Source of the DNA: Helcobacillus massiliensis
GTDB taxonomy: Bacteria; Actinomycetota; Actinomycetes; Actinomycetales; Dermabacteraceae
Direction of reading: 5' to 3'
Assembly: GCF_014191425.1 (NCBI RefSeq)
Contig: NZ_JACHWP010000001.1
Span: forward strand, 248,001 to 312,000
Length of the DNA: 64,000 nt
A program made the position numbers and the translations under genes. Below the pieces are notes generated by a model that was not told where the DNA came from, did not search any database, and saw only the letters and a program-made list of their open reading frames with translations. Positions 1-64,000 of the stretch are shown piece by piece; position 1 is the stretch's first letter; each line of letters starts with the position of its first letter.

Positions 1-516
1 CAGAGCGAGGTGGAGCGCTTCGCCGAGATCGGAGTGCGCCCGATCCGCACCGCCAGCTTCGTCTCCGCCCTCATCCGTGCCGGCGAGGTCCGCACCCACG
101 GCCTGCCGAAGGCCGACTACTTCATCTGGAGCGACGACTTCGAATTCACCGGCCGCCTTCTGCGCAGCGGTCAGGGCTTCGCCGTGCCCGGCAGCGTGGT
201 CGAGCACCGCACCGTCGCGTTCTCCAACGCCGCCGCCAACCCGGGCAGCCGCATGCGCTACGACGTCCGCAACCGCCTGTGGACCCTCCTGCGCACCGAC
301 TCCTTCACCCGGAAGGAGCAGGTCCTCTACGGCGGGAAGTCCGCGCTCGGCTGGGGGAGGACCCTGCTGCGCACCCGCGGCGACCTTCTGCCGATCGCGT
401 GGCGCGGCCTGCGCGAGGGCCTGCGCGAGATGCCCCGCATGAACGCCGTGGTCCTCGGAGCCGACCCGGAGCGAGCCGAGGAGATCCGAGCCGTGGAGAA
501 GGCGGCCCGCCGGTGA
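1..516 (+). CDS. Glycosyltransferase family 2, C-terminal part (cut by window edge)
   Basis: The reading frame is open from base 1, so the 5' end lies outside the window. The visible 172 residues end a GT-A fold transferase: SDDFEFTGRLLRSG matches the ED-type acceptor and catalytic segment of family 2 enzymes, followed by a histidine (VVEHR) and a basic C-terminal region. The next glycosyltransferase starts in a GTGA overlap with its stop, and Glf and GlfT2 follow. By context it may be a GlfT1-like or rhamnosyl/galactofuranosyl transferase of the cell-wall galactan pathway. The exact sugar cannot be read from the sequence. Confidence 0.8.
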   Translation, partial: QSEVERFAEIGVRPIRTASFVSALIRAGEVRTHGLPKADYFIWSDDFEFTGRLLRSGQGFAVPGSVVEHRTVAFSNAAANPGSRMRYDVRNRLWTLLRTDSFTRKEQVLYGGKSALGWGRTLLRTRGDLLPIAWRGLREGLREMPRMNAVVLGADPERAEEIRAVEKAARR

Positions 517-1340
517 CGCAGCATCCCCGCGAGCCGTTCACCCTTCTGATGGCGGTGTGGGGCAACGACGAGCCCTCCGCCGTCCGCGCCGCCCTGCACA
601 GCGCCACCAGCGCGCAGACCCTTCCGCCGGACCATGTCGTCCTCTCCTGCGACGGTGACCTGCCCCCGGCGCTCGCCGCCATCGCCGACGGTGTGGAGCG
701 CGGCGAGTACGGCCCCGCAACCGTGCTGCGCCGCAGCGACCACCGCGGCCTCGCCGAAACCCTCCAGGAAGGCCTGCTGGCGTGCCCCACCTCGCTGGTG
801 GCCCGCGCCGACGCCGACGACCTCAACCACGCCGACCGCTTCGAGAAGCAGATCCCGGCGCTGCTGCGCCGCAACCTCGACATCCTCGGCGCCGGCATGC
901 GCGAACTCGGCTCGGGCCGAACCCGCAACCGTCCCACCTCGCAGGAGGAGATCGAGCGGTACCTCAAGGACCACTCGCCGTTTCAGCATCCCACCGTGGT
1001 GTTCCGCAAGGAGGCCGTGCTCGCCGCAGGTGGCTATCAGAGCCTCCCGTTCATGGAGGACTACGACCTCTGGTACCGGATGCTGCGAGCCGGTGCACGT
1101 GCAGGCAACCTCGCCGAAGCGCTCGTGGACTACCGCGTGGGCCCGGAGCTGTACGACCGACGCGGCGGCCTCGAACTGTTCCGCAGCGACATCCGGATGC
1201 AGCGCCGCATGGTGGCCGACGGGGTCACCTCCTGGCCCCGCGCGCTGCGCAACCTCTGCATCCGCGGCGCCTACCGAACGGTGCCCGGCCCTCTCCGGCG
1301 GCTCATGTACCGCCTGCTCGTCGAGAAGATCGGTGTGTGA
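513..1340 (+). CDS. Glycosyltransferase family 2
   Basis: 275 residues from a GTG start overlapping the upstream stop (GTGA), so translational coupling is likely. The N-terminal half holds the nucleotide-sugar fold, with a DADD motif (RADADDLNHADRF) as the probable metal and UDP-sugar site. HPTVVFRKEAVLAAGGY and EDYDLWYRM are typical acceptor-side motifs of WcaA-like enzymes. There are no membrane segments, so it should act on the cytoplasmic face. Position just before glf suggests a role in galactan or linker assembly; donor and acceptor are unknown. Confidence 0.85.
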   Translation: MTQHPREPFTLLMAVWGNDEPSAVRAALHSATSAQTLPPDHVVLSCDGDLPPALAAIADGVERGEYGPATVLRRSDHRGLAETLQEGLLACPTSLVARADADDLNHADRFEKQIPALLRRNLDILGAGMRELGSGRTRNRPTSQEEIERYLKDHSPFQHPTVVFRKEAVLAAGGYQSLPFMEDYDLWYRMLRAGARAGNLAEALVDYRVGPELYDRRGGLELFRSDIRMQRRMVADGVTSWPRALRNLCIRGAYRTVPGPLRRLMYRLLVEKIGV

Positions 1341-1420
1341 CTTCCCACCCGCACGGGGTGAACAGGTATTGGGAGGGTCTCCACCGGCCCGCCCGAAGGG
1401 CTCCTCAGATGCCGAATCGG

Positions 1421-2615
<1,195 letters not shown>

Positions 2616-2668
2616 GCGCACCCCGCCCGGCCGAGACGCATCCGCACCACCATCCAGGAGCCTTCCCG

Positions 2669-4714
2669 ATGAACCAGACCGTCCGCATCCCCGACGACCA
2701 CCGAGTCCTCCACCGGCTGATCATGCCGGAGGACCCGATGGCGGACACTCTGCCGCTGTACGTGGAGTCCGTTGCTGCAGGGGCCGCCGCCCTCGCCTCC
2801 ACCGGGTCGGCCCTCGGAGAGGTCGGTCCGCAGAAGAAGGCGGAGCAGACCCCAATGGCTCCCGGGGCTGCTGTGGCGGAGGACTTCGACCTCTCGGAGC
2901 ACCGCTCCCGCTTCGGCGCCACCATCCCCGCCGCAGGCTCCCGGTCCTTCGGCACCTACTTCAACGCCTTCCCGGCCTCGTACTGGCGGCGCTGGACCCC
3001 GGTGCGGGAGATCACCCTCACCATCCAGACCGAGGGTGACGGGCAGATCGTCGTGAACCGCTCCAACGCCAAGGGTGCGCAGCAGCGCGTGGACGCCGTC
3101 GCCGTCACCGGAAGGCGCACCACCCGCGTCCCGCTGAAGCTCGACGCCTTCGGCGACGGTGGCTGGTACTGGTTCGACGCCTTCGCCGGAGCCCAGGGGC
3201 TGCGCATCCTCGGCGCCGCGTACTCTGCGGACGCCTCCCTCGCGAAGCGCCGCGGCACCTTCTCCATCGGCATGACCACCATGAACAAGGTGGAGTACTG
3301 CCTGGACAACATCCGCACTCTCCTGCGGCAGGACGACCTCCTGGAGCTCATGGACGTCATGTACGTGATCGACCAGGGCAGCGACCGCCTCACCGACCAT
3401 GCCGAGCAGCTCACGCCCCTGCAGGAGGGGATGGGCGAGAAGCTCCGGATCATCGAGCAGGGCAACATCGGCGGCTCGGGCGGCTTCTCCCGCGGTATGT
3501 ACGAGGCTTCCACCAACGGCCGTTCCGACTACGTCATCAACTGCGATGACGACATCGTCATCGAACCCGAGTCCTTCCACCGCGTCCTCACCTTCGCCGA
3601 CTTCTGCACCCGCCCCACCCTCGTGGGCGGCCACATGTTCGATCTCAACAACCGCTCCTCGCTGCACACCTTCGGCGAAGTGGTGGACCCGTGGCGCACG
3701 CAGCCCGCGGCACCGAACGAGGAGATGGAGCTCAGCTACAACCTCGCCTCCTACCCGCTGCGCGCCACGCCGTGGCTGCACCGCCGTGTGGACGTGGATT
3801 ACAACGGCTGGTGGATGACCCTCATCCCCACCGAAGTGGTGCGTGAGATCGGACTGTCCCTGCCCGTGTTCATCAAATGGGACGACGCCGAGTACGGCCT
3901 GCGCGCCAAGAAGGCGGGCTACCCGACCGTGTCCCTGCCCGGCGCCGCCGTGTGGCACGTCGCCTGGGGTGACAAGGACGACCTCGTCGGCTGGCAGGCG
4001 TTCTTCCACGAACGCAACCGCATCATCACCGCCCTCCTGCACTCCCCGTACGAGAACGGCGGCCGCGTGCCCAAGGAGTCGCAGTTCATGGACATCAAGC
4101 ACGTGATCTCCATGCAGTACTTCACCCAGATGGGCCGTGCCCTCGCGCAGCGCGCCATCCTGGACGGCCCGGACGCCCTGCACCAGAACATCGGCACGAT
4201 CCTTCCTGAGATCCGGTCCAAGACCGGTGACTATGCGGACTCTCGCCCGAAGAAGAACATCGACGACTTCCCCGCCGTGGTGCCCGGCAAGCCGCCGCGC
4301 AAGGGCCGCCCGCTCACGCAGCCCCGCCGTGCCGCCCTGCCGCTGTGGGCGGCGAAGCAGCTGGTGCGCCAGACCCTGGTGAAGCCGTCGGAGAAGGCGC
4401 AGAAGAACCCGCAGGCAGCGATCGCGCACCAGGATGCCCGCTGGTGGCGCCTCACCCGCTACGACAGCGCCCTTGTCTCCAACGCTGAGGGAACTCAGGT
4501 GTTCTGGTACCAGCGCGACCCGAAGGAAGCGGTGAAGGCGCTCGGCGAGTCTGTGCGCGTCCACGCCGACCTCACCCGCCGGTGGAAGGAGCTCAGCCGT
4601 GCGTTCCAGGATGCCGCGCCGCGCATCACTTCCTTCGAGGAGTGGGAGAAGACCTTCGCCGCGAACCCGGCACCGCAGCGGGAGGACAAGAACAGCGCGG
4701 GGGCTGATCGTTGA
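2669..4714 (+). CDS. glfT2: Galactofuranosyltransferase GlfT2-like galactan polymerase
   Basis: 681 residues. GlfT2 is a processive family 2 enzyme that polymerises galactofuranose from UDP-Galf on a polyprenyl-linked primer. An N-terminal beta-sandwich region (about residues 1-190) precedes the GT-A domain beginning at FSIGMTTMNKVEYC. NCDDDIVIEP holds the DDD metal-binding motif, FIKWDDAEYGLRA the WDD catalytic-base segment, and AVWHVAWGDKDD the conserved His region. The C-terminal helical part follows. An AGGAG site precedes the ATG. Known examples are mainly mycobacterial and corynebacterial; length and motifs match well. Confidence 0.92.
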   Translation: MNQTVRIPDDHRVLHRLIMPEDPMADTLPLYVESVAAGAAALASTGSALGEVGPQKKAEQTPMAPGAAVAEDFDLSEHRSRFGATIPAAGSRSFGTYFNAFPASYWRRWTPVREITLTIQTEGDGQIVVNRSNAKGAQQRVDAVAVTGRRTTRVPLKLDAFGDGGWYWFDAFAGAQGLRILGAAYSADASLAKRRGTFSIGMTTMNKVEYCLDNIRTLLRQDDLLELMDVMYVIDQGSDRLTDHAEQLTPLQEGMGEKLRIIEQGNIGGSGGFSRGMYEASTNGRSDYVINCDDDIVIEPESFHRVLTFADFCTRPTLVGGHMFDLNNRSSLHTFGEVVDPWRTQPAAPNEEMELSYNLASYPLRATPWLHRRVDVDYNGWWMTLIPTEVVREIGLSLPVFIKWDDAEYGLRAKKAGYPTVSLPGAAVWHVAWGDKDDLVGWQAFFHERNRIITALLHSPYENGGRVPKESQFMDIKHVISMQYFTQMGRALAQRAILDGPDALHQNIGTILPEIRSKTGDYADSRPKKNIDDFPAVVPGKPPRKGRPLTQPRRAALPLWAAKQLVRQTLVKPSEKAQKNPQAAIAHQDARWWRLTRYDSALVSNAEGTQVFWYQRDPKEAVKALGESVRVHADLTRRWKELSRAFQDAAPRITSFEEWEKTFAANPAPQREDKNSAGADR

Positions 4715-5619
4715 GCCGAACCGCGCTGAACCGTGAGGAGAAGAAGCAGGGATGGCGCGAACCGGGGGATGACGCCGGCTGGCTGAACCCCGTCAAGGAG
4801 CGGTTCCTGCTGCACCTGCTGGTGAAGAAGGAGCTGCGCGTCCGCTACCGCGGCAGCGTGCTCGGCATGGCGTGGTCATACGTCAAACCGGCCGCGCAGT
4901 TCCTCGTCTTCTTCATCGCCCTCGGCGTGTTCCTGCAGCTGAACCGGTCGATGCCGGCGTACGCCGTCTACCTGTTCTCCGGCATCGTGGTGATCAACCT
5001 GTTCGGCGAAGTGTTCGGCAACTGCACCCGCTCCATCTCCTCCAACGCGCCCCTCGTCTCCAAGATCTACCTGCCGAGCGAACTGTTCCCCTGGTCCAGT
5101 GCGGTGGTCGCGATCATCCACTTCATCCCGCAGCTGCTCGTGCTCACGGTCGGCTCCCTCGTGTTCGGGTGGCGGCCCGGCCTGACAGAAGCGGCATCGT
5201 TCGCCGCCGGCTTCACGATCCTCGTGATCTTCACCGTGGGCCTCGGCATGCTCGCCGCCGCGCTCAACGCCGCATTCCGCGACGTGGAGAACTTCGTTGA
5301 CCTCATCATCATGATCGCCACGTGGGCCTCACCGATCCTGTACCCCGTGTCCCTCGTGCACAAGGAGATGGGCGGCAGCGTCCTCTGGTCGCTGTACGCA
5401 CACAACCCGCTGACCATCGTGGTGGAGCTGTTCCACTCCGCGTTCTGGCGCGGCTACGCCCGCACCGCGCACCCCAGTGAACAGGCGCAGGCCGCGATCG
5501 ACATCGGGTCCTCCGTGGCCGGTCTGTGGTGGTTCGGCCTGCTGACCGCGATCGCCACGTTCATCGTGGGGGCCCTCGTGTTCGACCGCGCGAAGCGCAG
5601 CTTCGCCCAGGAGCTCTGA
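4711..5619 (+). CDS. ABC transporter permease for cell-wall polysaccharide export (Wzm-like)
   Basis: 302 residues. ABC-2 type permease with a cytoplasmic N-terminus containing LLVKKELRVRYRGSVLGMAWSYVKP, the amphipathic entry signature of O-antigen and galactan exporters, followed by about six membrane segments. Start is TTG overlapping the glfT2 stop (TTGA). It pairs with the ATPase 7 nt downstream. Together they should flip lipid-linked galactan across the membrane, as the Rv3781/Rv3783 pair is thought to do in mycobacteria. Confidence 0.9.
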   Translation: MSRTALNREEKKQGWREPGDDAGWLNPVKERFLLHLLVKKELRVRYRGSVLGMAWSYVKPAAQFLVFFIALGVFLQLNRSMPAYAVYLFSGIVVINLFGEVFGNCTRSISSNAPLVSKIYLPSELFPWSSAVVAIIHFIPQLLVLTVGSLVFGWRPGLTEAASFAAGFTILVIFTVGLGMLAAALNAAFRDVENFVDLIIMIATWASPILYPVSLVHKEMGGSVLWSLYAHNPLTIVVELFHSAFWRGYARTAHPSEQAQAAIDIGSSVAGLWWFGLLTAIATFIVGALVFDRAKRSFAQEL

Positions 5620-5626
5620 AACGGCG

Positions 5627-6466
5627 ATGTCAACCGCTCTTCCCAGCGCCGCGTCCCTGCCCGACGCCGACGCCCGCGAAATGATCCGCATCGAATCCGT
5701 TACCAAGGAGTTCTCGCTGCGGCACAACCACTCCTTGAAGGAGCTGGCGTTCGCCGCCCTCAAGGGCAAGAAGCTCTCCGATTCCTTCATGGCGCTCAAC
5801 GGGGTGGACCTGACCGTGTCCTCGGGGGAGACCGTCGGCCTGATCGGGCTGAACGGCTCCGGCAAATCCACCCTGCTGAAGACCATCAGCGGGGTGCTGT
5901 TCCCCGACAGCGGCCGGGTCCTGGTCCGCGGCCGCGTCGCCGGACTCATCGAAGTCGGCGCCGGGTTCCACCCGGACCTGTCCGGCCGCGAGAACGTCTA
6001 CCTCAACGGAGCGATCCTCGGGATGTCCCGGGAGCAGATCGATGCGTGCTTCGATGACATCGTCGCGTTCAGCGAGATCGAGAAGTTCATCGACACGGAC
6101 GTCAAGTACTACTCCAGCGGTATGTTCCTGCGGCTCGCGTTCTCCGTGGCGATCCACACCGACCCGGACGTCTTCCTCGTGGATGAGATCCTGTCGGTCG
6201 GTGACGAGCCGTTCCAGCGCAAATGCATTGAGCGGATCCGTCAGATGCAGGCCGACGGCGCCACCATGGTGATCGTCTCCCACGAGCTGGACATGCTGCA
6301 GAAGCTCTGCTCGCGCATCGCCGTCATGCAGTCCGGGAACCTGATCTTCAACGGCAATCCGGCCGAAGCGATCCGCGTGCTGCGCGGCGACGCCCAGCCG
6401 GGCGAGCACGAGGACGATGCCGACGAGCACCACGAGGGCCAACCCGACGACCTCGACACCGACTAG
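5627..6466 (+). CDS. ABC transporter ATP-binding protein for polysaccharide export (Wzt-like)
   Basis: 279 residues. Walker A GLNGSGKST (74-82), signature region YYSSGMFLRLAF (161-172) and Walker B DVFLVDEIL (181-189). The stretch AGLIEVGAGFHPDLSGRENVYLNG is diagnostic of the Wzt/TagH subfamily. It has no C-terminal carbohydrate-binding domain, only a short acidic, His-rich tail, so export is probably not gated by a capped glycan. Last gene of the galactan cluster; its stop directly abuts the convergent gene at 6467. Confidence 0.93.
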   Translation: MSTALPSAASLPDADAREMIRIESVTKEFSLRHNHSLKELAFAALKGKKLSDSFMALNGVDLTVSSGETVGLIGLNGSGKSTLLKTISGVLFPDSGRVLVRGRVAGLIEVGAGFHPDLSGRENVYLNGAILGMSREQIDACFDDIVAFSEIEKFIDTDVKYYSSGMFLRLAFSVAIHTDPDVFLVDEILSVGDEPFQRKCIERIRQMQADGATMVIVSHELDMLQKLCSRIAVMQSGNLIFNGNPAEAIRVLRGDAQPGEHEDDADEHHEGQPDDLDTD

Positions 6467-7186
6467 TCAGCGCACCCCTTCGGCGCGCTGCTGCTCCTCA
6501 CTGACAGCCCACGCAGGCGCCAGCACCACACCGCCGGCCAGCCACACCGCGAACGCGCGCGATGCATCGGCTCCATCGATGTCCTCCAGCGCCACCACCG
6601 CGCCCGGCTCCACCGAACCGGAACCGTCGCCGAGATGATCACCACCCTCGAGGTGGACGGGGGAAGGGCCGCTGAAGTGTTCCAGCGGGGCGCTCAGGTG
6701 GTCGCCGTGGCCGCGCACCGCCGGCAGGTAGTCATGCGCCAGGTCGGGGACCTCGCCGCTGAAGCGCAGCGCGAGGGACACGGGGTCGAGCACCAGCACC
6801 TCGTCAGCCTGATCCACGGCGTCGAGAGCGGGGTCGCTGGTGGCGAGGACCGTCCCGTCGGCCAGCGGCTCGGCGAGCAGCCCGGCGGCCTCGCCGGCGG
6901 CGGCGTCGAGGCTGAGGATCCGCACCTCAGCGCCCACCGACCAGCCGGCGAGCGCCAGCACGAGGCGCTTCCAATGCGGCGGCATCGCGATGACCATCGG
7001 AGTGTCCGGCTCGGCGAACAGCTCGTCCCGCAGCAGATTGACGGTCTTCGTCACCCAGTTCGCGAGCACATGCCCGGACAGCTCGGTGCGGCCGTCCTCG
7101 CCGCCGTACCAGATGAGGGCGGGGGAGGGGCCGCGCTGCTCGAGAGCGGCCAGCAGATCGGCGCCGGTGGGGGAGAGGTCGCTCAT
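6467..7186 (-). CDS. TIGR03089 family protein
   Basis: 239 residues. A short relative of the N-terminal part of AMP-binding (ANL) enzymes: MSDLSPTGADLLAALEQRGPSPALIWY is followed by a domain with VIAMPPHWKRLVLALAGWSVGAEV. It is too short to hold the C-terminal adenylation lid. The ATG overlaps the stop of the FolC-like gene, so the two are co-transcribed. A homologue (Rv3268) exists in mycobacteria near cell-wall genes. No biochemical function is established. It ends 1 nt from the convergent exporter gene. Confidence 0.8.
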   Translation of the reverse strand: MSDLSPTGADLLAALEQRGPSPALIWYGGEDGRTELSGHVLANWVTKTVNLLRDELFAEPDTPMVIAMPPHWKRLVLALAGWSVGAEVRILSLDAAAGEAAGLLAEPLADGTVLATSDPALDAVDQADEVLVLDPVSLALRFSGEVPDLAHDYLPAVRGHGDHLSAPLEHFSGPSPVHLEGGDHLGDGSGSVEPGAVVALEDIDGADASRAFAVWLAGGVVLAPAWAVSEEQQRAEGVR

Positions 7187-8439
7187 CGCTCCACCCCCGT
7201 CTCCGCGGCCGACGGATCCTCCACCCACCAGCGGTCCACATCCAGTCCCATCCGCTCTGCCATCTCCGCGGCGAAGCTCATCGTGCCCAGGCACACAACG
7301 GGGTCACCGGAGGTCTCCGCGTCCCGCACAGCGTCCTCGAACGACGCCTGCGCCCAGTCCTCCGGGTAGTTCTCGAACGTCAGGTGGTCCTCATGGGTGC
7401 GCACGAGAGTGGTGCGGTCCTTGTCCACCACGTCGATGATGCGGGTGATGTCCTTGATGTCCGGCAGGCACACCAGATAGCGGGCGCCGCGGAAGTCGCT
7501 GTGGGCGCTGACCGCTGCGAGCGCGGCCTGGAATCCCTCGCGGGAGATCGCCGCGTCGAGGAACCACGGCGCGCCGTTGTGCTCCAGAAAGCTTGAGCGC
7601 CCGGGCAGCTGCAGGTGTCGGGCACCGCTCAGATCCAGCGCAGGCAGGTCCTCGAGCGTGTCCGCGCGGTGGTGGGCGGCGAGTGCGGCGGTGTACCCTG
7701 CGGCGATGTTCGCGGAGGTCAGGGGCCCGAAGCCGAGGTCCTCCGGGGACGGCACTCGCAGCACATGTGCCTGCGGCAGGAGAACCTCGATCGCGCGGAT
7801 CGCGACCGGGTCCTGTGCCTCCAGGGTCACGACCCGTTCGGTGCGGCGGTCACCGGCGCCGACGAGGTTCCAGGCGATCTCCTCGATCGTGTCGCCGATG
7901 ACGCCCTCATGCTCGAGGAACACGGGCGTCACCACGAGCGTGTCGAGGCGGAACTGGGAGATCTCGTCGGTGGCGCCGCCGAGGCCCTCCTCAATGACGA
8001 GGACGTCCGCGCCGCGCTCCAGCAGATAGTGGGCGCCCATCAGGGTGAAGCAGCCGGTGGGGGCGAGGTACCCGTCGGTCTCCTCTACCGGCGGCAGCTG
8101 CTGGATCGCGTCCGAGAGCACCTGTCCGAGTTCGGTGTAGTCCTCCAGGGAGATCGGCTCGCCGTTGAACCGGATGCGCTCCAGGTTCGTGATGAACGGA
8201 GGGGAGGACACGGTGCCCACGTTCAGGCCGAGGCGGCGCAGCTGCTGGGTGGCGGCGGCGACCGTGGTGCCCTTGCCCTTGGATCCGACCACTCCGATGA
8301 CGGGCACGGCGGGGTCCCGGTCGATGCCGACGGTCTCGGCGAGGAGAGCGGCCCGCTGACGGGACCGGACCATGGGGCCGTGGTGGCGCTTCCATTCGCG
8401 GAAGAAGGGCTCGTCCTCGCTGAGCAGGCGTGCTGGCAT
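7183..8439 (-). CDS. FolC-like Mur-ligase-family protein (folylpolyglutamate/dihydrofolate synthase type)
   Basis: 418 residues. ATP-dependent Mur-ligase fold: P-loop GVVGSKGKGTTVA, then SSPPFITNLERIRFNGEPIS as in FolC, and VLVIEEGLGGATDEISQF for the metal-binding loop. FolC joins glutamate to dihydropteroate or folates. Similarity to FolC is clear in the ATPase domain but the C-terminal part is divergent, so the substrate may differ. Divergent from whiB2 across a 219-nt intergenic region; overlaps the following TIGR03089 gene by 4 nt. Confidence 0.75.
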   Translation of the reverse strand: MPARLLSEDEPFFREWKRHHGPMVRSRQRAALLAETVGIDRDPAVPVIGVVGSKGKGTTVAAATQQLRRLGLNVGTVSSPPFITNLERIRFNGEPISLEDYTELGQVLSDAIQQLPPVEETDGYLAPTGCFTLMGAHYLLERGADVLVIEEGLGGATDEISQFRLDTLVVTPVFLEHEGVIGDTIEEIAWNLVGAGDRRTERVVTLEAQDPVAIRAIEVLLPQAHVLRVPSPEDLGFGPLTSANIAAGYTAALAAHHRADTLEDLPALDLSGARHLQLPGRSSFLEHNGAPWFLDAAISREGFQAALAAVSAHSDFRGARYLVCLPDIKDITRIIDVVDKDRTTLVRTHEDHLTFENYPEDWAQASFEDAVRDAETSGDPVVCLGTMSFAAEMAERMGLDVDRWWVEDPSAAETGVER

Positions 8440-8504
8440 CGTGGGGTCTCCTCGAGTCGGGCGGTCCGCTGTCGCACTGGGCCCGAGCGAAGGTTCACGG
8501 GCAC

Positions 8505-8536
8505 TTGACGAAGCGGAGTTGCACCGGTGTAGTTTA
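8505..8536 (+). promoter_or_regulatory. Probable promoter of whiB2
   Basis: TTGACG at 8505-8510 is followed 18-20 nt later by TGTAGT/TAGTTT (8529-8536). It lies in the divergent region between the FolC-like gene and whiB2 and would give an untranslated leader of about 115 nt. Confidence 0.4.
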
Positions 8537-8658
8537 GTTGGGACAGGACAGTGGCCGAGAGGCGCCCTGCCGGTCCGCAGATGATTGTGTCAGACCCCGA
8601 TGTGGGGGGCGCAGACTGCGGCGGCACCGCACACCTCCGGCTGGAAAGGATCGCGCCG

Positions 8659-8967
8659 ATGCAGCAGAACGCGCCTCGCACGCCCATGGAGAGCGGACTC
8701 TCGATCGTGGAGATCATGGGAGCCGGTGACTTCGGGGAGGAGCTGGAACCCGCGTCCTGGCAGGAGCGGGCCCTGTGCGCCCAGACCGACCCGGAGGCGT
8801 TCTTCCCCGAGAAGGGCGGCTCCACCCGCGAAGCCAAGAAGGTCTGCACCTCCTGCGAGGTCCGCGCCGAATGCCTCGAATACGCCCTGTCCAATGATGA
8901 GCGCTTCGGCATCTGGGGCGGTCTGTCCGAGCGCGAACGCCGCCGCCTGAAGAAGCAGGCCATCTGA
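8659..8967 (+). CDS. whiB2: WhiB-family iron-sulfur regulator, WhiB2/WhmD type
   Basis: 102 residues from an ATG preceded by GAAAGGA. Four cysteines C40, C63, C66 and C72 form the [4Fe-4S] site, followed by the GIWGGLSERERRRLKK turn and basic tail that bind sigma factor and DNA. The segment ALCAQTDPEAFFPEKGGSTREAKKVC is characteristic of WhiB/WhmD, needed for septation and cell division in relatives. The downstream genes (peptidase-like, DUF3499, phosphomannomutase) match the mycobacterial whiB2 neighbourhood. An in-frame extension to 8551 is possible but lacks a ribosome site. Confidence 0.93.
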   Translation: MQQNAPRTPMESGLSIVEIMGAGDFGEELEPASWQERALCAQTDPEAFFPEKGGSTREAKKVCTSCEVRAECLEYALSNDERFGIWGGLSERERRRLKKQAI

Positions 8968-9004
8968 GCGCCCACCGATCCTCCGGAAAGGACGACCAGC
9001 GTCC

Positions 9005-12000
9005 GTGATCCAGCGCGATGTCACCGCCGTTCTGCTCGTCTCGTCCGCCGACTCCGTCGGCGCCATTGACCGCACAGTCCGCGCAGTCCGCCAGCAGTCC
9101 CGCCCCGCCGACCGCACCGTCCTCGTCGCCGCGGCCGGACTGAGCGAGTCCGTCGCCGAGTACCTCGGCACCCTCCAGACCGACGGCATGGTGGATGACC
9201 GCATCAACCTGTCGCCCGGTGCCACCATGGCCGGCGCCACCCGCGCCGTCGTCTCCCGCATCGCCGGCCGCGAGGCCGGCGGGCGTCGCCCCGACAACGC
9301 CGATCACGCCGCTCAGGACGCCGACGCGCAGGGCGCCGCCGTCGCTCCTGACGGCGCCCGGGCAGCCGAACCCAGCGGCCGTGCCGACGCGCACACCGGC
9401 GGCTCCACCGCGGTCTCCCCTCAGCATCGCGGCCGCCGCGCCCGCAGCGTCGACACCGAAGCGGAGCTCGCCCGTTCGACCCGCGAAGCACAGGAAGAAG
9501 CGCGCGTTCCGGCTCGCCTGCGGCAGCGCGGAAGCGCCAGAGGGGGCCGTCGTCGCCGCGCCACGGCCGACGATCAGAGCTGGCTCTGGCTGCTCACCAT
9601 GGAGGCCGAACCCGACCAGCACGCGCTGGAGGAACTCGTCCGCACGGTCCGAGAGGTGCCCTCCACTGCTGTCGCAGGCTCCAAGCACCTGTCGGCGAAC
9701 TCCCGCTCCGATGCTCCGCCGCTGGTGGACCTCGGCATCACCCTCACGCACTCCCATCGGATCCGCACCAGCGTCGACGCCGGCGAGATCGACCAGGGGC
9801 AGGCGGACTGGCGCACCGACGTCCTCGGGGTGACCCTGCCCAGCATGCTGGTGCAGACCGCCGCCCTGCAGGATGTCGGCGGGTTCGACCCGGCGCTCGC
9901 CTCCCCATGGGCTGAACTCGACCTCTGCCAGCGGATCTGGCGCTCCGGCGAACGCGTCACCGCTGTCTCCGACTCCCGTGTCAGCGCAGACCCGAGCCGC
10001 CTCACCGGCGCGAAGGACCCCGTTGCCTTCCGGTCCGGTCAGGTCCTGTCCCTGATCCGGCAGCGGCCCACCCTCATGGGCATCCTGACGCTGCTCGTCC
10101 TGCCGTTCGCGCTGATCGCCCGGATCATCGGGGCGATCGTGTCGCACCGGCCCCGCGCAGTCGGCCATGAACTGCAGGCGTTCGTCCGGATCCTGCGCCA
10201 CGCCCCCGCGGTGTTCGCCCGCGGCCGCGCCTCGAGTGCGCGCTCACCGATCCCACGGAGACGCCTCGCGCCGCTGTACGTTCCGCGCAGTGCCGCCGCC
10301 CGCTTGGCCTTGGACGAAGTGTGGACAGATCTCTTCGCTGATGACGCGCACACGCGCCGCATCAAACGCACCACCTGGGGCATCGCCGGCACCAGTCATG
10401 GCGCAGACGACGCCGACTACGGTCGGCACACCGTGTGGACGCTCGTCCTCGCCGGCCTCTCAGCAGCCATCGCCCTGCTGGCGATGCGCAGCATCCTGGG
10501 GCGCGGGTCTCTCGTGGGCCCCCACCTGATCGCCCCCACGAACGTGCTCCAGGACCGGTGGGACACCGTTTTCTCCTCCTGGATCCCCGGGGAGCTCGGC
10601 GCGCCCGGCCCCTCCGACGCCCTCACCCGCCTCGTCGGCATGATCCCCCTCAGCGGGGACGCGATCGTGCTCACCCTGCAGCTGCTCGCCATCCCCGCGG
10701 CGGCGCTCGGCGCCTGGTTCGCCGCCGGCACGCTCAGCCGGTCCATCGTGGTGCGCCTCATCGCCGCGGTCGCCTGGACCACGGCCCCACCGCTCGCGGA
10801 CGCGCTGCTGTCCGGTCGCTGGCCCGCCGTCCTGGTGCACCTCATGATCCCGCTCGCCGCCATCGGTCTGGTGCGCGCCATCGGCCTGCCGCACAAGACG
10901 GCGCAGGCGAGCCCGGCAGCCGCCGCGGCAGGCGGTCTCGCGCTTGCGGTGATCAGCGCGGTGCAGCCGATCCTCGCACCGATGGCGTTCATCGGCCTGC
11001 TGTTCATCATCCCGTTCATCCCCAGTCGACGCTGGCGGATGGTTTGGTTCGCGGTCCCCGTTCTCGGCCTGCACCTGCCGAACCTCACCGCCTACATTCA
11101 GCACCCGAAGTCGCTGATCGCCGTCAGCGGCGTCGAGGGCGCGTTCGCCCGCCCTTCACTGGCGGACCTCGCGCTGCTGCAGCCCACCGCGCATGGCCGC
11201 CTCGCCGAAGCCGCCGGGGCCGACGGGTCCCTGCTGTGGGCCCTGTTCGCCGCCTCGCTGATGATCGCCGGGCTGCTGGCGCTGCTGACCGCCCCGTTCC
11301 TCGCCGGGGACGCCGGCCGGGTCGGCATCTTCTCGGTGCTCGTGGTGGCGGGCGGCTTCGCGCTCGCCCTGGCCCTCGGCCGGTTCGTCACGGGGTTCGA
11401 TGACGGCACCCCCTTCACCTCCTACGCCGGACCAGCGCTCTCCATCGTGTGCGCGGGCCTCGTCACCGCTCTGCTGTGCACGGGGGACGCGATCGCGCAC
11501 CGCGTTGCATCGCCGGTCGCCGGACAGACCTGGCTGCGGCGCACCCTCGCTCCCGTGCTCGGAATCCTCGCCGTCGGTCTCGTCGCCTCGTGGGCGATCA
11601 TGGCGCCGTCGGCGATGGAGCTGGAGCGCACCACCGAGCTGCAGATCCCCGCTGTCGCCGCCGACCAGGGCGTGTCCGATCAGCGCACCCGCACGCTCGT
11701 GCTCCACCAGGAGAACGACGGCTCTGTCACCGGCCGTGTCGTGGACGGTGCAGGCGACTCCATCGACCAGTCCTCCGGTGCGGAGAACGCGCGCCAGGCG
11801 GAGCTGGGGGAGACAGCCAGCCCGTTCGACACCGCCAGTGAGCACCTCGTCGGCTCCATCGCCGCGAACCTCGCCGACGACGGCACAGGCGTGGTGCCGC
11901 CGCTGTCCACCTTCGCGGTGCAGTACGTGGTGGTGCCCAGCCAGGAGAACGCGGACTCCATCACTCTTGCGCTGAACTCCTCACCGCGGTTCGAGCGCGT

Positions 12001-12412
12001 CACCGAGTCCGATCAGGGCGGGCTGTGGCGCGTGGTGGACCCGTCGGCCCGAGCGATGATCCTTGATTCCGCGCCCGGCCAGCGCATCAATCCGACCACG
12101 ACGACGGCCCTGCCGTCGGGCCGCACCGACGCTCAGGCGCAGGTGAAGGCCGCCGACCACGTGCGGACGGTGATGCTCTCCGAGCGCTCCGACTCCGGGT
12201 GGCACGCCACCCTGAACGGCCGCGCCCTGACCCCGGTGGTGGTCGACGACTGGGCGCAGGGCTTCGAACTGCCGGCAGGCGCCAGCGGTGAGCTCCACAT
12301 CCGCTACACCAGCCCGTTGGCGACCCCGCTGATCATCATCGGCCTCATCATCCTGGCGGTGACCGTGCTGGTCGCCCTGCCGTGGCGCCGCCGTTCGAAG
12401 GAGGCACTGTGA
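9005..12412 (+). CDS. Very large membrane glycosyltransferase (family 2 domain plus multi-spanning region)
   Basis: 1135 residues. Residues 1-330 form a GT2 domain interrupted by a low-complexity, Ala/Arg-rich insert (about 85-180). DVGGFDPALASPWAELDLCQRIWRSG is the conserved acceptor segment. Several membrane spans begin near LMGILTLLVLPFALIARIIGAI; a second membrane region of about ten helices spans roughly residues 475-870, and a soluble, probably extracytoplasmic C-terminal part ends in a last helix (PLIIIGLIILAVTVLVALPW). GTG start; the AAAGGA site is 13 nt upstream, longer than usual. Overlaps the DUF5719 gene by 4 nt. Substrate unknown; context suggests envelope glycan synthesis. Confidence 0.85.
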   Translation: MIQRDVTAVLLVSSADSVGAIDRTVRAVRQQSRPADRTVLVAAAGLSESVAEYLGTLQTDGMVDDRINLSPGATMAGATRAVVSRIAGREAGGRRPDNADHAAQDADAQGAAVAPDGARAAEPSGRADAHTGGSTAVSPQHRGRRARSVDTEAELARSTREAQEEARVPARLRQRGSARGGRRRRATADDQSWLWLLTMEAEPDQHALEELVRTVREVPSTAVAGSKHLSANSRSDAPPLVDLGITLTHSHRIRTSVDAGEIDQGQADWRTDVLGVTLPSMLVQTAALQDVGGFDPALASPWAELDLCQRIWRSGERVTAVSDSRVSADPSRLTGAKDPVAFRSGQVLSLIRQRPTLMGILTLLVLPFALIARIIGAIVSHRPRAVGHELQAFVRILRHAPAVFARGRASSARSPIPRRRLAPLYVPRSAAARLALDEVWTDLFADDAHTRRIKRTTWGIAGTSHGADDADYGRHTVWTLVLAGLSAAIALLAMRSILGRGSLVGPHLIAPTNVLQDRWDTVFSSWIPGELGAPGPSDALTRLVGMIPLSGDAIVLTLQLLAIPAAALGAWFAAGTLSRSIVVRLIAAVAWTTAPPLADALLSGRWPAVLVHLMIPLAAIGLVRAIGLPHKTAQASPAAAAAGGLALAVISAVQPILAPMAFIGLLFIIPFIPSRRWRMVWFAVPVLGLHLPNLTAYIQHPKSLIAVSGVEGAFARPSLADLALLQPTAHGRLAEAAGADGSLLWALFAASLMIAGLLALLTAPFLAGDAGRVGIFSVLVVAGGFALALALGRFVTGFDDGTPFTSYAGPALSIVCAGLVTALLCTGDAIAHRVASPVAGQTWLRRTLAPVLGILAVGLVASWAIMAPSAMELERTTELQIPAVAADQGVSDQRTRTLVLHQENDGSVTGRVVDGAGDSIDQSSGAENARQAELGETASPFDTASEHLVGSIAANLADDGTGVVPPLSTFAVQYVVVPSQENADSITLALNSSPRFERVTESDQGGLWRVVDPSARAMILDSAPGQRINPTTTTALPSGRTDAQAQVKAADHVRTVMLSERSDSGWHATLNGRALTPVVVDDWAQGFELPAGASGELHIRYTSPLATPLIIIGLIILAVTVLVALPWRRRSKEAL

Positions 12413-14058
12413 GTTCCACCCCCACTGAGCCGCACGTTCCCGCAGACCCCGTCGGCCCCACCGACCCGGGCCCTGTCGGCAGCAGCCCGGTGCGCAGCCG
12501 CCGCGTCGCCGCCGCCGTCCTCGCGTTCGTCCCCCTCATCGGCGTCGTCGCTGCCGGCGCGACCCTCGGCCAGAAGTCGTTCACCTCCGTGGAGGACCTC
12601 TCCGCCCGCTCCACCGCGGTCGCCCAGGCGCAGTCGTGCCCCGGGCCGTTCCTGCCGCCGGAACAGACCACCGGCACCGACGAGGCGCTCGCCGAGCAGA
12701 AGCCCGCGGACACCGCGCAGGTGCGCACCCTCGCTCTCGAACCGGACACGAGCCTCCTGTTCGGGCAGGACCAGGTCGCCGCCACCCGCCTCACCGAGGA
12801 CGGAACGCCCCGCACCCCCACCATCGACGCCGAGAACCGCGACGGGACCCCGCTGGACGCCACCCCGGTGAAGGGGAAGGCGGAGTTCGCAACCGCGTCC
12901 GCGGAGGCCGGCGCCGACGGGGCGATCATGCGCTCCACCTCGTTCGACTCCCAGCGGCCGATCGCGGACACCATCCAGGCCGTCCGCACCGAATCCGGTG
13001 ACTTCCGGTCCCTCGCGCTCACCCGCTGCTGGGAGCCGCGGGTGAAGGGCACCTTCGTAGGCGTCTCCACCACGCCCGGCTCATCGAGCGTGCTCGTGCT
13101 CACCAACACCACGGACCGGCCCTCCTCCGCCAGCCTGACGGTGAACACAGCCGACGGCGAAGCGGACCCGCAGGGCCGCGGCACCATCGTGGTCGCGCCG
13201 GGTGCAACCGAGCGGATCCCGATGGAATCCATCGCCCCCGGATTCGACTCGCTCGGCGTGTCGGTCACCGTGCAGGGCTCGCCGCTCGCGATGAGCATGG
13301 AGACGTCCGAGCGCGACGGCCTCACCCCGCACGGCGGTGACATCGCCACCGCGCAGCAGGCGCCGTCCACCGACCACGTGTTCCCCGGCGCAACCATCAC
13401 CGCGGGCCGGCCCCTCAAGATCGACCTGCTGAACAGCACCGGGCAGCCCACCACCGCGACTGTCCGCTTCATCAGCCCCACCGGCGAGGTGAAGGACCGG
13501 GAGATGACAGATGTGCAGATCCCCGCCTCCGGCGTGCTGCAGCTGGACACCGGGACCCTGCCCCGCGGCGCCTACACGGTGACGGTGGAATCCGAGGCGC
13601 CCGTGTTCGCCACGATCCGCTCGTCAGTGTTCGGCAGCGATCAGCCGGGGGAGACCACCTCGAAAGCGGTGGACTTCACGATCCAGAACCCGTCGGACCC
13701 GATCCGGAACTCCTCCGTGCTCGCGCTGCCGCTCGGCGGCGCCGACGGCCAGGTGCGCCTGTTCGGTCTGGCGGACACCACGGTCACCGTGATCGGCACC
13801 AAGGCCGACGGGTCCCTGTCGAAGCCGGTGACGAAGCCGGTGGCGGACGGTCAGACCCTGTCGATCGCGGCCAACGAGATCGACCCGAAGCCGGAGGACC
13901 TGACGGGCCTGATCGTGGTGCCGGAGACGCCCTCATCGATCACGGGGGACTGGGTCCAGACCGCGAAGGCGGGCAGCAGCGGACCGATCATCGGCAGTGT
14001 GCGCCTGGCGGACAACAACGTGGCCGCCTCCGGCGTCAACGTCCGCCTGCAGTACTGA
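12409..14058 (+). CDS. DUF5719 family exported protein
   Basis: 549 residues. GTG start inside the previous stop with a strong GGAGG site. One N-terminal membrane segment (AAAVLAFVPLIGVVAAGATLG) anchors a beta-rich extracellular domain with repeated sandwich-like sections (VLVLTNTTDRPSSASLTV, KIDLLNSTGQPTTATVRF). No catalytic motif is seen. The coupling with the large glycosyltransferase suggests that the two work together at the envelope. Function unknown. Confidence 0.75.
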   Translation: MSSTPTEPHVPADPVGPTDPGPVGSSPVRSRRVAAAVLAFVPLIGVVAAGATLGQKSFTSVEDLSARSTAVAQAQSCPGPFLPPEQTTGTDEALAEQKPADTAQVRTLALEPDTSLLFGQDQVAATRLTEDGTPRTPTIDAENRDGTPLDATPVKGKAEFATASAEAGADGAIMRSTSFDSQRPIADTIQAVRTESGDFRSLALTRCWEPRVKGTFVGVSTTPGSSSVLVLTNTTDRPSSASLTVNTADGEADPQGRGTIVVAPGATERIPMESIAPGFDSLGVSVTVQGSPLAMSMETSERDGLTPHGGDIATAQQAPSTDHVFPGATITAGRPLKIDLLNSTGQPTTATVRFISPTGEVKDREMTDVQIPASGVLQLDTGTLPRGAYTVTVESEAPVFATIRSSVFGSDQPGETTSKAVDFTIQNPSDPIRNSSVLALPLGGADGQVRLFGLADTTVTVIGTKADGSLSKPVTKPVADGQTLSIAANEIDPKPEDLTGLIVVPETPSSITGDWVQTAKAGSSGPIIGSVRLADNNVAASGVNVRLQY

Positions 14059-14107
14059 GCGGATCACCGCAGCTGGGCGGCCCACCGGGGCGCAGGACAG
14101 GTCGGCC

Positions 14108-14515
14108 TCAGAGGCTGAAGTCGGGGTCGATGTCCTCGGGCTGTTTGCCGAGGAGAGATGCCACGTTCTGCACCAGGACCGAGCGCACCAGCTCCCGCAG
14201 GTCCTCCGCGTCCGTCACACGCATCTCAATGGGGCGGCGGTACACCACGATCTGCGGCGGCGACTGGCGGTCGCCGGGGAAAGCACGTCCCAGCAGCACC
14301 GCGTCCTCCCAGTGCACGTGCGACGAGGGCGGAACGTCCTCGGCGAGCACTTCCACGTACTCCAGCTCGCGGGGGAAGCGCTGCAGCATCTCCGCCATCG
14401 CATCCTGCACCGAAGCGTCGAAGCGTTCGCGTCGGCTCACATAGCCGGGCAGATGCGGCGGCACGAGGTCGTGACGGAAGGCGCGGCCGCGTCGGCGGCG
14501 TCGAGGGGAGGGCAT
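14108..14515 (-). CDS. Zincin-like metallopeptidase family protein (Rv3259 type), catalytic motif degenerate
   Basis: 135 residues. The N-terminus is basic (PRRRRRGRAFRHDL), followed by LPGYVSRRERFDASVQDAM and QIVVYRRPIEMRVTDAEDLRELVRSVLVQNVASLLG, matching the actinobacterial DUF1025/Rv3259 group. Where active members carry HExxH in the last helix, this protein reads LVRSVLVQNV, so the zinc ligands are missing. It is probably structural or regulatory rather than a protease. Divergent from the DUF3499 gene, as in other actinobacteria. Confidence 0.75.
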   Translation of the reverse strand: MPSPRRRRRGRAFRHDLVPPHLPGYVSRRERFDASVQDAMAEMLQRFPRELEYVEVLAEDVPPSSHVHWEDAVLLGRAFPGDRQSPPQIVVYRRPIEMRVTDAEDLRELVRSVLVQNVASLLGKQPEDIDPDFSL

Positions 14516-14568
14516 GGCCCCAGCCTATCGGCGCCGGAGGCGGTGAGGCTCAGCGCTGCGGCTCGCGA

Positions 14569-14583
14569 TAGAGTTGCCTCGTG
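14569..14583 (+). promoter_or_regulatory. Leaderless promoter of the DUF3499 gene
   Basis: TAGAGT (14569-14574) lies 6 nt before the GTG start and there is no Shine-Dalgarno site, so transcription should begin at or next to the start codon. Confidence 0.55.
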
Positions 14584-14991
14584 TCTGATCGTGAATGCTC
14601 AAAAACCGGATGCTCTGAGCCGGCCGTGGCCGTCCTGACCTACAACTACGCGGACTCCGTCGCGGTCATCGGCCCGCTCCCGGCAGAGCGCGACCCGCAC
14701 GGGTACGACCTGTGCCTCGCTCACGCTCGCAGCCTTACGGTCCCCAACGGCTGGACCGTGCAGCGCGTCCCCGGCGAACTGCGCCAGCAGGACGACGTCC
14801 TCGCCCTCGCAAAGGCCCTCGCCGACGCCGAGGACCGACCTTCGGCCGCGTCCCGAGCACCGCACGGCGCCCACCGCGCCCCCGCCGCTCCCGCGCAGGC
14901 GCCCCATCGCGAGGGCACTCCCGCCCAGCAGGCCGGCGCTGCCGGTCAGGGCCGGCACCTGCGCGTTGTCCGCTCCGCCGACAGCGAATGA
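14581..14991 (+). CDS. DUF3499 family protein, putative zinc-binding
   Basis: 136 residues from a GTG that appears leaderless. The N-terminal domain has CSKTGC and CLAH, four potential zinc ligands (residues about 6, 11, and the CxxH near 46-49), then a proline/alanine-rich tail. Homologues (Rv3258c) always sit between the whiB2/peptidase region and phosphomannomutase. Function unknown; perhaps a small zinc-ribbon protein. Nine nt separate it from the manB start. Confidence 0.8.
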   Translation: MSDRECSKTGCSEPAVAVLTYNYADSVAVIGPLPAERDPHGYDLCLAHARSLTVPNGWTVQRVPGELRQQDDVLALAKALADAEDRPSAASRAPHGAHRAPAAPAQAPHREGTPAQQAGAAGQGRHLRVVRSADSE

Positions 14992-14999
14992 GGAGACCC

Positions 15000-16670
15000 G
15001 TGACCACCGTATCCACACCGATCGACCGCTCCGGAACCGATCTCAGCCGCATCGTCAAGGCCTATGACGTCCGCGGGCGCGCCCACGAGGACTTCACCGC
15101 CGACGGCTCCCGCGCCCTCGGCGCCGCGTTCGCCGACCTCTTGGACGGCGCCGACATCATCGTCTCCCACGACATGCGCGAATCCTCCCCGGAGCTCGCC
15201 GGCGCCTTCGCCGATGGGGCCCGCACCCGCGGCTCCACTGTCCTGTGGGCTTCGCTCAGCTCCACCGACCAGCTGTACTGCGCCTCCGGTCTGCGGGACG
15301 TCGCAGGCGCGCAGTTCACCGCCAGCCACAATCCGGGCCCGGACAACGGGATCAAGATGTGCTTCGCCGGCGCCGTTCCCGTGGGCCGCGACACCGGGCT
15401 CACCGAGATCCGCGACACCGCCCAGGCGTACCTGGACGCAGGCACCATCCCCGCGGCTCGCCGGAGGGGCGAGCAGCGTGAGATCGACACCCTCGGCGAC
15501 TACATCGACACCGTGCTGTCCCTCGTCCCCCTGGACGGGGAGCGCGAGCTGACCGTTGTGGTCGACGCCGGAAACGCGATGGCGGGCCTGACCGTTCCCG
15601 CGCTCGCCCAGCGGGTGCCGTCCCTGCGGGTGGTCCCCCTCTTCTTCGAGCTGGACGGCACCTTCCCGAACCATGAGGCGAATCCGTTGGACTACTCCAC
15701 CCTGAGCGATCTGCGCGCAGCGGTGAAGCGGGAGGGCGCCGATCTCGGCCTCGCCTTCGACGGCGACGCCGACCGCTGCATCGTGGTGGACGAATCAGGT
15801 GAGGTGGTGTCCCCGTCGGCCATCACCGCGATGATCGCCACCGGTGAGATCCGCCGAGTCCGCGCCGAGGGCGAGACCAGCCCGGCGGTGGTCGCCAACA
15901 TCGTCTCCAGCCGCCATGTGCGCGACGCCATCGAGGCCGAGGGCGGCCGATGGGTGGTCAGCCGAGTGGGGCACTCCATCATCAAAGCGCTGATGGCGAA
16001 GGAGAACGCGGTGTTCGGCGGTGAGCACTCCGCCCACTACTACTTCCGGGACTTCTTCTTCGCCGATTCCGGCATGCTGGCGGCGCTGCACACCCTGCGC
16101 GCCCTGCAGAAGAGCAGCGGGACCCTCTCCGACCTGATGGCGGAGCACGACCCGTTCGCCGCCAGCGGTGAGATCAACTCCCGCGTTGCGGATGCCGACG
16201 GCGCCGCGCAGCGGGTCCGCTCCGCCATCGAAGGGGTCCCGGGCGTCACGATCGACGACCTCGACGGCATGACCGTCACCCACTGGGATGAGGCGATGCC
16301 CGAGGATCAGCGCTGGTGGTTCTCCCTGCGCCCGTCGAACACGGAGCCGCTGCTGCGACTGAACGTGGAGGCGGCGACCGGGAACACTATGGCGCGGGTG
16401 CGCGATGAGATCCTGGGGATCATCCGCGCCGATGCCCCCGCGGGGCGGCGCCGCTCGGATTCGGCGGGACCCGTCGGCCGCCCTGATGGAGCGGCGCATC
16501 CCGCAGCGCGCAGCCGAATCCCGTCCCTGCCGGCGTGGGCGGCCGATGTGGTGCGCTGCCCCGCATGTCGAAGCGACCTCGTCCAGCACGGGGCGCACAT
16601 CACCTGTTCTGCGTGTTCGTTGGCATATCGTGATGTTGAAGGCCTCCCGATGCTGATCCAGCAGCGGTAA
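15000..16670 (+). CDS. manB: Phosphomannomutase/phosphoglucomutase with a fused C-terminal Trm112-like zinc domain
   Basis: 556 residues. The enzyme interconverts mannose-6-P and mannose-1-P, feeding GDP-mannose and glycolipid synthesis. TASHNPGPDNGIKMC holds the phosphoserine, DGDADRC the metal-binding loop, GGEHSAHYYF the sugar loop and RPSNTEPLLRLNVE the phosphate-binding loop. The mutase ends near residue 475. After a linker, CPACRSDLVQHGAHITCSAC forms a zinc ribbon followed by LAYRDVEGLPMLI, the Trm112/UPF0434 pattern. In relatives this is a separate small gene just downstream. GTG start with GAGGAG site. Confidence 0.93.
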   Translation: MTTVSTPIDRSGTDLSRIVKAYDVRGRAHEDFTADGSRALGAAFADLLDGADIIVSHDMRESSPELAGAFADGARTRGSTVLWASLSSTDQLYCASGLRDVAGAQFTASHNPGPDNGIKMCFAGAVPVGRDTGLTEIRDTAQAYLDAGTIPAARRRGEQREIDTLGDYIDTVLSLVPLDGERELTVVVDAGNAMAGLTVPALAQRVPSLRVVPLFFELDGTFPNHEANPLDYSTLSDLRAAVKREGADLGLAFDGDADRCIVVDESGEVVSPSAITAMIATGEIRRVRAEGETSPAVVANIVSSRHVRDAIEAEGGRWVVSRVGHSIIKALMAKENAVFGGEHSAHYYFRDFFFADSGMLAALHTLRALQKSSGTLSDLMAEHDPFAASGEINSRVADADGAAQRVRSAIEGVPGVTIDDLDGMTVTHWDEAMPEDQRWWFSLRPSNTEPLLRLNVEAATGNTMARVRDEILGIIRADAPAGRRRSDSAGPVGRPDGAAHPAARSRIPSLPAWAADVVRCPACRSDLVQHGAHITCSACSLAYRDVEGLPMLIQQR

Positions 16671-16697
16671 GATCAGCGAATTTCCGTCCTCTTCCGG

Positions 16698-16713
16698 CAT
16701 AATGGGACCCATG
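16698..16713 (+). promoter_or_regulatory. Leaderless promoter of mtrA
   Basis: CATAAT (16698-16703) is followed by 7 nt and then ATG at 16711, with no ribosome site. This decides the start: the in-frame ATG at 16702 overlaps the -10 box and is unlikely to be used. Confidence 0.6.
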
Positions 16714-17391
16714 AGCACTTCACCCAAGGTCCTCGTGGTCGATGATGATGCGGCCATCGCCGAGATGGTCTCCATCGTTCTTACCGGCAAGGGGTTCGAT
16801 GTCACCACCGCAGCGGACGGGAATGAAGCACTCGACGGCTTCGAGGACGGCATGTACGACGTCGTCCTCCTGGACCTGATGCTGCCGGGGACCGACGGCA
16901 ACGAGATCTGCCGCCGCATGCGCGAGGTCTCCGGTGTTCCCATCATCATGCTGACCGCCCGCAGTGACACGAAGGACATCGTGGAGGGTCTGGAGGCCGG
17001 AGCCGACGACTACCTGACGAAGCCGTTCGATCCGGACGAACTGGTCGCCCGCATCCGCGCCCGTGTGCGCCGGCAGGAGGAGCCCGGTCCCGAAACGCTC
17101 AAGGTGGCGGACATCGTCATCGATGTGGAGGGCCACCGCGTGTGGCGCGGGGAGGAGCGCCTGCCGCTCACCCCCCTCGAGTTCGACCTCCTCGTGGCGC
17201 TGGCGCGCAAGCCGTGGCAGGTGTTCAGCCGCGAGGTCCTGCTGCGCGAAGTGTGGGGCTACCGCCACAGCGCCGATACCCGCCTGGTGAACGTGCATGT
17301 GCAGCGACTGCGCGCCAAGATCGAGCTCGACCCGGAGAACCCGCAGATCGTGGTGACGGTTCGTGGTGTCGGATATCGAGCAGGAAAGTAG
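16711..17391 (+). CDS. mtrA: Response regulator MtrA
   Basis: 226 residues. OmpR/PhoB family: receiver domain with acidic DDD (11-13), phospho-acceptor D55 (DVVLLDLMLPG) and the PFDPDELVARIRA end, then a winged-helix DNA-binding domain ending VNVHVQRLRAKIE and VRGVGYRAGK. MtrA controls cell-wall hydrolases, osmotic response and replication-linked division in actinobacteria. mtrB overlaps its 3' end by 29 nt. Leaderless start. Confidence 0.96.
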   Translation: MSTSPKVLVVDDDAAIAEMVSIVLTGKGFDVTTAADGNEALDGFEDGMYDVVLLDLMLPGTDGNEICRRMREVSGVPIIMLTARSDTKDIVEGLEAGADDYLTKPFDPDELVARIRARVRRQEEPGPETLKVADIVIDVEGHRVWRGEERLPLTPLEFDLLVALARKPWQVFSREVLLREVWGYRHSADTRLVNVHVQRLRAKIELDPENPQIVVTVRGVGYRAGK

Positions 17392-18976
17392 CGCCCCCCT
17401 CGGACGCTCCGGCAGGCGTCACTACCCCCACTGGCCGCTGAGCGTCCGCGTTGCGGTCATCACCCTCGTCCTGTCCACCATCGCGATCACCGCGGTGGGC
17501 GGCTACCTCTCCACGGTCATCGCCGACGGACTCTACGATCAGCGCCGCGACCTCGTGTTCGAGCAGACCGAGCTCGCGCGCAGTTCGCTGACCCGAGAAC
17601 TGCGCAGCTCGGTGGGCAGCAGCCCCGGTGAACGCCAGGACTCGGTCGCCCAGTTCATCCAGTCGCTGCGCACCGAAGAGCACGGCCCGCTTTCGTCAGC
17701 GGCGCTGCTGCCGGTGGATGAGGAGTCCACCATGTCCACGATCTCCACGGACCGCGCGGTGATGGACTACGTGGACCCCGAGCTGCGAGGGCAGCTGTCC
17801 GGTTCCACCGGGTCGATCGTGCACCGCAACGTGAAGCTGAAGGACGGCACCCCGGGAATGCTGACCGCGGTGCGGATCAGCGTGCCCGGATCGGGATCCT
17901 TCGACCTCGTCATGCTGTACTCCTTCGCGGAGGAGCAGAACACGCTCTCGTTCATGCGGCCCGTGCTGCTGACCGGCGGCGCTGTCATCATGCTGCTGCT
18001 GCTCGGCATCACCATCATCATTGCGCGCATGCTGAAGACTCCGCTGGGGCGGGTCGCGAACGCCGCTGAGCGCATCGCCGACGGTGACCTCGACTACCGC
18101 ATCGACGTGCGCGGCGGCGACGAGCTCGCCACCGTGGGCACTAGCTTCAACCGGATGGCGGAGTCCCTGCAGGAGAAGATCACGGACCTCACGGAGCTGT
18201 CCCATGTGCAGCACCGCTTCGTCTCCGACGTCTCCCATGAGCTGCGCACCCCGCTGACCACCATCAAGATGGCGGCGTCCGTGCTGGATGCGGAGAAGGA
18301 CTCGTTCTCCCCGACCATCAGGCGCACCACACAGCTGCTGACCGACCAGGTCAACCGGTTCGACCACATGCTGGCGGACCTGCTGGAGATCTCCCGCCAC
18401 GACGCGGGAGCCGCGATCCTCGACGAACGCGAGGAGAACCTCAGCGATGTGGCCCGCTCCACGGTAGAGCTGCTGAAGCCGATCGCTGACGAGGCGGATT
18501 CGGCGTTCTGCGTGAAGTGGCACAAGGAGCCGATCCTGCTGCAGATGGACTTCCGCCGTATGGAGCGGATCGTCCGCAATCTGCTGGTGAACGCGCTGGA
18601 GCACGCGGAGGGCGGCCCGGTGGCGGTGGAGACCGCGTCGAACGAGAAGTGCGCGGCGATCATCGTGCAGGACTTCGGCGTCGGCATCTCCGAGGAGTCC
18701 GCGCGCCATGTCTTCTCCCGGTTCTGGCGAGCCGACCCTGCGCGTTCCCGCACGCTCGGCGGTGCCGGCCTCGGCCTGTCGATCGCGGCGGAGGATGCTC
18801 ACCTGCACGGTGCCTGGCTGGAGGCGTGGGGCCAGGAGGGCCGCGGCGCCGTGTTCCGCCTGACGCTGCCGAAGACTCCGGACGCATCCGTGGACGATTC
18901 CCCTCTGGCGCTGCGGCGGTCATGGGAGCTGCCGGACGACGGCGAGTGGGTGGGCACTCCGCGGGAGATCGGATGA
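17363..18976 (+). CDS. mtrB: Sensor histidine kinase MtrB
   Basis: 537 residues. Two membrane helices (about 29-53 and 199-223) flank an extracytoplasmic sensor of about 145 residues. HAMP follows, then the dimerisation helix with phospho-acceptor H292 (SDVSHELRTPLTT). The ATPase domain has NLLVNALEHAEGG, QDFGVGISEE and GGAGLGLSIA. GTG start within mtrA. The lpqB remnant starts in the ATGA of its stop. Partner of MtrA. Confidence 0.95.
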   Translation: MVSDIEQESSAPLGRSGRRHYPHWPLSVRVAVITLVLSTIAITAVGGYLSTVIADGLYDQRRDLVFEQTELARSSLTRELRSSVGSSPGERQDSVAQFIQSLRTEEHGPLSSAALLPVDEESTMSTISTDRAVMDYVDPELRGQLSGSTGSIVHRNVKLKDGTPGMLTAVRISVPGSGSFDLVMLYSFAEEQNTLSFMRPVLLTGGAVIMLLLLGITIIIARMLKTPLGRVANAAERIADGDLDYRIDVRGGDELATVGTSFNRMAESLQEKITDLTELSHVQHRFVSDVSHELRTPLTTIKMAASVLDAEKDSFSPTIRRTTQLLTDQVNRFDHMLADLLEISRHDAGAAILDEREENLSDVARSTVELLKPIADEADSAFCVKWHKEPILLQMDFRRMERIVRNLLVNALEHAEGGPVAVETASNEKCAAIIVQDFGVGISEESARHVFSRFWRADPARSRTLGGAGLGLSIAAEDAHLHGAWLEAWGQEGRGAVFRLTLPKTPDASVDDSPLALRRSWELPDDGEWVGTPREIG

Positions 18977-20100
18977 GGAGCCGGGGCCTGACCCGCCGCG
19001 GCGCGCTCACAGCGTTCGCAGCGGCTGCGTCCGCTTCCGCGGTCGCCCGCCAGTTCCTCACGCCCGAAAAGGCCCGCACGTAGGCGCCGGACACGGAGGT
19101 CTTCGTCCATGTTCCCAATGAAGAACCGGTGATCTCGCAGGTCGACACCTCCACCGTGGAGGTGACGCTGACGGCGGTGACCCGCGTGGACTCCTCCGGT
19201 GTGCGCACCTGGCTCCTGGATGGGGAGCCGATGCGATACACCCTCCATCTGACCCGGGTCGCCGGACAATGGCGGATCGCGGACCCGCCGGACATGGTGG
19301 TCATCTCGCAGGCCACCTTCGACCTTCTGTGGACGCCGGTCAGGATCGCATACCTCGACCCGACCCGCACGACTCTGGTGGGGGATCTGCGCTGGTTCGT
19401 CCAGGCCCGCGCTGTGGACCGGGTGGCGCAGGCACTCGGCGGCGCGCCGCTGTGATGGCGGTTCGCGAGAGCGGTGACGGGTACAGCACGCTGTCCCTCG
19501 TGCCCGCCTTCGCCAAGGACTGCGTCATCGCACCGGTGGGGTCCCCTCGGTCCTCGACCGCGGCAGCGCTCACGCCGGACCGCCGGACCCTGCTGACGGG
19601 GTCGACCGACGGTCGCCTCCAGCGCAGGGAGGCGCTGACCGGGCAGGCGTTGGTGCCCCCATCGGTGGACCAGTTCGGGTGGATCTGGACCGCGGACTCC
19701 GAACGTCCCGGTGAACTCCTCGCCGTGAACGAGTCCGGCGGGGCGGAGCATTCGTCTGCGCTGCTGAACCTCGCCGACGGCGACGAGATCTGCAGCGCCT
19801 CGTTGGGGCTGGGCTCCACGCAGCTGGCGCTGCTGATCAAACGGGACGGCCGGCTGCTGCTCGGTGAGAGCGCGGTGGTCCGCAGCCGCAAGGGTGATCC
19901 GATCGGCCTGTCCACGGTCCAGACGATGCCGCTGCCGGTGAACGGCTCCGGTGAGCTCTGCTGGTACTCCAAGCAGGCGATGATCGTGTTCGTGCCGGCA
20001 GCGGAGGGCCAGAGTCCGCAGGCGATCATCTGGGACTCCACGCGGGGCGTGCAGCGGGTTCCGCCGCCGCCTCGCCGCACCCCGGTCCGCGCCTCAGCGC
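18973..20100 (+). pseudogene. lpqB: Disrupted lipoprotein gene lpqB
   Basis: Overlaps mtrB by ATGA, the normal place of lpqB. Three pieces are visible. 18973-19083 encodes a twin-arginine-like signal (MRSRGLTRRGALTAF) joined directly to VARQFLTPEK, and has no lipobox cysteine, then TAG. 19084-19455 continues in the same frame with EVFVHVPNEEPVIS, RVAGQWRIADPPDMVV and LVGDLRWF, matching the LpqB N-terminal domain, then stops. From 19455 another frame carries propeller-like segments (AAALTPDRRTLLTG, GWIWTADSERPGELLAV). The GerMN domain is mostly missing. The 3' boundary is approximate. LpqB normally modulates MtrB. Confidence 0.75.
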
Positions 20101-20166
20101 TGTCCACACGTCGAGTCGTCCCCAGAAGGGCCGGCCGCCGCGCGCCGCCGTGCGCGCCGAGCCAGC

Positions 20167-21078
20167 ATGATGCTCATGCATGCCACCACCCACACCGTTC
20201 TGCGGTCCCTCGCCGATGTTCTGCTGCCGACGGCCTGCCCCTGCGGTGTCGGCGGGAGGGTGTTGTGCGCGGACTGCGCCGCGGTGCTCGAGATGGGCGC
20301 CGAGCGGGTCGATGACCGGCTCGACGCCCTGCAGCTCGCCGTCCCCGATGAGCTCGGTGAGCATCGCGGAGCCGTGTCGTTCAGACCCCGCATGCCGGTG
20401 GTGGCGGCGGGGGACTACACGGCCCGACTGCAGGCACTGGTGCTGGCGTTCAAGAACGGTGGCCATTTTGCGCTCGCGGAGCCGTTCGCCCGCAGTCTGC
20501 TGGATCCGGCGCGGGAGCTGCTGCGGCACGGTGGTGTGCTGGTGCCGGTGCCCTCGAGCGGGGCGGCGGTGCGCCGACGGGGCGAGCAGCACACGCAGCT
20601 CATTGCGGAGGCGCTGGGGGAGTCCCTCCGGACACCGGTGGTGTCGTGCCTGTCGCTGCCGCGGGCGAGCGGGGCGCCCGCGGGGCTGCCGGGAGGTGCG
20701 TCGGCTGCGCGCTCGGGTGCTGCCGTGGCAGCACGGTCGGGTGGTGCTGTGGCGGGCCGACGGGTACGGAATCGGCGGGAGCGGCGCCTGTCCGGCGGAA
20801 TGCGGGTGAGCGGCCGCGCCGTCACCCGCGCGCTCGGATCCTCGCACTTCGCGGCAGAGGCGAGGAGCGCCGCCGACGAGGCGAGAAGTCCGACGACCGG
20901 GACATCGCGGAACGCGCCAGGGCGGGGCCCGTCCGTCGTGCTGGTGGATGACGTCGCCACCACCGGAGCAACCCTCGCCGCCGCCGCGGATGCGCTCGAA
21001 GCGGCCGGGTGCCGCGTTCTCGGCGCTGTTGTCGTGGCGGCCGCACAGCGCGTCGGGCCAACGTCCGTCAGGCCGTGA
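20167..21078 (+). CDS. comF: ComF family phosphoribosyltransferase-like protein
   Basis: 303 residues. An N-terminal zinc ribbon (CPCGVGGRVLCADC) and the C-terminal PRPP-binding motif VVLVDDVATTGATL define ComF/amidophosphoribosyltransferase-like proteins; ComF takes part in DNA uptake in competent bacteria. LVLAFKNGGHFALAEPFA and VPVPSSGAAVRRRGEQHTQLIA are the other family blocks. A long Ala/Arg/Gly-rich insert lies around 190-255, making it longer than usual. The order lpqB-comF-hpf-secA is conserved. Start could be either of two nearby ATGs. Confidence 0.85.
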   Translation: MMLMHATTHTVLRSLADVLLPTACPCGVGGRVLCADCAAVLEMGAERVDDRLDALQLAVPDELGEHRGAVSFRPRMPVVAAGDYTARLQALVLAFKNGGHFALAEPFARSLLDPARELLRHGGVLVPVPSSGAAVRRRGEQHTQLIAEALGESLRTPVVSCLSLPRASGAPAGLPGGASAARSGAAVAARSGGAVAGRRVRNRRERRLSGGMRVSGRAVTRALGSSHFAAEARSAADEARSPTTGTSRNAPGRGPSVVLVDDVATTGATLAAAADALEAAGCRVLGAVVVAAAQRVGPTSVRP

Positions 21079-21107
21079 ATCCTGCTCGCAACGTGCCTGT
21101 GACTCTC

Positions 21108-21136
21108 ATGACACTGTCAGTTCGATCGGGGATAAT
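21108..21136 (+). promoter_or_regulatory. Promoter of hpf
   Basis: ATGACA (21108-21113), a 17-nt spacer and GATAAT (21131-21136) make the best sigma-70-type promoter in the window. It leaves a leader of about 130 nt before the ATG at 21272. Confidence 0.65.
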
Positions 21137-21271
21137 GAAGTCACCGGAAGCCCCGGTGATCGCCGCTAGCGGCGACTGGATCCTCGAGCAGAGTCGGAGG
21201 TGATGCGCACCCCACCCTGATCAGGATGCGCACGAGCGCATTCTTCGAGTCTCATCTCTTTGGAGGATTCC

Positions 21272-21934
21272 ATGGACATCAACGTTGCCGGCCGCCACAC
21301 CGACGTGACGGAGCGCTTCCAGCGCCATATCAACGACAAGCTCGACAAGGTCAACCAGCTCGCCCCGAACGCATCCCGCACGGACGTCGTCGTGATGACC
21401 GAGAAGAACCCGCGACTGGCGGACCAGAAGGAGCGGATCGAGCTCACTGTCCACGACAACGGAACCGTCATCCGCTCCGAGGCCAGCGCCGCCGATCAGT
21501 ACGCCGCCCTCGATCTCGCCTACGACAAGCTCATGGAGCGTCTGCGCCGCCTGCGCGACCGCCGCAAGGATCGCCGCAAGGGCCGCGACCGCGCCCACCA
21601 GGTGGAGACCGAGTCCCTGCGCACCATGGGCGAGGACCAGGTCCACATGGATCGGCTCATCGAAGAGCAGAAGGAGCGCACTGCCACCGGCTCCATCGAG
21701 GCTGTCGACCCGGAGCCGGACACCGCTGCTGATGCCCCGGAGTCGCCCGTGGTGATCCGCGAGAAGAAGCACAAGGCTGAGCCGATGACCATCGACGACG
21801 CCCTGTACCGCATGGAGCTGGTGGGCCACGACTTCTTCCTGTTCGTCGACAAGGACACGAACCACCCGAAGGTCGTGTACCGCCGCAAGGGCTGGAACTA
21901 CGGCGTCATCGAACTGGACACCGATTCACAGTGA
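21272..21934 (+). CDS. hpf: Ribosome hibernation promoting factor, long form
   Basis: 220 residues. The N-terminal S30AE domain begins MDINVAGRHTDVTERFQRHI; the C-terminal domain (from about 165, IDDALYRMELVGHDFFLFVDKDT...VVYRRKGWNYGVIE) is the dimerisation module that makes 100S ribosomes. The two are joined by a charged linker. Its long length matches the form of actinobacteria. GGAGG at 21262-21266 selects this ATG over an in-frame one 12 nt upstream, which overlaps that site. Confidence 0.95.
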   Translation: MDINVAGRHTDVTERFQRHINDKLDKVNQLAPNASRTDVVVMTEKNPRLADQKERIELTVHDNGTVIRSEASAADQYAALDLAYDKLMERLRRLRDRRKDRRKGRDRAHQVETESLRTMGEDQVHMDRLIEEQKERTATGSIEAVDPEPDTAADAPESPVVIREKKHKAEPMTIDDALYRMELVGHDFFLFVDKDTNHPKVVYRRKGWNYGVIELDTDSQ

Positions 21935-22046
21935 GCGCACGCTCAGCGTGAGCAGGGTCCGGCCATGACCGGCACGCGCATCGGCTCCGCACCCGTCGGC
22001 GGATGACCCCGTCGGCCCCGCGCAGTCGAGCGGACCACGACCCGCA

Positions 22047-22080
22047 GGGCGGGACGCACCACAACGGGCGCGTCCCGCCC
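22047..22080 (+). terminator. Stem-loop after hpf
   Basis: Perfect 11-bp inverted repeat GGGCGGGACGC / GCGTCCCGCCC with a 12-nt loop, between hpf and secA. It has no U-tract, as is common in high-GC actinobacteria. Confidence 0.55.
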
Positions 22081-22175
22081 GCTCATTGTCTGTAGACTCC
22101 AAGGTGGCCCGACTAGCGTGGGCTGGGCCCTTCTCAGGCCGACGACACTGACGTTCAGCAATCCAGGGAGTACGA

Positions 22176-25028
<2,853 letters not shown>

Positions 25029-25050
25029 TCTGCATCGTCCGGTGCATTCA

Positions 25051-25082
25051 GATGCCCCGTCACCGTGAGGTGGCGGGGCATC
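25051..25082. terminator. Bidirectional terminator between secA and the Rv3235-like gene
   Basis: 14-bp stem GATGCCCCGTCACC with a 4-nt GTGA loop, 22 nt after the secA stop and 46 nt before the end of the convergent gene. It can serve both directions. Confidence 0.7.
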
Positions 25083-25128
25083 GCTCGTGCAGGGCGGAAT
25101 CGAGGGGAGGAGCGGGGACGCCGGCCCC

Positions 25129-25542
25129 TCAGCCGACGTCCAGGACGACCACCTTCCAGCGTCCGCGGCGCAGCTCCCAGCGCATGACGACCATGCGGCT
25201 GCGGTGGGAGTCGCTGATGACGGCGTTCGCTTCGACCGCGGTGTCGGTGACGGCGCAGAAGCGGACCCCGCCCACGCGGATGCGGGCAGCGGTCCTGACT
25301 CCCCGCTGAGCGGCGACATCGGCGATCAGCCGCGCCCGCTCATGCAGGCGGCGGCGAACCTCGAGGTCAACGATCTGGTCCAGGCTCGTCAGCGGGCGCT
25401 GGCCGAGGATCACTTCAAGCGCGTTGCGCGCGACAGCGGTGACGGCGCGCTCCCCACTGTCGGGGTCGGCGAACGGTCCCGACGGGGCCAGCTGATGGCT
25501 GGGACGAGCTGCGGGCGTGGAGGAGATCGGGGCTGTGGACAT
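25129..25542 (-). CDS. Rv3235 family protein
   Basis: 137 residues. The N-terminal 40 residues are disordered (Ser/Pro/Ala). The core reads AVARNALEVILGQRPLTSLDQIVDLEVRRRL and ends VVMRWELRRGRWKVVVLDVG, as in the actinobacterial Rv3235 group found next to secA. The fold resembles small alpha+beta binding domains. Function is unknown. The LysM gene lies 23 nt upstream on the same strand, so the two probably form an operon. Confidence 0.75.
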   Translation of the reverse strand: MSTAPISSTPAARPSHQLAPSGPFADPDSGERAVTAVARNALEVILGQRPLTSLDQIVDLEVRRRLHERARLIADVAAQRGVRTAARIRVGGVRFCAVTDTAVEANAVISDSHRSRMVVMRWELRRGRWKVVVLDVG

Positions 25543-25565
25543 GATGCGGATTCCTTGTCGTCTCG

Positions 25566-26522
25566 TCAGTCAGCAGGAGTGATGGTGGGGGCGGCCGCCG
25601 AGGGAATGTGCAGCTCATCGCCGGGGTGGATCAGATCCGGATCCTCGATGCGGTTCTCCGGGTCGGCGGCGATCTGCTCCACGAGGGCAGCGATGTCGGC
25701 GTCGTCGGCGGAGGGGCCGAGGGTGTGGGAGGCGATCTGCCAGAGGGAGTCGCCCGGGCGGACAGTCGCGGTGGTGCCGGGTGCGGGCGCGTCGGATGCC
25801 GGCGCCGGGGTGCGCGACTCAGAAGCGGGCGCCGGCTCGTCAGGAGCAGGTGTCGGTGCTTCAGTGGCGGGTGTCGGATCTTCAGGGGCGCGTGCCGGCT
25901 CATCGGTGGACGGTGCCGGCTCATCACTGGCCGGTTCGGGCGCATCGCGCGCGGGCGCGGGTGCCGGCGGCGGTGCATCCGCGGGGGCGTCCGGCGGTGC
26001 GCTGGCGGAGTCGTGCTGGGGCGCCCACCCGATCTCGAGGTCGTCCGCGTTCAGATCACCGTCCTCAGCAGAGCCGTCGGCGGAGTCATCCGCTGCGGAC
26101 TGCTCCGAGGGCGTCGACCAGCCGAACCCACCGGACGGTGCCGGGGCGGGTTCTGCGGCCACAGCCGACACACTGAACGCGACCACGCTGCCCGCCGCGA
26201 GTCCGGACCCGACCACAGTCTTGGCGAGTCGTGGAGCAATGACCCGCAGGGCACCGAAGCTGATGCGGCCGGCGGCCGAGCCGGTTCCGAACACGCGGGT
26301 CACCGCGATGAGGGCCCACACGAGGGCGAGGTACGCGGCGCAGACTCCCAGCGCAGCCGCTGCAGCGGCCAGGAGCCCAGCAGTGAGCTGCTGGATGCGA
26401 TCGGACTCGGCGACCAGAGCGCCCTGCGCAAGTGCGAACACTGTGCTGCTGACGCTCAGAACGGCAGCGCCGGCGGATGCGGCGATGGCGGTCCCTCGCC
26501 CGTGGTGGTGCTGGTGGTCCAT
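25566..26522 (-). CDS. LysM-domain membrane protein
   Basis: 318 residues. ATG at 26522 with a GAGGGGA ribosome site; an in-frame start 54 nt upstream has none. Two or three N-terminal membrane helices (AAVLSVSSTVFALA, LLAAAAAALGVCAAYLALVWALIAV, SGLAAGSVVAFSVSAVAAEP) are followed by a long Pro/Ala/Asp/Ser-rich repeat spacer (about 120-250), then a LysM domain (ATVRPGDSLWQIASHTLG ... LIHPGDELHIP) for peptidoglycan binding. It probably spans the wall from the membrane. No catalytic domain. Confidence 0.85.
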   Translation of the reverse strand: MDHQHHHGRGTAIAASAGAAVLSVSSTVFALAQGALVAESDRIQQLTAGLLAAAAAALGVCAAYLALVWALIAVTRVFGTGSAAGRISFGALRVIAPRLAKTVVGSGLAAGSVVAFSVSAVAAEPAPAPSGGFGWSTPSEQSAADDSADGSAEDGDLNADDLEIGWAPQHDSASAPPDAPADAPPPAPAPARDAPEPASDEPAPSTDEPARAPEDPTPATEAPTPAPDEPAPASESRTPAPASDAPAPGTTATVRPGDSLWQIASHTLGPSADDADIAALVEQIAADPENRIEDPDLIHPGDELHIPSAAAPTITPAD

Positions 26523-26576
26523 GGGAATCCCCTCTGCGGCGGGTGCCGGTGGGATGCTGCCCCGCGCCGACACCAT

Positions 26577-26727
26577 TCATGCTGTTTGATGCAGTTTGAT
26601 AAATATTGGTCCTGTTTGGAATGTGATCATGAGGTTAGATCCACATTGAGGGGGTCGCAACCGCTTTGCTAACATTCGTGAAAACTCGTAGGCGGACAGG
26701 CCGCCCTCGCCGACACCAGGAGCTGCC
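26577..26727. promoter_or_regulatory. AT-richer divergent regulatory region with phased GTTTGAT repeats
   Basis: GTTTGAT starts at 26584 and 26594 and GTTTGGA at 26614, i.e. spacings of 10 and 20 bp on one helix face. For the rightward gene, TTGAGG (26646-26651), 18 nt and TAACAT (26670-26675) form a plausible promoter, with AGGAG before the GTG at 26728. The repeats lie where a regulator of the leftward LysM gene would bind. Confidence 0.5.
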
Positions 26728-27312
26728 GTGGTTGAACCGGCCGGTGACGCACACCAGCCCCGCCGACACCGTCGTCGTCCACCGGGTTCGTCCGTCAGCG
26801 GTGACGAGCGTCTGCAGGATGTCGCTGCCCAGCTGCAGCACGCCTCGCAGCTCGATGCGCGCCGCAGCGCCCGTGAACTCGCCCGCCTGGAGCGCGGATC
26901 GATCGGGCTCGCTGACCGCTTCGCCGGCAATGGGGGCACTCAGGTGCGGCTCACGCTCATCACTGGGGGAGTGCTCCGCGGCACGGTTGCGGAGGTCGGC
27001 GCCGACTGGGTGACGATCTCTGACGGGGACGCAGCGACGCTCGTGCGGATGGATGCAGTCCAGATTGCGACAGGTCTGTCGCAGCGGTCCCGCGGGGCCG
27101 ACGGGTTCGACCGCCGTTCACTGCGGTCCGTTCTCAGTGACTGGGAGGAGAGCCGGCGGGCCGTTGTGGTCGCAGCCGGGGTGCAGACGCTGCGCGGCAG
27201 AATCGCTGCCGTGTGGGCGGATCACCTGGATCTGCGGGGCGATCAGCGCGGTGCGGACCTCCTTGCGATCCCGTTCTCGGCGATCGCGACGGTCGCCTCA
27301 GTCAGCAGATGA
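26728..27312 (+). CDS. Conserved hypothetical protein with Sm/SH3-like barrel segments
   Basis: 194 residues from GTG with an AGGAG site. The Arg/Pro-rich N-terminus is probably disordered; LARLERGSIGLADRFAG precedes a beta-rich unit TQVRLTLITGGVLRGTVAEVGADWVTISD, and a similar segment QTLRGRIAAVWADHLDLRG follows near the end. This looks like two small beta-barrel units, as in Hfq/Sm-like or KOW-like folds. I do not recognise a named family. It overlaps the convergent HTH gene by 15 nt. Confidence 0.6.
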   Translation: MVEPAGDAHQPRRHRRRPPGSSVSGDERLQDVAAQLQHASQLDARRSARELARLERGSIGLADRFAGNGGTQVRLTLITGGVLRGTVAEVGADWVTISDGDAATLVRMDAVQIATGLSQRSRGADGFDRRSLRSVLSDWEESRRAVVVAAGVQTLRGRIAAVWADHLDLRGDQRGADLLAIPFSAIATVASVSR

Positions 27313-27528
27313 GGCAGCGGCGGCGCGCTCCTGCGCGATCTCCCACTCCGTCTCCTTGTACTTGCGGGCGATGTACGCCTCCAGTTCGGCCTGCTCCACG
27401 CGCCACTGGCCGCGGCCGCCCACTTTGATGGCCCGCAGCTCCCCACTGCGCACGAGCGCATACGCCTGCGAGGCGCTGATGGACAGCTGCTCAGCAACCT
27501 CAGACAGGGGGATGAAGCGTGCGGCCAT
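27298..27528 (-). CDS. Small helix-turn-helix DNA-binding protein (excisionase/BldC-like)
   Basis: 76 residues. MerR-like winged HTH of the excisionase family: FIPLSEVAEQLSISASQAYALVRSGELRAIKVGGRGQWRVEQAELEAYIARKY. It lacks any effector domain. GGAAGGA precedes the ATG. Single-copy members outside mobile elements in actinobacteria are regulators of the BldC type or unknown. Target unknown; it is divergent from the Tad genes at 27786, which it might control. Confidence 0.75.
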   Translation of the reverse strand: MAARFIPLSEVAEQLSISASQAYALVRSGELRAIKVGGRGQWRVEQAELEAYIARKYKETEWEIAQERAAAASSAD

Positions 27529-27785
27529 GCTCGAGTCCTTCCGACGCGCGGGGTGGTTCGTGGGTCCTCATCCTCTCACGCACACTGCCGCAGCCGCGCC
27601 GTGAACGACCTGTTGTGGACAACCTCGACCAGACGCGCCGCTCCGGCCCGGGACGGTTCCAGCGGCCCGCCCCCGGAGGACACCAGGTCTCAATACGGAC
27701 ACCGTTCATCCACAACCGCCCCACCATGGTGATGCTCGGCCTAGCGTGGACGAACAGTCCCGTCACCGTCGACCCAGGATTCGTT

Positions 27786-28535
27786 ATGAGCATCTTCTCC
27801 CGCCGTCCCTCCGCCGCGCAGAACCGCGATTCCGAAGGGGCTGAGCAGACCCGCTCGCCCGACCCCGTCGGCCCCGCCGTCCTCGCACCAGGGCGGGCTC
27901 CAGTGCGCGCCATGCGCCTGCGCCGCCCCCGTGCACGCGATCCTCGCCTGCTCACCGGAATCGCCCTGGTGCTCATCAGCGTGCTCGCCGGAGCCGGCAT
28001 CCTCACTGCAGCCACCCGCACCACCACCGTCCTGGTGGCCACCACCGACATCGCCGAAGGGCAGAAGATCGACCCCTCCGCGTTCCGGCAGGTCGAGGTC
28101 AGCCTCGGCGACAGCTCCAGCAGCTACGCCGTCTCCGCCGATCAGATCCCCGCGGGGGCGCTCGCCGCCACCCGCATCGAACAGGGCGAGCTGCTGCCCG
28201 TCTCCGCCATCGGGCAGAGCGAGGAGAGCACCCTGCGGCCCATCGCCGTTCCCATCGAGTCCGGCGCCGCTGCCGGCCTGCAGTCCGGTGACGTGGTCGA
28301 AGTGTGGACCGCCGCCAGTGCCAAGGAGGGCGCCGAGGCCAGCACCAAGGGCGCGCACATGCTGGTGGACCGCGCCCAGGTGCGGTCCGTCAGCAGCGGC
28401 AGCTCCCTGAGCATGCAGAAGGCCACGGTCGAGGTGCTCGTCCCAGCGGACTCCGTCGCCGAAGTGCTCGAAGCCATCGACCGCGACGACTCGATGTTCG
28501 CCATCGAAGTCCTCGGCGGCACGGAGGTCGGCTGA
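27786..28535 (+). CDS. SAF-domain protein, CpaB/RcpC-like Tad pilus component
   Basis: 249 residues. A single N-terminal membrane helix (LLTGIALVLISVLAGAGILTAATR) is followed by a SAF domain (VLVATTDIAEGQKIDPSAFRQVEV, DQIPAGALAATRIEQGELL) and a C-terminal part LQSGDVVEVWT...VEVLVPADSVAEVLEAI, as in CpaB/RcpC proteins of the Flp/Tad secretion machinery. The CpaE-like gene starts in the TGATG of its stop. AGGA precedes the ATG. Confidence 0.8.
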   Translation: MSIFSRRPSAAQNRDSEGAEQTRSPDPVGPAVLAPGRAPVRAMRLRRPRARDPRLLTGIALVLISVLAGAGILTAATRTTTVLVATTDIAEGQKIDPSAFRQVEVSLGDSSSSYAVSADQIPAGALAATRIEQGELLPVSAIGQSEESTLRPIAVPIESGAAAGLQSGDVVEVWTAASAKEGAEASTKGAHMLVDRAQVRSVSSGSSLSMQKATVEVLVPADSVAEVLEAIDRDDSMFAIEVLGGTEVG

Positions 28536-29743
28536 TGATCGACCTCGTCCTCCTCGCCTCCGGCGCGGACGAACTGCGCATCGTCCATGCCTTCGCCACC
28601 GAACTGCCCGACCGGGTGCGGGTCGTGCGCCGCTGCGCGGAACTCACCGAAGCCCTCGCCGCTGTCAGCGCCGGGGTGGCCGACGCGGTCCTCGTGGACT
28701 GCGACGTCGACGGCCTTGACCGCTCCAGCGTCGCGCAGCTGATGGCCGGCGGCACCGCCGTGATCGGTCTCGACGGAGGGACGCGGCGCGCCCCTGCGGA
28801 CCTCGGCATCACCTGGGGGATCGACCCTGCCGCCGATGTCGAGCAGATGTACTCCACGATCCTCGAGGCCGTCGCCGGCGCCGATGACGCGGACGCATGG
28901 ACCACGGACGAACCTGTGGATGAGCCGCGCGGACGCATCATCACGGTCTGGGGGCCCGCCGGGGCACCGGGACGCTCCACCATCGCCGCGAACATCGCCG
29001 GGGAGCTCGCCCGTGCCGGACGACGCACCATTCTGGTGGACGCCGACACTGACGCCCCCTGCCAGTCCCAGCTGCTGGGGGTGGTCGACGAGGTGCCCGG
29101 GCTCGTCACCGCAGCACGGCTCGCCACCTCGTCCCAGTTGACGGCCGACGCGCTGCACCGCATCGTGCCGGAGATCGAACCGAACCTGCGCCTGCTGTCC
29201 GGCATCGGTGTGCCGAGCCGGTGGGCGGAGGTGGAGCCGTCGGCGCTGACCGCGGTGCTGGCGGCGCTGGCGCGCGAGGCCGACGCCGTCGTGGTCGACA
29301 TCGCCGCCGGCCTGGAAGACGACGACGCCCTGGCCGACTCGCTCATCTCCTGCCGCGACGGAGCCGCCATTTCGGCGCTCGCGGAGGCCGACGAAGTGAT
29401 CGGAGTGTGCGCCGCTGACCCCGTGTCCATCACCCGGTTCGTCCGCGAAGTCGGGCCGCTGCAGGCGATCACCTCGGCTCCCGTGCATGTCATCATCAAC
29501 GGCACCGACCGCGCCGCCCCCGAGTCGCAGCTGCAGGCGGCGATTGCGCAGCGGTTCACCCCCGCCGGCATCACCACTGTCCCGAGGGACCCGCTGGTCA
29601 TGAGGCGCGCACTGTGGGACGGTGCTCTGCTGGCCGAGGCCGCGCCGCGCTCAGCCGTCCGGCGGGCTCTGCAGCGGGCCGCCGAGGCGGCAGTGGAGCG
29701 CATCGATCAGCACTGGAGGCAGGCCGCCGCGGTTCCCGCGTAG
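28535..29743 (+). CDS. CpaE/TadZ-like ATPase
   Basis: 402 residues. Residues 1-130 form a receiver-like domain without the full acidic pocket, as in TadZ. A MinD/ParA ATPase follows with deviant Walker A WGPAGAPGRST, switch-like VLVDADTDAPCQSQLLG and VVVDIAAGLED. TadZ localises the Tad pilus machine. Start overlaps the upstream gene. The Tad genes break off here and resume with CpaF at 35850. Confidence 0.85.
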   Translation: MIDLVLLASGADELRIVHAFATELPDRVRVVRRCAELTEALAAVSAGVADAVLVDCDVDGLDRSSVAQLMAGGTAVIGLDGGTRRAPADLGITWGIDPAADVEQMYSTILEAVAGADDADAWTTDEPVDEPRGRIITVWGPAGAPGRSTIAANIAGELARAGRRTILVDADTDAPCQSQLLGVVDEVPGLVTAARLATSSQLTADALHRIVPEIEPNLRLLSGIGVPSRWAEVEPSALTAVLAALAREADAVVVDIAAGLEDDDALADSLISCRDGAAISALAEADEVIGVCAADPVSITRFVREVGPLQAITSAPVHVIINGTDRAAPESQLQAAIAQRFTPAGITTVPRDPLVMRRALWDGALLAEAAPRSAVRRALQRAAEAAVERIDQHWRQAAAVPA

Positions 29744-29769
29744 AATCGTGGCGTCGTCAACAGGAGGTC
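29741..29769 (+). promoter_or_regulatory. -10 box and ribosome site of the DUF6912 gene
   Basis: TAGAAT (29741-29746) contains the stop codon of the preceding gene and is a good -10 box. AGGAGG at about 29763-29768 is a full Shine-Dalgarno site before the GTG at 29772. Confidence 0.5.
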
Positions 29770-29771
29770 CC

Positions 29772-30203
29772 GTGCGCATCTTCGTTCCGCTTTCCGCCGC
29801 CCCCGACTCCGCACCCGTGATCGCCGCCGGCACGCTCGTGTGGGGCGTGGACCCCAGCATCGCGAAGGACGTCACCGCTGACGAGGCGGAGCAGCTCGAT
29901 CTCGATGCCGTCCAGGAGGCCGTCCTCGTCACCGCGCACGGCGCCACCGGCGCCGCCGCGCACACACGCGTGGTCATCGCCGCCGTGGATGTGCCCGATG
30001 ACGCCGCACCCGCCGAGGCGGGGGACAACGGAGACCATGCCCGGCGGCTCACCGCCGACGAGCCGGTCCGCATCCGTGCCCTGCACGTCAGCGAACTCAC
30101 CGCGGCGGAGGCCCTCGCCGACGAGTTCGCCCCGGACGTGCTCTGGTTCGACCCCTCGGAGACGGCGGAGGCGTTCGCCTACGCCAGCGGCGCGGGCGAC
30201 TGA
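29772..30203 (+). CDS. DUF6912-like conserved actinobacterial protein
   Basis: 143 residues, starting MRIFVPLSAAPDSAPVIAAGTLVWGVDP. An alpha/beta protein with acidic composition and segments HTRVVIAAVDVP and IRALHVSELTAAEALADEF. This resembles the small DUF6912 group of actinobacteria; the family name is a tentative assignment. No catalytic motif is seen. It has its own promoter inside the end of the CpaE-like gene. Confidence 0.65.
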   Translation: MRIFVPLSAAPDSAPVIAAGTLVWGVDPSIAKDVTADEAEQLDLDAVQEAVLVTAHGATGAAAHTRVVIAAVDVPDDAAPAEAGDNGDHARRLTADEPVRIRALHVSELTAAEALADEFAPDVLWFDPSETAEAFAYASGAGD

Positions 30204-30315
30204 CGCCACCTGACCGAGACCGCCCGGCCGGCGACGGCCCGGCAGACGGTGGCCCGGTGGAGGCATCCGGTCGGCGCAGCGCCGGTCGTCCGATCACTCC
30301 ACGGGCTGGGCCCGG

Positions 30316-30822
30316 TCAGTCCTCCCGCTCCGCGAAGTAGCGCTGCGCCGCGCGCTGCTCCACGCCGAACACCTGCGCCACGTACGGCTCCGCCGCCTTT
30401 TCGATCCGCTTGCCGACCAGCGGCACCTGCGCGCTCAGCTCTCCGGTCACCGTCAGCACCGAGCCTCCGGCCGACGGCTCCAGACGGTAGTGGGCGCTGA
30501 CGACCGCAGGCGTGCCCTTCACCGTGATCTCGGCACGGCCCTCACGCCGGCCGTCCGCACCGGCGGCCTCCCAGGTCTGCGCCTCGTGAACGGTGACGGA
30601 GGAGCCGATCACCGACTGCACCATCTGCGGGGCGCGATCGGTGGGCATCGCAAACTCGGTCGTCGTGGTGAAGCCGGCCTCCGGGGTGCCGTTGACGTAC
30701 GCGGTCGCCCAGTCAGCGGTCAGTTCCTGCTTCCGGATCTCGGCGTACTGGGGGTCGGCGTACATCGCGGCGACGGCCTCCGGCGATTGGGAGAACTCGA
30801 TGGTCTCATTGAACGGCAGCAT
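30316..30822 (-). CDS. DUF2505 (SRPBCC-like) domain protein
   Basis: 168 residues. The START/Bet v1-like helix-grip pattern starts MLPFNETIEFSQSPEAVAAMYADPQY, has a central beta sheet (SVTVHEAQTWE, AEITVKGTPAVVSAHYRLEP, SVLTVTGELSAQVPLVG) and a long C-terminal helix (RIEKAAEPYVAQVFGVEQRAAQRYF). This is the DUF2505 pattern of actinobacteria. It probably binds a hydrophobic ligand. Function unknown. Convergent with the upstream gene. Confidence 0.8.
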   Translation of the reverse strand: MLPFNETIEFSQSPEAVAAMYADPQYAEIRKQELTADWATAYVNGTPEAGFTTTTEFAMPTDRAPQMVQSVIGSSVTVHEAQTWEAAGADGRREGRAEITVKGTPAVVSAHYRLEPSAGGSVLTVTGELSAQVPLVGKRIEKAAEPYVAQVFGVEQRAAQRYFAERED

Positions 30823-31021
30823 GGGGAACCTCCGGGTCGTGTCGGGCCGCCCCGGCCACGTGCCGCAGCGGGGCGGCAGTCAGGCGGGGAGCGGTGTTCG
30901 GCTGGAGCCTACCGGTCTGCGCAGGCCGAGCGCTGGGAGCCGTGACCCCGTCGGCCCTGAACTCAGCCGGCCCTGATCTCAGCCGGCCCGGTGCCGCGCC
31001 CGGCCCCGGAGGTGCGGGCGG

Positions 31022-31036
31022 TAGGCTCAGACCATG
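31022..31036 (+). promoter_or_regulatory. Leaderless promoter of pdtaS
   Basis: TAGGCT (31022-31027) is 6 nt upstream of the ATG at 31034, with no ribosome site between. Confidence 0.5.
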
Positions 31037-32542
31037 CCCACAGCACTGTCGAAGTTCTTCAACGCCGATTCCGAATCCGAGCAGACGGGCGCGCAGTGGC
31101 TGCAGCTCGTGCTGGGGGACTGGCAGGTGGTCGCCGACCTCATGGGCGCTGACCTCGTCCTGTGGATCCGCCGCGACATCGGCGGGAAGGACACCATGGT
31201 GGCCGTGGGTCACACGCGGCCCGGCAACGGCACCACCGTGTACTACGACGACCCCGTCGGCAACCGCTACGCCCCTGCGGACTGGCCCCAGATGGCCGAC
31301 GCGTTCGAGAGCTCCACGGTCTCCACCCAGGAGTGGACCGTGGAGCGGGACGAGCGCACCGCATCGGTGATGTTCGCCCCCGTCTGCACCGGCGGAGAGA
31401 TCATCGCCCTGCTGTCCGTTGAGTCCTTCACCTCGTTCCAGACGGGCCACCTGGGCACCACCGAAGCGGAGATGCGACGACTCGGCATGCGCCTGCTGGT
31501 GATGCTGAGTGAGGGGTCCTTCCCGATCCTCGGCGCTCCGGTGCCGCCTCGCCGCGGCGCGCCGCGCGTGCAGGACGGCCTGGTGTCCCTCGACGCCTCT
31601 GGACGGGTGCTGTGGTGCTCCCCGAACGCGCTGTCCGCATTCCACCGCTTCGGCATCGACGGTGACCTGACGGGGGAGTCCCTCGCCGAACACGCCACCG
31701 ACATGCTGCGTTCCCGCGCTGCCGTGGACGAATCGCTGCCCCTCGTGCTGATGGGCCGAGCAGCCTGGCGCGCCGATATGCAGGGCCGCGGCAGCACGCT
31801 CTCGCTGCGCGCCGTCCCGCTGAAGCAGGGCGACACGCGCATCGGGGCGATCCTCCTGGTGCGCGATGTGACCGAGCTGCGCCGCCGCGAACGCGAACTG
31901 ATGACCCGCGATGCCACGATCCGCGAGGTGCACCACCGCGTGAAGAACAACCTGCAGACTGTGGCCGCGCTGCTGCGGCTGCAGTCGCGTCGCATGAAGT
32001 CGGAGGAGGCGAAGGAGGCGCTGCTGGAGGCGATGCGCCGCGTCTCCACGATCGCGCTGGTGCACGAGTCGCTGCTGCAGGGCAGTGAGGAGACCGTGTT
32101 CTTCGACGACATCATCGACCGATGCCTGCGCCTTGCGGTGGACGCCGCGGCGGCAACAGTCTCAGCGCCCAGTGCGGACGGCGGTGCTCACGGTCCCGCC
32201 ACTGTGCGCACGGAGCGCCGCGGCAAGGTCGGGGTGATCCGCGCGGAGGAGGCGACGCCGCTGGCCCTGGTGGTGACGGAACTGGCGATGAACGCGGTGG
32301 AGCACGGTCTCGCCCGCTCCGGCGGCACCCTGGAGGTCGTGGTGGAGCGCACCGGTTCCCACCTGAAGATCCATGTGGACGATGACGGCGCGGGGATGGC
32401 CGGCAAGCCAGATGGTCTCGGCACCACCATCGCCCAGAACCTCGTGGAGGGGGAGCTGGGCGGGGTGCTGTCCTGGCAGAACCGTCCGGATGCGGGCACC
32501 CGCGCCACCATCGAGGTGTACCTGGATCCCGTGATCGTCTGA
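31034..32542 (+). CDS. pdtaS: Cytoplasmic sensor histidine kinase PdtaS
   Basis: 502 residues without membrane helices. N-terminal GAF domain (about 1-160), PAS domain (about 175-290, LVSLDASGRVLWCSPNALSAF), then HisKA_2 with the phospho-acceptor in REVHHRVKNNLQTVAALLRLQSRR and an ATPase domain (ELAMNAVEHGLARSGG, DDDGAGMAGKPDGLGTTIAQNLV). PdtaS phosphorylates the RNA-binding antiterminator PdtaR. PdtaR is not in the window. whiB1 lies next to it as in mycobacteria. Confidence 0.93.
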   Translation: MPTALSKFFNADSESEQTGAQWLQLVLGDWQVVADLMGADLVLWIRRDIGGKDTMVAVGHTRPGNGTTVYYDDPVGNRYAPADWPQMADAFESSTVSTQEWTVERDERTASVMFAPVCTGGEIIALLSVESFTSFQTGHLGTTEAEMRRLGMRLLVMLSEGSFPILGAPVPPRRGAPRVQDGLVSLDASGRVLWCSPNALSAFHRFGIDGDLTGESLAEHATDMLRSRAAVDESLPLVLMGRAAWRADMQGRGSTLSLRAVPLKQGDTRIGAILLVRDVTELRRRERELMTRDATIREVHHRVKNNLQTVAALLRLQSRRMKSEEAKEALLEAMRRVSTIALVHESLLQGSEETVFFDDIIDRCLRLAVDAAAATVSAPSADGGAHGPATVRTERRGKVGVIRAEEATPLALVVTELAMNAVEHGLARSGGTLEVVVERTGSHLKIHVDDDGAGMAGKPDGLGTTIAQNLVEGELGGVLSWQNRPDAGTRATIEVYLDPVIV

Positions 32543-32601
32543 TCTGCTGCTTCTGTGACCGTGTGATCGCCTGCTGCGGTGACGGTCTGACCCCGGACGC
32601 A

Positions 32602-32639
32602 GAGAAGCCCGCTGATCGTGCTGATCAGCGGGCTCCTCT
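32602..32639. terminator. Bidirectional terminator between pdtaS and whiB1
   Basis: 12-bp perfect stem AGCCCGCTGATC / GATCAGCGGGCT (32606-32617, 32623-32634) with a 5-nt loop, extended by AGAG/CTCT after one mismatch. It lies between two convergent genes. Confidence 0.75.
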
Positions 32640-32665
32640 GCAGGCGGCGGGCCGCCTGGTGGATG

Positions 32666-32914
32666 TCAGCTCGCGCGACGGGCGCGTGCGTTGCGGCGCT
32701 TGAGGGAGCGGCGCTCGTCCTCCGACAGGCCGCCCCAGACGCCGGCGTCCTGGCCGGTCTCCAGAGCGAACTTGAGGCAGACGTTCATGACCTCGCAGCG
32801 CTGGCAGACGGCTTTCGCCTCCTGGATCTGGGTGATCGCCGGCCCCGTGTTTCCAATGGGGAAGAACAGTTCCGGATCCTCGGTGAGGCATGCCGCGCGG
32901 TGGCGCCAGTCCAT
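32666..32914 (-). CDS. whiB1: WhiB-family regulator WhiB1
   Basis: 82 residues from the ATG at 32914 (MDWRH, the usual WhiB1 start); a GTG two codons upstream at 32920 is the alternative. Cysteines C9, C37, C40 and C46 form the nitric-oxide-sensitive [4Fe-4S] site. GVWGGLSEDERRSLKRRNARARR is the glycine turn and DNA-binding tail. WhiB1 binds the sigma-70 region 4 and is essential in mycobacteria. Adjacent to pdtaS as in relatives. Confidence 0.95.
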   Translation of the reverse strand: MDWRHRAACLTEDPELFFPIGNTGPAITQIQEAKAVCQRCEVMNVCLKFALETGQDAGVWGGLSEDERRSLKRRNARARRAS

Positions 32915-33229
32915 CGTCACTCTCTCTTTCTCAGACCGCAGGAGAAGCGCCGGGCGGCGGCTCCCTGCGGCATTCTTTGCCGAGCAGGCTTACTGGTTCG
33001 CATCGGTTCCGCTGGCGGCGGGGCTCCGAGGGAGCATCCCGCTGCCGGTTCCTCCGCAGTGACGCGGTGAAACAGGCGGATGTGCATCAATTGTTCCCCG
33101 TCCCGGCGCCGCTCACAAGGGTCTATGTCGCGAAGGTGCCGTAATGCTTCCCACACCGCCTCGTCCGCGGTTGGGCACCTCGGCCCGGTGGGCTCCGAGG
33201 CCGACGGGACCGGCGATACAGTTGGCCCT
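32915..33229. other. Intergenic region between whiB1 and a small membrane protein gene
   Basis: 315 nt with no supported gene. It holds the whiB1 leader with a purine-rich ribosome site (AGAAAGAGAGAG on the minus strand), a possible leftward -10 (TAAGCCT), one copy of the over-represented 10-mer at 33199-33208, and at its right end TACAGT (33217-33222), a -10 box 7 nt before the ATG at 33230. Confidence 0.5.
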
Positions 33230-33688
33230 ATGACCGCTTCTGATCGCTCCCGCACCCGCGCGTCCGCGTCCCGTTCTCCTGTCGACAGCGAGGGGCAGGG
33301 CCTCGAGGGGCGGCCGGAGCGCCTCCGGGTGGTCGGTGCGTCACTGCTGGTGCTGGAGGCGGTCCTGCTGCTGGGCACCGCCGTGTTCGCGGTCTTGAAC
33401 CTCCGCACAGAGGCCGACGGGATCCCCACCGTGGCGTTCGGTCTGGCGGTGGTGCTGACGGTCTTCGCGGCACTGCTGGTCCTGGCGGCGGTGTCGCTGC
33501 TGCGCCGCGGCCGGTACGGCGTGTCCTACGGCATCACCTGGCAGCTGTTCCAGGCGCTGATCGGTGCGTCCATGTTCAAGGCGGCGATGCTGGCGCCCGC
33601 CGTGGTGGTCACGGTCCTGGCGGTCGCCGTGTTCATAATCCTGCTGAAGCCGCAGTGCCGTCCGGACCGCCAGGGCCTGGACGGCTGA
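33230..33688 (+). CDS. Small integral membrane protein
   Basis: 152 residues, probably leaderless (TACAGT 7 nt before the ATG). After a Ser/Arg-rich cytoplasmic tail there are four predicted helices: VVGASLLVLEAVLLLGTAVFAVL, VAFGLAVVLTVFAALLVLAAVSLL, ITWQLFQALIGASMFKAAML and APAVVVTVLAVAVFIILL, ending KPQCRPDR. Similar four-helix proteins are widespread in actinobacteria next to various genes. Function unknown. Confidence 0.7.
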   Translation: MTASDRSRTRASASRSPVDSEGQGLEGRPERLRVVGASLLVLEAVLLLGTAVFAVLNLRTEADGIPTVAFGLAVVLTVFAALLVLAAVSLLRRGRYGVSYGITWQLFQALIGASMFKAAMLAPAVVVTVLAVAVFIILLKPQCRPDRQGLDG

Positions 33689-33763
33689 GAGCTCACCGGC
33701 AGCCAGGCGGGTGAGGGCTCCGTCGCCCCCCTTCGGCTGAGGCTCTGGGCTCGTGCTGGGGGC

Positions 33764-34501
33764 TCACACGGGATCCATCAGGTGCGGGCCCTGCGCCTGC
33801 ACATTCCCCACCGCCGGGTCCACCGCGTACACCTCGAGGTCGCCGTTGGGCACGCGCGGCGCCTGCGTGTTGATCCAGTCATGGGCTTCGCGCCCGGTTT
33901 CGAAGGAGTCCTGCTTCAGCCATTCCTTCGCACCGTCGCGGGTGAGGATGACGGGGATCCGCGAGTGGATCTGGGCCATGGAGCCCTCTGCTTCGGCAGT
34001 GATGATGGTGGCGGTCAGCAGCCATTCGCCGTCGTCGTAGGCGGCAGGGCCCTCGTTCTTCCCTTCGCCCTTCCACCAGGCGACGAGGCCGGCCATCAGC
34101 ATCGGCCGGTGATCGGCGCGGCGGATCATGTTCGCCTGTTTGCGCTTCTGCCCCTCCACGGGCGTCCACTCGTAGTACCCGCTGACGGGAATGATCGCCC
34201 GCCGCGACTTCAGACTGCCGCGGAACGAGGGCTTGTCGGCGAGGGATTCGGCGCGCGCGTTGAACGTCTTGGACGAGAACGCTTCGTCCTTCGCAAACGG
34301 CGGCAGCAGGCCCCAGCGTGCAATGCGCAGGGCCCGCACCAGTTCGCCGGTGTCGCGGTCGACGGATTCGGTGACGATGTGGATCGGCGCCGTGGGCGGG
34401 ATGTTGAACCGGGAGGTGAGGGCCCCGTCGGTCAGGTCCACTGCATCGAGGTCATCGACGAGGGCGTCGATCTCCTGATGGAAGGCGAAGCGTCCGCACA
34501 C
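33764..34501 (-). CDS. SOS response-associated peptidase, HMCES/YedK family
   Basis: 245 residues. GTG start gives MCGRF; Cys2 becomes the N-terminal nucleophile that crosslinks to abasic sites in single-stranded DNA. Other family blocks: SRFNIPPTAPIHIV, RWGLLPPFAKDE, TFNARAESLADKPSFRGSLKSRRAIIPVSGYYEW and SMAQIHSRIPVIL with the active-site His. Length is normal. The BrkB-like gene lies 13 nt upstream on the same strand, so they may be co-transcribed. Confidence 0.95.
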   Translation of the reverse strand: MCGRFAFHQEIDALVDDLDAVDLTDGALTSRFNIPPTAPIHIVTESVDRDTGELVRALRIARWGLLPPFAKDEAFSSKTFNARAESLADKPSFRGSLKSRRAIIPVSGYYEWTPVEGQKRKQANMIRRADHRPMLMAGLVAWWKGEGKNEGPAAYDDGEWLLTATIITAEAEGSMAQIHSRIPVILTRDGAKEWLKQDSFETGREAHDWINTQAPRVPNGDLEVYAVDPAVGNVQAQGPHLMDPV

Positions 34502-34514
34502 GGCGCCGGTCTCC

Positions 34515-35651
34515 TCAGTTCTCCGGTTCGGCGGCGGTGGAGCCCTCGGTCACCTGGTGACCGGGGAAGCGACCGCCCTTGCTGGTCTCCGGGGCGTTGC
34601 GCATGTTCTCCAGGCGCAGGTCGCGGGCTTCGTCCACGAGCTTCTCGTGCTTCTTGTCCGCCTTGGTCGGGGTGTCCTCGCCGCGCTTCTCCAGCGGGAA
34701 GTCGTCCTCAGCGGCGTGACCGGCAGCGAGCTCCTTCGCGCGCTCGTACTCCGCATCGAACACGGCGCCGAGGATCAGCACAATGTTGATCACCCAGAGC
34801 GCGAACAGCACAGCCATGACACCACCGATGGCGCCGTAGCTGGAGTAGCTGCCGGCGGTGGCCATGTAGATGGACAGGGCGACCACGGCCAGGGCGATGC
34901 CGATGATGGCGAAGATGCCGCCGGGGGAGACGGGGCGGTAGGGGCGCTTCAGGTTCGGAGCGGCCCAGTACAGCAGCGACACGATGGCGAACAGCAGCAC
35001 CAGGATGACCGGCCACTTCACCCACGCCCAGATCGGCATGAAGGTGCCGGACAGGAAGGTGAAGGTGTCGGTCATGCCGATCGCCTTGAAGATCGGTCCG
35101 AGGAGGGAGTCGATCAGGCCCTGGCTGAGCAGCAGGGAGGCGAGCGCGACCAGGGCGCCGACCACGACGACCACGGTGACGAGGTACATGGACCCGGCGA
35201 GCTTCACGAAGCCGCGGGTCTCCTCCACGTTGTAGATGTCGTTGGAGACGCGTGAGAACGCCTTGACGAACGCCGAGGCGGACCAGAGCGCGATCAGGAT
35301 GCCGAGGATCAGAGCGACCGTGCCTCCGGAGCTGGAGGACATCAGGCTGTCGAGAGTGGAGTCGATCGCCGGCCCCACCTCCGTGCCGGAGCCCACACCG
35401 GAGGTCATGATCATGTCCTTGATGGCCTTGGCGACCTCCTCCTTGTAGCCCTTGAGCAGGAGAGCGGTCAGCGAGAACACGGCCACGAGCGCCGGCGCGA
35501 TGGCGAGGACCGTGTAGTAGGTGAGGGAAGCGGCGAGGTCGGTGCTGCCGGTTCGGGTGAATTCGGGAAGAGTGCGCTTGGCTGCGTACTTCCATTCGGA
35601 CGAGGACAGGCGGACCTTCTTCCCGTCCTCAGCGGCGGAGTTCTTGGCCAT
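34515..35651 (-). CDS. YihY/BrkB family membrane protein
   Basis: 378 residues from ATG 35651 with a GGAGG site; the longer reading frame lacks one. Six membrane helices, with AASLTYYTVLAIAPALVAVF, ALWSASAFVKAFSRVSNDIYNVEETRGF, WAAPNLKRPYRPVSPGGIFAII and SYSSYGAIGGVMAVLFALWVINIVLILGAVFDAEYERA as family hallmarks. The C-terminal tail of about 70 residues is highly charged. Often called ribonuclease BN by mistake; real function is uncertain, possibly transport. Confidence 0.9.
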   Translation of the reverse strand: MAKNSAAEDGKKVRLSSSEWKYAAKRTLPEFTRTGSTDLAASLTYYTVLAIAPALVAVFSLTALLLKGYKEEVAKAIKDMIMTSGVGSGTEVGPAIDSTLDSLMSSSSGGTVALILGILIALWSASAFVKAFSRVSNDIYNVEETRGFVKLAGSMYLVTVVVVVGALVALASLLLSQGLIDSLLGPIFKAIGMTDTFTFLSGTFMPIWAWVKWPVILVLLFAIVSLLYWAAPNLKRPYRPVSPGGIFAIIGIALAVVALSIYMATAGSYSSYGAIGGVMAVLFALWVINIVLILGAVFDAEYERAKELAAGHAAEDDFPLEKRGEDTPTKADKKHEKLVDEARDLRLENMRNAPETSKGGRFPGHQVTEGSTAAEPEN

Positions 35652-35849
35652 GGGGGATGCCTCCATTGTGGTGTCGATCCAGATCATCGTAGCGATTCGG
35701 AGCCCGTCGGCCCTGGAGCGCGGGCGGCCTGTCGTGATCATTCCGTGATCTTCATGCCCGAAACGTTATCCACAAGAAGTCCGAATCCTGCCCGATCCTT
35801 CGCGCAGTCTGGTTATGTGGATCACAGTCGATTCAACGAGGAGTGGCCT

Positions 35850-37067
35850 GTGGACGCCGTTGCCATCATCGAAGCGGAATCACGCGACAGCATCCGCATG
35901 CGGGGGATCGAGACCGGATCGGACGCCCTCGAAGCCCTGATCCGCGAAGTGTTCGCGGACTACGAAGCCCGCGCAGCCCGCGGGGAAGTGCCGACCGTGC
36001 GCGATCCCGAATCGGTCGTCTCCGATGTCGCGGCCCGCATCGGCGGCTTCGGCCCCCTCCAGCCGTTCCTCGACGACCCCACCGTCGAAGAGATCTGGAT
36101 CAACTCCCCAACGGAGGTGTTCGTCAGCCGCCTCGGCGTCGCCGAACTGACCCCGTTGGTGCTGTCCGACTCCCAGGTCCGCGGCCTGGTGGAGCGCATG
36201 CTCGCCTCCTCAGGTCGCCGCATCGACCTCTCCACCCCGTTCGTGGACGCCCTCCTGCCGGACGGATCCCGCCTCCATGCCGTCATCCCGCACGTCACCC
36301 GGCAGCACATCAGCGTCAACATCCGAAAGTTCATCGCCCGTGCGCACAGCCTCAGCGATCTCGTTCAGCTCGGCACTCTCACGGACCAGGCGGCCCGGTT
36401 CCTCGACGCCGCTGTCAAAGCCGGCCTGAACATCCTCGTCTCCGGCAGCACCAGCGCAGGCAAGACCACCACGTTGAACTGTCTGGGAGCAGCCGTCCGT
36501 CCCCGCGAGCGCGTCATCACCATCGAAGAGGTCTTCGAGCTCGACATCCGGGTGCGCGATGTGGTGGCGATGCAGACCCGTCAGGCGAGCCTGGAGGGCA
36601 CGGGCGAGATCAGCATGCGCCGCCTTGTGAAGGAGACCCTGCGGATGAGGCCGGACCGCATCATCGTCGGCGAAGTGCGCGAAGCGGAATCGCTGGACAT
36701 GCTCATCGCCCTCAACTCCGGCCTGCCCGGCATGGCCAGCATCCACGCCAACTCGGCTCGCGACGCGATCGGAAAGCTCTGCACGCTGCCTCTGCTGGCT
36801 GGGGAGAACGTTGCGGGCGGCTTCGTGATCCCCACCGTTGCATCCGCCATCGACCTGGTGGTTCACCAGGACCTGATGCCCGACGGGCGCCGCCGCATCC
36901 GTGAGATCGCGGCCGTGCCGGGACGCGTGGAGGAGGGCGTAGTGGAGATCGAGAAGATCTTCGAGACCCGCGATGGTCGGCTGATCCGGGCCGACGGGTT
37001 CCCGCCTCACCGGGACCGCTTCGCACGAGCGGGGCAAGACCTCGGCGAACTGCTGGGGGCCGCCTGA
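35850..37067 (+). CDS. CpaF/TadA family secretion ATPase
   Basis: 405 residues. GTG at 35850 with AGGAG 7 nt upstream is favoured over an ATG at 35745 without one. N-terminal domain VVSDVAARIGGFGPLQPFLDDPTVEEIWIN, Walker A GSTSAGKTTTLN, Asp box ITIEEVFELDI, RMRPDRIIVGEVREAE (Walker B) and SIHANSARDAIGKL (His box). It powers Flp pilus assembly. TadB begins in its stop codon (TGATGG). First gene of the second Tad segment. Confidence 0.94.
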   Translation: MDAVAIIEAESRDSIRMRGIETGSDALEALIREVFADYEARAARGEVPTVRDPESVVSDVAARIGGFGPLQPFLDDPTVEEIWINSPTEVFVSRLGVAELTPLVLSDSQVRGLVERMLASSGRRIDLSTPFVDALLPDGSRLHAVIPHVTRQHISVNIRKFIARAHSLSDLVQLGTLTDQAARFLDAAVKAGLNILVSGSTSAGKTTTLNCLGAAVRPRERVITIEEVFELDIRVRDVVAMQTRQASLEGTGEISMRRLVKETLRMRPDRIIVGEVREAESLDMLIALNSGLPGMASIHANSARDAIGKLCTLPLLAGENVAGGFVIPTVASAIDLVVHQDLMPDGRRRIREIAAVPGRVEEGVVEIEKIFETRDGRLIRADGFPPHRDRFARAGQDLGELLGAA

Positions 37068-37939
37068 TGGCAGTGAAGGGAATCATCCTCGGAGCAGTGC
37101 TCGGCATGGGGGCGCTGCTGATCTTCATGTCCGCATGGGAGGACGAGCGCAGCCCCAAGCGGCGCGCCCGCAGCCGCGCGGCGCAGCGCCTCAGCGACGA
37201 CCTGACGCGGATCGGCCTGCTGCGAGTGGAGCCGATCCACCTCGCGGCGGTGTCGGTCCTGCTCGCCGGCCTCGTCTTCCTCATCGCTCTCGGAGCGACC
37301 ACTGCCATGGTGCCGAGCATCGCCGCTGGCGCGCTCGCCCTCACCGCACCCATCGCGATCGTGCGGATGCTGGCGCAGAAGCGGCGGGACTCCTTGAAGG
37401 ACGTGTGGCCGGATCTGATCGAGCACGTGAACTCCGCTGTCCGGGCGGGAATGTCGCTGCCGGAGGCGCTGGCACAGCTCGCCGAGCACGGCCCGGAGCC
37501 GTTGCGCGACAGCTTCTCCGACTTCGCCCGCGACTATCAGGCGACTGGTGACTTCGGGCACTGCCTGGACCGGTTGAAGATGCGCCTCGCCGACCCCGTC
37601 GGTGACCGCATTGTGGAGGCCCTGCGGATCACGCGGGATGTGGGCGGCACGGACCTCGGCGCGCTGCTGCGCACACTCGCCCAGTTCCTCCGTGATGACG
37701 CCCGAGTCCGCTCCGAACTCGAAGCCCGACAGAGTTGGACCGTGAACGGTGCTCGGCTCGCTCTCGTGGCGCCGTGGGCGGTCCTCGCCATGATGGTGAT
37801 GCGCCCCGAAGCCGCCGAGGCGTACGACACTCCGGCCGGGGCGGCACTGATCGCCGGGGGAGCGGTGGTCAGCATTGCTGCCTATCGCCTGATGGTCCGC
37901 ATCGGACGCCTCCCGCACGACCAGAGGACGCTCGCATGA
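37067..37939 (+). CDS. TadB-like inner-membrane protein of the Tad machine
   Basis: 290 residues. Membrane helices at the N-terminus and the C-terminus enclose a type II secretion F domain (DVWPDLIEHVNSAVRAGMSLPEALAQLAEHGPEPLRDSF, DRIVEALRITRDVGGTDLGALLRTLAQFLRDD). It forms the platform with TadC. Overlaps CpaF and TadC by 1 and 4 nt. Confidence 0.9.
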   Translation: MAVKGIILGAVLGMGALLIFMSAWEDERSPKRRARSRAAQRLSDDLTRIGLLRVEPIHLAAVSVLLAGLVFLIALGATTAMVPSIAAGALALTAPIAIVRMLAQKRRDSLKDVWPDLIEHVNSAVRAGMSLPEALAQLAEHGPEPLRDSFSDFARDYQATGDFGHCLDRLKMRLADPVGDRIVEALRITRDVGGTDLGALLRTLAQFLRDDARVRSELEARQSWTVNGARLALVAPWAVLAMMVMRPEAAEAYDTPAGAALIAGGAVVSIAAYRLMVRIGRLPHDQRTLA

Positions 37940-38871
37940 GCCCCGCGGTCCTCGGCGCGGTCATCGGTGCAGCCTTCGGGGTGGGCAGCGTGCTCGTGCT
38001 CCTGCACAATCCGTGGACACGGCCGCGCGCGGTGCACCGTCGCATCGACCCGTACGTTCGCCGCAGTCAGCGCCGCGGAGGCTTCGCCGCCTACGAGCAC
38101 GCCCTGTCCTCCCACCCGTTCCTGCGCCGCAACATCCTGCCGCCGGTCCGGTCGGCGGCGCGGCTCACAGCCCGCTGGTTCGGTTCGGAGGAGGAGATCA
38201 CCCGTCGGCTCCGCCTGGCGGGCCGCGAGGACTCCGCCGACGCCTTCCGCGCCGAACAGGCACTGTGGGCGGTCGCCGCATTCACGGTGGCGCTGATCTC
38301 GGCGATCCTGCTCATCACCCTGCGTGACGCGGGTGCTGTCCCGATGCTGATCCTCGTGCTCGTGATGACCGTCCTCGGTGCCCTCGCCCGCGACAAATGG
38401 CTGTCCATGCAGATCCAGAGGCGATCCGAGCAGCTCGCCCGGGAGTTCCCCACGGTCGCGGACCTGCTCGCGCTCGCGGTCGCTGCCGGTGAGGGCACGG
38501 TCGCCGCTATGGAACGGGTCAGTCGAACAACGACCGGGCCGCTCGCGCACGAGCTCGGCCGGACCGTGGCGGATATCCGCGCCGGCGCGACAGTGGAGGA
38601 CGCGTTCCGACAGCTGGGGCGGCGCACCTCCTTGGAGACCATCACCCGGTTCACCGACGGCGTCACCGTTGCGATCGAACGCGGTACGCCGCTGGCGGAT
38701 GTGCTGCGCGCTCAGGCGCAGGACGCCCGCGACGCCGGACGCCGCGACCTGATGGAGACAGCGGGCAAGCGCGAGATCTGGATGCTGATTCCCGTTGTGT
38801 TCCTGCTGATGCCGATGGTCATCGTGTTCGCCATCTTCCCCGGCCTGTCCGTCCTTTCCATTTCCCTGTGA
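37936..38871 (+). CDS. TadC-like inner-membrane protein of the Tad machine
   Basis: 311 residues. T2SSF domain in the C-terminal half (EFPTVADLLALAVAAGEGTVAAMERVSRTT, IRAGATVEDAFRQLGRRTSLETITRFTDGVTVAIERGTPLADVLRAQAQDAR), with helices near the start, in the middle and at the end (IWMLIPVVFLLMPMVIVFAIFPGL). ATG start within the TadB stop (ATGA). Confidence 0.9.
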   Translation: MSPAVLGAVIGAAFGVGSVLVLLHNPWTRPRAVHRRIDPYVRRSQRRGGFAAYEHALSSHPFLRRNILPPVRSAARLTARWFGSEEEITRRLRLAGREDSADAFRAEQALWAVAAFTVALISAILLITLRDAGAVPMLILVLVMTVLGALARDKWLSMQIQRRSEQLAREFPTVADLLALAVAAGEGTVAAMERVSRTTTGPLAHELGRTVADIRAGATVEDAFRQLGRRTSLETITRFTDGVTVAIERGTPLADVLRAQAQDARDAGRRDLMETAGKREIWMLIPVVFLLMPMVIVFAIFPGLSVLSISL

Positions 38872-38926
38872 CCTGAACCGGTCCCCTCCGTCCTCAATCA
38901 CTCAAACGAACTAAGGAGTCAATCCC

Positions 38927-39142
38927 ATGAAGGACACCCGCATCACTGCTCAGACCCGCCGACCGGAGCGTCTGCGGCGCCTCGCCGGTCGCGTCGCAGA
39001 AGCGCTGCGCAGCGACCGTGGTGACGTGCCCGGCTGGGTCCTCATCACTCTTATGACCGCAGGCATTGTTGTTGCCCTATGGGCAGTTGCGAGTGACGCC
39101 CTGATCGGGCTGTTCAACCAGGCGATCGCCCAGTTCGGCTGA
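38927..39142 (+). CDS. Flp-type pilin
   Basis: 71 residues with an AAGGAG site. A basic leader of about 31 residues precedes RGDVPGWVLITLMTAGIVVALWAVASDALIGLFNQAIAQFG: a single hydrophobic helix with a Gly-Asp/Glu-like cleavage context before it, matching actinobacterial Flp pilins. No prepilin peptidase gene is visible in the window. It should be the major pilus subunit. Confidence 0.75.
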   Translation: MKDTRITAQTRRPERLRRLAGRVAEALRSDRGDVPGWVLITLMTAGIVVALWAVASDALIGLFNQAIAQFG

Positions 39143-39147
39143 TCCTC

Positions 39148-39573
39148 ATGCCCCGCCCTCTGCTGCGACCGCTGCCACGGTTCTCTGCGCGGCTGCCCTC
39201 CCGCCTGCGGGAGGAGCGCGGCAGCATCATCGCCGAGTTTCCGCTGGTGATGGTGCTGGTCGTGGGCCTGGCCCTGACGCTGACGCAGCTGGCCCTGTTC
39301 GTCTACGTCCGCAATGGTCTGATCGATGCAGCGGTCCAGGGCGCCCACCACGCAAGCCTGTACGGCAACGGCGTGGAGGACGGCACGAACCGCACCTATG
39401 CGATCGCTGATCGACGCTTCCATTCCCTGGTCGACCCCGAAGTCAGCGCTGACCGCACGGCCGATGGGATGATCACGGTTCGGGTCCGGGCGGACCTGCC
39501 GCTCGTGGGCTTCATCGGGCCGCGCGGGGGACTGGTCGTGGAGGGTCACGCGGTGGACGAGGACTCGCTGTGA
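39148..39573 (+). CDS. TadE-like minor pilin
   Basis: 141 residues. After a basic leader, EERGSIIAEFPLVMVLVVGLALTLTQLALFVYVRN is the TadE N-terminal helix with the conserved Glu after the cleavage region. The remainder is a small beta-rich exported domain (MITVRVRADLPLVGFIGPRGGLVVEGHA). It starts 5 nt after the Flp gene and overlaps the next one (GTGA). Confidence 0.8.
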   Translation: MPRPLLRPLPRFSARLPSRLREERGSIIAEFPLVMVLVVGLALTLTQLALFVYVRNGLIDAAVQGAHHASLYGNGVEDGTNRTYAIADRRFHSLVDPEVSADRTADGMITVRVRADLPLVGFIGPRGGLVVEGHAVDEDSL

Positions 39574-40037
39574 AGCGGGCGGTGCGCGCGGCAGCGCCCA
39601 TCGGCCGACGACTGCGCAGCGAGCGAGGATCTGCAGCCGTTGAGTTCATCGGTACGGCCGTCATTCTCCTGATCCCGCTGGCCTATCTGATCCTGTGGCT
39701 CGGGGCGATGCAGAACGCATCGTTCGCGGCCACAAGCACGGCGGTCCACACCACCCGGTCCATCACCGGGCACGAAGATCCTGAAGCTGCAGATCGCGCA
39801 GTGGCGCTGATCGTTCAGTCGGCCCGTGAGGACTACGGGGTCGAGCTCACGCGGGATGCCGTCTCGGTCGACTGTTCGTCCCCGCGGTGCTCCGCCCCGG
39901 GAACGACCGTGACCACGCGGGTTGAGATCCCCGTACCGTTGCCCGGACTCGGTCACCTCGGACTGAACGGCGGGCCGGTCACGGTCTCCGCTGAGCATTC
40001 CCTCGTTGTCGATGAGCACAGGGAGGACCGCGGATGA
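39570..40037 (+). CDS. TadE-like pilus assembly protein
   Basis: 155 residues, GTG start in the preceding stop. The helix SERGSAAVEFIGTAVILLIPLAYLILWLGAMQNASFAA is a pseudopilin-type N-terminus. The external domain has two cysteines (CSSPRC), which may form a disulfide. Overlaps the next gene by 4 nt. Confidence 0.75.
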   Translation: MKRAVRAAAPIGRRLRSERGSAAVEFIGTAVILLIPLAYLILWLGAMQNASFAATSTAVHTTRSITGHEDPEAADRAVALIVQSAREDYGVELTRDAVSVDCSSPRCSAPGTTVTTRVEIPVPLPGLGHLGLNGGPVTVSAEHSLVVDEHREDRG

Positions 40038-40552
40038 CCCGGCCCAGTCGGATGATCCGGCCCCGCTGGACGTCACGAACACGTCTGGTCGCCGCGCTCC
40101 GGGAAGAACGGGGGAATACGTCGGTCCTCACGATCGGGGTGATGGTCATCGTCCTGATGGTCATTGCGTTCGGTGCCGCGATCACAGGCGTGGAGCTGGA
40201 CCGCAATCGGGTGCAGGCCATGGCTGACGGTGCTGCGCTGTCGGCGGCCGCGGCTGTGGATGAGGATGCGGTGGAGGCATTCAACGCGGGCTATCGCGCT
40301 CCGGGGCAGACCAGGTCGAAGCTGATCTCGCAGGACAGTGCGGAGCAGGCCGTGGAGGACTACTTGGCGTCCTATCCGGCCGGTGGCGGGAGTCTCGGCA
40401 GAGTCGAGGTGGAGTCGGTTGAGGTGCATCCCAGCGGTGACGTCACGGTGCGTATGGTCGCCGAGACCTACCCGCCGCTGGTGGGGTGGATCTCGCGCGG
40501 CCTCGATGCGCCGGTGACTCTGCGCGTGGAGTCCGAAGCGCATTCGTTCTGA
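40034..40552 (+). CDS. TadG-like pilus assembly protein (Rv3654c/helicase-secretion neighbourhood type)
   Basis: 172 residues. REERGNTSVLTIGVMVIVLMVIAFGAAITGVELDRNRVQAMADGAALSAAAAV is the TadG/Flp-family N-terminal helix followed by the ADGAALSAA motif. The remaining domain has no von Willebrand module, so it is a short form. Last gene of the Tad operon. Confidence 0.8.
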   Translation: MTRPSRMIRPRWTSRTRLVAALREERGNTSVLTIGVMVIVLMVIAFGAAITGVELDRNRVQAMADGAALSAAAAVDEDAVEAFNAGYRAPGQTRSKLISQDSAEQAVEDYLASYPAGGGSLGRVEVESVEVHPSGDVTVRMVAETYPPLVGWISRGLDAPVTLRVESEAHSF

Positions 40553-40643
40553 CCTGGTCGCCCTGCCGCGGTGTTGGCTGACCGGGTGGGGGAGTGCGTC
40601 CAGACTCACCGTCCCCTTCGCTGACCGATGGGACTGCCTGATC

Positions 40644-40659
40644 TAGGATGGAAATCGTG
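40644..40659 (+). promoter_or_regulatory. Leaderless promoter of prfB
   Basis: TAGGAT (40644-40649), 7 nt, GTG at 40657. The in-frame ATG at 40648 overlaps the -10 box and cannot be on that transcript. Confidence 0.55.
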
Positions 40660-41769
40660 AGTGTTGACTTTTCTGCCGAAATCCCTGCCCTGCGCGCCAC
40701 GCTGACCTCGATCGAGAAGGTCACCGATATGGACGCGCTGAAGAAGCGGATCGCGGTCCTCGAGGAGCAGGCCGCAGCGCCTGACCTGTGGGATGACCCC
40801 GAGTCCGCCCAGAAGGTGACGTCGCAGATGTCGCACGCGCAGGCCGAGTTCCGCCGCATCAACGACCTCGAGTCCCGCATCGACGACCTCGAGATCATGG
40901 TGGAGCTCGCCGAGGAGGAGAACGACTCGGACGCACGCCACGAGGCGGAGAAGGAGCTCGCCTCCATCCGCAAGACCCTTGAAGAGCTCGAAGTGCGCAC
41001 CCTCCTCTCCGGTGAGTACGACGAGCGCTCCGCCGTCATCACCATCCGCGCCGGCGCCGGTGGTGTGGACGCCGCTGACTTCGCGGAGATCCTCATGCGC
41101 ATGTACCTGCGCTGGGCAGAGCACCGCGGCTACCCCACCAAGGTGATGGACACGTCCTACGCCGAAGAGGCAGGGCTGAAGTCCGTGACCTTCGAAGTTG
41201 ACGCCCCGTACGCCTACGGCACCCTGTCGGTGGAGGGCGGCACGCACCGCCTGGTGCGCATCTCTCCGTTCGACAACCAGGGCCGCCGCCAGACCTCCTT
41301 CGCCGCGGTCGAGGTGATCCCGCTGATCGAGTCCACCGACTCCATCGAGATCCCCGAGAACGAGCTGAAGGTGGACGTGTTCCGCTCCTCCGGACCCGGT
41401 GGGCAGAGCGTCAACACCACGGACTCCGCAGTCCGCATGACGCACATCCCCACCGGCATCGTGGTGTCGATGCAGGATGAGAAGTCGCAGATCCAGAACC
41501 GTGCGGCCGCCCTGCGCGTCATGCAGTCGCGTCTGCTGCTGGTGAAGAAGCAGGAGGAGGACGCCAAGCGCAAGGAGCTCGCCGGCGATGTGAAGGCGAG
41601 CTGGGGCGACCAGATGCGCTCCTACGTGCTGAACCCGTACCAGATGGTGAAGGACCTGCGCACCGAGTACTCCGAGGGCAACCCGCAGTCAGTGTTCGAC
41701 GGCGAGATCGACGGCTTCCTCGAAGCCGGCATCCGCTGGCGAGTCGGCCAGGGCACCAGCGAGGACTGA
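40657..41769 (+). CDS. prfB: Peptide chain release factor 2
   Basis: 370 residues beginning [20 protein letters not shown]. It ends translation at UGA and [17 protein letters not shown] holds the SPF codon-recognition motif and [18 protein letters not shown] the GGQ hydrolysis motif. The whole gene is one frame: there is no internal UGA autoregulatory frameshift, as is usual in this phylum. The prfB-ftsE-ftsX order is conserved. Confidence 0.97.
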
Positions 41770-41836
41770 CCGGGCCCAGCCCCGGTGGACCCGTGACCCG
41801 ACCCACTGACACCTCCGCAGCGACAGAAGGACACGC

Positions 41837-42976
41837 GTGATCCGCTTCGACGACGTCACCAAGGCGTACCAGAGAACCGCAGAGCCCGCGCTCGATCGAC
41901 TCACCATCGAGTTCGAGCGCGGCGAGTTCGCATTCCTGGTGGGCGCCTCCGGCTCCGGCAAGTCCACCATGATGCGCCTCATCCTGAAGGAGACGACCCC
42001 GTCCTCCGGCAGCATCTTCGTGGCCGGCAAGGACCTGTCGAGGATCCCGTCGTGGAAGGTGCCGAAGCTGCGCCGCGACATCGGCATGGTGTTCCAGGAC
42101 TTTCGCCTGCTGCCCACGAAGACCGCGTACCAGAACATCGAGTTCGCGCTGCACGTGATCGGCACGCCCCGCTCCGCGTCCCGCCGTCTCGTGCCGGAGA
42201 TGCTGGAGATGGTGGGCCTGGAGGACAAGGGCCACCGCATGCCGCATGAGCTCTCCGGTGGTGAGCAGCAGCGCGTCGCCATCGCCCGCGCCTACGTGAA
42301 CCGCCCCCGCATCCTGCTGGCCGATGAGCCCACCGGCAACCTCGACCCGCAGACCGCCGAAGGCATCATGGAGCTGCTCACCGAGATCAACGACAACGGC
42401 ACCACCGTGCTGATGGCCACGCACGACCGCTCCGCGGTGGACCGCATGAAGCGCCGCGTGGTGGAGCTCGTCGGGGGAGTCGTGGTCCGCGATGAGGTCG
42501 GCGGCGGCTACACCTCGAGCATGCCGCTCAACGAGCTCGGCGAACCCGTCGGCACGCAGGCAGACCGTGACCGCGCCGCCACCGCGGCCGCTCGCGAAAC
42601 CGCCGCACGGGAAGCCCTCGGCCGCGACGCCGACCAGGACACCCCCACCGAGAGCATGTCCGAGCCCGCCCGCACCGCAGGTTCCGGCGCGGCGGAGGAG
42701 GCCGACGGGTCCCGCCCCGTCACCCAGACCCGCGCCGACGAGTCGGGGCACCCGGACGATCCGTTGCTGACCCGCGATGAGGACGACGCGCCCGTCGGCC
42801 CCGATCTGCGCGACGGCGGGCCGACGGGATCCACAGCAGCGCCCGCCCCCAACCTCGAGGACTACTTCCCCGAGGAGGAGAAGATCGGCGACGTCGACAC
42901 CGCGTTCGATGACGACGGCTACGGCGAAGCCGGCTTCGACGAGCCCGTCCACAGCAGCGAGGAGGGCGCCCGATGA
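41837..42976 (+). CDS. ftsE: Cell-division ATP-binding protein FtsE with a long acidic C-terminal tail
   Basis: 379 residues; the usual FtsE is about 229. Walker A GASGSGKST, Q-loop MVFQDFRLLP, signature ELSGGEQQRVAIARA and Walker B ILLADEPTGNLD lie in the first 215 residues. The remaining 165 are Asp/Glu/Ala/Thr-rich and disordered. FtsE with FtsX activates peptidoglycan hydrolases during division. GTG start with AGAAGGA. Overlaps ftsX by 4 nt. Confidence 0.96.
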   Translation: MIRFDDVTKAYQRTAEPALDRLTIEFERGEFAFLVGASGSGKSTMMRLILKETTPSSGSIFVAGKDLSRIPSWKVPKLRRDIGMVFQDFRLLPTKTAYQNIEFALHVIGTPRSASRRLVPEMLEMVGLEDKGHRMPHELSGGEQQRVAIARAYVNRPRILLADEPTGNLDPQTAEGIMELLTEINDNGTTVLMATHDRSAVDRMKRRVVELVGGVVVRDEVGGGYTSSMPLNELGEPVGTQADRDRAATAAARETAAREALGRDADQDTPTESMSEPARTAGSGAAEEADGSRPVTQTRADESGHPDDPLLTRDEDDAPVGPDLRDGGPTGSTAAPAPNLEDYFPEEEKIGDVDTAFDDDGYGEAGFDEPVHSSEEGAR

Positions 42977-43890
42977 GAGCACGCTACGTCCTCTCCGAGA
43001 GCTTCATCGGACTGTGGCGGAACATCGCAATGGTCATCTCCGTGATCATCGTGACCGCCGTGTCCCTGTCCTTCGTGGGCGCCGGCATCGCCATGCAGAA
43101 GCAGATCATGGAGATGCGCCAGACCCTGGTGCAGAACTCCCAGATCACCATCTACATGTGCTCCCCGCACTCCACCACCGCCTCCTGCTCCGGCGGCGCC
43201 GCCACCGACGCGCAGCTGAAGGAGACCCGTGACGCCCTCAGCGGCGACGTCCTCTCCCCGTACATCGCCAGCGTGAAGGAGCGCAGCCCCAAGGAAGCGC
43301 TCGCGATCTACCAGGAGCAGTTCAGCGGTGAAGCGTTCGCGCAGGACTTCACCGAGAAGGACATGCCGGTGAGCTTCCACATCACCCTGAAGGACTCCCA
43401 GCGCTCCCAGGCGGTCGTGGACTTCTTCCAGGGCAGGACCGGCGTGGACGAAGTGTCCGACCTCCTCGCGGTGTACGAACCGTTCATCAACGCCCTCAAC
43501 CAGTCCACCCTGCTCGCGGTCGGCCTGGCGGTCATCATGCTGATCGCCGCCGTGCTGCTGATCGCCACCACGATCCGCATGTCCGTGGTGAACCGTCGCC
43601 GCGAGATCGCAATCATGCGCCTGGTGGGTGCCTCCAACCTGTTCATCCGCCTGCCGTTCCTGCTCGAGGGCGCGGTCGCCGCCATCATCGGCGGCATCCT
43701 CGCCAGCGGCATCCTTGCGCTCGGCTTCAACTTCCTGGTCGACGGGTGGCTGCGCTCCACCCTCGGCGACTCCATCGTGCAGATCGGCAGCGGCGACATC
43801 ATCTGGATCGCGCCCATCCTGATCCTGCTCGGCGCACTCATGGCCATCGGGTCCTCCGTGGTCTCGCTCAACCGCTACCTGAAGGTGTGA
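42973..43890 (+). CDS. ftsX: Cell-division protein FtsX
   Basis: 305 residues with four membrane helices: one near the N-terminus (MVISVIIVTAVSLSFVGAGIA), three at the C-terminus (LLAVGLAVIMLIAAVLLIATTIR and following). The large first extracellular loop (about 45-170), with two cysteines (CSPHSTTASC), is the part that contacts hydrolases. RRREIAIMRLVGASNLFIRLPFLLEG is the FtsX signature. The EnvC-like M23 gene follows after 4 nt. Confidence 0.95.
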   Translation: MRARYVLSESFIGLWRNIAMVISVIIVTAVSLSFVGAGIAMQKQIMEMRQTLVQNSQITIYMCSPHSTTASCSGGAATDAQLKETRDALSGDVLSPYIASVKERSPKEALAIYQEQFSGEAFAQDFTEKDMPVSFHITLKDSQRSQAVVDFFQGRTGVDEVSDLLAVYEPFINALNQSTLLAVGLAVIMLIAAVLLIATTIRMSVVNRRREIAIMRLVGASNLFIRLPFLLEGAVAAIIGGILASGILALGFNFLVDGWLRSTLGDSIVQIGSGDIIWIAPILILLGALMAIGSSVVSLNRYLKV

Positions 43891-43894
43891 TCGC

Positions 43895-45244
43895 ATGACC
43901 GGTCTGCCGTCCCGTCGAACCCTGCTCCGCTCCGTCACCGGTTCCGCCCTCGTGTGCGGACTGGGCACGGTGCTGCTGTCCACCTCGCCCGTCTCCTACG
44001 CCGACAACGGCAAGAAGGACAAGCAGCGGGAGAAGGAGAGCGTCGACTCCGAACTCGCCCGCATGCGCCAAGACCTCGACGGCGTGGATCAGCAGCTCGC
44101 CGACACCTATCTCGAACTCGCGCAGACGGAGCTGCAGATCCCCGAGGCGCAGTCCCGCCTGGACGACGCCCGGACCGCCCTCGCGCAGGCGCAGAAGGAG
44201 GACGACGCGCTCGCCTCGCGCCTCGCCGCCGCGCAGAAGGAGGAGAAGGAGCTGCAGAAGAAGGTCGCCTCCGGCAAGGAGGAGATCGCCGCCGGAGACG
44301 CCGAAATGGCCGAACTGTCCCTGGACGCCTACAAGGGCTCGGGGATGCCGAGCGCCGCGTCCGTGTTCGTGGGCTCCGGTGATCCGCAGAACACCGTCGA
44401 CCGTTCCATGAACTACAAGCTGACCCTGCAGTCGCAGGGCCGCGAACTGGTCGGCAAGCGCACCGACCAGGCCCAGAACGTCAATGCCGCTGACCGCCTC
44501 AGTGCTGTCCGCACCGAGATCGCGGATCTGAAGAAGAAGTCCGCCGCCGCGGTCAAGGCGCGCAAGAAGGCGGAGTCCGATGCCGCCAGCGCCAAGAAGG
44601 GACTGGACGAGCTCTACTCCCAGCAGAAGAAGCAGAAGCAGACTCTGGAGACGGAGAAGACCCGCTTCAAGAAGCGCGAGCGGGAGCTGAACAAGCAGTC
44701 CGCGCAGCTGAATGCGGAGCTGGAGCGCCTGGAGAAGAAGGAGCGTGAGGAGCAGCTCGCCGCTGCTCGCCGTGAGGCTTCGCGCCGCCGCGGCGCGGGG
44801 GAGAAGGACACCCTGTCCTCCACCTACACGGACACCGTCACCACCAGCGGACAGTTCATGAAGCCGTCCGACGGCGTCATGACCTCGAAGTTCGGCTACC
44901 GCGTCCACCCGATCTTCCACACCCGCAAGCTGCACGCCGGCCAGGACTGGGGCCTCCCGAGCGGCAGCCCCGTGCGCGCCATGGCCGACGGCAAGGTGCT
45001 GCGCACCGGCTTCAGCGGCGGTGGCGGCAACGTGCTGGAGATCAGCCACGGCCTGTACAACGGGCAGCTGCTCGTGACTCGCTACCTGCACTTGTCAGCC
45101 TTCCGCGTCTCCCCAGGACAGACTGTCAAGAAGGGCCAGCTGGTGGCGCTGTCCGGCAACACCGGCAACTCCACCGGCCCGCACCTGCACTTCGAAACCC
45201 GTCTCGACGGCACCCCCGTGGACCCCCTCAGGTTCATCGGCTGA
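43895..45244 (+). CDS. EnvC-like M23 (LytM) peptidase, secreted
   Basis: 449 residues. The N-terminus has a twin-arginine-like signal (SRRTLLRSVTGSALVCGLGTVLLSTSPVSYA). A long coiled coil spans about residues 45-300. The C-terminal M23 domain begins MTSKFGYRVHPIFHTRKLHAGQDWG (zinc ligands H and D) and ends GPHLHFETRLDGTPVDP (HxH). All zinc ligands are intact, unlike E. coli EnvC. Location just after ftsEX suggests control by FtsX at the septum. Confidence 0.93.
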   Translation: MTGLPSRRTLLRSVTGSALVCGLGTVLLSTSPVSYADNGKKDKQREKESVDSELARMRQDLDGVDQQLADTYLELAQTELQIPEAQSRLDDARTALAQAQKEDDALASRLAAAQKEEKELQKKVASGKEEIAAGDAEMAELSLDAYKGSGMPSAASVFVGSGDPQNTVDRSMNYKLTLQSQGRELVGKRTDQAQNVNAADRLSAVRTEIADLKKKSAAAVKARKKAESDAASAKKGLDELYSQQKKQKQTLETEKTRFKKRERELNKQSAQLNAELERLEKKEREEQLAAARREASRRRGAGEKDTLSSTYTDTVTTSGQFMKPSDGVMTSKFGYRVHPIFHTRKLHAGQDWGLPSGSPVRAMADGKVLRTGFSGGGGNVLEISHGLYNGQLLVTRYLHLSAFRVSPGQTVKKGQLVALSGNTGNSTGPHLHFETRLDGTPVDPLRFIG

Positions 45245-45331
45245 TCCCGTCGGCTGCGCCGCCGGCACGCAGGCTGGGTTGAGCCGGACGCGAAAATCCT
45301 TCGCACCACCGCTGCGGTGCGTGCAACAATG

Positions 45332-45356
45332 TGGGGCCCGCATCCGTCGGGCCCCA
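45332..45356 (+). terminator. Strong stem-loop between the M23 gene and smpB
   Basis: Perfect 9-bp stem TGGGGCCCG / CGGGCCCCA with a 7-nt loop, ending 25 nt before the smpB start. A possible -10 box (AACAAT, 45325-45330) just upstream would place it in the smpB leader, so it is either a terminator for the M23 gene or a leader structure. Confidence 0.5.
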
Positions 45357-45380
45357 TCGTTTCGAACAGGAGTGAGCATC

Positions 45381-45899
45381 GTGAGCACGAAGGCCTCGAA
45401 GTCCGGCAAGCGCCCTGGAGGCGACGCCCCCGAGCGCAAGAAGGTGCTGATCTCCTCCAACAAGCGGGCCCTGCACGACTACCACATCGATGCGACGTGG
45501 GAAGCGGGCATCGTCCTGACCGGCACCGAAGTGAAGTCCCTGCGCGACCGCGGAGCCTCCCTGGTCGACGGGTTCTGCTACATCGATGGCGGCGAGATGT
45601 GGATGGAGCACGTCCACATCGCCCCGTACGTGAAGGGCACGTGGACCAACCACGCAGCGCGCCGCAAGCGCAAACTGCTCATGCACAAGTCGGAGATCCT
45701 CAAGCTCATGGGCAAGACCCGCGAGAAGGGGCACACGATCGTTCCCCTGGAGCTGTACTTCCTCGGCTCGCACGCCAAGGTGAAGGTGGCGCTGGCGCGC
45801 GGCAAGAAGGAATGGGACAAGCGGCAGACCCTGCGGGAGAAGCAGGACAACCGCGAAGCGCAGCGCGCGATGCGTCATCGGGAGAAGCTCGGCGGCTGA
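45381..45899 (+). CDS. smpB: tmRNA-binding protein SmpB
   Basis: 172 residues from GTG with AGGAG 8 nt upstream. SmpB brings tmRNA to stalled ribosomes. Core: ALHDYHIDATWEAGIVLTGTEVKSLRDRGASLVDGF, YVKGTWTNHAARRKRKLLMHKSEI and GHTIVPLELYFLGSHAKVKVALARGKKEWDKR, then the charged C-terminal tail that reads the empty mRNA channel. Next to ssrA, as expected. Confidence 0.97.
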   Translation: MSTKASKSGKRPGGDAPERKKVLISSNKRALHDYHIDATWEAGIVLTGTEVKSLRDRGASLVDGFCYIDGGEMWMEHVHIAPYVKGTWTNHAARRKRKLLMHKSEILKLMGKTREKGHTIVPLELYFLGSHAKVKVALARGKKEWDKRQTLREKQDNREAQRAMRHREKLGG

Positions 45900-46037
45900 G
45901 ATATCGGCGCTGCCGCCACCGGAAACCGCGGCGGGAGGCCGACGGGCGCCGCAGTTCGCCTGTGGCGAATAATGCCTGGCCGGTCCTCCCGGCTGGTGGT
46001 AGGCTGGTTCTCCACGGACGAGGAGTCCGCGGCTTGT

Positions 46038-46067
46038 TTGACAAGTTCATAGGGTGTGCGATCCATA
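46038..46067 (+). promoter_or_regulatory. Promoter of ssrA
   Basis: TTGACA (46038-46043), an 18-nt spacer and TCCATA (46062-46067). Transcription would start about 8-10 nt before the mature tmRNA 5' end, which fits RNase P processing. Confidence 0.55.
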
Positions 46068-46082
46068 CCGCATTCCTTGCAC

Positions 46083-46452
46083 GGGGCCGATCGGTTTCGA
46101 CGGTAGATGTCCAGCGAGGGGAAGCGGGCCGAGGAGCCACAGTCATCTCGTTAACGATCTGTGGAAACCAATAAGTGCCGAACCTAAGCGCACTGACTTC
46201 GCTCTCGCTGCCTGATCAGCGAGTAGCAGTCTGGACCGTCAGGAGCTGCTCGCGACCTGGCCTGTCCATCATTGAGCGAGCCACTGCTTCCCGTGCTTGT
46301 CATCGGCACGGGGTGAACACTTCAGAATGACTGAGTTCGTCGGCGACATGTCTGTGTGAGCGCCGGAACTGAGAAAACGCCTTTCGCAGACTGCGCCCGG
46401 AGAAGCCCTGGCTTCGCACTATCGGACGCGGGTTCGATTCCCGCCGGCTCCA
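46083..46452 (+). ncRNA. ssrA: Transfer-messenger RNA (tmRNA)
   Basis: The 5' end GGGGCCGATCGGTTTCGACGG and the 3' end GGTTCGATTCCCGCCGGCTCC-A are the conserved tmRNA ends; GGGGCCG pairs fully with CGGCTCC to form the acceptor stem. The tag frame at 46177-46215 encodes AEPKRTDFALAA followed by TGA, a typical actinobacterial tag ending in ALAA. The 3' CCA is not encoded. The island begins directly after this gene; the integration rebuilt or kept a complete 3' end. Confidence 0.95.
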
Positions 46453-47999
46453 CCTCGGGGGGAAGTGTTGAACTCTACGTTCAGCACTTCCCCCGTTTCC
46501 TTCATCTCGTCCAGATCGGCGCGGGTGAACTCTGCGCCGTGGTCGAAGAACCACGACGCGATGGTCAGCGTCGTCGCGCCGACGAAGATCTTGTCGATGA
46601 AGTACTCGAACAGCAGTTCCCTGGTCTCGCGGGTGTCCATCGTCGCGTGGGCGAAGCGCTGGTAGAACGCCCCGATCGACGCCTCGTCCTCGAACAGCGT
46701 GGCCTTGACGTGTTCGGCCTGGATCGCGGAGTCCAGCTCCTTCTTCTGCTCCTCCAGCGCCGCCATCGCCTGGGCCGTGGACTCGTTGAAGATCCCTGCC
46801 GAGATCGCCTTCACGAAGTTGGCCAGCTTGCCCTCAACGTCGCGTCTACGGGCCTCCAGGGCCTCCAGGACGTCCCTGCCGCGCTCGTGGGTCTCCCGGT
46901 AGTGGTGAGCCATGTCGACCGCCAGAGAGGCCAGCATCTCGGTGTCGTCGAGGAAGGACTCGACGACCTCGACCACGCGCTGCTCGATGTCGTCCTTGCG
47001 CACCGCCTTGGCCGCACACTTTTTCTTGCGCTGGTTCAGGCAGTTGTAGTACCGGTACTTCCGGCCAGTCTTCGACGTGCCCGAGACACCTTCCATCGAC
47101 GCGCCGCACCGTTCGCAGAACAGTCGGCCCGTCAGCCAGTAGTCAGGTGCCTCGTCGCCCATCGAGGCCAGCTCGGCCTTCGTCTTCGCGCCGCGGCGCT
47201 TGTTTACCGCGAACATCTTCTGGACCTGCTCGAACATCTCGTCGTCGACGATCTGCGGCATCCCGCCTGGGACCACGTGCCCGGCGTAGGGGTACTCGCC
47301 GATGTAGGCCCGGTTCTTCAGCATCTTGTTCAGCGTCTTGGGGGAGAACGTGAACCCGTTGGTCGTGCGGACGCCGGCAGCGTTCACCTCGTCGCAGATG
47401 CGCTGCATCGACTTGCCGGCGGCATAGTCGGCGAACATCTGCTCGACCACCGGGGCGTTCTGCGGGTCCAGCTCGTAGCGCTTGTCAGCGCCGATGGCGA
47501 AGCCGAAGATCTTCCTGCCGTTGGCCAAGGCCTTCTCGGCGTTGAAGTGGACCCCGCGGCGGATGTTCGCCGAGAGCTGCCTGGAGTAGTACTCGGCAAA
47601 GGCATCGCTGAGCCCCTCGACCAAGATCGAGTCGGGGTCATCGGTGGGGGAGAAGCCTTCGATGTAGTGCAGCTTGGCGCCGGCCATGCGGATCGCGTTC
47701 TTGACCTTCAGCAGGTCCATCCGGTCGCGGCCCAGGCGGTCGTTCTTCCAGACCGCCACGTAGGAAGGACGGATGCTCGGCAGCTCGCGCAGCATCAGCT
47801 GGAACTCGGGTCGTTCAGTGTTGGTGCCGGTCTTGGCCGCGTCGGCATACTCCCGGACTACTTGGAGCCCCTGAGCCTTGGCCCAGCGGTGGACCAGCTC
47901 ACGCTGCTGCTCGATGCTGGCCTCGTTCTGCGAGGACGAGGAGTACCTGTAGTAGCCGACGACCAGGTCGTTGTCGTTGAACTCCGGCTTGCCCCTCAT
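46419..47999 (-). CDS. Large serine recombinase (integrase) of the island
   Basis: 526 residues. Resolvase domain with the catalytic Ser near residue 20 (YYRYSSSSQNEASIEQQ) and KNDRLGRDRMDLL; recombinase domain (KIFGFAIGADKRYELDP, YIGEYPYAGHVVPGG); zinc ribbon (LFCERCGASMEG ... YYNCLNQRKKKCAAK) and a coiled coil around 400-450. The last ten codons plus the stop (GAGGNRTRVR) are read from the complement of the tmRNA 3' end, so the C-terminus depends on integration. ATG overlaps the stop of the small recombinase. Confidence 0.92.
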   Translation of the reverse strand: MRGKPEFNDNDLVVGYYRYSSSSQNEASIEQQRELVHRWAKAQGLQVVREYADAAKTGTNTERPEFQLMLRELPSIRPSYVAVWKNDRLGRDRMDLLKVKNAIRMAGAKLHYIEGFSPTDDPDSILVEGLSDAFAEYYSRQLSANIRRGVHFNAEKALANGRKIFGFAIGADKRYELDPQNAPVVEQMFADYAAGKSMQRICDEVNAAGVRTTNGFTFSPKTLNKMLKNRAYIGEYPYAGHVVPGGMPQIVDDEMFEQVQKMFAVNKRRGAKTKAELASMGDEAPDYWLTGRLFCERCGASMEGVSGTSKTGRKYRYYNCLNQRKKKCAAKAVRKDDIEQRVVEVVESFLDDTEMLASLAVDMAHHYRETHERGRDVLEALEARRRDVEGKLANFVKAISAGIFNESTAQAMAALEEQKKELDSAIQAEHVKATLFEDEASIGAFYQRFAHATMDTRETRELLFEYFIDKIFVGATTLTIASWFFDHGAEFTRADLDEMKETGEVLNVEFNTSPRGGAGGNRTRVR

Positions 48000-48568
48000 G
48001 ACGCGACGCCTTGCTCCGCGTACCGTCCCTCACCCTTGAGTGCCGCGTACAGCGTCTGTCGGGCCACACCGAGGTCGCGGGCCACCTTCGCCTTCGGGAC
48101 GCCCTCAGCGACGCGCTGGCGAGCCTCCTGCACCTGTCCAGGGCTCAGCTTCGGCCCCCGGTCGTAGACGCCCTTGCGCTTGGCGATGGCGATGCCCTCG
48201 GCCTGCCGCTCGCGGATGACCCGACGCTCCATCTGGGCGATGCCCGCCAGCACCGTGAGCATGAACTCCCCATGCGCGGTCTCGGTGCTCAGCTCCGGGT
48301 TGTCGACGAACTCCACCGCCACCCCCTTGTCTCGCAGCTGCTGCACCAGGGTCAGCAGGTCGGTCGTCGAGCGAGCCAGCCGGTCCGGCGACTTGACCCG
48401 CACGGTGTCGCCCTCGCGGACGTAGGCGAGCAGCTCCGTCAGCTGCTCCCGGTCGGCCACGCTCCTGCCCGAGACCTTCTCCTCGAACAGCCGGTCGACC
48501 TCGCCGAGTGCCTCGACCTGCCGCGCTGTGTTCTGGTCAGCGGCGCTCACGCGCACGTATCCGACCAC
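47996..48568 (-). CDS. Small serine recombinase (resolvase/invertase family)
   Basis: 190 residues. VVGYVRVSAADQN holds the catalytic Ser (residue 8), KSPDRLARSTTDLL and GEFMLTVLAGIAQMERRVIRERQAEGI are family motifs, and GVPKAKVARDLGVARQTLYAAL is the C-terminal HTH. GTG at 48568 is chosen because AGGAG lies 4 nt upstream; an ATG at 48589 is the alternative. Co-transcribed with the large recombinase (ATGA overlap). It may resolve or invert the element at the dyad just upstream. Confidence 0.88.
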   Translation of the reverse strand: MVGYVRVSAADQNTARQVEALGEVDRLFEEKVSGRSVADREQLTELLAYVREGDTVRVKSPDRLARSTTDLLTLVQQLRDKGVAVEFVDNPELSTETAHGEFMLTVLAGIAQMERRVIRERQAEGIAIAKRKGVYDRGPKLSPGQVQEARQRVAEGVPKAKVARDLGVARQTLYAALKGEGRYAEQGVAS

Positions 48569-48612
48569 TTGACTCCTGTGTCCGACCATGTCTAGACCGC
48601 CTCTCCACTCCT

Positions 48613-48644
48613 GTCCAATACTACGCTAACCAATGCTGTTGGAC
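48613..48644. other. Res-like dyad upstream of the small recombinase
   Basis: GTCCAA (48613-48618) and TTGGAC (48639-48644) form a 32-bp imperfect dyad, the size of a serine-resolvase subsite, about 45 nt upstream of the recombinase start. The target duplication of the TniAB transposon begins at the next base. Confidence 0.45.
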
Positions 48645-48652
48645 GCGGGATT
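48645..48652 (+). repeat. Target site duplication, left copy
   Basis: GCGGGATT, directly before the TGTG end of the transposon. It is identical to 59807-59814 in the same orientation. Confidence 0.75.
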
Positions 48653-48704
48653 TGTGACTTCGTCTGCTGAATGGCGGGGTTCTTCGGTCGCTTCGTGGCG
48701 GGGT
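48653..48704 (+). repeat. Left transposon end with repeated transposase-binding units
   Basis: TGTGACTTCG end followed by two copies of a unit ending GGCGGGGT (GCTGAATGGCGGGGT and GCTTCGTGGCGGGGT). It matches the complement of 59758-59806 with small differences. Multiple binding units at each end are typical of TniA/TnsB/MuA relatives. Confidence 0.7.
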
Positions 48705-49522
48705 CAGGTGACACCGATGACCAGGGTGCTCTGTGCGGCTTCGATGACGTCGTTGGTGATGGTGTCGAGTTCGTTGATCTTCAGGACCCGCTGGATCTGG
48801 GGGAAGAGGCGTTCGAGGAGCCGGAAGTTGCCGCGGGTGATCCGTGCGATGGCTGCGATGGCTTGGGCGTCGGTGAAGTCGTCGGGGTCGAGGGTCTTGC
48901 CGAGGGATCGCCAGTGTCGCTCGAGGACGAACAGCAGTTCGTCTTGTCCCAGGGGCCGGTACTGGTGGGCGAAGCCGACTCGGCTGTAAAACTGGGGGTA
49001 GTGGCTGAACTGCTTCTCCAGGCCGGGCATGCCGATCAGGATCAGGGCGATGTCGTCGCGGTCGTAGCGATCGCGCAGCAGTTCCAGAGCGGCGGGACGC
49101 AGTCGTTCGGCCTCGTCGACGATGATCAGCTCCACGTAGTTCCTGCCGTGTCGCCATCCCCAGGCCTCGGGAGTGGCCGTGCCGGGAGGTACGAGGTGCT
49201 GCTCGATGCACATGTTGGTGCGGGTGATGGCTTGGGTCAGCTCGTCCTTCAGGGTCCGCGGGGTGGTCAGCACGCTGGGGGTGTAGAGCACGGTGCGGCT
49301 CCGGTTCAAGGCGGCGTAGATCTTGGCGTCGTTGTCGGAGCGCGGCCCCCAGTAGGTCAGCAGGTCATGAGCCTTCTCGTAGTGTGCGTAGCGGCGCGCG
49401 GAGAGTGTCTTTCCTACGCCGGCTGATCCGAAGCACAAACCGATGGTGTGCCCGCGGCGCACGGCGTCGGCGAACTCGGTGAAGCGGCGGTGCTCCTTGG
49501 TGACGATGAAGCGCTGGCTCAC
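48704..49522 (-). CDS. tniB: TniB-like transposition AAA+ ATPase
   Basis: 272 residues. Walker A GSAGVGKTLSARRYAHYEKA, Walker B LIIVDEAERLRPAALELLRD, sensor region LILIGMPGLEKQFSHYPQFYSRVGF. This is the MuB/TniB/TnsC group that selects targets and activates the transposase. GTG start overlaps the tniA stop (4 nt). The 3' end runs into the left transposon end. Confidence 0.88.
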   Translation of the reverse strand: MSQRFIVTKEHRRFTEFADAVRRGHTIGLCFGSAGVGKTLSARRYAHYEKAHDLLTYWGPRSDNDAKIYAALNRSRTVLYTPSVLTTPRTLKDELTQAITRTNMCIEQHLVPPGTATPEAWGWRHGRNYVELIIVDEAERLRPAALELLRDRYDRDDIALILIGMPGLEKQFSHYPQFYSRVGFAHQYRPLGQDELLFVLERHWRSLGKTLDPDDFTDAQAIAAIARITRGNFRLLERLFPQIQRVLKINELDTITNDVIEAAQSTLVIGVT

Positions 49523-50916
49523 CTGAGGTCCTCCTTGTAGATCTTCAACGCCGACCTCGGCGCCGGAGCCGGTGCTTCGGTGATCCGTGGCGTCTCGGTA
49601 GGTGCGGCCACGAGGGCGATGCGTTCGTTGATGCTGGCTCGCAGCGCTCGGCGGCGGGCGTTGCGCGCGGCCTGGATCTCCTTGAGGCTGACCTTTTGAT
49701 CGTGGTGCTCTTGGTTGACGGCCTTACAGACGAATTCGTCGTGATCGAAGACGCGGATCTCGGTGATGTCGCGGGGGTCGTAGCGGATCACGACCGAGCG
49801 TCCGACGTAGCCGGCCAGAGTTGGCGAGACGTAGCGCAGGCCCTGGAAGCGGATGCCATCGCGGCGCACGACGCGGGTCTTGGCGACGGTCAACAGCAGT
49901 CTGTCGAGGTCTTCCAGGCTGTCGGGCATTCGGGGCAGCCAGCCGTCCGCGATCCACGCGCTGCGCGGGGAGGTTCCGAGCTCGCTGTGCGTGCGGTCGT
50001 TGTAGGTGGCCACGAACGCCTCCAGGGCGCTATCGAGGTCGGCCAGGGACAGTTTCGGTGTCGGCCAGGGGTCCCCTTCGGTGATGTGTCCGGGCAGGGT
50101 GGCGAGTAGCTCGGTGTTGATGGTCCCGAAGAACCGCTCGATCTTGCCCCGTCCCTGGGGTCGGGCGACGGTGGAGTGGATCAGTCGGATATGGAGGTCG
50201 ACGGCGGTGTGGGCGAGCTGGTCACTGGTGAAGTCGCTGCCGTGGTCGACGTAGAGCACGTCGGGCAAGCCGCACATCGGCCAGGCCGGGTCGGTCTTGT
50301 GCCAGATCGCTTGGCGCAGCGCCAGGGCGGTGTTCATCGCCGACGGTGCGCCCAGGAAGACTGTGTAGCCGCAGACCGCCCGGGAGCAGTCGTCGAGGAT
50401 CGTTGTCAGCCATGGCCGTGCGGGCTTGCCGTCGGTGCCCACCACCAGGATGTCGAGCATGGTGTGATCGGATTGCCACATCGCGTTGGGCAGCTCTGCT
50501 TGCCGGCGTAGCACCAGCTCGTGCTTGTCGCGGTAGGACGCTGCGCCCTCCAGGGCGAGGGTGACCATGCCGGGATCCAGGGTCCGCACGATGTCCCACA
50601 CCACCGAGTAGGAGGGGACCGGCCATCTCCGGGTGGCGCAGATGCCGGTGACTTTGCGATGGATCGTGGCGATGGCCGGCCGCGGCTTGCTCAGTGCCAG
50701 GCCCTCGATCAGGTCGACGAGGTCGGGCGGAAGGCGGCGGGTCCCGGTGTCCGCCCGTGAGGCTGTCTCCAGTCCGGCGTAGCCGTCGGCGCGGTAGCGG
50801 GCGTGCCAGCGCTCCAGGGTCCGCAGCCCTACATCGGTCTCGCGAGCTAAGCGCGCGAGGGGCACCTGGTCCTCGACGTGGAGCCTGAGGATTCGCCACC
50901 GCGCTCGAGCGTCCAC
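49519..50916 (-). CDS. tniA: TniA-like DDE transposase (Mu/Tn552 family)
   Basis: 465 residues. The start is GTG at 50916, 8 nt after the resolvase stop, with AGTAGG upstream; the longer frame to 51039 overlaps the resolvase. N-terminal HTH (DVGLRTLERWHARYRADGYAGLE), then the rve integrase core with acidic residues in MWQSDHTMLDI, YVDHGSDFTS and GRGKIERFFGTINTE (D, D, E), and a Mu-type C-terminal beta barrel (YVSPTLAGYVGRSVVIRYDPRDITEIRVFD). It catalyses strand transfer with TniB. Confidence 0.9.
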   Translation of the reverse strand: MDARARWRILRLHVEDQVPLARLARETDVGLRTLERWHARYRADGYAGLETASRADTGTRRLPPDLVDLIEGLALSKPRPAIATIHRKVTGICATRRWPVPSYSVVWDIVRTLDPGMVTLALEGAASYRDKHELVLRRQAELPNAMWQSDHTMLDILVVGTDGKPARPWLTTILDDCSRAVCGYTVFLGAPSAMNTALALRQAIWHKTDPAWPMCGLPDVLYVDHGSDFTSDQLAHTAVDLHIRLIHSTVARPQGRGKIERFFGTINTELLATLPGHITEGDPWPTPKLSLADLDSALEAFVATYNDRTHSELGTSPRSAWIADGWLPRMPDSLEDLDRLLLTVAKTRVVRRDGIRFQGLRYVSPTLAGYVGRSVVIRYDPRDITEIRVFDHDEFVCKAVNQEHHDQKVSLKEIQAARNARRRALRASINERIALVAAPTETPRITEAPAPAPRSALKIYKEDLR

Positions 50917-50923
50917 GACGCAC

Positions 50924-51520
50924 CTACTGCAAGGCGTTCTCGCGCCCGCGCTCGGCGCGCTGAAGGGCGCGGTAGACCGTGGAGCGGCCCACGCTGAACA
51001 GCTCGGCCAGCTCGCCCACGGTGTGCTCGTCGGCGGCATGTAGCTGGACGAGGTGAGCTTCTTGCCGGGGGGTGAGTTTCGGTGACTTCCCGCGCAGCCG
51101 GCCCTTGGCCTTGGCGACCTTCATCCCCTCGCGGGTGCGGGCACGGATGAGGTCGGCTTCGAACTCGGCGACCATCGCCAGCACGTTGAACAACAGTTTC
51201 CCCATCGGGTCGGTCGGGTCGTACACCGATCCGGCGATGCTCAGCTTCACTTCCCGCGCCGCGAGGTCGTCGGCGATCTGGTGGGCATCACGGACTGAAC
51301 GCGCCAGCCGATCGAGCTTGGTGACCACGAACGTATCGCCGTCCCGACAGGCAGCCAGCGCCTGCCGCAGGCCCTCACGGTCGGCGTTGCGGCCCGTGAG
51401 CCCGTGATCGACGTAGATGCGCTTGGGATCGACGCCGAACGCCGCGAGTCCGTCACGCTGCGCGGTCAGGTCCTGCTCGTCGGTGGAGACTCGGGCATAG
51501 CCGACCTTCAAGGGGGACAT
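50924..51520 (-). CDS. tniR: Resolvase of the TniAB transposon
   Basis: 198 residues. Serine recombinase with catalytic Ser12 (VGYARVSTDEQDL), TKLDRLARSVRDAHQIAD, MGKLLFNVLAMVAEFEADLIRARTREGM and a C-terminal HTH (HTVGELAELFSVGRSTVYRALQ). First gene of the resolvase-tniA-tniB operon. It should resolve cointegrates at the repeat cluster directly upstream (51535-51660). Confidence 0.92.
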   Translation of the reverse strand: MSPLKVGYARVSTDEQDLTAQRDGLAAFGVDPKRIYVDHGLTGRNADREGLRQALAACRDGDTFVVTKLDRLARSVRDAHQIADDLAAREVKLSIAGSVYDPTDPMGKLLFNVLAMVAEFEADLIRARTREGMKVAKAKGRLRGKSPKLTPRQEAHLVQLHAADEHTVGELAELFSVGRSTVYRALQRAERGRENALQ

Positions 51521-51534
51521 GCTCCCCAGTGTGT

Positions 51535-51660
51535 CATATAGCCTCCCTTCACCGGACAGTTCACCGGACGGGTCTTACGGGACAGCCCGCCAGGCGTGCC
51601 GTCGTTCCTCTCGATAAGTAGCGGTGGTGTCCGGTGAGGGTTCCACTTACGGGACGGTCA
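51535..51660. other. Res-like region of the transposon
   Basis: Two TTCACCGGAC copies (51548-51557, 51560-51569), TTACGGGAC (51575-51583), an inverted GTCCGGTGA (51629-51637) and TTACGGGAC again (51647-51655) lie upstream of the resolvase. Arrangement in several dyad-like pairs fits a multi-subsite res site. The rest of the 263-nt gap (51521-51783) shows no gene. Confidence 0.6.
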
Positions 51661-51783
51661 ATGCTCATGCCGCAGACCTCCCCCTCCCGCCGCAGAAGAG
51701 GTAACAGCGTTTGCTCCCGAGGACCGCGACGTTCTGTCAGTCGTCGTTGAATTTCCAGTGATGTCGGGCGCCGCGGGCGTGAG

Positions 51784-52389
51784 CTACAAGCCGAAGGCGC
51801 CGCCCTCGAGGAGGATGACGATGCCGAGGCCGATGAGGACCAGCGGGAAGAGGATGTGTTCCCAGCGTTCGAGGATCTCGGCGATGGGCCGGCGGGTGGC
51901 GACGTACTTGGCTGCGAGGACGAGGAGGCCGACCAGGGCGAGGAAGACGAGGCAGTAGGCGATGATCGCGGTGGTGGACGCGGTGGCGAAGACGGGGACG
52001 TAGACCCCGATGTTGTCTCCGCCGTTGGCGAACGTCACGGCGGCCACGGTCAGGACTCCGACCTGCTTGTCGGCGACCTTGGCCTCGTCATCGTCGTCGT
52101 CACCGCGGTTGCGCCACGCTCGCCATGCCGCGTAGAGGCCCAGGGCGAGGGGGATGAGCCCGAAGTAGGGCAGGGCGTCCTCGGGCAGGAAGCTGCGGGC
52201 CCCGAGGGAGATCACCACGGCGGCGAGCAGGATGCCCCCGAAGCCGAGGTACTGGCCGAGCAGGATCTTGCGGGTGGTGCCCCGCTGGCCGGCGCCGCGG
52301 GCGTAGAAGAGGGACAGGACGATGATGTCGTCGATGTTCGTGGCCACGAACAGGCCGATCGCCTGCAGGATCGGGGTGAGCAGTTCCAT
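51784..52389 (-). CDS. cadD: CadD-family cadmium resistance transporter, copy 1
   Basis: 201 residues, about five or six helices. IGLFVATNIDDIIVLSLFYARG and VTFANGGDNIGVYVPVF are the repeated (N/G)xDx acidic motifs of CadD; a cytoplasmic loop has five aspartates in a row. CadD exports Cd2+. GAAAGG precedes the ATG. Last gene of the cmtR - P-type ATPase - cadD operon. About 80% similar to copy 2 at 59054. Confidence 0.9.
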   Translation of the reverse strand: MELLTPILQAIGLFVATNIDDIIVLSLFYARGAGQRGTTRKILLGQYLGFGGILLAAVVISLGARSFLPEDALPYFGLIPLALGLYAAWRAWRNRGDDDDDEAKVADKQVGVLTVAAVTFANGGDNIGVYVPVFATASTTAIIAYCLVFLALVGLLVLAAKYVATRRPIAEILERWEHILFPLVLIGLGIVILLEGGAFGL

Positions 52390-52455
52390 CGGTGCCTTTC
52401 AGGGCGCGCCGGACCGCCGGCGGTGGGTCAGTGGGGCCGCGTTGGTCCGCGGGGG

Positions 52456-54360
52456 TCAGTGTCCGCGCGTGGGCTGGTGGGTGCGTGCGGCGCGCAGGCC
52501 GTTGAGGATGACCAGGACCTCGGCGACTTCGTGGATGAGTACGACGGCGGCCAGGCCCAGGACGCCGGTGATGGCCAGGGGTGGCAGCGCGGCGATGATG
52601 AGCAGTGACAGGACGATGTTCTGGTTGACGATGCGCCGTCCGCGTCGGGCGTGGGCGATGGCCTGGGGCAGCAGGCGCAGGTCCTGGCCGGTGAAGGCGA
52701 TGTCGGCGGACTCGATCGCGGCGTCGGAGCCTGTGGCTCCCATCGCGATCCCGACGTCGGCCGCGGCCAGGGCGGGGGCGTCGTTGATGCCGTCACCGAT
52801 CATCGCGGTGGGCCGGCGCACGCTGAGCTCGCCCACGGCGGCGGACTTGCCTTCGGGGCGCAGCTCGGCGCGCACGTCGCTGATGCCGGCCTGGGCCGCG
52901 AGGGCGCGGGCGGTGCGCTCGTTGTCTCCGGTCAGCATCGTGACGTCGATGCCCTGGCCCGCCAGGGTCGTGATGACCTCGGGGACCTCGGGACGGAGCT
53001 CGTCACGCACCCCGATCGCCCCGGCGACCGCGCCGTCGCGGTGGACGACGACGACCGTCATCCCCTGGGCCTCCAGGTCACGGACCCGGTAGGTGAGGTC
53101 GCCGGGGTCGACCCAGCGGGGGCTGCCGACCAGCACTACGGCGCCGTCGACGGTGCCGTGGATTCCGTGGCCGGCTTCCTCGGTGGTGCCCTGGGCGGCG
53201 GGGATTGTGGGGGCGGCGTGGGTGATGGCGGTGGCGAGGGGGTGGGTGCTGTGCTGCTCGAGCGCGGCGGCCCAGGCCAGGACCTGTTGCTCGGTGACGT
53301 CGGCGGCGGGGACGACGGCGGTGACGGTGGGCTGGTTGCGGGTCAGGGTCCCGGTCTTGTCGAAGGCGACGTGCCCGATGTCCCCGAATCGTTCGAAGAT
53401 GGCACCGCTCTTGATGATGACGCCGAACTTGCTGGCCGAGCCGACCGCGGAGACCACGGTGATCGGCACCGCGATCGCCAGCGCACACGGGGAGGCGGCC
53501 ACGAGCACCACCAGGGCGCGGGTGATCCAGGTCTGCGGGTCACCGGCGAGTGAGCCGATGAGCGCGACCAGCACGGCCAGGACCAGGACGCCGGGCACGA
53601 GCGGACGGGCGATGCGGTCGGCCAGCCGGGCGCGTTGCCCCTTCTCGGCCTGGGCGCGTTCGACCAGGCTCACGATCGTGGTCAGGGAGTTGTCGGTGCC
53701 GGGCGCGGTCGCCTCGACCTGCAGGGCTCCGGCGGCGTTGATCGCCCCGGCAGACACCTCATCACCGGGGCCGACCTCGACGGGGATGGACTCACCGGTG
53801 ATCGCCGAGGTGTCCACGCTGCTGTGCCCGCTGCGGACGATGCCGTCGGTGGCGATGCGCTCACCGGGCCTGATCAGCGTGACCTGCCCCGCGGCCAGGT
53901 CACGGGCCGGGACGCTCGCGCTATGGCCGTCGGTGAGGACGGTGGCGCTCTGGGGCACGAGCTTGAGCAGCGCGCGCAGCCCGGCACGCGCCCGGTCCAT
54001 CGCCCGGTCCTCCAAGGCCTCGGCGATGGAGTAGAGGAAGGCCAGGGCCGCGGCCTCCTCCACGTGGCCGAGGATGACCGCGCCGGTGGCGCTCATCGTC
54101 ATGAGGAGCGCGATGCCGAGCTTGCCCGTGGCGAGCTTGCGCAGCGCACCGGGGACGAACGTGGAGGCCCCGAGCAGCAGACCGACCCAGAACAGCACCA
54201 GCGCCGCGCTCTGGGCGCCGGACCACTCACAGGCCAGCCCGGCGACGAACGCGACCCCCGAGGCGATGGGGATCAGGACGGCGCGGTCAGCCCACCACGG
54301 GGTCTCGTGCTCGTCGTCGGTCTCGAGCTCCTCGACGGGGGTGTGGGTGGTCGCCCTCAT
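52456..54360 (-). CDS. Heavy-metal P1B-type ATPase
   Basis: 634 residues. TGES actuator motif, DKTGTLTRNQP phosphorylation site, HSTHPLATAI (HP motif) and MIGDGINDAPALAAADVGIAMG. The transmembrane metal motif is SPC (VAASPCALAIAVP), not CPC, and the last helix has HEVAEVLVILNGLR, features of the P1B-4 (Co/Zn/Cd) group. There is no N-terminal CxxC metal-binding domain, only a short acidic/His segment. ATG overlaps cmtR by 4 nt. Exports divalent metal, by context cadmium or zinc. Confidence 0.93.
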   Translation of the reverse strand: MRATTHTPVEELETDDEHETPWWADRAVLIPIASGVAFVAGLACEWSGAQSAALVLFWVGLLLGASTFVPGALRKLATGKLGIALLMTMSATGAVILGHVEEAAALAFLYSIAEALEDRAMDRARAGLRALLKLVPQSATVLTDGHSASVPARDLAAGQVTLIRPGERIATDGIVRSGHSSVDTSAITGESIPVEVGPGDEVSAGAINAAGALQVEATAPGTDNSLTTIVSLVERAQAEKGQRARLADRIARPLVPGVLVLAVLVALIGSLAGDPQTWITRALVVLVAASPCALAIAVPITVVSAVGSASKFGVIIKSGAIFERFGDIGHVAFDKTGTLTRNQPTVTAVVPAADVTEQQVLAWAAALEQHSTHPLATAITHAAPTIPAAQGTTEEAGHGIHGTVDGAVVLVGSPRWVDPGDLTYRVRDLEAQGMTVVVVHRDGAVAGAIGVRDELRPEVPEVITTLAGQGIDVTMLTGDNERTARALAAQAGISDVRAELRPEGKSAAVGELSVRRPTAMIGDGINDAPALAAADVGIAMGATGSDAAIESADIAFTGQDLRLLPQAIAHARRGRRIVNQNIVLSLLIIAALPPLAITGVLGLAAVVLIHEVAEVLVILNGLRAARTHQPTRGH

Positions 54361-54716
54361 GCCACGGTCCCGCTCGGGCAGCAGCCGGGCACCGTGCAGG
54401 TGGCATCCACGCACGGGGCGTTCTCATCGACGGCCAGCGTCACCTCGACCAGCGCGGTCATCGCCGCCCCCAGGTGGGGGTCGGCGATCTCGTACCGCGT
54501 CTGGCGCCCCTCGGGCTCGGCCACGACGATGCCGCAGTCCCGCAGGCAGGTGAGGTGGTTCGACACGTTCGACCGGGTCAGGCCTAGGTCGCGGGCGAGT
54601 ACCGCCGGGTAGCTCGGGCCCTCGAGGAGTGTCATGAGGATGCGGGAGCGGGTCGGGTCGGCCATCGCCCGGCCCAGCCGGTTCATCACGTCCAGCCGCG
54701 AAGCAATAGTCAGCAT
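54357..54716 (-). CDS. cmtR: CmtR-like ArsR-family Cd/Pb sensor repressor, copy 1
   Basis: 119 residues. C57, C61 and C102 fall at the same positions as the metal ligands of mycobacterial CmtR (LTCLRDC, APCV), with extra cysteines in the tail (VDATCTVPGCCPSG). LGLTRSNVSNHLTCLRDCGIV is the recognition HTH. The ATG is probably leaderless. It heads the operon with the ATPase and cadD, which it should repress until Cd2+ or Pb2+ binds. Confidence 0.92.
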   Translation of the reverse strand: MLTIASRLDVMNRLGRAMADPTRSRILMTLLEGPSYPAVLARDLGLTRSNVSNHLTCLRDCGIVVAEPEGRQTRYEIADPHLGAAMTALVEVTLAVDENAPCVDATCTVPGCCPSGTVA

Positions 54717-54802
54717 GCGCTGACCATACAGAACCTGCTGACCTCTCGTGTGTGGCTCCCGCTGCTGATATCTGCACATCTGCATTGGTGTATGGTCGTG
54801 GC
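54717..54802. promoter_or_regulatory. Divergent metal-controlled promoters of cmtR and the cadC-like gene
   Basis: On the minus strand TATGGT (complement of 54723-54728) lies 6 nt before the cmtR ATG; on the plus strand TATGGT (54791-54796) lies 6 nt before the ATG at 54803. Both transcripts appear leaderless. CAG-N6-CTG next to the cmtR -10 is shared with the second cmtR promoter and is a candidate CmtR operator half-set. Confidence 0.55.
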
Positions 54803-55177
54803 ATGAGTGTGACGCCGTTGGATTCGTGTCAGGTCACCGCCGTCCATCCGGAGAAGGTGGCGCTGACCCGGGAGAGGATCCCCGACGAGCGCGAGGCCGG
54901 CAGGTTGGCCGGGCTGTTCGAGCTCCTGGGGGACCCGCGCCGTGCCCGGGTGCTGTATGCGTTGCTGGAGGCCGGCGAGCTGTGCGTGTGTGACCTGGCG
55001 GCGTCGGTCGATGTCGCGGAGGCGTCGGTGTCCCAGGTGCTGCGGGTGCTGCGTACCGCTGGGGTGGTCGAGAACCGCCGGGAGGGGCGGATGGTGTACT
55101 ACCGCCTCGCTGACGGGCATGTGCGGATGCTGCTGGACGTCTCCCGTGAGCACGCCCGCCACGAGGGGCAGGGCTGA
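54803..55177 (+). CDS. CadC/SmtB-like ArsR-family metal repressor
   Basis: 124 residues. ELCVCDL with C61 and C63 plus C9 gives the CadC-type thiolate (alpha-3N) site; D104, H106, H117 and H120 give the alpha-5 zinc site. Having both means Cd/Pb and Zn sensing are possible. VAEASVSQVLRVLRTAGVV is the recognition helix. Overlaps the downstream CDF gene by 1 nt (TGATG), which it should control. Confidence 0.9.
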   Translation: MSVTPLDSCQVTAVHPEKVALTRERIPDEREAGRLAGLFELLGDPRRARVLYALLEAGELCVCDLAASVDVAEASVSQVLRVLRTAGVVENRREGRMVYYRLADGHVRMLLDVSREHARHEGQG

Positions 55178-56088
55178 TGGGGGCGGGACACAGCCATGCC
55201 CCGGCGACCGGGCATGCCGGTGGCCGCTACCGTCGGCGGCTGGCGGGGGCGTTCGCCCTGACGGCGGGCTTCTTCCTGATCGAGCTGGTCGCGGGGCTGG
55301 TGTCGGGGTCGTTGGCGCTGCTGTCGGATGCCGGGCACATGGCTGCCGATGTGGTGGTGCTGGGTGCGGCGCTGCTGGCGACGCGCATCGCGAGCCGGCC
55401 GGACTCCACAGGGCGACGCACCTATGGCTCCTACCGGGCCGAGGTGTTCGCCTCGGCGTTGGCGGTGCTGGCGATGCTCGCGGTCGGGGTGTACGTGGTG
55501 GTCGAGGCCATCAGCCGGCTGGGCGACGCGCCGGAGGTGGCCTCCGGCGCCATGCTCGCGGTCGGCTTCGCCGGCCTGGTGATCAACATCATCTCCATGC
55601 TGCTGCTGCGCAGCGGGGCCAAGGACAGCCTGAACGTCAAGGGCGCCTACTACGAGGTGATCGCCGACGCCGCCGGGTCGGTGGGTGTCATGGTCGCCGG
55701 CGTGCTGATCATCCTCACCGGCCAGCCGATCTGGGACGTCGTGGTCGCGGCGCTCATCGCGGTCTTCGTCATCATCCGGGCAGTGGTTCTGGGCAGGCAG
55801 GTGATCGCGGTGCTGGGCCAGCACGCCCCGGAAGGGGTGGACCCGGAGGACGTCGCCGGTGACCTGGACGCGGTCGAGGGGGTGGAGGAGGTCCACGACC
55901 TGCACCTGTGGACCCTGACGTCGGGGATGAACGTGGCCACGGCCCACCTGGTCGCTGACCAGGGCGCGGACCACGGCGCCGTGCTTGCCGGCGCGCGCCG
56001 GGTGCTGCGCGACCGTTACGGTATCGCCCATGCCACCTTGCAGGTGGAGGGCGCCGGCAGCGACGGCTGTCACGACCTGAGCTGGTAG
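55177..56088 (+). CDS. Cation diffusion facilitator (CzcD-like Zn/Cd/Co exporter)
   Basis: 303 residues. A His-containing N-terminus (GHSHAPATGHAGG), six helices, and the transport sites LLSDAGHMAAD and YYEVIADAAGSVG, with Glu in place of the first His of the second pair, as in CzcD. The C-terminal cytoplasmic domain (VEEVHDLHLWTLTSGMNVATAHL) is the metal-sensing dimerisation part. Uses the proton gradient to export divalent metals. Confidence 0.92.
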   Translation: MGAGHSHAPATGHAGGRYRRRLAGAFALTAGFFLIELVAGLVSGSLALLSDAGHMAADVVVLGAALLATRIASRPDSTGRRTYGSYRAEVFASALAVLAMLAVGVYVVVEAISRLGDAPEVASGAMLAVGFAGLVINIISMLLLRSGAKDSLNVKGAYYEVIADAAGSVGVMVAGVLIILTGQPIWDVVVAALIAVFVIIRAVVLGRQVIAVLGQHAPEGVDPEDVAGDLDAVEGVEEVHDLHLWTLTSGMNVATAHLVADQGADHGAVLAGARRVLRDRYGIAHATLQVEGAGSDGCHDLSW

Positions 56089-56152
56089 CACTCGGCACGG
56101 AAGCCCGCTCGCGAGAGCCGCACATGCTTGAGCAACGTCTTAGGAGCGCGCG

Positions 56153-56293
56153 ATGACCGCGAAGCACGGCAAGGGCCCCGGGCCGGACGAGGGCCAGCGG
56201 CCGGCCCGGCGCGGGGTGGTGCTCACCCTGCTGGGGATCGGTCTGGTCGCCGCGGCTTACGTGGTGACGATCGTGGTCATGGTGGTGCGGTGA
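56153..56293 (+). CDS. Small membrane protein of 46 residues
   Basis: ATG with AGGAG 6 nt upstream. After a charged Gly/Pro/Arg segment (MTAKHGKGPGPDEGQ) there is one strong helix (VVLTLLGIGLVAAAYVVTIVVMVV). It lies 64 nt after the CDF exporter on the same strand and may be part of that operon. No family recognised. The following 271 nt (to merA) contain no supported gene. Confidence 0.5.
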   Translation: MTAKHGKGPGPDEGQRPARRGVVLTLLGIGLVAAAYVVTIVVMVVR

Positions 56294-56564
56294 CGCGGCC
56301 CAAACGGACCGCGGCCTCATGGCGGCGCCGCAAGGCGGTCATCGCGTCGTCCAGTGCTGTCCTCGTCGGGTCGAGCACGTAGAGGTCGTGAAGACGTCCA
56401 GATATAGGCCTGGGACGGGAGTTCTTGCATCGACTGAACTCCCCGGTGGTTGCAGGTCCGATACGCAGGGGTGCCAGTAAGTAGGGCTGATCGGCGCCCA
56501 TTTTCTTGTCTCGCGCCCCGGGGCGAGGCGGTCCCCTATCGGTGTCCCTGTGTGCGGGGCAGGT

Positions 56565-58013
56565 TCACGCTGCGCAGCAGGAGAGCTTGGCGATGTCGGT
56601 GGTGAAGGCCTGCGCGGTGAGCTTGAGGCCTTCGGCCATGGTCAGGTAGGGGCTCCAGAGGTTGGCGACCTGGCTGGTGGTCATGCCGGCCTCGAGCATG
56701 TAGACCCCGGCGGCGGCGAGGTCGCCGGCGTCCTGGGCCAGGGCGGTAATGCCGATGATGCGGCCGGTGTCGGCGTCGGTGACCATCTTGATGAACCCGC
56801 GGGTGTCGCGGTTGACGATCGCGCGTGGGACGTGCGCGAGTGACAGGACACGGCTGTCGTAGCGGATCCCGGCAGCGGAGGCCTGCCGTTCGGTCATCCC
56901 GACGGCGGCCAGGGCGGGGCTGGTGAACACGACCCGGGGCAGGTGGCGGTAGTCGACCTCGAGGCCGGCGCCGGTGAGGGCGTTGTCGGCGACGAGGGCG
57001 CCGTGGGCCGCGGCGACGTACACGAACTGACGGTGGGCGGTGACGTCACCGGCAGCCCAGACGCGCGGGTTGGTGCTGCGCAGATGGCTGTCGACGACCA
57101 CCTCGCCGTGGTCGCCGGTGCGCACGTCGACGGTGTCGAGACCGAGCGTGGCGGTGACCGGGCGGCGCCCGGTGGCGACGAGTACCTCGGCCGCCCGGAG
57201 TTCCTGTGAGCCGTCAGTGGTGGTGGCAGTGACCGTGACCTCGCCGGTGGCCGGGTCGCGGCGGACCGCGCTGGGCACCGCGCCGCGGATGATCTGGATG
57301 CCTTCGTCCGTGAAGATCTCATCCAGGGCGGTGGACGCCTCGGGTTCTTCCTGGGACGCCAGCCGTGAGCGGACCAGCATGGTGACCCGGACGCCGAGCC
57401 GAGCGAAGAGCTGGGCCTGCTCCATCGCGACGTAGCCGCCGCCGATGACCAGCAGCGACTCCGGGACGTGGTCCAGTTCCATCGCGGTGGTCGAGGTCAG
57501 GTAACCGGCCTCCTGCAGGCCGGGGACCGGCGGCGCCCAGGGCCTGGAGCCGGTGGCGATGAGGTAGTGCGCGGCCCGGACCGTCTCCACCGTGCCGTCA
57601 GGGCCGGTGACGCGCAGTGCCGGCTCGCTGGGTGTGCCGACGAACGTGGCGTCCCCGGGGTGGAGATCCCATCCGTACTCGGTGGCCAGGTCCAGGTACT
57701 TCTCGCCACGCAGTGACCCGACGAGCCGATCCTTGCCGGCGATCAAGGCGGGCATGTCGACCGGCCGGACTTCGGGGAGCGGCAGGCCGGGGAACCGGGA
57801 GGCGTCGAGTGTGACGTGGCGGGCCTCGGCGGTCGCGAGCAAGGCCTTGGAGGGCACGCACCCGGTGTTCACGCAGGTACCGCCGACGGTGCCACGCTCG
57901 ATCATCACCACCCGTCTGCCGAGGTTGGTGGCGCGGATCGCGGCCGCGAACGCCGCCCCACCGGACCCGATCATTGCCAGGTCATACGACCTGCTGTTAG
58001 CCGTTGCCGTCAT
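56565..58013 (-). CDS. merA: Mercuric reductase, short form
   Basis: 482 residues from ATG 58013 with GGAGGA. Reduces Hg2+ to Hg0 with NADPH and FAD. FAD-binding IGSGGAAFAAAIRA, redox pair C47/C52 (GTVGGTCVNTGCVPSK), NAD-binding VIGGGYVAMEQAQLFARLG, ATNPRVWAAGDVT-like segment and the C-terminal vicinal pair C479/C480 that receives Hg2+. It has no N-terminal heavy-metal domain. Divergent from merR across a perfect palindrome. Confidence 0.94.
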   Translation of the reverse strand: MTATANSRSYDLAMIGSGGAAFAAAIRATNLGRRVVMIERGTVGGTCVNTGCVPSKALLATAEARHVTLDASRFPGLPLPEVRPVDMPALIAGKDRLVGSLRGEKYLDLATEYGWDLHPGDATFVGTPSEPALRVTGPDGTVETVRAAHYLIATGSRPWAPPVPGLQEAGYLTSTTAMELDHVPESLLVIGGGYVAMEQAQLFARLGVRVTMLVRSRLASQEEPEASTALDEIFTDEGIQIIRGAVPSAVRRDPATGEVTVTATTTDGSQELRAAEVLVATGRRPVTATLGLDTVDVRTGDHGEVVVDSHLRSTNPRVWAAGDVTAHRQFVYVAAAHGALVADNALTGAGLEVDYRHLPRVVFTSPALAAVGMTERQASAAGIRYDSRVLSLAHVPRAIVNRDTRGFIKMVTDADTGRIIGITALAQDAGDLAAAGVYMLEAGMTTSQVANLWSPYLTMAEGLKLTAQAFTTDIAKLSCCAA

Positions 58014-58041
58014 GAACTCCTCCTTCATCGCCCTCAGGATC

Positions 58042-58065
58042 GACCTTCCAGTGCACTGGAAGGTC
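58042..58065. promoter_or_regulatory. MerR operator between merA and merR
   Basis: Perfect 24-bp palindrome GACCTTCCAGTGCACTGGAAGGTC. On the minus strand it continues a TTGACC -35 box (ending at 58066) with an 18-20 nt spacer to the merA -10, the over-long spacing that MerR corrects by DNA untwisting. Confidence 0.75.
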
Positions 58066-58084
58066 AAGGGGGAGAATGAGTGGC

Positions 58085-58474
58085 ATGCGGATCGGTGAGG
58101 TGGCTCGGGCGTCGGGCACGACGAGCAAGACCCTGCGGTACTACGAGGAGGTCGGGCTGCTACCCGCCGCGGACCGCACCCCGGCGGGCTACCGGGACTA
58201 CGGCGCCGAGGTGCTCGACCGGCTGGACTTCATCCGCCGGGGGCAAGCGGTCGGGTTGACCCTGGCCCAGATCGGTCAGGTGCTGGACATCCGCGACCGG
58301 GGGCAGGCCCCCTGCCGGCACGTCACCGACCTGCTCGACACCCGCCTTGATGTGATCGACCGGCAACTCGCCGAGCTCGCGCAGCTACGCACCACGATCG
58401 CCGACCTGCGCGAGGACGCCGCCGCCGGCGACCCGGCCACGTGCTCCCCCGAGGATGTCTGCCGCTACCTGTGA
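58085..58474 (+). CDS. merR: MerR-family mercury-responsive regulator
   Basis: 129 residues from ATG 58085 (MRIGEVARASG); an ATG at 58076 is too close to the GGGGAG site. Winged HTH GTTSKTLRYYEEVGLL, dimerisation helix, and Hg2+ ligands C77, C120 and C126 at MerR-like positions. Activates merA in mercury and represses itself. Confidence 0.92.
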   Translation: MRIGEVARASGTTSKTLRYYEEVGLLPAADRTPAGYRDYGAEVLDRLDFIRRGQAVGLTLAQIGQVLDIRDRGQAPCRHVTDLLDTRLDVIDRQLAELAQLRTTIADLREDAAAGDPATCSPEDVCRYL

Positions 58475-58668
58475 CACCGAAGTTCACGGGCCCGTGGCAG
58501 CGCATGGCGGCCCACTCTGTTGCGTTGGGGTGTTAGACCTTTCGCAACGGTTCTGTTGCGCGGGGTGCACCCTATCGCGACGCCTATTCCTCCGGCCTGC
58601 CGTCGGCCGCTGTCCCGGTGAAGGATCCCCTTGCGGGCATGCGATCTGGGCTGACGCCTGTGACCGAG

Positions 58669-58690
58669 TATTCAGTTCGCGCTGTATAGT
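58669..58690 (+). promoter_or_regulatory. Operator and leaderless promoter of cmtR copy 2
   Basis: TATTCAG (58669-58675) and CTGTATA (58682-58688) form a dyad with one mismatch that overlaps the -10 box TATAGT (58685-58690). The ATG follows 7 nt later. Binding there would block RNA polymerase. Confidence 0.6.
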
Positions 58691-58697
58691 TCAGTCC

Positions 58698-59057
58698 ATG
58701 CTGACTATTGCTTCGCGTCTCGACGTGATGAACCGCCTGGGTCGTGCACTGGCCGACCCCACTCGATCCCGGATCATCTTGACCCTGCTCGACCATCCCG
58801 CTTACCCGGCGGAACTGGCCCGAGATCTGGACCTGACACGCCCGAACGTGTCCAACCACCTGGCATGCCTGCGCGATTGCGGGATCGTCGTCTCCGAGCC
58901 CGAGGGTCGTCGGACACGATATGAGATCGCCGATTCGCACCTGGCGCAGGCGCTGACGGCACTGGTCGATGCCACCCTGGCAGTGGACGAAGACGCCCCG
59001 TGCATCGATCCCGCCTGCTCGCTTCCCGGATGCGACGCAGCTGGGGAGGGCGCATGA
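58698..59057 (+). CDS. cmtR: CmtR-like ArsR-family Cd/Pb sensor repressor, copy 2
   Basis: 119 residues, same length as copy 1 and about three quarters identical by eye. C57, C61 and C102 are all kept; the tail cysteines differ (CSLPGCDAAG). The longer reading frame upstream to 58455 has no ribosome site and starts inside merR. Overlaps cadD copy 2 by 4 nt (ATGA). Confidence 0.9.
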   Translation: MLTIASRLDVMNRLGRALADPTRSRIILTLLDHPAYPAELARDLDLTRPNVSNHLACLRDCGIVVSEPEGRRTRYEIADSHLAQALTALVDATLAVDEDAPCIDPACSLPGCDAAGEGA

Positions 59058-59656
59058 TCCTCACCTCGGTCTTGCAGGCGATGGGCCTGTTCGCAGCGAC
59101 CAACATCGACGACATCATCGTGCTCTCCCTCTTCTTCGCGCGAGGGGCAGGCCAGCGCGGCACTACCGCCCGCATTCTGGCCGGCCAGTACCTCGGATTC
59201 GCCGGCATCCTCGGTGCCGCGGTCCTGGTGACCATCGGTGCCGGAGCATTCCTGCCCTCGGCAGCCATCCCGTACTTCGGTCTCATCCCTCTGGGCCTCG
59301 GCCTCTGGGCCGCATGGCAGGCCTGGCGCGGAGACGATGACGACGATGACGACGAGGCCAAGGTTGCCGGCAAGAAGGTCGGCGTGTGGACAGTCGCAGG
59401 CGTCACCCTTGCCAACGGCGGCGACAACATCGGCGTCTACACCCCTGTCTTCCTCAGCGTGGAACCTCTCGCAGTAGTCGCCTACTGCATCGTCTTCCTC
59501 GCGCTCGTCGCGGTCCTGGTGGCCCTGGCAAAGTTCGTCGCCACCCGCCCCCCGATCGCCGAAGTGCTCGAACGCTGGGAGCACATCCTCTTCCCCATCG
59601 TTCTCATCGGCCTCGGCATCGTGATCCTCGTCAGCGGCGGAGCCTTCGGACTCTGA
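59054..59656 (+). CDS. cadD: CadD-family cadmium resistance transporter, copy 2
   Basis: 200 residues. Same architecture as copy 1: MGLFAATNIDDIIVLSLFFARG, an Asp-rich loop (seven aspartates in a row) and VTLANGGDNIGVYTPVF. Its ATG overlaps cmtR, so it forms a self-contained sensor-exporter module. Last gene of the transposon; the 288 nt up to the next gene hold the right transposon end and the promoter region of the defence operon. Confidence 0.9.
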   Translation: MILTSVLQAMGLFAATNIDDIIVLSLFFARGAGQRGTTARILAGQYLGFAGILGAAVLVTIGAGAFLPSAAIPYFGLIPLGLGLWAAWQAWRGDDDDDDDEAKVAGKKVGVWTVAGVTLANGGDNIGVYTPVFLSVEPLAVVAYCIVFLALVAVLVALAKFVATRPPIAEVLERWEHILFPIVLIGLGIVILVSGGAFGL

Positions 59657-59757
59657 CGTAGCGGCAGCGATCCAAACGGCCCCGACCGGGCGCACCCCTC
59701 TCGGTTCAGACCGCGACACCTACCTGCAGCCAGTCCTGCGTGATCGCGGCAACAAGA

Positions 59758-59806
59758 CCGCCACGGAGCGCTGCAAAAACCCCGCCACCAAGCGAACGAA
59801 GCCACA
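59758..59806 (-). repeat. Right transposon end with repeated transposase-binding units
   Basis: Read on the minus strand: TGTGGCTTCGTTCGCTTGG, TGGCGGGGTTTTTG, then CAGCGCTCCGTGGCGG. Same order of blocks as the left end. Confidence 0.7.
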
Positions 59807-59814
59807 GCGGGATT
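59807..59814 (+). repeat. Target site duplication, right copy
   Basis: GCGGGATT, directly after the CACA end, identical to 48645-48652. The right flank continues as the palindrome GGATTCGGGGAATCC. Confidence 0.75.
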
Positions 59815-59944
59815 CGGGGAATCCGGTCGTGGTAGTTGGGGTAGACCCTGCTAGACGCCGAGACTCGCCGCACCACGCCGGTCTCGCCGCGTGTCAGTCC
59901 TCCTAGATACTCTTGTCCATTGAGGGACGAGGAGATCGAGGGAC

Positions 59945-61120
59945 ATGGCCAACGTAGACCTGGGAGCCGCCAAGGCCGCGAAGAAGGACGCCTTCTATAC
60001 CTCGTGGTCCGACATCGAGCGGGAGATGAACGCGTACCTGGAGTACGACCCCGATGTGTTCCGGGGCAAGACGATCCTGCTGCCCTGCGACGACCCTGAG
60101 TGGAGCAACTTCACCAAGTTCTTCGCCCTGCACTTCGCGGACTTTGGCCTAAAGAAGCTCATCTCGACCAGCTATGCACACGACGACAATGCACCGTCCG
60201 GCTACGAGCCGCCCACCCTGTTCGATGAGCCCACTACCATGGGCGAGCAGCGCGGCCGGGTGTTCACCCTGCTGCCAGAAGACCTCTCCGGCGACGGACG
60301 GGTCGACATCGACGACCTTCGCTGGGAGTACCTCGAAGGCGACGGTGACTTCCGCTCAGCGGAGGTGACCGCTCTGCGCGACGAAGCAGACATGGTCATC
60401 ACCAACGGCCCCTTCAGCCTGTTCCGCGCCTTTATCAAGTGGTTGGTGGAGGGTGGCGTTCAGTTCTCTGTCATTGGGAATGTCAACGCCGTTTCGACAA
60501 AGGAGATCTTCCCCCTCATTCGGGATAACAAGCTCTGGATGGGTCCGACGATCACTAGCGGTGACCGCGAGTTCAGGGTGCCCGCCAGCTACCCGCTGGA
60601 GGCGGCGGGATTCCGTGTCGACGAGGATGGGAACAAGTACATCCGGGTGAAAGGCGTTCGGTGGTTCACGAACATCGACCATGGTCGACGGCATGCGCCG
60701 TTGCGTCTCATGACTGAGGCCGACAACATCAAGTTCAGCAAGCACAAGGAAGTGCGTGGCCTTGGTTACAGGCGGTACGCGAACTACGACGGCATAGAAG
60801 TGCCGTTCACGGACGCTATCCCAAGCGACCATGCCGGCCTCATGGGCGTGCCCATCACGTTCTTGGATAAGTACAATCCGGAGCAGTTCGAGATCCTGGG
60901 CATCTCGAAGGCATGGGACCAAGACTCGGGTCTGCGGACACGCTTATTCCCACCCCAGACGCAGGTAGCCAAGTCAGGGGCGCGATCTCAGGTTGGCAAG
61001 CTCAACGATGGCACCGCGATCCAGGTCGCAACGAGGCCATCGACAACCCACTACGAGGTCGAGGGCGAGATGTTCATTCAGACTTACCCTCGGGTTCTCA
61101 TACGAGCGAAGAAGGGCTGA
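59945..61120 (+). CDS. EcoRI-type adenine-specific DNA methyltransferase with variant motif
   Basis: 391 residues. LPCDDPEWSNFTKFFALHF (46-64) and the block ending TNGPFSLFRAFIKWL (153-167) match the EcoRI methylase family. The catalytic NPPF motif reads NGPF (154-157). Other family segments: NVNAVSTKEIFPLI, KLWMGPTITSGDREFRVP and VRWFTNIDHGRRHAPL. GAGG lies before the ATG; a -10-like TAGATACT is about 40 nt upstream. The DUF262-HNH gene follows after 3 nt. Likely modification enzyme of the operon, if still active. Confidence 0.85.
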   Translation: MANVDLGAAKAAKKDAFYTSWSDIEREMNAYLEYDPDVFRGKTILLPCDDPEWSNFTKFFALHFADFGLKKLISTSYAHDDNAPSGYEPPTLFDEPTTMGEQRGRVFTLLPEDLSGDGRVDIDDLRWEYLEGDGDFRSAEVTALRDEADMVITNGPFSLFRAFIKWLVEGGVQFSVIGNVNAVSTKEIFPLIRDNKLWMGPTITSGDREFRVPASYPLEAAGFRVDEDGNKYIRVKGVRWFTNIDHGRRHAPLRLMTEADNIKFSKHKEVRGLGYRRYANYDGIEVPFTDAIPSDHAGLMGVPITFLDKYNPEQFEILGISKAWDQDSGLRTRLFPPQTQVAKSGARSQVGKLNDGTAIQVATRPSTTHYEVEGEMFIQTYPRVLIRAKKG

Positions 61121-61123
61121 CCC

Positions 61124-62302
61124 ATGAAGACCCAGCTGGAGCAGTACACGGTGGCCGAGGTCACCAAGGGGTTCGTCTACAACGAGCTCGAAGGCAAGGG
61201 CCTGTTCGGGCTCGACGGCACGCTGGTGATCCAGCCCGAGTTCCAGCGCAGCTACCTGTACGGCGACGGCACGAAGGACGTGGCCGTCATCGACTCCTTG
61301 CTGAAGGGCTACCCGCTGGGGCTTATCTACTTCGTCGACACCGGGGACCCCTCGGGCCCGCATCTCGAGGTCCTCGACGGCCAGCAGCGGATCACCTCGG
61401 TGGGCCGCTTCGTCACCGGCAAGTTCGCCATCATGCGCGACGGGCGCGAGCAGACCTTCGGCTCGCTGCCTAAGGAGGAGCAGGAGCGCATCACCGGCGC
61501 TCAGCTGCTGGTCTACGTGTGCACCGGCACCGAGGCGGAGATCAAGGAGTGGTTCCAGACGATCAACATCGTCGGCATCCCGCTCAATGCCCAGGAGCTG
61601 CGCAACGCGATCTACTCCGGCCCGTTCGTCACCGCGGCTAAGGCCGAGTTCTCCAACAGCCAGAATGCCCTCCAGCAGAAGTGGTCGGCTTACGTCAAGG
61701 GCGACCCCAAGCGCCAGCAGGTGCTCGAAGTGGCCCTCGACTGGGTCGCCAGCTCGAAGGACCAGAGCATCGACGGCTACATGGCCGCCCACCGCACCGA
61801 CACCGGGATCAGCGAGCTGAAGACCTACTTCACCACCGTGATCGACTGGGTCTCCGGGGTATTCACAGCCCCGCCGGACGCGGCCATGCGCGGACTGGAC
61901 TGGGGAGCCCTCTATGAGGAGCACAAGGGCACCGCCTACCAGCCCGACCGGATCGACGAACGCCTGCAAGACCTGCTGGCCGACCCAGCCGTCAACGACC
62001 ACAAGGGCATCTACCCCTACCTCCTCGGCGGCGAAGAGAACCCCCGGCTGCTCAACGTGCGCCTGTTCGATGCGCCCACGAAGAAGGCCGCCTACAAGCG
62101 CCAGACCGACAAGGCCAACGCCGAGGGCACCTCGAACTGCCCCCTGTGCGCCGTAGGCAGCAATGCGAACAAGACGCGCATCTACAAGCTCAAGGAGATG
62201 GAAGCCGACCACGTGACCGCCTGGTCAACCGGCGGCGACACCTCGCTGGACAACTGCGAGATGCTCTGCGTGACCCACAACCGCTCGAAGGGCAACCGCT
62301 GA
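61124..62302 (+). CDS. DUF262-HNH nuclease (GmrSD-like)
   Basis: 392 residues. DUF262 N-terminal domain with IQPEFQRSY (36-44) and the ParB-like DGQQR motif (85-89), which in GmrS/BrxU uses nucleotide to control cleavage. The C-terminus is an HNH nuclease with CPLC (339-342), ADHVTAW (DH at 362-363), LC and HN (about 381-386). A DUF1524-type domain is not present. Only 3 nt from the methyltransferase, so a restriction role is likely. Confidence 0.85.
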
Positions 62303-62319
62303 GATGACGGCCTCTTGAG

Positions 62320-63495
62320 ATGACTATCTCCGTGACCCTGGGCGGGGGTGTTGCGTCCATCGACCGCGAGGTCTTCGAGCTACTTTTCGACAACTCGACG
62401 GTGCGCAACTACAAGGACTACACGACCGCTCTCTCGGCGGGAGTCATCGCGTTCAAGGACCTGCTCGACCTCTCACGCAAGGCAGAGATCCCCTACCCTC
62501 TCTTCTTCGCTCCACTGCCGGTTGTCACGGCTCAAGTCGATCTGAAGACGCGGAAACTGCTCCAGGGCGTGCGCAAGGGGACATTCTCGCTCAACTCACG
62601 TGCCACGATCGAGCTGGCCGACGTCGAGCTGATCATCAAGGACCTCGTACGGAAGCAGGAGTTGGTGAAGAAGCACGACCCGACCCTGAAGAGGAATCCG
62701 ATCGTCGGGATGCTCCGTAAATCCACTGGCGGCCCGGTCCGTGACGCCCAGGCCCTCCTCACGGCGCTCGGCTTCTCGACCCAAGACATTCAAGCGACGA
62801 AGAACAAAACCGCAGCTGCAGAGCTGTTCATCAGCCGCCTCGAAGCGAACCACATCCTCGTCTCGCGCAGCGTGAACGGCTACATGCCCCAGACGTTGTC
62901 AAAAGCCAAGTTCAGCGGCCTGACGGTCCGGGATGGCAAGGTCCCTTACATCTTCTTGACGGGCGGTTCCCATGGAGAGGACGAGGAGCCGGTCGGTCGC
63001 CAGGTCTTCACACTCGCGCTCCTGGCCGTGCTCGTGGCTCGTCGGGTCTTCGTGCCGGTCACCATGGACACTCGACAGATTGAAGCGTCACCCGGGCCGG
63101 AGTACGGCATCGTCGCGGAGATGCTGATGCCTGCGGTCCAACTGCGTCAGTGTTCGCTCTCCTCGCTAGACGAGGTAGGCGAGGTCGCCGACCACTTCAA
63201 GGTGACCCCCAGCGCCATCGTTGTCCGCTCCGCCCTGCTCAAGCTTCTTGACCGCTCGGTGGCCGATGACTACCTCGCCGAACTGGCAAAGGCTTACTCC
63301 GCGCGCCCTAAGCCTCCGGCGCGAACGCCAAAGCCTGTCAACGCGATTCGGAAGTACAACGGGAGGGAGTTCTCTGTGCGGATGCTGGACGCATTGGATA
63401 GTGGGCGGATAACGCCGCGAGAGTTCTGTCAGTTGGCCTGCTCAAACCGGATCGGCGTGTTCGATATCCCCGACTTCCGGAGCGCCGTCTGGTGA
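62320..63495 (+). CDS. ImmA/IrrE-like protein lacking the zinc-peptidase motif
   Basis: 391 residues. The order of segments fits ImmA/IrrE (DUF955) proteins: FSGLTVRDGKVPYIFL, GRQVFTLALLAVLVARR (226-242), MLMPAVQL (268-275) and LDEVGEVADHFKVTPSAIVVRSALLKL (283-309). Where active members read FTLAHELxH, this one has FTLALLAVL, so HExxH is gone. The N-terminal 180 residues are helical with no recognised domain. ATGA overlap with the PIN-like gene indicates a functional pair. Family assignment is inferred by eye. Confidence 0.6.
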   Translation: MTISVTLGGGVASIDREVFELLFDNSTVRNYKDYTTALSAGVIAFKDLLDLSRKAEIPYPLFFAPLPVVTAQVDLKTRKLLQGVRKGTFSLNSRATIELADVELIIKDLVRKQELVKKHDPTLKRNPIVGMLRKSTGGPVRDAQALLTALGFSTQDIQATKNKTAAAELFISRLEANHILVSRSVNGYMPQTLSKAKFSGLTVRDGKVPYIFLTGGSHGEDEEPVGRQVFTLALLAVLVARRVFVPVTMDTRQIEASPGPEYGIVAEMLMPAVQLRQCSLSSLDEVGEVADHFKVTPSAIVVRSALLKLLDRSVADDYLAELAKAYSARPKPPARTPKPVNAIRKYNGREFSVRMLDALDSGRITPREFCQLACSNRIGVFDIPDFRSAVW

Positions 63496-63917
63496 GCAGG
63501 CGCTACTTGGTGGACAACAACGCCCTCTCGCGGCTCACGTCGACGCAGCGGACCAGTAGCTTCTTCCTGGAGCACTGCCATCTGACTGCCGACGTCCTCC
63601 ACGAAGCGCGCGGCTACGTCGAGCCGGAGCTCGAAGACCGAGAGGTCCCTCTGACGCCGCAGGTGCTCAACCGGCTCATCGAAGTGATGGCGGATGCACA
63701 GGTTGGCGACACGAGCTTGGTGGACTTGTATGCAAACAAGGGCACTGCCGATCCGGTCATGATCGCCTTCACCCTTGAGGCGCGTGACTTCGAGCGCAAT
63801 ACTCTCCTCCCGGATACCTGGGTGATCGTCACGGATGACAAGGCGGTTACAGCAGCCGCTGGATGCTTTGGGCTTGATGTCATCTCAAGCAGTGAGTTTC
63901 GGCAACTGTTTCCCTGA
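63492..63917 (+). CDS. PIN-like (DUF4411-type) protein
   Basis: 141 residues, GTG start within the preceding stop. YLVDNNALSRL gives the first acidic position, DVLHEARGY the second region, GTADPVMIAFTLEARD the third and WVIVTDDKAV the fourth, the spacing expected of PIN-fold nucleases. DUF4411 PIN-like proteins are known to be paired with ImmA/IrrE proteins as toxin-antitoxin-like units. RNase activity is inferred only. Confidence 0.65.
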   Translation: MSRRYLVDNNALSRLTSTQRTSSFFLEHCHLTADVLHEARGYVEPELEDREVPLTPQVLNRLIEVMADAQVGDTSLVDLYANKGTADPVMIAFTLEARDFERNTLLPDTWVIVTDDKAVTAAAGCFGLDVISSSEFRQLFP

Positions 63918-63930
63918 TTCCTCTTGTGCT

Positions 63931-63945
63931 CGCGGCAGAGCCGCG
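63931..63945 (+). terminator. Stem-loop after the defence operon
   Basis: CGCGGC-AGA-GCCGCG, a 6-bp stem 14 nt after the PIN-like gene. Short but GC-only; there is no T-tract. No gene is seen from here to the window end. Confidence 0.35.
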
Positions 63946-64000
63946 CCGGGTAATCCCATGAGGACCCGGCTGCGCCCGCAAGCGCCGATTCACCCGAGCA

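Follow-up and report, generated by a model that had tools for sequence, protein, structure and literature searches.

A probable lpqB pseudogene beside conserved mtrA and mtrB in Helcobacillus massiliensis

The genome of Helcobacillus massiliensis very probably carries, on the evidence of its sequence, a true pseudogene of lpqB between an intact mtrB and a comF-like gene. The locus lies in the window, a 64,000-nucleotide stretch (positions 248001-312000 of C1, a 1.2 Mb contig) of a draft assembly of 2.62 Mb in 28 contigs that is reported as 99.89% complete. MtrA, MtrB and LpqB are said, following Hoskisson and Hutchings in 2006, to make up a three-component system of actinobacteria, in which the lipoprotein LpqB partners MtrA and MtrB, a pair that signals at the cell envelope. 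As in that system, the window has its genes in the order mtrA-mtrB-lpqB-comF, with both MtrA and MtrB conserved, but its LpqB is a remnant from which, as encoded, no exported lipoprotein is possible. The loss is real and probably recent: of a conserved set of three partners, LpqB has gone while MtrA and MtrB are kept. As a process this is ordinary gene loss and not a new system; as a natural genus with conserved MtrAB and no LpqB, it is a moderately interesting test case for a kinase evolved without its partner.

Results

Four lesions in the lpqB remnant

Gene order at the locus is phosphoglucomutase/phosphomannomutase-like, mtrA, mtrB, lpqB remnant, comF-like, S30AE ribosome-associated protein and secA, the last label being our own reading of the protein translation. 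The features central to the argument are the following:

16711-17391 (alternative ORF start 16702), plus strand: mtrA, response regulator, intact; NF040689, 361 bits, cut-off 300
17363-18976, plus strand: mtrB, sensor histidine kinase, intact; NF040691, 543.9 bits, cut-off 450; HAMP, HisKA and HATPase_c
18973-19083, plus strand: lpqB remnant, 5' stub of 36 codons, then TAG at 19081; without the lipobox Cys
19084-19455, plus strand: lpqB remnant, N-domain and first part of the GerMN region, ending with TGA at 19453; NCBIfam LpqB model NF010139, E 3.5e-19 for 19084-19452; alignment
19449-20085 (ends approximate), plus strand: lpqB remnant, beta-propeller in a different frame; Pfam LpqB propeller Gmad1, E 2.3e-12; profile positions 307-539 of 571; alignment
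20167-21078, plus strand: comF-like flanking gene; Pribosyltran, 34.1 bits; TIGR00201, 43.4 bits, cut-off 233.55; synteny as in relatives

The ATG at 18973 overlaps the mtrB stop, an arrangement that would be expected of a translationally coupled gene. Translation from this ATG gives a basic-hydrophobic stub and then LpqB-like sequence, with the TAG (19081-19083) and the TGA (19453-19455) in the same frame; the propeller-like sequence carries on in another frame, in ORF 19269-20315, whose match covers Gmad1 positions 30-217 of 251 and lacks the end. On the NCBIfam LpqB model, whose cut-off is 802 bits, the remnant pieces reach no more than 68.7 and 30. Judged by these matches, the LpqB homology of both pieces is beyond chance. 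A sequence-only reading had described lpqB as broken between mtrB and comF, with a signal-peptide stub joined to a mid-domain segment, an in-frame TAG at 19081, a second stop at 19453 and a frame change into propeller-like sequence. Translation, HMM and profile matches and the alignment bear out each of these points, and a comparison of the frames with LpqB models, which that reading had proposed, finds NF010139 and Gmad1 matched by separate pieces.

A1, a profile and alignment of 10 LpqB proteins with 571 positions, matches the window in two pieces only, positions 71-228 (window 19000-19476, with one TAG and one TGA inside) and 307-539 (window 19401-20111), and no single uninterrupted LpqB reading frame is present; positions 1-70, about 229-306 and 540-571 are absent from the remnant. 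The first lesion has removed about 65 N-side residues, counted against the relative L036, between the signal-like stretch and a VARQ motif. With this stretch has gone the lipobox Cys, invariant across the 10 LpqB proteins of A1, whose absence the earlier reading had also reported. The second is the TAG at 19081, which falls on a Trp column without any variation, both among the 10 aligned sequences and across 23 from the family. In the third, most of GerMN is deleted and the frame changes, with the TGA at 19453; the GerMN region keeps roughly 35 residues at its beginning, ahead of the propeller start, so that the earlier claim of a missing GerMN region holds for most of the domain and not for its beginning. 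The fourth, not listed in that reading, is the loss of 30-40 residues from the propeller C-terminus. All four lie within 1.2 kb, and two of them amount to roughly 0.2 and 0.3 kb of missing sequence. Elsewhere in the genome no second LpqB propeller, LpqB profile match or GerMN match was found, and the Pfam model Germane has no match at E 1 or better in the whole genome.

Conservation of MtrA and MtrB

MtrA keeps the acidic pocket, the phospho-acceptor Asp, the Thr and the Lys; of 47 aligned rows, which represent 46 genomes with G002 appearing twice, only that of G008, discussed below, lacks the Asp. For MtrB, comparison was made with relatives drawn from 33 fetched loci, namely 32 stretches around mtrB from relatives and one distant locus. 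At the lpqB position 30 of the 33 carry an ORF that is 350 codons long or longer; in two (L045 and L062) the frame starts further upstream, and L056 ends at the contig edge. The reference set consists of the 23 same-family loci with a script-picked lpqB ORF and excludes these three and the order-level loci. Window MtrB retains 114 of the 124 columns that are invariant among the 23. The same test on taxa with an intact LpqB gives changes that range from 0 of 124 columns (L044) up to 34 of 158 (L052), with L047 in between at 10 of 134. Mean identity of the MtrB extracellular domain to the 23 relatives is 0.354, slightly below the 0.362-0.372 of genus g6; the ATPase domain, at 0.648, is also below g6 (0.672-0.688), and the remaining MtrB domains are above it. 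Relaxed constraint on the extracellular domain after loss of LpqB was considered and is not supported, the conserved columns being without clear excess change.

LpqB across the family and order

Among 47 genomes of the family, 44 have one LpqB match free of internal stops (counting G002 and G062, in which the match covers only part of the profile), two have none (G065, 74% complete, and G008), and the window genome alone has its match in broken pieces. The window thus holds the sole broken lpqB of its family. G008 presents a different arrangement: mtrB and lpqB are absent and mtrA adjoins comF.

L075:5895-6599 (G008:C3), minus strand: orphan mtrA of G008

In the protein encoded by this orphan the phospho-acceptor Asp is replaced by Glu, the sole such row of the 47. 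Because its genus mates G005, G010 and G012 keep LpqB, the loss in G008 is a separate event. Whether the Glu might act as a phosphomimetic is uncertain, since the Asp-to-Glu form of Streptomyces MtrA retains only partial DNA binding or, by another study cited in the same source, none (PMC13189361, consulted in part). The available part of PMC9045223 describes the making of MtrA phospho-site variants, and its title states that mutating the site abrogates the role of MtrA.

Over the order, we searched 297 genomes for MtrB with NF040691 (E up to 1e-70) and for LpqB with A1 (E up to 1e-5), scoring at most four candidates per genome. MtrB was over the cut-off in 267 and LpqB was matched in 268. By the complete positive lists, 266 genomes have both (the window remnant counted), 28 neither, one MtrB only and two LpqB only, the last being G046 (89% complete) and G084 (73% complete). 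Among the 281 genomes with a completeness of 90% or more and a contamination of 5% or less, 22 are without MtrB and 23 without LpqB. Up to 23 candidates each were rechecked in the 28 LpqB-negative genomes except G008, which was scored in full, and no LpqB emerged; a recheck for MtrB in G008 and G038 gave nothing better than E 6e-35. The single genome with MtrB and no LpqB match, G076 (23 of 47 candidates scored), has a long antisense ORF after mtrB (L076:75-3830, G076:C234); in this 1060-contig assembly the absence is either an assembly gap or a second case of real loss.

Of the 28 genomes without both proteins, 21 belong to family f4; the others are G008 and six genomes with a completeness under 90% or a contamination above 5%. 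MtrA was searched for in 19 of the 28 (E up to 1e-70) and found over its cut-off in two (G164 and G008) and under it in one (G219). Within f4, 21 of 23 sampled genomes lack MtrB and LpqB, while G054 and G246 keep both; in the 14 f4 genomes checked, no match to MtrA reached E 1e-70. This absence runs counter to a published claim that conservation is nearly universal. The operon is normally conserved, but the earlier description of mtrAB-lpqB as highly conserved has to be qualified, because these searches find neither MtrB nor LpqB in 28 of the 297 genomes. In general, MtrB and LpqB are retained or lost jointly, and an LpqB remnant beside an intact MtrAB pair is an uncommon natural version.

These double absences bear on the likeliest alternative, that with LpqB the system has begun to disappear altogether, as it may have done in relatives without MtrB and LpqB. 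The 28 genomes, among them G008, which is of the same family and has lost mtrB and lpqB while keeping an altered MtrA, make this a real possibility, though one towards which we do not lean: the changes of window MtrB at 10 of 124 family-invariant columns are in no clear excess over taxa with an intact LpqB. A broader proposal joins the two cases, such that MtrAB of this family would be turning repeatedly into a signal-independent regulator, through loss of the LpqB brake with a working MtrB in the window and through loss of MtrB and LpqB with the Asp-to-Glu change of MtrA in G008. We regard it as speculative and rather improbable.

Age of the loss

The remnant is little eroded outside its lesions. 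GC contents at the three codon positions are 0.69/0.48/0.86 and 0.68/0.55/0.90 for the two pieces, compared with 0.67/0.46/0.90 for mtrB. When LpqB identity is regressed on MtrB identity (253 pairs), the window has a mean residual of -0.023, and 23 intact relatives range from -0.027 to +0.031. At highly conserved columns the remnant retains 28 of 40; L052, for example, retains 40 of 50 and L047 36 of 45, in counts for which their congeners were left in the reference. Because codon bias and identity are so little eroded, the loss was probably recent relative to the genus and would date from long after the genus diverged from its relatives.

Such slight erosion would also suit a lesion confined to this isolate, with lpqB intact in the rest of the species. 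The genus is represented by one genome, and a scan of genome contigs with MtrB for a closer relative returned two loci only, one distant (39% identity) and one a weak kinase match (24%). The several accumulated lesions, however, would suggest more than a single event in culture, and we consider a strain-level origin unlikely.

Split lpqB genes in other genomes

Other faulty copies of lpqB exist in the order. Of the LpqB carriers with weaker matches or several pieces, 40 were viewed match by match, and among the matches listed at least five other MtrB-positive genomes have lpqB in different-frame pieces: G171 (locus L123), G292 (L124), G166 (L125), G234 (L126) and G273 (L127). In all five nearly all profile positions are kept, with no stops inside the pieces and no domain loss, and they may reflect sequence error or young decay; L123 contains 15 N. 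Among the matches listed, the window is the sole case with large deletions and internal stops.

The five genes, one of them beside a run of N, show that frame faults in lpqB arise in assemblies of this kind, through error or decay, and the window genome is itself a 28-contig draft known from its assembly alone. Yet an artefact that dropped or altered bases of a gene intact in the cell is highly improbable here, because four separate lesions of differing kinds fall within 1.2 kb, on a nearly complete assembly and a contig whose neighbouring genes are open, and because the five other cases, unlike the window, are nearly whole. An equally slim chance attaches to a short LpqB still working as two separate proteins, from ORFs of 108 (19129-19455) and 348 (19269-20315) codons: both pieces have coding bias and recognisable sequence, but neither begins, by eye, with a signal peptide or lipobox, the longer ORF starts out of frame with LpqB and has lost the propeller end, and a split form, had relatives shared it, is found in none of the other 44 family genomes, whose matches are uninterrupted.

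Discussion

Decay of lpqB as a true pseudogene is thus the reading we prefer. The ancestor would have had the standard mtrA-mtrB-lpqB-comF order; lpqB would then have taken at least four lesions, namely an N-side deletion that included the lipobox, a nonsense codon, a GerMN deletion with a frame change and a C-terminal loss, and mtrA and mtrB would have stayed conserved during its decay.

Published work, cited here from portions of each paper, assigns LpqB a role at MtrB, in a direction, activator or brake, that is disputed. LpqB attaches to the part of MtrB outside the cell and has an influence on how MtrA is phosphorylated (PMC3353115), and is termed a likely periplasmic modulator (PMC12338722). 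In M. smegmatis it lowers MtrB activity and its loss leads to filamentation, whereas deletion in S. coelicolor has no visible effect (PMC5845573). Silencing in M. tuberculosis causes growth arrest and raises the MtrA regulon MtrB-dependently, and the study reports LpqB as an MtrB-dependent brake (PMC9159947); overexpression in Actinoplanes brings no significant change (PMC10714768). The earlier reading predicted that losing LpqB should alter cell-wall regulation, a prediction for which the effects described in these species are not uniform. From these effects in other species, MtrAB of the window may now be a plain two-component system, its kinase lacking an extracytoplasmic modulator and its MtrA output less restrained, a reading that we hold as quite possible, if tentative.

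As the parts consulted describe them, laboratory deletion and silencing strains of M. smegmatis, S. coelicolor and M. tuberculosis (PMC5845573, PMC9159947) likewise have MtrAB without LpqB function, but the loss in the window is a natural one, made up of several lesions in a natural genome. Tropheryma whipplei is named, in the passages available, as the sole actinobacterial exception without the cluster (PMC2991359, PMC10714768); LpqB is absent from both, but the window retains MtrA and MtrB. A narrow search for lpqB as a pseudogene or lost gene found no broken lpqB described in the portions of the literature that it reached.

Flanking genes

A codon-usage gene call found mostly open genes in the window, which speaks against wide decay of the stretch; this is a rough check, since the call missed comF and left a gap at 25414-27297. 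The overlooked comF-like gene has a middle that is rich, by eye, in Ala, Arg and Gly. The gap follows secA and has no clear gene call; it contains a minus-strand ORF (25569-26576) with a LysM match of 25.4 bits.
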